The notes under the pieces are model-generated. The model was not told the DNA's origin and ran no database searches. It saw only the letters and a list, made by a program, of their open reading frames with translations. Positions 1 to 18,408 of a DNA stretch of 18,408 bases are shown piece after piece. The DNA lies in NCBI GenBank assembly GCA_011390385.1, contig JAABSN010000060.1:1-18408 (forward strand). Direction: 5' to 3'. The DNA is from Thioalkalivibrio nitratireducens (GTDB lineage Bacteria > Pseudomonadota > Gammaproteobacteria > Ectothiorhodospirales > Ectothiorhodospiraceae). Numbering within the stretch: position 1 is the first letter of the stretch; each line of letters begins with the position of its first letter. The translations under genes and the position numbers were made by a program.

Positions 1-325
1 CGACGAGAGACGAACCCGATGCAACCCTGGTCGGTTCCCCCGGTGCGCGCCGCAGCAAATGCCACCCAAACCAGATCAGATACAGGCCACCGAGGTACTT
101 CACCAAGGTGAAGAACTCACCGAGCAGTTCGGCGACAACAGCCATTCCCACGAGTTCCAAGGTCGCAAACAGCAGGTCGGCACAGACAATGCCGCCGCTC
201 ACCGCCACACCGTGACGGAATCCGTTCGCACTCGCGCGAGCGACGACCAGCAACACGCTGGCGCTCGGGAGTGCGGCCAAGGCCATCAGAACCGCAAACA
301 GCGAGATGAGCTGATACACGTCCAT
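1..325 (-). CDS. LysE/RhtB family amino-acid exporter, 5' part (cut by window edge)
   Basis: Reading the minus strand from an ATG at 325 gives 108 codons without a stop before the window edge, so only the N-terminal half is present. The protein opens with a hydrophobic helix (MDVYQLISLFAVLMALAALP). It continues with VARASANGFRHGVAVSGGIVC-like residues and an aromatic helix ending YLGGLYLIWFGWHLLRR. This order matches LysE/RhtB translocators, inner-membrane exporters of about 200 residues with six helices that export amino acids and similar small metabolites. The substrate cannot be told. No strong ribosome binding site is visible before the ATG. The gene lies on the same strand as the toxin-antitoxin block but is separated from it by a palindromic element. 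Family assignment is fairly sure; the start is less so. Confidence 0.8.
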   Translation of the reverse strand, partial: MDVYQLISLFAVLMALAALPSASVLLVVARASANGFRHGVAVSGGIVCADLLFATLELVGMAVVAELLGEFFTLVKYLGGLYLIWFGWHLLRRAPGEPTRVASGSSLV

Positions 326-350
326 CGCCTATCGGGCCCCTGATCCTGAG

Positions 351-501
351 TTTCCTGTGGACAGTACACCCATTTTTGCCGAGGCTCACCTGCGCGGCAT
401 GATCGGGTCGTCTGCCGGGGCGGAAAGAATTCACGTTGAGCGGGTTGAGCCGTGTTGCTGCCGCCGCGTGGCGGCGGTATCGGTGTACTGACCCCGGAAA
501 A
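351..501. repeat. MITE-like element with about 20-bp imperfect terminal inverted repeats
   Basis: The left end (351-371) reads TTTCCTGTGGACAGTACACC and the reverse complement of the right end (482-501) reads TTTTCCGGGGTCAGTACACC, so the ends form imperfect terminal inverted repeats. The interior holds a short GC-rich hairpin near 460-478 (CCGCCGCGTGGCGG) and no credible gene. The ends match the palindrome at 5452-5516, and the first 55 bp align closely with 3939-3990, so this is a dispersed repeat family. It lies between the exporter start and the hepT stop. Whether it is a mobile MITE or a REP-type element tied to a Y1 (RAYT) transposase cannot be decided here. Confidence 0.6.
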
Positions 502-567
502 GGCCAGCCATACGTTCGGCGGGCAGCTGCAATGGCGAACCACCACAACTCCATGCCGGTGTGACCG

Positions 568-1041
568 TCAGATTGGTGGCAGAGCCATTTTCTGCTCGAT
601 TCGCCGCAGGATGGCCATGACATCGTCTACTGACTGGAACGCCACATTGAGCAGCGCGGCGTTCTTGTCGGGGTCGTCAGGGTAGTCATGGGAAAAGCGG
701 TTCCGAATCGCTCGGAGGCGCTGCCACTGTTCGCTGCTTTGGAGAAAACCCAGCTTCTCCAGGCGGTTCAGCTTGTCGATCATCGGCCTGTCTTCGAAAG
801 GCTCCTGGAGAACACGCAGCACGGCCGGTAGCAGCCGAGCGCCGATGGCGTCCTGAAGCCTGCCGAAGCGCAGCACGAACTGATCGAGATCCTGAACGGC
901 GTCGTCGTCCAGAGTGGCGAGCTGGCTGCCCGACAGTGGAAGCTTGCCCTCCAGGGAGGACATGGCATGCCTCAGGTGATGAGCGTGCCGCTGACACTGT
1001 CGCCAGGCATCTGCCAGCTGCTGTGCTGCTGCGTCGGTCAC
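568..1041 (-). CDS. hepT: HepT-like HEPN ribonuclease toxin
   Basis: This 157-residue, helix-rich protein carries the HEPN catalytic motif RX4HXY as RNRFSHDY at residues 113-120 (Arg113, His118, Tyr120). That motif defines HepT/HEPN toxins, which act as RNases. In studied pairs the partner nucleotidyltransferase MntA silences HepT by adding AMP to the motif tyrosine, which is present here. The start is GTG at 1041; it overlaps the stop of the upstream mntA-like gene by 4 nt (GTGA), so translation is probably coupled. The length is slightly above the usual 130-145. No frameshift is seen. The function is inferred from the motif and partner and was not tested. Confidence 0.88.
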   Translation of the reverse strand: MTDAAAQQLADAWRQCQRHAHHLRHAMSSLEGKLPLSGSQLATLDDDAVQDLDQFVLRFGRLQDAIGARLLPAVLRVLQEPFEDRPMIDKLNRLEKLGFLQSSEQWQRLRAIRNRFSHDYPDDPDKNAALLNVAFQSVDDVMAILRRIEQKMALPPI

Positions 1042-1343
1042 AGCCTGACCCCCGTTCGTTCGGCGATGGCAAAGATCGGCGGGTGTTCGCCACGCCCCGG
1101 ATAGTCCACGAGCAGGTCGATCTTCTGCTCGCCGATCGCCTGCTGAACTTGCACCTGAAAACGGATTTCCGCGTTGACGATCTCTTCCGGGTCGGTGATC
1201 TGAGTTTCAATCAGCAGGTCGATATCGCCGCCACGCGCCGTGTCGTCAGCACGCGACCCGAACAGGATAACGCGCGCCTCCGGCCCGAAGCAGTCGAGGG
1301 CGGCTTGCCTGATGACTCGGTGCTGCTGTGCTGTCAGGCGCAT
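1038..1343 (-). CDS. mntA: MntA-like minimal nucleotidyltransferase antitoxin
   Basis: This 101-residue protein has the minimal nucleotidyltransferase core: GSRADDTARGGDID at residues 29-42 (Gly29, Ser30, Asp40, Asp42) and a third acidic residue in KIDLLVDYPG (Asp76). MntA antitoxins of this type use ATP to AMPylate the cognate HepT and block its RNase. I chose ATG 1343 over a longer frame reaching 1433 because AGGAG stands 6 nt upstream of it and the protein then begins at the fold boundary. The spacing between the GS pair and the DxD is nine residues; the related gene at 2631-3212 has ten. The gene overlaps hepT by 4 nt and the two form one operon. Confidence 0.87.
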   Translation of the reverse strand: MRLTAQQHRVIRQAALDCFGPEARVILFGSRADDTARGGDIDLLIETQITDPEEIVNAEIRFQVQVQQAIGEQKIDLLVDYPGRGEHPPIFAIAERTGVRL

Positions 1344-1526
1344 CGAAATCTCCTGAACGGTGAGGCATGACAGCAGCTTAGCACAGGCCCGGAACGCCTC
1401 ACGCCGGCCGTTACTCCTGGAGATTCCATCCACGTGGAACCTTCCCGGGGAAAGGGCCGGTGCTCGAAAGCTCTGGGCATCCCGGCTCCTGACCCCGAAA
1501 CGGGGTCGCCGTGGGCGGTTCTGAGA
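1344..1526. other. Intergenic gap with short hairpin
   Basis: This gap between the DUF2283 gene and mntA has no credible gene. The mntA ribosome binding site (AGGAG on the minus strand) lies just beside 1343. A perfect 7-bp inverted repeat with a 3-nt loop (GACCCCG AAA CGGGGTC) at 1491-1507 lies 20 bp past the DUF2283 stop. It could end or slow transcription from upstream, but no T-run follows it, so a true intrinsic terminator is not supported. Confidence 0.45.
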
Positions 1527-1724
1527 TTACGCCGCGATTCCTTCGACGACGAGATGTTTCACGTCCGTGCGCTGGCTGGCGTGCTCGAAGGTCATCGCGC
1601 AGATATGCCCACCGGCATCCAGGTCGAACACGGTGTTTTCGTCAAGATCCCGAGTCTCGACAACGTCGCCTGCCCGAAACTCGATGTAAAGCGTATCCGT
1701 GTCTTCGAAATAGCTGACCTTCAT
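1527..1724 (-). CDS. DUF2283 family protein
   Basis: This 65-residue protein reads MKVSYFEDTDTLYIEFR and then an acidic stretch with ETRDLDENTVFDLDAGGHI, the usual layout of small DUF2283 proteins. Their biochemical role is not established; many are encoded right after small DUF4258-like proteins, a setting that suggests a toxin-antitoxin pair. ATG 1724 is chosen because the family begins exactly there; the longer frame to 1826 is the neighbour read out of frame. Its ATG overlaps the stop of the upstream partial reading frame (ATGA), so it was once, and may still be, translationally coupled to it. Confidence 0.8.
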   Translation of the reverse strand: MKVSYFEDTDTLYIEFRAGDVVETRDLDENTVFDLDAGGHICAMTFEHASQRTDVKHLVVEGIAA

Positions 1725-1846
1725 GGCTTGAATCCTCGATCGAAAAACGCGTTGTGCACCGTCTCGCCGTCGGGCAACAAAACCACGCGCAGGTAGCGAT
1801 TCTCCTTCTCGGCGATCCGCGCCCACCGCCGGATGAGGAAATCATT
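1721..1846 (-). pseudogene. 3' remnant of a DUF4258-like gene (putative partner of DUF2283)
   Basis: About 40 codons ending RVVLLPDGETVHNAFFDRGFKP then TGA look like the C-terminal strands of small DUF4258-like proteins, often the partner gene of DUF2283. I see no start codon in frame that would give a whole protein. Upstream of about 1846 the frame merges into the end of the pRiA4b-family gene, read in another frame, so the 5' part appears lost. The stop overlaps the DUF2283 start by 4 nt, which is what one expects of the tail of a real operon partner. Family assignment is from memory of the C-terminal pattern and is moderate. Confidence 0.5.
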
Positions 1847-2450
1847 CCTCTCCGAAAGCGAGCTTCCACCGTCGCTTGGGATTATCGAAACGCACGTCTG
1901 AAGCCTTGAAGATCTCCGGCCCCCAACCCTTTGGAACCCAGTTACGGAGGTCCTCGTGATCCGGGTGCTTCGGATCCAGGAGGGCCTCGACCAGGTTCTC
2001 GTAACCCCAAACCCCTCCGCAGTCTTCCGGTGGGCAGGCGCGGGCACCCGCCAGGCATTGTGGATAGCGCTGTCCCTTGATGCGTGGCTCGACTCCGACG
2101 AGTGTGATGCGGTGCTTCCAGCCATCACCGAAGTCGTAGTCGTAATCGAAGGTCTGGCCCGCCTCCTCGATCAATTCGATCACGCCGACGGCCCAACCGG
2201 GAAGCGTCACCCTGCCCGTACCGAATCCTTCGTCGTCCGGTATGCCGATGGGGAGCAGCTGCCCGCTCTCCGGTTCGGCGACCTGGAACTCGTGCAGGTG
2301 ATAATCCTCCCAGCCCATCGCGTCCTGGATCGCGACGTGCAGATCCCAGAACGAATAACTGGCCGAGACCAGGATCTCCCGCCAGATCGGGGGCTCAATG
2401 CCGAGAAGCTCGAGCCGGAAGCGGAACACGTCACGTCGCTGGTTGGCCAC
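1842..2450 (-). CDS. Plasmid pRiA4b ORF-3 family protein
   Basis: The 202-residue product shows the pRiA4b ORF-3 family hallmarks in order: FRLELLGIEPPIWREI near the N-terminus, SFWDLHVAIQDAMGWEDYHLHEF at 33-55, YDFGDGWKHRITL at 105-117 and CPPEDCGGVWGYENL at 139-153. The family is widespread on plasmids and in accessory DNA; no biochemical function is firmly known. I favour GTG 2450 because AGGA stands 6 nt upstream and family members start close to this point. A TTG at 2507 in the same frame is the alternative. The gene stands alone between two broken toxin-antitoxin pairs, and its 3' end abuts the remnant at 1721-1846. Confidence 0.85.
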   Translation of the reverse strand: MANQRRDVFRFRLELLGIEPPIWREILVSASYSFWDLHVAIQDAMGWEDYHLHEFQVAEPESGQLLPIGIPDDEGFGTGRVTLPGWAVGVIELIEEAGQTFDYDYDFGDGWKHRITLVGVEPRIKGQRYPQCLAGARACPPEDCGGVWGYENLVEALLDPKHPDHEDLRNWVPKGWGPEIFKASDVRFDNPKRRWKLAFGEE

Positions 2451-2513
2451 TGCTCGTCCTAGTCCTTTGTCGGAAAAGCGGACGGTGCCATCACTGCCTT
2501 GCGGCAATCAAGC

Positions 2514-2539
2514 GCGCTGTGTGGGCATGGACACAGCGC
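2514..2539. repeat. 9-bp inverted repeat (hairpin)
   Basis: GCGCTGTGT and ACACAGCGC form a perfect 9-bp stem with an 8-nt loop. It lies 18 bp beyond the stop of the truncated HEPN frame on the minus strand and before the pRiA4b gene. It may act as a terminator-like structure, but no T-run follows it on the minus strand. Confidence 0.5.
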
Positions 2540-2557
2540 CGGGGTCGCTTTTCGCGC

Positions 2558-2644
2558 CTACTCTTTGGATAGTAGCCGCCCGATCATGGTCGCATCCGGC
2601 CCGACCTTCTCCAGACTGATGCCAACAAGATTATCCAGGCTCAT
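2558..2644 (-). pseudogene. Truncated HEPN-domain toxin gene (first 28 codons only)
   Basis: An ATG at 2644 overlaps the last 14 nt of the nucleotidyltransferase gene and opens MSLDNLVGISLEKVGPDATM, then IGRLLSKE and a stop. This matches, as far as I recall, the N-terminus of HEPN proteins of about 140 residues encoded directly after winged-helix nucleotidyltransferases. Those proteins continue after the RLL with a helical bundle. Here the similarity ends at RLL and a stop follows three codons later, so the body with the catalytic RX4-6H motif is missing. The nucleotidyltransferase would therefore be an orphan antitoxin. The match rests on family memory and gene position, without a database search. 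Confidence 0.6.
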
Positions 2645-3212
2645 GCCCACTCCCGATCACATCCATGCGCGGCTTTGTCATCACTTCCATGACAAAGGCG
2701 TCCCTTGCATTCATCATTCGCGTCCATTCCTCCCGGCGGTAGATTTTCGGATTCACCTCGCGGCCCAGCGTTTCCTGCACGGGATGGAGCGCGCCGACCA
2801 CCTCGGCGAACCCCGCGTCACCGATGATCAGCAGGTCGATATCGCTGGCCGCCGTCTCCCTGCCGCTGGCCACGGAACCAAAGACAAAGGCCCGAACGAT
2901 CTTCCCTGCCAGCGGCTCAAGCGCACGGTGGATCACCTCGGTCAAGCCGAACGTCTTTTTGACGATGCCCAGCAGCTCACTGTAGATGGGGCACTGCGGG
3001 TTGGCCTGATAATGGTGCTGGTTGCCAATTCGGTTCATGCGCAGGATACCTGCCGCCAGCATCCGGTCCAGCTCCCGCTTGATGGTGGCCACCCCCATCC
3101 CCGTCAGACGCAGGATTTCCTTGGTGTAGAAAGTCCGCTCCGGCTGGCCGTACAACAGGCCCAGCACCTTTTGCTGGGTCTCGGTAAACAGGGCATCACT
3201 GAGCTGGCTCAC
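2631..3212 (-). CDS. Winged-helix nucleotidyltransferase (MNT-type antitoxin/autorepressor)
   Basis: The 193-residue product has an N-terminal winged helix (residues 5-70, ALFTETQQKVLGLLYGQPE to GNQHHYQANP) and a C-terminal nucleotidyltransferase domain with FGSVASGRETAASDIDLLI at 111-129, a GSX10DXD motif. Such fusions pair with HEPN toxins: the NTase domain can modify the toxin and the winged helix can bind DNA. The open frame reaches a GTG at 3257, but that codon lies inside the promoter described at 3231-3274. GTG 3212 puts the start at the family's usual N-terminus with a leader of about 27 nt. A GTG at 3236 is also possible. Its toxin partner is broken just downstream. Confidence 0.83.
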   Translation of the reverse strand: MSQLSDALFTETQQKVLGLLYGQPERTFYTKEILRLTGMGVATIKRELDRMLAAGILRMNRIGNQHHYQANPQCPIYSELLGIVKKTFGLTEVIHRALEPLAGKIVRAFVFGSVASGRETAASDIDLLIIGDAGFAEVVGALHPVQETLGREVNPKIYRREEWTRMMNARDAFVMEVMTKPRMDVIGSGHEPG

Positions 3213-3230
3213 GGCGGTCCGACCTAGATC

Positions 3231-3274
3231 GTTCACTTTTGATGAACCATAGTTCACTATAGATGAACTATCAA
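3231..3274 (-). promoter_or_regulatory. Promoter with two operator-like 17-bp palindromes
   Basis: On the minus strand a -35 box TTGATA (3274-3269) is followed by exactly 17 bp and a -10 box TATGGT (3251-3246). The 17-bp spacer (3252-3268) is itself an imperfect palindrome, GTTCATCTATAGTGAAC. A near copy, GTTCATCAAAAGTGAAC, lies at 3231-3247 over the expected transcription start. The copies are 21 bp apart, two helical turns, so two dimers would sit on the same face. The winged-helix protein encoded downstream is the obvious candidate repressor; that link is inference. Confidence 0.65.
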
Positions 3275-3281
3275 GCCGCGG

Positions 3282-3299
3282 TTTTCCGGGGACAGCCCC
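3282..3299. repeat. Copy of the GGGGACAG repeat core, left of hicAB
   Basis: TTTTCCGGGGACAGCCCC shares a perfect 13-bp core (TTTCCGGGGACAG) in the same orientation with 3940-3952. The two copies flank the hicA-hicB pair as direct repeats about 657 bp apart. The core also matches the ends of 351-501 and 5452-5516. Confidence 0.55.
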
Positions 3300-3314
3300 A
3301 CGAGAGGGAGGTCG

Positions 3315-3638
3315 TCAGCCGGCGAGCTTGGCACTCGCCAGCCGGTTCAGGCTGATGTTCTGTTCAGCCGCCTGCAACACGAGCTTGCGATGCAGCTCCG
3401 CCGGAATACGCACACGGAATTCACCGCTGTACTCCCTCTCCGCGAGCGCAGCCGGAGGGGTTTCGCCGGCTTCTGCCATGTCCGCGACGACCTCGGCAAC
3501 CAGGGCCCGGATGCCGGCAAGGGCCGCCTCGGGTGTATCTGCAAGCCAGCTCAACGAGGGGAACTCCGCACAAAGACCGACGTGTTCCCCATCCTCGGGC
3601 GACCACGTTACGCGATAGGTGTAGTGATCGGGTTTCAT
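3315..3638 (-). CDS. hicB: HicB family antitoxin
   Basis: This 107-residue protein has the HicB arrangement. The N-terminal partial RNase H-like domain (residues 4-60) has YRVTWSPEDGEHVGLCAEFPSL and then WLADTPEAALAGI. A C-terminal ribbon-helix-helix (about 73-107) reads FRVRIPAELHRKL and then NISLNRLASAKLAG. HicB binds and blocks the HicA mRNA interferase and, through its C-terminal DNA-binding part, represses the operon. Its ATG at 3638 overlaps the hicA stop by 4 nt (ATGA), giving toxin-first order as in most hicAB loci. No lesion is seen. Confidence 0.9.
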   Translation of the reverse strand: MKPDHYTYRVTWSPEDGEHVGLCAEFPSLSWLADTPEAALAGIRALVAEVVADMAEAGETPPAALAEREYSGEFRVRIPAELHRKLVLQAAEQNISLNRLASAKLAG

Positions 3639-3853
3639 GTCTGCTCGTCCAGCTTTTCAAGCGCCTTGAGTACCTGTCGGACCTGGTACGGCTTTGCCTT
3701 GTCGCCCGCCCGCTGAATGTTGATGCGAGGATCCCCCACCCATGGCGTCCGGAAGATCAGGTGACTGGTCCCCCTCTGCCTCGGCGGGCCGAAGTATTCC
3801 TCGCATACCTTGCGCAGGTCGGTGAATCGAACGTTCGACGGTTCCGTCCGCAT
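3635..3853 (-). CDS. hicA: HicA family mRNA interferase toxin
   Basis: The 72-residue product contains the HicA core: VRFTDLRKVCEEYFG, then GTSHLIFRTPW with the expected catalytic His31, then GDPRINIQRAGDKAKPYQVRQVLKALEKL. HicA toxins are small RNases with a double-stranded-RNA-binding fold that cleave mRNA in a translation-independent way. ATG 3853 is the only AUG that fits, with a weak GAG 5 nt upstream. In the same frame, upstream codons read LATIRKIIEQ, which also look coding and resemble the N-terminus of longer homologues, but begin with CTG and lack a standard start. The gene is first in the operon with hicB. Confidence 0.88.
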   Translation of the reverse strand: MRTEPSNVRFTDLRKVCEEYFGPPRQRGTSHLIFRTPWVGDPRINIQRAGDKAKPYQVRQVLKALEKLDEQT

Positions 3854-3890
3854 TTGCTCGATGATCTTCCTGATCGTCGCCAGGGAAAAA

Positions 3891-3910
3891 TGGTTCCATT
3901 ATTGGAACCA
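3891..3910 (-). promoter_or_regulatory. Putative hicAB operator palindrome
   Basis: Two perfect 8-bp arms, TGGTTCCA and TGGAACCA, are separated by 4 bp, 38 bp upstream of the hicA ATG. A TTGACT that could serve as -35 lies just upstream on the minus strand (3919-3914). A convincing -10 is not visible. HicB proteins with a ribbon-helix-helix domain bind such palindromes, so this is the likely autoregulation site. Confidence 0.5.
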
Positions 3911-3938
3911 TTCAGTCAAGTCCCTGCGCAACGAACGC

Positions 3939-3990
3939 CTTTCCGGGGACAGTCCAGCCGTTTTATCCGAGACTCGCCTCCGCGGCATCC
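3939..3990. repeat. Partial copy of the dispersed repeat seen at 351-501
   Basis: From CTTTCCGGGGACAGTCC onward this stretch aligns with 350-403 along about 50 bp, including the shared CCGAG, CTC, CCT and CGCGGCAT blocks in the same order. The right half of the element is absent. It lies between hicA and parE, and its first 13 bp repeat those at 3283-3295. Confidence 0.55.
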
Positions 3991-4022
3991 GTATGTCCTA
4001 AGAACCACGCGCGGACTCGGGA

Positions 4023-4352
4023 TCATGGCCCGTCCGACTCCTGCATCCACGCCGGGATGTCTCGCTCCCCGTGCAGAATGCGCCAGACGTCGATGTGGTC
4101 GGCACGTTCGACGTAAAAGACGAGGTGGGGGTAATGTGGGAGGTGCCAATGACGCAGGCCCGGCAAGTTGAGTTCGTGGGCGTAGCGGGGTGAGCCGGTG
4201 GCGGGATGGCGGCTGATGTGGGCGTAGGCCTGCTGCAAGGCGTCGATGAAGCCGAGTGCTGCCGGTTCGGCACCCTCGGCGAGGTAGAAACCGACCGCGT
4301 CCTGGACGTCCCGTTGTGCTCGCTCGCGCGGGACGACGGGCTTGACGCTCAT
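4023..4352 (-). CDS. parE: ParE/RelE superfamily toxin
   Basis: This 109-residue protein has the ParE/RelE layout: an N-terminal helical hairpin (ERAQRDVQDAVGFYLAEGAEPAALGFIDALQQAYAHI), then HPATGSPRY, and a C-terminal sheet with HLVFYVERADHIDVWRILHGERDIP. ParE toxins usually poison DNA gyrase, while RelE members cleave mRNA at the ribosome; the ParD partner favours the ParE type. ATG 4352 starts 8 nt after the parD stop and has GGCGGG immediately upstream. No defect is seen. The actual target cannot be read from the sequence. Confidence 0.88.
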   Translation of the reverse strand: MSVKPVVPRERAQRDVQDAVGFYLAEGAEPAALGFIDALQQAYAHISRHPATGSPRYAHELNLPGLRHWHLPHYPHLVFYVERADHIDVWRILHGERDIPAWMQESDGP

Positions 4353-4360
4353 CCCGCCTG

Positions 4361-4624
4361 TCAGGCCTTGCGGCTGGGCTTGCCACCCGCCCGGGCGGTA
4401 CCGCGTACATGCTCACGCAAGCGGTCGAAGTACGCCTCGTTCACCGGTGCGGAGGGCGCCGATGATGCACCGGTGAGCAACAGGTTGCGCAGCTGCAAGC
4501 GATCCTGATCACGCCGGATCAGCTCGCGCACGTACTCGCTGCTGGTACCGTAGCCGCGATGGCTGACCTGCTCATCAACGAAGGCCTTGAGGCTTTCGGG
4601 CAGGGAAATGTTCATCGTGCTCAT
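4361..4624 (-). CDS. parD: ParD family antitoxin
   Basis: The 87-residue product starts MSTMNISLPESLKAFVDEQV and continues GYGTSSEYVRELIRRDQDR, a typical ribbon-helix-helix ParD N-terminus that dimerises and binds the operon's operator. Residues 45-87 form the flexible, toxin-binding tail. The gene precedes parE by 8 nt on the same strand, the standard antitoxin-first order. ATG 4624 is preferred because the ribbon-helix-helix begins right there. The protein represses its own promoter in studied relatives, which fits the direct repeats found just upstream. Confidence 0.9.
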   Translation of the reverse strand: MSTMNISLPESLKAFVDEQVSHRGYGTSSEYVRELIRRDQDRLQLRNLLLTGASSAPSAPVNEAYFDRLREHVRGTARAGGKPSRKA

Positions 4625-4630
4625 GGTCCA

Positions 4631-4660
4631 AGTCTAGGTCGCCTTGGCAAAATTTGGCAA
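4631..4660 (-). promoter_or_regulatory. Possible parDE promoter with direct repeats
   Basis: On the minus strand TTGCCA (4660-4655) and TAGACT (4636-4631) are 18 bp apart and could be -35 and -10. A direct repeat TTGCCAAA/TTTGCCAA lies in the -35 and spacer region (4643-4660), where ParD could bind. The expected start of transcription falls almost on the parD ATG, implying a very short or absent leader. The -10 is weak, so confidence is low. Confidence 0.3.
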
Positions 4661-4811
4661 GGGTCGAGGTTGCCCGCCTGCCCGCGCCTGGCAAGCCTCA
4701 CGCTCGCCTCGGCAACATGATCTGGTCGTCTGGAGCGCTGAAAAAATGCAGATCCGCGCCGCCACTGCGGAATATGCGGCGGTAATCGGCGCGGTCACGT
4801 ATCGTCCGACC

Positions 4812-5450
4812 ATGGCCGAGCCCAACCCGTCCGCACCGACTCTGTTGCTGCTCTCCGGCGGAATCGAGAGCGCCGCATTGCTGTACCAGCTCCGACAGCA
4901 GGCGGAGCCAGCGCATGCCCTTTGGGTCGACTATGGCCAGCGCAACGCCCGGCACGAACGAGACGCGGCCCGGTACCTGGCTGAAGACTGCGGCACCCCG
5001 CTGCATACGATGGATCTTTCCGGACTGCGTGCCAATTTCACTCGGGCTTCCGAGTGGGTGAGCCACGTGCCGCTACCGCAGCGCAATCTGGCCGTGCTTG
5101 CCCTTGCCGTGAACCTGGCCCAGCACATCGGGGCCCGGCGCATCCTGCTTGCACTGAATCGCGACGACCGGAAACACGGCCCCGGAAGCCGGCCCGAGTT
5201 CCTGCATGCCTTCACGAACCTGGTGGACACCCTGGTGCCCGGCCTGGAGGTTGTGGCGCCGCTGCACGACCTGGACAAATCGGAGGTGATCCGCGCCGCT
5301 GCACCCACCGGCATCGATTGGACCCGCACCTGGAGTTGCCTGCTCGGTCACCCCCGACATTGTGGCCGTTGCCCGCAATGCGAGGCGCGCCGGGCGGCCT
5401 TCGCCGCCGCCGGGATTGCCGATCCCACGGACTATCTCCACACCTCGTGA
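4812..5450 (+). CDS. QueC-like 7-cyano-7-deazaguanine synthase family protein
   Basis: This 212-residue protein has the PP-loop ATPase motif LLLLSGGIESAALLYQL at residues 11-27 and a QueC-type zinc knot, Cys176, Cys184, Cys187 and Cys190 (SCLLGHPRHCGRCPQC). QueC makes preQ0 from 7-carboxy-7-deazaguanine, ATP and ammonia in queuosine synthesis. The PP-loop reads SGGIES where QueC usually has SGGxDS, and the YPDCRPEF segment of canonical QueC appears here as GPGSRPEF. It may thus be a paralogue with a different substrate. ATG 4812 fits the family N-terminus; ATG 4746 is an alternative, and neither has a good ribosome binding site. It is divergent from parDE and has no other queuosine gene beside it. 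Confidence 0.78.
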   Translation: MAEPNPSAPTLLLLSGGIESAALLYQLRQQAEPAHALWVDYGQRNARHERDAARYLAEDCGTPLHTMDLSGLRANFTRASEWVSHVPLPQRNLAVLALAVNLAQHIGARRILLALNRDDRKHGPGSRPEFLHAFTNLVDTLVPGLEVVAPLHDLDKSEVIRAAAPTGIDWTRTWSCLLGHPRHCGRCPQCEARRAAFAAAGIADPTDYLHTS

Positions 5451-5451
5451 T

Positions 5452-5516
5452 CCTTTTACGGGGACAGTAAACCCGTGCGACTTCGTGTCGCACCGGTGTA
5501 CTGTCCCCGTAAAAGG
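5452..5516. repeat. Near-perfect 65-bp palindrome of the GGGGACAGTA family
   Basis: Outer arms of 18 bp (5452-5469 and 5499-5516) are perfectly complementary: CCTTTTACGGGGACAGTA against its reverse complement. An inner 7-bp stem (GTGCGAC/GTCGCAC) closes on a 5-nt loop. It starts 2 nt after the QueC-like stop and could fold in RNA to protect or end that transcript. The arms match the ends of 351-501, so I read it as a short member of the same repeat family more than a dedicated terminator. Confidence 0.75.
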
Positions 5517-5561
5517 CCGCGGTGTCGGCCTGTCCCTCGCTCTACCCAGACCCCGTGAGAC

Positions 5562-5589
5562 TTGACCCCGGTACCTGAGTACGTACACT
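5562..5589 (+). promoter_or_regulatory. Possible promoter for the SulP transporter gene
   Basis: TTGACC (5562-5567), a 16-bp spacer and TACACT (5584-5589) resemble a sigma-70 promoter, about 59 bp before the proposed ATG. The -35 matches five of six consensus bases and the -10 four of six. Confidence 0.35.
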
Positions 5590-5647
5590 TGCGGCGCGCA
5601 CGGCAATGGACTGAACCAGCGCCAGCCCTATATTGAACCCACCGCTG

Positions 5648-7906
5648 ATGATAGAAGCTGACGCTCCCCGTTCGCCTGCTGATTGGTTGTCGCGTCTGAC
5701 GCACTCAGTTGCTGTCCTGACCTCCGGACTGCTGGTAGGTGGTCTGACTATCTTCGTTTCGGTGTCGTTGGCGGCGCTGATTTTTACCGGAGCATTGACG
5801 GGCCATCTCGAACGGGGCGTCGAGATGGCGCTGATCAGCGCCACACTGGTCGGATTGATCGTCTCCATCGCCGGCTCCGGTGCATTCACGATCGCGATTC
5901 CCCAGGACCGCACGGCGCCCATTCTGGCCATGATGGCCGCCAGTATCGTTGCGGCGGCCCCCGCAGGAACGAATGCAGACCAGCTTTTCCTCGGCGTCCT
6001 TGCCGCCATCGTGGGCACCACGCTGATCGTGGGGATTGTCCTGCTCTCCCTGGGGCTGGGTCGGGCCGGCGACCTGATGCGTTTCTTCCCCTACTCGGTG
6101 CTCGGCGGCTTTCTGGCCGGTACCGGTTGGCTGCTGGTACTGGGAGCCATGCGCATGATGAGCGGCATGGAACTCAACTCGGCGGCCGAGCTGGCGGCGC
6201 TGATGGCACCGCATCAGATTGTCCACTGGATGCCGGGTCTGGTGATCGCCGTGGCGCTTCTGCTCGCTTCGCGCAAGGCCAATCTTGCGATCACGTTGCC
6301 TCTGCTGTTGCTCGGGGCTACCGCAACGTTCTATGCCGTCATGCTGAACAACGGGGAGTCGTTGGCTTCGTTGAGCGCAACGGGATGGCTCCTCGGCACA
6401 TTTGACCCGACGGAATCCGCGATCATCCGACCCGGCGATTCAGGAATACTGCCGGGCAGCGCACAATTGCTGGCACAGGCGAACTGGTCTGTCGTCCCTT
6501 CGCAATGGGATGGGATTCTGACCGTGCTGCTGATCAGCGCGGTTTCGATCATGCTGACCGCGAGCGGAATGGAAATGCTCTCGCGCAACGATATCGACGT
6601 CAATCGTGAACTGCGGGTGGCCGGGATCGCCAATGTGGCGACCGGGCTGAGCGGCGGCATGGTCGGATTCCAGTCGTTGAGCCTTTCCAGTCTGGCGCTG
6701 AAGATGGGCGGCAAGACCCGGGTCGTGGGTGTTATCGCAGCACTGACCTGCGGCGCCGTATTGTGGTTCGGCACCGATCTCATTGTCTATCTGCCGCGGG
6801 GAATTCTGGGCGGCCTGTTGCTCTTCCTGGGGTTGTCACTTCTCGGTGGGTGGTTGATCGGGACCTGGGGGAAACTGCCGCACGGAGAATATCTCGTCAT
6901 ACCCTTGATCCTCGTTGTCATCGCCACCATGGGCTTTCTCGAGGGTATGTTGACCGGGCTGCTGGCAGCCGTGATCCTGTTCGTGATCAATTACAGTCGC
7001 ACGCCGATCGTTCGCTATGCACTTTCGGGCAAAGAGATGAAGAGTCGATTGGCGCGACCCGTTGATCACGAGCGCTATCTCCATGAGCACGGGGACCAAC
7101 TGCTGATACTGAAGCTTCGCGGGCACCTTTTTTTTGGTACCGCCAACCAGTTGCTCCAGCGGATTCAGGAGCGCGCCGATGACTCCGGCTCGCCATGTCT
7201 GCGGTATGTGCTGATCGATTTCAGGCAGGTCACGGGAATCGACTCTTCGGCGATGTATTCCTTCCTCCGGTTGCACAGGATGGCGGGGCAAAAGGGATTC
7301 CGGGTTCTGCTCACGGATCTCGCGCAACGGTTCCAGGAACGGCTGCATGTGCAGGAGCTGGTCGAGGCCGAGGGTATCTTCCAGACCTTCGCGGATCAGG
7401 ATCATGGGCTGGAGTGGTATGAAAATCAGGTCCTTGACAGATTTGGGCCTGTTCTCCTGCGTGTTTCCCCTTCGATCCTGGAGCGGCTTTCCGAGCATTT
7501 CAGCGATCAGACGGCCGTCGATGCCTTCCGGAATTATCTCTTCAAGATAGCCTTTTCCAAGGGACAAACCCTGATCACCCAGGGAGAACCCGCGGGCGAT
7601 CTCTTTTTTCTCGAGCAGGGCGGAGTCTCGGTGTATCTGCGCACCTCGGAAGGGCCAGTGATCCGGATCCAGCGCATGGGTCCGGGTACGGTTGTGGGCG
7701 AAATGGGGTTTTACCTCGATACGTTGCGTTCGGCGTCGGTGATCACTGATGACGACGGCAGTGCATATCGACTGACGCGGGAAGCACTCGACCGGATGGA
7801 GAAGGAACATCCGGAGTTCGCAATGATCCTGCATCGATTCATCGCGGACCTGCTGGCCGAGCGGCTGCACCGGACCATGCGGACCGTCGAGGCTGTAATG
7901 CACTAG
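5648..7906 (+). CDS. SulP family anion transporter with STAS and cyclic-nucleotide-binding domains
   Basis: This protein of about 752 residues has three parts. Residues 1-460 are highly hydrophobic and form the SulP/SLC26 membrane domain. Residues about 480-590 form a STAS domain with GIDSSAMYSFLRL, the loop that can carry a regulatory serine. Residues about 625-745 form a CRP-like cyclic-nucleotide-binding domain with a phosphate-binding cassette GEMGFYLDTLRSASV that keeps the key Glu and Arg. SulP proteins move sulfate, bicarbonate or other anions across the inner membrane; the ion is unknown here. The extra domain suggests control by a cyclic nucleotide, though some such domains bind none. 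ATG 5648 is preferred; a TTG 15 nt upstream is possible. Neither has a clear ribosome binding site. Confidence 0.88.
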   Translation: MIEADAPRSPADWLSRLTHSVAVLTSGLLVGGLTIFVSVSLAALIFTGALTGHLERGVEMALISATLVGLIVSIAGSGAFTIAIPQDRTAPILAMMAASIVAAAPAGTNADQLFLGVLAAIVGTTLIVGIVLLSLGLGRAGDLMRFFPYSVLGGFLAGTGWLLVLGAMRMMSGMELNSAAELAALMAPHQIVHWMPGLVIAVALLLASRKANLAITLPLLLLGATATFYAVMLNNGESLASLSATGWLLGTFDPTESAIIRPGDSGILPGSAQLLAQANWSVVPSQWDGILTVLLISAVSIMLTASGMEMLSRNDIDVNRELRVAGIANVATGLSGGMVGFQSLSLSSLALKMGGKTRVVGVIAALTCGAVLWFGTDLIVYLPRGILGGLLLFLGLSLLGGWLIGTWGKLPHGEYLVIPLILVVIATMGFLEGMLTGLLAAVILFVINYSRTPIVRYALSGKEMKSRLARPVDHERYLHEHGDQLLILKLRGHLFFGTANQLLQRIQERADDSGSPCLRYVLIDFRQVTGIDSSAMYSFLRLHRMAGQKGFRVLLTDLAQRFQERLHVQELVEAEGIFQTFADQDHGLEWYENQVLDRFGPVLLRVSPSILERLSEHFSDQTAVDAFRNYLFKIAFSKGQTLITQGEPAGDLFFLEQGGVSVYLRTSEGPVIRIQRMGPGTVVGEMGFYLDTLRSASVITDDDGSAYRLTREALDRMEKEHPEFAMILHRFIADLLAERLHRTMRTVEAVMH

Positions 7907-7956
7907 TGTCCTGTCGGACTTGGGTGCCCGCAGCGGGTTCTCCGGACCCCTACCGT

Positions 7957-9666
7957 CTAATCGAAACCGACGATCTGCTCGATCGTTTGGCCAGCTCTGA
8001 GCTGGATACCGCTCCGCCGGATCGGTTCAGCCTGAATTCCGCTGCCGGTAAACTCGACGTCGTAGATCCCTGCCGGCAGCTCGTAGCTTCTCGGGTTGGC
8101 GTTGCCAATCCTGCTGGTGCCGAAGTCCCGAATCATGTCCCGCCCGGTGGCCTGATTGACGATCTTGACTCTGCCTTCCAGCGGGCGACCGTTGTGCGTC
8201 AGGCCCAGCTTGAGCGTACCGAGCTGGAAGTCATGAATCTGTTCGGCCTGCCGACCTGCGCTCACTTCGACACCACGCACCCAGGCAGCCTCGCCGAGGA
8301 TCCCACTGCCGGTAAACTCCACGTCATAAATCCCGGCCGGCAACTCGTAGCTTCTCGGGTTGGCGTTGCCAATCCTGCTGGTACCGAAGTCCCGAATCAG
8401 GTCCTGCCCGGTGGACGGATCGACGATCTTGACCCTGCCTTCGAGCGGACGACCGTTTTGCGTCAGGCCCAGCTTGAGGGTGCCGAGCTCGAAGTCATGA
8501 ATCTGCTCGGTCTGCTGACCTGCGCTCACTTCGACCCCACGAACCCAGGCGGGCCCGCCGAGGAGTCTGTTGCCCGTAAATTCCACGTCGTACACGCCGG
8601 CCGGCAAACTGTAGCTGCGAGGATTGTTGCGACCACTCAGCATGGTGGTTCCGAAATCCCGAATCATGTCCTGTTCGCTTGCCGCATCGACAACCCGAAC
8701 CCGGGCATCCCAGGGCTGCTGGTTGACGGTGACACCCAGCACCAGCGTGCCGGGTCCAAGCTCGAGGATCCGCTCAACCGTCTCGCCTTCAGCCACTTCA
8801 ACAGCGCGGAACCACTGGCCCTCGGCGAGCGTGTCCCCGCCTTCCAGCCAGACTTCGTAAACGCCGGCAGGGACAGCAAAAAAGCGTGGATTGGGATTGG
8901 AAGTGCCCAGCCAACCTGCAGGGCCTCCACTGCCAACCAACTCGACGCCGGTCTCGCTTTCAATGATCCGCACTGCGCCACGCTCAATCGGTTCGCCCAG
9001 GACATTGACGCCAAGGAGCAGGCCGGTCGTCGGCAGTTCAGGCTCCGGAGCAAGAACAATCCGCAGCGCCTCGGTCAGTTCATGGGTGCTGTCTGCCGAT
9101 ACGTACCGTCCGCCACCGGCTTCGGCCATGCACTGCAATTGGGAGGTGTCCTCATTTCCCATGGCAAAACCGACGACGTGAAAAGTGAAGTCGATGTCCA
9201 TGGCGGCCGCTGCGCGTACAGCCGCGCACGGGTCGCCTCCGCAGTTTTCCAGACCGTCTGATATCAGCACGACCGACGCCGCGTGCTCGCTGGTCTTGAG
9301 CAGATCCAGCGCGTGGGAAACAGAGCCGGTGATCGGCGTCATCCCCCTGGGGTTGATCGAATCGACTGTGCGCATGAAAGCCGCCTTTTCCAGCGTTCCC
9401 ATGCCAATCAGGGTCTCGATATCACCACAGTCGCCGCGTCGATTATGGCCGTAAGCCACCAGCGCCACGTTGGTGCTGCCATCGAGGTCGTCGACCACTT
9501 CGCGCATCACCTCGCGCGCGACGGTAATGCGATGCCCGCCCTCCATCTCGGCCCACATGCTGCCCGAGGCGTCAAATACAAAAATGACGTTTTGCGCCGG
9601 CTCGTCAGCCAGCGCATGGCCAAGACCGGCAAGCAGTAGTAAGCCCCCAAACAATTTACCCATCAT
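7957..9666 (-). CDS. Exported von Willebrand A domain protein with four tandem C-terminal repeats
   Basis: The 569-residue product begins with a signal peptide (MMGKLFGGLLLLAGLGHALA, cleavage likely near residue 20). A von Willebrand A domain follows (25-205), with the metal site DASGSM at 32-37, PRGMTPITGS at 106-115 and LISDGLEN. Residues 216-569 are four repeats of 86-91 residues at 216-306, 307-395, 396-483 and 484-569. Each has a pattern like GRPLEGRVKIVDPSTG, IRDFGTS, NPRSYELPAGIYDVEFTG and VRGVEVSAG. The last two are nearly identical, the first is divergent. The repeats look like small beta-sandwich modules of the PEGA or carboxypeptidase-regulatory type. The likely place is the periplasm or cell surface, with metal-dependent ligand binding. 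It converges on the SulP gene with 50 bp between. Confidence 0.85.
   Translation of the reverse strand: MMGKLFGGLLLLAGLGHALADEPAQNVIFVFDASGSMWAEMEGGHRITVAREVMREVVDDLDGSTNVALVAYGHNRRGDCGDIETLIGMGTLEKAAFMRTVDSINPRGMTPITGSVSHALDLLKTSEHAASVVLISDGLENCGGDPCAAVRAAAAMDIDFTFHVVGFAMGNEDTSQLQCMAEAGGGRYVSADSTHELTEALRIVLAPEPELPTTGLLLGVNVLGEPIERGAVRIIESETGVELVGSGGPAGWLGTSNPNPRFFAVPAGVYEVWLEGGDTLAEGQWFRAVEVAEGETVERILELGPGTLVLGVTVNQQPWDARVRVVDAASEQDMIRDFGTTMLSGRNNPRSYSLPAGVYDVEFTGNRLLGGPAWVRGVEVSAGQQTEQIHDFELGTLKLGLTQNGRPLEGRVKIVDPSTGQDLIRDFGTSRIGNANPRSYELPAGIYDVEFTGSGILGEAAWVRGVEVSAGRQAEQIHDFQLGTLKLGLTHNGRPLEGRVKIVNQATGRDMIRDFGTSRIGNANPRSYELPAGIYDVEFTGSGIQAEPIRRSGIQLRAGQTIEQIVGFD
7960..8748 (-). repeat. Three tandem 258-267-bp coding repeats within the vWA gene
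   Basis: Units at 8748-8482, 8481-8218 and 8217-7960 encode repeats 2, 3 and 4 of the vWA protein. Units 3 and 4 share long identical stretches, for example the codons for the NANPRSYELPAGIYDVEFTG segment, which points to fairly recent duplication or gene conversion. The copies also keep the opposite strand free of stops, giving a long antisense frame that is not a gene. Confidence 0.8.
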
Positions 9667-10065
9667 CGGATTTCATGCTCTTGTAGAACGCTGTGGCGGA
9701 ATAGCCCGGATGCTGCAGCTCGGCTGCACCGCGCAACGATATCCTGTTTTTCCGCAAAAGGGGACCGAGGGGTTGAGTTCTAGCGTGAACGAACCCACGT
9801 AGGGTGCCGTGAGGCGCAGCCGAACCGCACCGGATACGACGCCGATGCCGGCTTCCGGCTTCCGAACGGTGCAATTCGCTGCGCTCATTGGCACCCTATG
9901 GATTTCATCGTCAGGGCTGGCCGCGAGCACCGTGGCAGTTGGTCCCTCGGTCCGCCTTTCCCGCCTTTTTTCTTTTAACGAGTCGGGGTTGACTGATTGC
10001 GCTTGCGCCTGCCTCGGTGCCGCTTCATCCTTGTCCATGATCCTTCGTCTCAAGAAGACATCGCC
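9667..10065. other. Intergenic region rich in palindromic repeats
   Basis: This 399-bp gap lies between the divergent vWA gene and the unrecognised gene at 10066. It holds the inverted-repeat element at 9799-9899 and, before it, a second repeat-like stretch beginning GCGGAATAGCCCGGATG (about 9694-9757) whose end resembles an inverted copy. The stretch 9900-10065 has no repeat I recognise and no credible gene; a TTGACT near 9989 has no matching -10. Confidence 0.45.
9799..9899. repeat. 101-bp element with about 32-bp imperfect terminal inverted repeats
   Basis: The left end GTAGGGTGCCGTGAGGCGCA and the reverse complement of the right end ATAGGGTGCCAATGAGCGCA agree across about 32 bp, including AGGGTGCC, GCGCAG and GCACC blocks. 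The interior is unrelated. Elements bounded by this TAGGGTGC motif are, to my knowledge, common intergenic repeats in proteobacteria. It has no coding capacity and is probably a REP- or MITE-type repeat. Confidence 0.6.
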
Positions 10066-10482
10066 ATGGGTTTCATCCGCCTGTTTCCGCTCGAGGAGAT
10101 TCACCCGACCGACCCGGCGCGATTCGGCTACGGCGACCCTGCGCGGGCGCGCGCCATCGAGCGCTTCGCGGCGCCCGAATGGGTCGTTCAGGTCAACGAA
10201 ATCCGGTGCTTCGAGGATTGTCCGCTGTACCTCGTTTCGGAAGACGACCCGAATATCCTGGTGGACGGTATCCGAATGGAATTGCGCGCCGGTATCTGGC
10301 TCGTGGTGGCCAATGATGCACCCGAGGCTTCCGACCGCTTCGAGGCGCAGATCGAGTTTGCGCTGCAGGGCCGCGTGGCCACCCTGCCCTTCTCGCAATA
10401 CCTGACGGAACGCGAACGCGCTTTGCGACGTGCGGGTATCCGCAAGGTGACGGGCGTCCGGGTCGACTCCGAGAAGAGCTGA
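10066..10482 (+). CDS. Unrecognised 138-residue protein
   Basis: I do not recognise this gene. The product starts MGFIRLFPLEEIHPTDPARF, has a motif of mixed charged and aromatic residues (PEWVVQVNEIRCFEDCPLYL, 38-57), then NILVDGIRMELRAGIWLVVAN at 63-83, and ends in a charged tail. There is no signal peptide and no membrane segment, so it is probably a soluble cytoplasmic protein with alternating strands. ATG 10066 is chosen because codons before it look non-coding; an upstream TTG at 9997 is possible. The ribosome binding site is weak (AAGAAG, 9 nt upstream). Repeat-rich gaps flank it and give no clue. Coding is supported by an open frame with steady codon use only. Confidence 0.6.
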   Translation: MGFIRLFPLEEIHPTDPARFGYGDPARARAIERFAAPEWVVQVNEIRCFEDCPLYLVSEDDPNILVDGIRMELRAGIWLVVANDAPEASDRFEAQIEFALQGRVATLPFSQYLTERERALRRAGIRKVTGVRVDSEKS

Positions 10483-10754
10483 CCCGCGACACGGATACGA
10501 ATCCATGGTGGACGCACGCGCATTGATCAGCTGTAGGCTGGACCGAAGGGCGAGCGCAGCGAGTAACCCAAGCGGCGCATATGAAATCCACGCCTTATGG
10601 ATCGCCGCGTCCCGCCACGCTGCGCTCGCGGCTAAAGGCAGCGCTCCTCGCGATGACGGACTCAATCAGCGCTTCCCCAGGAATAACGGTTCAATGCCTG
10701 CGACGATATCGATCCGGACTTGAAGGGTGCGCGGCATCCACCAGGCACGCCGCT
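10483..10754. other. Intergenic region with two repeat-like segments
   Basis: This gap lies between the unrecognised gene and the 3' end of the channel gene. One segment (about 10533-10571) begins TGTAGGCTGGACCGAAGGGC and a second (about 10599-10659) runs from GGATCGCCGCGTC to CTCCTCGCGATGACGG. Both look like common dispersed intergenic repeats of proteobacteria. No RNA gene and no credible CDS is seen. Confidence 0.4.
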
Positions 10755-11828
10755 TCAGTCGCCCAGAAACTCGTGCTGCCACTGCTCCCAGTCCTCGGTG
10801 GCGGTGACGGTGAGGAGGGCCCGGTTGATGGGCTCGCGCAGCTCTCCGGCCTCGATCACCGCGAAGCCGTAGTCCTGGTCGTCGAGGGTGAAGGGCAACA
10901 CATGCAGGCGACGCATCTCGAAGGCGCTGATCTGGTAACGGAGAATCGCCTCATCGGAGACCACCGCCTCGACCTCGCCACGCTCGAGAGCGTTCAGCGC
11001 ATCGGTCAACGTGTCGTAGGCACTGAAATCGATCTGCCGCCCGTTGAGCCAGTCGGCTGCGGTGGTCCCGGGCAGAGCCGCAACGTGCACACGGCGAAGG
11101 TCCGCGGGCGAACTCACGCGGGACTCCAATTGGCCCACCGTCAGCGAGGAGGCGATCAGCGCCGTGAAGGTCGACACGGTGACCAGTGCCGCGAACATCC
11201 AGACCAGACCGATCAGACGTCCGAAGAAGGTCACCGGCGCCTTGTCTCCGTAACCAACGGTGGTCATGGTCACGGCGGCCCACCAGAACCCGGAGCCGAT
11301 GCCCTGTAGCGGCCGCTCGCTGAACTGCTCCCGGTTACGGCGGTGCTCGGCCAGCCAGAGCAACGCGCCCCAGAAGGTCAGCACACCGGCCAGTATCAGC
11401 AGCACCATCATGAAATCGCGCGAGAAGAACACGCGCACCACGGCCCACCAGCCACTATCGTGGCGAAGGCTGGCCGCCACGCCGAGGCCAGTACGGAACC
11501 ACGAGTGCGTGAAATCGAGCTGCCTCTCGCGTTCAGCCGTCATGGTCAGCGCGCCTACTGCCACATCAAGCCTGCCGTTCGCGGTCTCGTCGAGAACTTC
11601 ACGGATGCCGCGTTCGTGGTAGACGTAGTCGACCCCCATCTCCGTGGCGACTGCCTCCCAGAGGCGGACCGCGAGGCCGTCGTAGCCGCCCGCACCGTCG
11701 GGGATCACGAACGGAGGCGCTACCCGGACGCCGACCTGCAGAGTTTCCCGATCGATCGAGCCCTGCCCCTGCACCGGGGCCACGGGGAAGACGAGAAGGA
11801 CGAGCAACGCGGAAAGCAATCGGATCAT
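10755..11828 (-). CDS. GluR0-like ligand-gated potassium channel
   Basis: This 357-residue protein combines a periplasmic amino-acid-binding fold with a potassium pore, the layout of prokaryotic ionotropic glutamate receptors. A signal peptide (1-21) is followed by the first ligand-binding lobe (about 30-125, LQVGVRVAPPFVIPDGAGGY and then LDVAVGALTMTAERERQLDF). A transmembrane helix follows (138-160), then a pore loop with the potassium filter TVGYGD at 190-195, a second transmembrane helix (about 204-226) and the second lobe (about 240-340). A small ligand outside the inner membrane would open the channel. ATG 11828 has GGAGG 4 nt upstream, so it is preferred over the longer frame to 11897. 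It stands alone on the minus strand. The ligand cannot be named. Confidence 0.88.
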   Translation of the reverse strand: MIRLLSALLVLLVFPVAPVQGQGSIDRETLQVGVRVAPPFVIPDGAGGYDGLAVRLWEAVATEMGVDYVYHERGIREVLDETANGRLDVAVGALTMTAERERQLDFTHSWFRTGLGVAASLRHDSGWWAVVRVFFSRDFMMVLLILAGVLTFWGALLWLAEHRRNREQFSERPLQGIGSGFWWAAVTMTTVGYGDKAPVTFFGRLIGLVWMFAALVTVSTFTALIASSLTVGQLESRVSSPADLRRVHVAALPGTTAADWLNGRQIDFSAYDTLTDALNALERGEVEAVVSDEAILRYQISAFEMRRLHVLPFTLDDQDYGFAVIEAGELREPINRALLTVTATEDWEQWQHEFLGD

Positions 11829-12336
11829 GCGGCCTCCGGACCAACCGTTTTGGGCCATCCTGCCCTGCAGGCGTGCTCCTGTCACGGTACCGCGCACACA
11901 GGCTCGCCCGAACGCAGCCCTGTATTGTGGTCCCGGCGCGGTTTAGCTTGCGTCTCACTGCACCCTGCTGGACACCCTTGTAGCACTGCGCATGGCCGGA
12001 CCTCGACCAATCGGAGCCGAGTGCCGAGCCCATGGTGTTCCGGGAGAAAGCGCTGTTATCATCAACGGCCAAGGGACGCGCAATGACACTGCGGCCCGAA
12101 GCCCTGCACTGAGCTTCGTTCAACGTGCACATTCACGACCCTCGCACGGCTGGCTTCGATCACCGCACGGTGACGACGCGCCTGATGAAAGTTGACAGGA
12201 ACCGACAGCAACAGGTATCCAGACCCGCTTTGAAGGGTGATGCCAGGCGGCCCGGAAATGGATCTGGTCGTTAACCGACCGCAACACGTTGTGCACTAAA
12301 ACAAACAAAACAAGAATCATATGGAGGAAGGACAAA
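11829..12336. other. Divergent intergenic region before the sulfur locus
   Basis: This 508-bp region lies between the divergent channel and porin genes and must hold both promoters, but I cannot place either with confidence. A short palindrome GGTCG-TTAAC-CGACC lies at 12266-12280, about 57 bp before the porin start, and could bind a regulator. Just before the porin gene the leader turns A-rich and carries a strong ribosome binding site (GGAGGAAGGA, 12323-12332). No RNA gene or convincing small CDS is seen. Confidence 0.4.
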
Positions 12337-13668
12337 TTGGCATATTCGATTCGCAGGATGAGTGTGGCCATGGCACTGGCAATCTCGGGTGTGGGCGGAA
12401 TTCTGGGTGCCCCGCAGACTGCCGAGGCCACTTTCGGATACTACGGCTATGGGTACGGGACCCAGAGCAAGGGCATGGGCGGTGCCGGAACCGCATTGGC
12501 ACAGGATCCCCTCGCGGGGCTTACGAATCCGGCCAGCCTGGTACATCTGGGCAACGTATGGGCGGCTGGCGCCACGCTGTTCAATCCGAACCGCAGCTAC
12601 ACGGCCGACGCGAACTTTCAACCCCCGATGGGTCCGGGCGATCCGACCTTCATCACTCCCGGTCGATACAAGAGCGGAAGCGACTTGTTCCTGATTCCGA
12701 ATTTCGCCCGCAACTGGAAACTCGACGAAAACAGCGCGATCACACTCTCGCTCGCGGGCAACGGCGGCATGAACACGGACTTTGGAAAAGCCGTATTCGA
12801 AAACTTCGCGCCCCCCGACGCACCCGCCCAGTTCCAGGCGTCGAAGCCGACCGGAATCAACCTGATGCAGCTGGCCGTCGGCATCAGCTATTCGCGTCGC
12901 CTGAACGATCAGCACAGCATCGGCGTTACGCCGATCCTTGCGGTACAGGGTTTCAAGGCCACCGGACTCGAACCCTTCCGCGCGGTCTCGAAGCACCCGG
13001 ACAAGCTCACCAACAACGGCCATGACCTCTCCTACGGCGGCGGCATACGCATCGGCTGGATGGGGCAGATCACCGATGAACTGAGCCTCGGGGCCTCGTA
13101 CCAGAGCAAGCTGAAGATGAGCCGCTTCAAGGACTACAAGGGTCTGTTCGCCAATGGAGGGGAGTTCGACATTGCCGGGACCTGGAACGTCGGAGTCGGA
13201 TACAAGGTGACACCGGATGTGACGGTGGCATTCGACGTACAGCGTTATCTGTTCTCGGACGTGAAGTCGATCGCCAACCCCGGGGACCTTCCGATCGCGC
13301 CGGGCTCGATCGTGATGGGCACCGACAACGGTCTTGGTTTTGGCTGGAAGGATGTCACTGCCTACAAGCTCGGCGTACAGTGGCGGCAGAGTCCGAAACT
13401 CACGCTGCGCGCCGGCGTCGCACACGGCAGCCAGCCCGTTCCCAGCAGCCAGGCGCTGTTCAACATCCTGGCCCCCGGGGTGACCCAGCGGCACTACACA
13501 CTGGGACTGAGCTACCGTATCAGCGATCGCAGCGAGATCACGGCGTCGTTCATGCACGCACCTCGGGAACGGGTCCGGGGAAGCAACCCGAATACCGGGC
13601 CTCAGACGGGATTCATCGAGATGGATCAGAACGAGTTCGAATTGACGTTCACCCGATACCTGAACTGA
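12337..13668 (+). CDS. OmpP1/FadL family outer-membrane channel
   Basis: The product (443 residues from TTG 12337) has a signal peptide ending about QTAEA, then the FadL plug hallmark GYGTQSKGMGGAGTALAQD and LTNPASLVHLG. A beta-barrel of alternating residues follows, ending ELTFTRYLN. FadL proteins carry hydrophobic molecules across the outer membrane by a lateral opening in the barrel. The TTG start is preferred because GGAGGAAGGA lies 4 nt upstream; ATG 12358 is farther from it and would shorten the signal peptide. The gene is 42 bp before sor on the same strand with no terminator between, so co-transcription is likely. That position suggests the cargo could be hydrophobic sulfur, which is inference; fatty acids or hydrocarbons are the usual cargoes. 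Confidence 0.87.
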   Translation: MAYSIRRMSVAMALAISGVGGILGAPQTAEATFGYYGYGYGTQSKGMGGAGTALAQDPLAGLTNPASLVHLGNVWAAGATLFNPNRSYTADANFQPPMGPGDPTFITPGRYKSGSDLFLIPNFARNWKLDENSAITLSLAGNGGMNTDFGKAVFENFAPPDAPAQFQASKPTGINLMQLAVGISYSRRLNDQHSIGVTPILAVQGFKATGLEPFRAVSKHPDKLTNNGHDLSYGGGIRIGWMGQITDELSLGASYQSKLKMSRFKDYKGLFANGGEFDIAGTWNVGVGYKVTPDVTVAFDVQRYLFSDVKSIANPGDLPIAPGSIVMGTDNGLGFGWKDVTAYKLGVQWRQSPKLTLRAGVAHGSQPVPSSQALFNILAPGVTQRHYTLGLSYRISDRSEITASFMHAPRERVRGSNPNTGPQTGFIEMDQNEFELTFTRYLN

Positions 13669-13710
13669 TCGATCGTCCCTGAATTCCGTCACTTGACCTT
13701 TGGAGAGCCG

Positions 13711-14652
13711 ATGAGCACGGATATCAAGGCCCTGTTCGATGCCGAGCCCGATTCACCCCTGTACGTCGCAATCAACCGCGTGATGGTGGAGAACAACCCC
13801 AGCCTGATGCGCATGATGCGCCAGGCCAGTTCCGAAATGTGCCTGGCGACCGCGCTGACGCCGGGGTTCCGGGGTTTCGACCTGATGCGGCAGACAGGAA
13901 GCTGCCCGATGGGCATGCGCTGGGGCGCCAGTACCGACATGACCCAGGAACTCTCGCATATCTGGATCGATCAGTTCACCTACTGGGACAGCCTGGAGGC
14001 GCACGAGGACTTCCACGAGACTTTCGAGGACGTGGTGGTCACCGCGTGCGACAAGTGCGGCAACGTGCTGCTCGATGGCCCCGAGGAGCCGGTGTACCGC
14101 ATCGTGAAAAGCCACTTGCCCAAGCTGGTATCGCTGAACCAGTTCGAGCATGCGCGGGCTGCCGGCGGGAACCTCGCGCACATGGCGGTGGACTCCGGGC
14201 GTACCGTGACCGTACTGGCAACCCACCACGTGCGTCCGGGCAAGGAAGCGGAGTTCGAGGATGGCGAAATCCAGACCATGGAACTCCTGCGCGAGACCAA
14301 CGGTATGATCGGCTACCAGATCCTGAAACGCGTCGGTATCTCCACGCTCGGATCGGGTCACGCGACCGTCGATTCGATCATGGAACGCATGAAGGACACT
14401 CCCGGGGCCAAGCTCAAGCGCACGGCCGAGGTCTGGGAGGGCTACACCATTCCCGCCGAATACGTGGTGATGGTGGAATGGGAGACACTCGAGGCCGCAC
14501 AGCGCGGCATGCCGCACGTGAACGTGAAGCCCGAAATACTCTTCGTTCACGGCCCCAAGGTATTCAACAACTGCATCCGCATGCCCACCGTGCGTATGGC
14601 CACATCCATGTTCGCGGAGCAGACCTATCGCGAGGTGCTGCAGCAGGCCTGA
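13711..14652 (+). CDS. sor: Sulfur oxygenase reductase
   Basis: SOR is a cytoplasmic, cofactor-free iron enzyme that disproportionates elemental sulfur with oxygen to sulfite, thiosulfate and sulfide. The 313-residue product matches family length. It keeps the active-site Cys44 (SSEMCLATA), the iron ligands His98 and His102 (HEDFH) and Glu126 (GPEEPVY), and the pair Cys113/Cys116 (CDKC). Spacings agree with Acidianus SOR: 15 residues from the first His to the first Cys and 10 from the second Cys to the Glu. Family members form a hollow 24-subunit sphere. ATG 13711 has GGAG 5 nt upstream; the frame also opens at TTG 13693. It follows the FadL-type gene by 42 bp and precedes a CoA-disulfide-reductase-type gene. 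No damage is seen, so the enzyme should be active. Confidence 0.95.
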   Translation: MSTDIKALFDAEPDSPLYVAINRVMVENNPSLMRMMRQASSEMCLATALTPGFRGFDLMRQTGSCPMGMRWGASTDMTQELSHIWIDQFTYWDSLEAHEDFHETFEDVVVTACDKCGNVLLDGPEEPVYRIVKSHLPKLVSLNQFEHARAAGGNLAHMAVDSGRTVTVLATHHVRPGKEAEFEDGEIQTMELLRETNGMIGYQILKRVGISTLGSGHATVDSIMERMKDTPGAKLKRTAEVWEGYTIPAEYVVMVEWETLEAAQRGMPHVNVKPEILFVHGPKVFNNCIRMPTVRMATSMFAEQTYREVLQQA

Positions 14653-14690
14653 CCCCGATAACGCGTGTTCTCTCTCATTGGGGGAGAGGC

Positions 14691-14743
14691 TGGGGGAAGG
14701 CGGATGGCGGTCGCGGGGATTCCCCGACCGCTGCCTTCACCCC
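14691..14743. repeat. Long hairpin between sor and the flavoprotein gene
   Basis: GGGGGAAGGC (14692-14701) pairs with GCCTTCACCCC (14733-14743), and the inner stem GCGGTCGCGGGGA pairs with TTCCCCGACCGC (14707-14731) with one bulge. A short CTCTC/GAGAG arm precedes it (about 14672-14687). No T-run follows, so it is not a classic terminator; it may be a REP-type repeat or a transcript-stabilising stem after sor. Confidence 0.6.
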
Positions 14744-14814
14744 GCGGTCTCGATGGAATCACGTCCCGTTGCGCAACGAACGTTGCAAACTCCGCACAAC
14801 AGCGAGGTCCGAGA

Positions 14815-16170
14815 ATGCCCATGCCAAACCGCAAGCTGGTCGTCATCGGCGGCGATGCCGCTGGAATGAGCGCGGCATCCAAGGTCCGGCGCGAACATCC
14901 GGAACGCGAGATCGTGGTGTTTGAACGCGGTCGGCACACCTCCTATGCGGCCTGCGGCATGCCCTACTTCATCGCCGGCCAGGTGGAATCGTCCGATCGC
15001 CTGATAGCGCGCAAGCCCGAGGTCTTCCGCGAAAAACAGAACATTGACGTACGCATCCGGCACGAGGTCGTGGAAATCGACACGGCGCAACGGCGGGTCA
15101 GGGTTCTCGATCTGGAGCAGAAAGCGACCTTCTGGGAGAGTTGGGACGACTTGCTGATCGCCACCGGCGCCTCTCCGATCGCTCCCGACCTGCCGAACAT
15201 CGACGCCAAGGGGATCTTCAGCCTTTCCACCCTGCAGAGCGGGATCGACGTCTTCGAGTACGTGGAGGCCCAGCGACCCGCGAAAGCCGTCGTCGTCGGT
15301 GGCGGTTACATCGGAATCGAGATGGCGGAGGCATTGTGCGAACGCGGCATGGAAGTCGCGTTGGTCGACATGGCAGCCGAGGTGATGGTCAGTATGGACG
15401 CCGACATCGCGGCGTCGGTCAGTCAGGCCATGAGAGATGCGGGAGTCAGCGTGTTCCTGAGCGAGCAAATCGAGCGCTTCGAAACCGACTCGGACGGAAG
15501 GGTCCGCGCCGTGGTCACCGACCGGCGGGTGCTGGAGGCCGATCTGGTGATTCTGGGCATCGGGATTCGGCCAAATGCCGAGCTGGCTGAGAAAGCCGGA
15601 ATCGAACTGGGCGCCGGCGGCGCGATCCAGGTGAACAAGCGACTCGAAACGTCGGTGCCGCATGTCTGGGCGGCCGGCGACTGCGCCGAATCGTTTCACC
15701 TGGTCAAGGAGGAGCCGGTTTTCATTGCCCTCGGTACGGTCGCCAACAAGCACGGACTGGTGGCCGGCATCAACATCAGCGGCGGAACGATGGAGTTTCC
15801 CGGTGTTCTCGGGACCGCGATCACCCGGTTCCGCGATCTGGAGATTTCCCGCACGGGTCTGTCGGAAAAGGAAGCGGAAGCGGCCGGGATTCCATTCAGG
15901 GCGAAGACCATCGACGCCCTGACCCGGTCCCACTACTTCCCGGGCACCGCGAAACTGAAAGTGAAACTGGTGGTGGAAGACCGGACCGGGCGCCTCCTCG
16001 GCGGCCAGATCGTGGGTGGAAACGGCGCTGCCAAGCGCATCGACACCCTGGCCGTCGCGATCACGGCACGGCTTACGGCGGAGCAACTGGTCTATACGGA
16101 CCTCTCCTATGCTCCGCCCTTCTCGCCGGTCTGGGATCCGGTGCAGACGGCTGCCAGAACACTGGTGTAA
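14815..16170 (+). CDS. CoA-disulfide reductase-like FAD/NAD(P)H oxidoreductase
   Basis: The 451-residue product starts with an FAD-binding Rossmann motif (VVIGGDAAGMSAASKVRR), has the single redox Cys47 in SYAACGMPY, a second NAD(P)H-binding motif VVVGGGYIGIEMAEAL at 160-175, AAGDCAE, and a C-terminal dimerisation domain ending TDLSYAPPFSPVWDPVQTAA. This is the pattern of CoA-disulfide reductases and related NADH oxidases and persulfide reductases; no rhodanese domain is fused on. ATG 14815 has GAGG 7 nt upstream, and the longer frame reaching 14665 is repeat DNA. It follows sor by 162 bp with a hairpin between. It may reduce thiol-persulfides or disulfides formed around sulfur oxidation; exact substrate and nucleotide preference are unknown. 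Confidence 0.88.
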   Translation: MPMPNRKLVVIGGDAAGMSAASKVRREHPEREIVVFERGRHTSYAACGMPYFIAGQVESSDRLIARKPEVFREKQNIDVRIRHEVVEIDTAQRRVRVLDLEQKATFWESWDDLLIATGASPIAPDLPNIDAKGIFSLSTLQSGIDVFEYVEAQRPAKAVVVGGGYIGIEMAEALCERGMEVALVDMAAEVMVSMDADIAASVSQAMRDAGVSVFLSEQIERFETDSDGRVRAVVTDRRVLEADLVILGIGIRPNAELAEKAGIELGAGGAIQVNKRLETSVPHVWAAGDCAESFHLVKEEPVFIALGTVANKHGLVAGINISGGTMEFPGVLGTAITRFRDLEISRTGLSEKEAEAAGIPFRAKTIDALTRSHYFPGTAKLKVKLVVEDRTGRLLGGQIVGGNGAAKRIDTLAVAITARLTAEQLVYTDLSYAPPFSPVWDPVQTAARTLV

Positions 16171-16294
16171 TGTCCGGGCTGCACATGAACCATGCAGTGC
16201 TCCTTGCGAAGCGTGCGACACGGGCGGAGAAGAGCCGAGCCGGTAGGCAACCGATTCACTTCGCTGTGAGCTGCTGCCCGGAAGGAGATGCACT

Positions 16295-17050
16295 TTGGAC
16301 GGAATGCAGATCACTGACCAGGTCACACGACGCGATGCGTTCGATTATCGCCGAGCCATGGATCTCTGCCCCCGGGCACGGGAATTCGAGTTTCGGCGTC
16401 CACTTGAGCTCGCGGCGCTCAAGCCCGGTGAGATCCTCGTGGACTTCCCAAGCGGTGGTTCCTACCTGCTTCCACACCTCGATGCGATAGCACCCGGGGC
16501 CATTCTCCGTCCGGTGGAGCATGTCACCGGCTATACCGAAGGCGACGGCACAATACTGACGGGAAGCTGGGACCGGCTTCCCTTCGGGGACAGAGAAGTA
16601 GACGTGGTACTGACACTTGCGGCACTGCATCATGTGATCGTCGGCCGCCCGTCGTATTACCGAGAGTGTCGTCGCGTGCTTGCGCCCGGCGGGCGGCTGA
16701 TCATCGGCGACGTGGAAGAAGGGACTCCGGCAGCCCTGTTTCTTGATCGGTTCGTCAATCAGCACAGTTCTCAGGGACATGAAGCGCGATTTCTCGACCG
16801 CGACACGGAGATTGCGCGCATCGAAAAAGCCGGGTTCCGGGTCTTGGCTTATGAAGCAATGCGTTTCCATTGGATGTATCCCGACAAGGCCACGGCCATC
16901 CGGTTCTGCCGACACCTTTTTCGTCTCGATCGAGCCGACGATTCGCAGATATGGCGTGGGCTGGACGATTATCTCGGGCTCGAGGCAGGGGTGGACCAGG
17001 TGCGGATGAATTGGCAGCTGGCATTCGTCCGTGCCGACCGAAATGAATGA
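16295..17050 (+). CDS. Class I SAM-dependent methyltransferase
   Basis: This 251-residue protein has the Methyltransf_11-like pattern: motif I at 48-57 (LVDFPSGGSYL), WDRLPFGDREVDVVLTLAAL at 92-111, LHHV at 111-114, then YYRECRRVLAPGGRLIIGDV at 121-140. Motif I is unusual: family members have DxGxGxG, while here the glycines are replaced by DFPSGGS. Binding of SAM is still likely but less sure. TTG 16295 is chosen because AAGGAG stands 7 nt upstream; ATG 16304 is too far from it. The gene is 124 bp after the flavoprotein and 42 bp before the ATP-grasp-like gene on the same strand, so the last two may be an operon. The substrate is unknown. Confidence 0.82.
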   Translation: MDGMQITDQVTRRDAFDYRRAMDLCPRAREFEFRRPLELAALKPGEILVDFPSGGSYLLPHLDAIAPGAILRPVEHVTGYTEGDGTILTGSWDRLPFGDREVDVVLTLAALHHVIVGRPSYYRECRRVLAPGGRLIIGDVEEGTPAALFLDRFVNQHSSQGHEARFLDRDTEIARIEKAGFRVLAYEAMRFHWMYPDKATAIRFCRHLFRLDRADDSQIWRGLDDYLGLEAGVDQVRMNWQLAFVRADRNE

Positions 17051-17092
17051 ACTGCGACTGACGATGCGAAGCTCCCGTTACGGACCGGCTTC

Positions 17093-17956
17093 ATGAACGA
17101 GCGAAAGCATATCGCCGTTCTTTTTCACGCAAGGAGTCTGCGCAGGGATCTGAGATCGAGCGTAGTCTTTCACCTCGCCGACCACTGGCGGGCCGCAGGA
17201 CATCGGGTGTCGATGCTGCGCGGGACGAATCACCCTGTTCCCGCTGATCTCCTGTTCTTGCACGTGGATCTCTCGGTGGTGCCGGACGACTACCTGGGCC
17301 TGGCATCCCGCTACCCGGTGGCGATCAATGGCCGGGTGAAGGACATCAGAAAAACCCGGGTCAGCGAACAACTCGTCAGCGAGCAAGACGACTGGGACGG
17401 ACCCGTCATCGTCAAGTCCGTACTGAACTACGGCGGCGAACCGGAACGGCGACTCGGCAGCCCGCGTATCTTGAGATTGACTCGCGCTGCGGGCGTTTTT
17501 GCACGTGTCCATCACCGATGGCGAAGGAGCGTGATACAGCGGAGCTCGCAGCCCTACCGCATCTACGACCGCGTCGGCCTTGTGCCGCCCGAGTTACGGG
17601 AAGATCCGAGCTTTGTCATCGAACGGTTCCTGCCCGAGATCGAGGGCGGAAGGTTTCGACTGCGCGTGTACCAGTTTCTCGGCGACCGCAGTACATGCAG
17701 ACGACTTGCCTCGACAGACCCGATCGTGAAGACGGGAAATACGCTGCACTCGGAGCCGATCGAGCCGCACCCTATCGTGGAGACATGGCGCAAGTCCTTG
17801 GGTCTTGACTACGGAAAGCTCGATTACGTAGTGCACGACGGGACACCCATCCTGCTCGATGCCAACAAGACCACCGGGGCCGCTACCGTGTCCACACCGG
17901 AGAGAAATGCACGCCGACGCCACATCGCGCAGGGCATTGAATCGTACTTGCGGTAA
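17093..17956 (+). CDS. ATP-grasp-like protein
   Basis: The 287-residue product shows the key marks of an ATP-grasp ligase in order: GPVIVKSVLNYGG at 103-115 (Lys108 as the ATP-binding lysine), SFVIERFLPE at 173-182 (hinge Glu177), and KLDYVV and then LLDANKTTG at 242-262 (metal-binding Asp256, Asn258). The N-terminal part has an alternating fold that can bind a nucleotide or acceptor. ATP-grasp enzymes join a carboxylate to an amine or thiol through an acyl-phosphate. I cannot place it in a named subfamily. ATG 17093 has only a weak ribosome binding site. The pairing with a methyltransferase is found in some peptide or small-molecule pathways, but no precursor peptide is visible. Confidence 0.65.
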   Translation: MNERKHIAVLFHARSLRRDLRSSVVFHLADHWRAAGHRVSMLRGTNHPVPADLLFLHVDLSVVPDDYLGLASRYPVAINGRVKDIRKTRVSEQLVSEQDDWDGPVIVKSVLNYGGEPERRLGSPRILRLTRAAGVFARVHHRWRRSVIQRSSQPYRIYDRVGLVPPELREDPSFVIERFLPEIEGGRFRLRVYQFLGDRSTCRRLASTDPIVKTGNTLHSEPIEPHPIVETWRKSLGLDYGKLDYVVHDGTPILLDANKTTGAATVSTPERNARRRHIAQGIESYLR

Positions 17957-18161
17957 CAAGCGGACTTGGACTCATGCCTGGGCCAGCCGGGACCGGCGGA
18001 TTCGATAACGGCCATGGTTTTCACTGCCGAAAGAGGATGTTTTCGGGGTGCCGCCCACTATTGCCTTCCGCTATCCTGTGTCCATGCGACGGGCCGGCCG
18101 CGCTCGAAGTGGAATGCCGTTGCCGTCGATGACCCAGCAATTCCAGGACTCGAAACTGAAC
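17957..18161. other. Intergenic gap
   Basis: This 205-bp gap precedes the peptidase gene. It has a weak 6-bp inverted repeat (CCGAAA at 18027-18032, TTTCGG at 18040-18045) that is not followed by a T-run. In-frame ATG codons at 18084, 18114 and 18129 could lengthen the next protein. No convincing promoter or RNA gene is seen. Confidence 0.4.
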
Positions 18162-18408
18162 ATGAAGACAATGCCGTGGTTCGCCGCTTTCGTAGCCGGC
18201 GTGATGATCGTTCTGGGAGGCGCAACCGTTGCAGCAGGGCCTGCGCGAGACGCGTCCTCCCTGCAATTGGCGTCGGTGCACGCCGCCGTCGCACCGTTGC
18301 GTGCCGATGCCCCGCTGTTCAGCAAGTACGCCGATCATCCGGTCCCGATCGCGTCTGTGACCAAACTGATGACAGCGATGGTCGTGCTGGACTCCGGCGC
18401 CTCCCTGG
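18162..18408 (+). CDS. D-alanyl-D-alanine peptidase (S11 family), 5' part, cut by window edge
   Basis: The frame runs off the right edge. It begins MKTMPWFAAFVAGVMIVLGG, a signal peptide likely cut near AAG, and continues to LFSKYADHPVPIASVTKLMTAMVVLDSG. SVTK is the SxxK motif with the catalytic serine and lysine of serine D-Ala-D-Ala carboxypeptidases and endopeptidases, including PBP7/PbpG types. These trim or cut peptidoglycan cross-links in the periplasm. ATG 18162 is preferred because the signal peptide begins there; three earlier in-frame ATGs exist from 18084 on. The SxxN and KTG motifs that would confirm the family lie beyond the window. Confidence 0.82.
   Translation, partial: MKTMPWFAAFVAGVMIVLGGATVAAGPARDASSLQLASVHAAVAPLRADAPLFSKYADHPVPIASVTKLMTAMVVLDSGASL

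Follow-up and report, generated by a model that had tools for sequence, protein, structure and literature searches.

The window (the whole 18,408-nucleotide stretch of DNA analysed) comes from a soda-lake sulfur bacterium, and in it the gene for a channel for hydrophobic molecules lies directly 5' of the gene for a sulfur-splitting enzyme. Three genes, all on the + strand, were found in the order fadL-type gene, sulfur oxygenase reductase gene (sor), and CoADR-like flavoprotein gene. Their coordinates in the initial annotation (12337-16170) proved right, and the three genes were confirmed by Pfam matches and by starts read from the sequence. The features of the locus are as follows:

12187-12336, + strand: upstream region of the unit; blastn homology to the related locus L001 starts at 12187, and the ribosome-binding site GGAGGAAGG lies a few bases 5' of TTG 12337
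12337-13668, + strand: FadL/OMPP1-type outer-membrane channel of the sulfur-linked type, 443 aa, best start TTG 12337
13669-13710, + strand: fadL-sor gap, 42 bp, no terminator-like site; 29-42 bp across four loci
13711-14652, + strand: sulfur oxygenase reductase (sor), 313 aa, start ATG 13711; PF07682; closest solved structure 9rdn
14653-14814, + strand: sor-flavoprotein gap, 162 bp, with a hairpin at 14689-14745 and no T run
14815-16170, + strand: CoADR/NADH-oxidase-type flavoprotein, 451 aa, start ATG 14815, Cys47 in SYAACGMP, rhodanese domain not found

The gap between fadL and sor had been described as free of a terminator, and this was borne out by the absence of a terminator-like site at 13669-13710 and by the folding of the segment 13640-13730, which was no better than that of its shuffled versions (z +0.56). 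The gap between sor and the flavoprotein gene holds a strong hairpin (z -2.26 versus shuffles), a feature absent from the initial annotation, and strong folds were also found there in two of the three other loci with the same trio. Because of this hairpin, the locus could comprise two transcription segments, split between sor and the flavoprotein gene. A search of the window against Rfam returned nothing above the gathering scores.

The SOR protein matched PF07682 with 215.8 bits (cut-off 25), and its closest solved structure, 9rdn (E 5e-195), has a nearly identical sequence and is named SOR. It is 89% identical over its full length to the SOR of T. paradoxus (P0002), with the candidate catalytic residues conserved, and the window enzyme itself showed no notable differences from that protein or from 9rdn. 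The residues C44, H98, H102, C113, C116, and E126, which we take to be candidate iron ligands and active-site cysteines of SOR, were invariant in alignment A1 and common to nine paralogues. The score against the NCBIfam equivalog NF047630 fell short of the cut-off (179.7 versus 400 bits), but the name SOR was kept because of the Pfam match, these residues, and the near-identical 9rdn.

The channel protein matched PF03349 (84 bits, cut-off 29.7) and was predicted to adopt the FadL barrel fold over its mature chain; its nearest relative (P0122) is likewise 443 aa long. The NPA motif, presumably the hatch element of FadL proteins, is present as TNPAS, and N64 and P65 were invariant in 53 sequences. 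The window protein ends in RYLN, with an asparagine in place of the aromatic last residue that is usual, although non-defining, for outer-membrane barrels. It is only 16-23% identical to E. coli FadL and to TodX and TbuX of Pseudomonas and Ralstonia, which are also PF03349 proteins, and the tree placed the ordinary-type FadL copies in a separate group with a long stem (1.95, SH-aLRT 100) that excludes the window FadL. Judged from sequence, the window channel thus belongs to a FadL type distinct from ordinary FadL.

The flavoprotein matched Pyr_redox_2 and Pyr_redox_dim and, over its full length, the CoA-disulfide reductase/NADH oxidase flavoproteins (TIGR03385; PDB 6ruz and 4fx9), with the cysteine in the SYAACG motif. 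Since its TIGR03385 score was under the equivalog cut-off (473.8 versus 578.8 bits), it is called CoADR-like only; a second NCBI equivalog cut-off was not reached either (445.7 versus 458). Proteins of the CoA-persulfide reductase/Npsr type carry a C-terminal rhodanese domain, and no match to this domain was found in the 451-aa protein. In four genomes (G004, G073, G078, and G079), the flavoprotein gene occupies the same position, and both fadL and sor are missing there. The initial annotation had placed the flavoprotein in one unit with the other two genes, but a role as dedicated partner of SOR is unsupported and was rejected, because the gene stays in place without either of them. It is a fixed neighbour that is probably transcribed at least partly independently.

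The same three-gene order was found in four loci, namely the window and three other Thioalkalivibrio genomes (G001, G059, and G060) that include T. paradoxus and T. nitratireducens, and the 29-42 bp spacing between fadL and sor was kept in all four. The blastn homology between the window and L001 spans 12187-16170 and stops at the flavoprotein stop codon, and an additional patch of 89 bp matches at 11993-12081. Beyond the unit, the flanks of the window hardly match those of the other trio genomes, and the trio loci have three different surroundings (the window, G001, and G059/G060). The arrangement exceeds chance, as the order is kept in three other genomes whose flanks hardly resemble those of the window. 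Neighbourhood genes were called with a home-made gene caller.

The slot is nevertheless labile, with neither gene present there in G004, G073, G078, and G079 and one of the two in three others (G003, G002, and G006). Among genomes with a close sor type, G002 retains just an eroded end of fadL before sor, G006 has no close fadL, and in G003 and G004 sor is located away from fadL. SOR can therefore do without this channel at its side. Two observations speak for an ancient trio with later losses, namely the eroded fadL end of G002 and the presence of trio loci on either side of the root in the midpoint-rooted flavoprotein tree.

A survey of the genome collection yielded 47 sor loci, one of which (L047) was a 48-residue match only. 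With the window FadL as query, no fadL of this type was found beside sor in the 41 loci outside Thioalkalivibrio (35 of which include 1.5 kb or more of sequence 5' of sor), so that the porin expected next to sor in unrelated genomes failed to appear. As fadL adjoined sor solely in L001 among the 47 loci, the pair was rejected as a general arrangement. In L029, fadL was about 1.35 kb from sor with a tRNA-guanine transglycosylase gene between them, and L023 had a weak FadL match about 9 kb away. The sor neighbours scanned were assorted (radical SAM, U32 peptidase, ChaN, GGDEF, and others), and no common sor operon was seen among them. A FadL of the window type was present somewhere in the genome in 32 of 46 sor-bearing genomes.

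The channel type is linked to sulfur oxidation both statistically and by gene position, which is a firmer result than its pairing with sor. The dsrA gene was detected in 66 of 86 carriers of the type versus 53 of 283 non-carriers (odds ratio 14.3, p 9e-23; 369 genomes, uncorrected for kinship). Sampling at order level offered no control for kinship, since it gave an identical set of 47 genomes to sampling at family level. Among the 20 carriers lacking dsrA, in which alone soxB was sought, 12 had soxB above the cut-off. In contrast, strong ordinary FadL proteins showed no link to dsrA (odds ratio 0.75, p 0.25, also uncorrected for kinship); for any PF03349 protein, the channel type included, the odds ratio was 2.27. 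Genes for sox, dsr, DsrE2, or lipoate assembly were nearby in 22 of 40 channel-type loci versus 3 of 20 ordinary-FadL controls. The six best-scoring loci of the class sample (L216-L221, 44-51% identical) had none of these genes nearby, and their genomes all carry dsrA. The initial idea of a sulfur-uptake and oxidation unit is thus supported in part, for the close fadL-sor pair of the four Thioalkalivibrio loci and for the sulfur link of the channel type, but not for adjacency elsewhere or for the flavoprotein.

We infer that this outer-membrane channel serves sulfur oxidation. We give about an even chance to the proposal that the distinct FadL type has this role and that in this Thioalkalivibrio group its gene forms a two-gene unit with sor; behind it stand the gene order with its conservation and breaks, the predicted fold, the separation from ordinary FadL, and the co-occurrence and neighbourhood of sulfur genes. 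The cargo, most likely polysulfane chains or S8, would be a hydrophobic sulfur compound that passes inward across the outer membrane by the hatch and lateral opening, the transport route of E. coli FadL. Since fadL is joined to sor, the two would be made together, possibly from one transcript, and sulfur entry would be coupled to cytoplasmic conversion by SOR; the step from periplasm to cytoplasm lies outside this proposal. The downstream flavoprotein may reduce persulfides or polysulfides.

The main rival cargo is octanoate for lipoate assembly. The channel type would then import a medium-chain fatty acid (octanoate) or lipoate to supply the lipoate assembly by sLpl(AB)-LipS1/S2 on which sHdr sulfur oxidation depends, and the fadL beside sor would be a relic or paralogue, a reading that also explains the link to sulfur oxidisers but that we regard as unlikely. 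Passages of PMC10332631 place LipY, termed a putative fatty acid transporter, in a lipoate-assembly cluster of Thioalkalivibrio K90mix. Members of the channel type adjoin lipS1-sLpl(AB)-lipT-lipS2-like genes in related genomes. Of 19 loci read from the Thioalkalivibrio family, 13 have lipoate-assembly genes near the channel gene, as do 4 of the 40 loci in the class sample. In several channel-type loci, an ordinary-type FadL or lipoate genes are present as well, and this would fit a lipid cargo. However, 18 of the 40 class-sample loci have sox, dsr, or DsrE2 without lipoate-assembly genes, and an sLpl(AB)-like protein was found in only 5 of the 20 carriers lacking dsrA, where it was sought. Unlike LipY, which is compared here by gene context, the window copy adjoins sor; none of the nine window proteins scanned (part of its ORFs) belonged to lipS1-sLpl(AB)-lipT-lipS2, with the contig ending 2.2 kb past the unit. 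T. paradoxus ARh1 is without hdr according to a passage in PMC6382920, yet its channel adjoins sor.

Sulfur might also move outward, with periplasmic polysulfane leaving through the channel to form extracellular S0 and sor using the remainder inside. FadL channels are passive, Thioalkalivibrio and the rest of its family form extracellular sulfur deposits, and members of the type lie near sox genes, which encode proteins acting on periplasmic sulfane sulfur; export leaves sor, a sulfur consumer, unexplained as partner here, and we hold it improbable. It is similarly doubtful that fadL is a housekeeping lipid or hydrocarbon channel beside which sor was inserted or retained without functional link, as the labile slot and the lack of such adjacency outside Thioalkalivibrio would allow, given the close spacing kept in three different surroundings, the signs of an old trio, and a sulfur-gene association that is unexpected for a lipid channel and absent from strong ordinary FadL.

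Sulfur import thus remains the preferred reading, and because the type recurs in sulfur-oxidising bacteria, the channel is a good candidate for the outer-membrane door of sulfur. More tentatively, the FadL type found across Gammaproteobacteria, often near sox, dsr, DsrE2, lipoate-assembly genes, or sor, could be the outer-membrane route of elemental sulfur (polysulfane or S8) in sulfur oxidisers. The route of insoluble sulfur across this membrane is an open question in the field; our literature search found no paper covering both sulfur oxygenase reductase and FadL, and the FadL passages of PMC4287430 and PMC10487802 concern fatty acids, not sulfur. A named channel type, a clear gene neighbourhood, and one direct join to a sulfur enzyme open the question to deletion and binding tests and, if the proposal is true, caution against annotating such genes as nothing more than long-chain fatty acid transporters. 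A secreted protein whose N-terminal half is of the DUF302 type is also often found alongside the channel type.

Three genes lie in the order fadL-sor-flavoprotein at 12337-16170 of the window:

12337-13668, forward strand, fadL, FadL channel
13711-14652, forward strand, sor, sulfur oxygenase reductase (SOR)
14815-16170, forward strand, CoADR-like flavoprotein

Among the 47 genomes of the family of G003, in which conservation of gene order was looked for, this trio was also found in G001 (a Thioalkalivibrio MAG), G059 (T. nitratireducens), and G060 (T. paradoxus), with fadL-sor gaps of 41, 29, and 29 bp, respectively, and of 42 bp in the window. In G074, the trio is split over two contigs in a manner compatible with the same order. 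The homology with G001 detected by blastn spanned 12187-16170, ending at the flavoprotein stop codon, with one extra 89-bp patch outside the unit (11993-12081), and G059 showed one further short matching patch outside the unit, at window positions 10518-10676. These last positions match 7320-7477 of locus L126 at 78% identity over 160 bp; this patch falls outside the conserved order of genes and is possibly a dispersed repeat.

The initial annotation had proposed a sulfur-uptake and oxidation unit, in which case a porin could be sought beside sor in unrelated genomes. A scan with two short peptide patterns of a collection containing one genome per species, which was incomplete and missed G059 and G060, identified 47 sor loci, 41 of them outside Thioalkalivibrio (L007-L047). 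No fadL adjoined sor at any of these 41 loci, 35 of which had at least 1.5 kb upstream of sor, when the window's own FadL was used as query, a search that a distant FadL could escape. The porin is found beside sor in G001, G059, and G060 but at none of the 41 loci outside Thioalkalivibrio, and this result, which the initial annotation itself had named as contrary evidence, goes against the fadL-sor unit as a general arrangement. At L029, fadL was located ~1.35 kb downstream of sor, with a tRNA-guanine transglycosylase gene between them. FadL of the sulfur-linked type (hereafter window-type) was present anywhere in the genome in 32 of 46 sor-bearing genomes (E <= 1e-20). Nine genomes (G001, G002, G003, G006, G059, G068, G073, G074, and G078; loci L177-L185) carry SORs of a second family, which share 33-37% identity with the window's protein and have all six candidate catalytic residues; at L179 and L181, the gene is followed by an apparent RND efflux set, judged by gene sizes alone.

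The flavoprotein was found at >=73% identity in 13 of the 47 family genomes, two more matches at 36-37% being left out of the count. In ten of these 13, a divergent amidohydrolase gene, assigned by Pfam in two genomes and by similarity in the other eight, borders the unit or its contig piece, with a variable content between the two genes.

Table. Genes between the amidohydrolase and flavoprotein genes.
None: G004, G073, G078, G079
fadL alone: G003
sor alone: G002, G006 (in G006, two contigs sharing a 55-base end)
fadL and sor: G059, G060, probably G074

The amidohydrolase gene was not seen within the stretch covered in G001, and the G005 and G077 contigs begin inside the unit. In G002, the sor and flavoprotein genes overlap at TGATG, and a degenerate piece of the fadL 3' end, ~95 bases long, is still present upstream of sor; no such remnant was found before sor in G003, G004, or G006. 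In G003 and G004, sor is located elsewhere in the genome, and trio carriers stand on both sides of a midpoint-rooted flavoprotein tree. The simplest reading of this patchy distribution would be an ancient trio followed by losses and moves.

Strong folding relative to shuffles was seen for the sor-flavoprotein gap of G060 (z -5.44), G001 (z -3.65), and the window (z -2.26), but the G059 gap (z -0.51) and the window's fadL-sor gap (z +0.56) folded no better than shuffles. No T run follows the window's sor-flavoprotein hairpin on its 3' side, and it may therefore terminate transcription in part or protect an RNA end. Overall, fadL and sor look like a transcription pair and the flavoprotein gene like a fixed neighbour.

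Of 101 FadL proteins placed in a tree, the 28 labelled as ordinary FadL by best match grouped together (SH-aLRT 100) on a stem 1.95 changes per column long. A separate group, nested among window-type proteins, comprised the five Thioalkalivibrio channels, and L095, L096, L128_9933, L225_6043, and L267_3189 were placed between the two sides. Window-type FadL, lying across the stem from ordinary FadL, is called a type here rather than a proven clade, because the tree was quick, was midpoint-rooted at the very long row L237, and contains a few proteins in between. The FadL fold and SOR are already known; no description of the sulfur-linked type as a whole was found in open-licence papers. The last residues of the window's channel are RYLN (13657-13668), whereas its relatives have F as the consensus last residue.

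Of 369 genomes sampled at class level, 86 had a window-type FadL (E <= 1e-50) and 119 had dsrA (112 over the family cut-off and seven strong fragments added by hand). Both were present in 66 genomes, FadL only in 20, dsrA only in 53, and neither in 230, a strong association when kinship is left uncorrected (odds ratio 14.3, Fisher p 9e-23); at E <= 1e-100, all ten carriers had dsrA. The 20 carriers without dsrA, the only genomes searched for these proteins, included 12 with soxB over the cut-off and five with an sLpl(AB)-like protein. By comparison, strong ordinary FadL as best Pfam match (author-set limit E <= 1e-60; 144 genomes, 41 with dsrA and 103 without) was not associated with dsrA (odds ratio 0.75, p 0.25), nor was it at E <= 1e-90 (odds ratio 1.1, p 0.71), and any PF03349 match, window-type included, gave an odds ratio of 2.27 (p 0.001), all uncorrected for kinship.

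Gene neighbourhoods of up to 18 kb, frequently shortened by contig ends, were compared between the window-type genes of the 40 best-scoring class-sample genomes (G003, G007, and G041 excluded) and 20 ordinary FadL genes hand-picked from dsrA-bearing genomes, distant from window-type genes. With rhodanese and M48 peptidase matches excluded in both sets, Sox, Dsr, DsrE2, or lipoate-assembly genes occurred in 22/40 window-type versus 3/20 ordinary stretches (p 0.005), and in 17/27 versus 1/13 when only stretches >=14 kb were retained (p 0.0017). SoeABC-like genes lie near window-type FadL at L079 and L083, in two sor-bearing genomes. However, among the class-sample loci, the six with the highest scores (L216-L221, 44-51% identity) had no Sox, Dsr, DsrE2, or lipoate-assembly genes in their stretches, although dsrA is present in each of these genomes, and at the Thiotrichaceae loci read, the window-type gene stands beside tgt and folD; both observations weigh against the sulfur-oxidation reading. 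At L222-L253 and other loci, sulfur-linked FadL is often accompanied by a secreted protein of ~307 aa whose N-terminal half is of DUF302 type, and an ordinary-type FadL gene is divergent from and adjoins the sulfur-linked FadL gene at L222, L223, L224, L227, L228, L233, and L241.

FadL barrels pass hydrophobic molecules inward over the outer membrane, and polysulfane and S8 are hydrophobic and belong to SOR's substrate class. A sulfur compound of this kind may be the cargo of the window-type channel across the outer membrane, moving either in or out. The sox, dsr, lipoate-assembly, and sor neighbours are as expected for a sulfur cargo or for something common to these pathways. Window-type FadL matched in 29 of the 47 family genomes, and at 13 of the 19 loci read, a subset, lipoate-assembly genes were found within four genes of it; in the available part of PMC10332631, such a lipoate-cluster gene is named lipY, a putative fatty acid transporter. 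Octanoate for lipoate assembly would agree with these neighbours as the cargo, but not with the sox neighbours, nor with T. paradoxus, which, on our reading of PMC6382920, is without hdr. We give sulfur roughly even chances of being the cargo, and consider a place for the channel in a sulfur-oxidation module, whatever it carries, to be likelier than that.

Elsewhere in the window, 5633-7906 encodes a SulP-type transporter that combines a STAS domain and a cyclic-nucleotide-binding domain in a single protein, and 7957-9666 (reverse strand) a VWA-domain protein with internal repeats of ~264 bp, 83% identical. The solute-binding protein encoded at 10755-11897 (reverse strand) has an inserted ion-channel segment and resembles bacterial glutamate-receptor channels.
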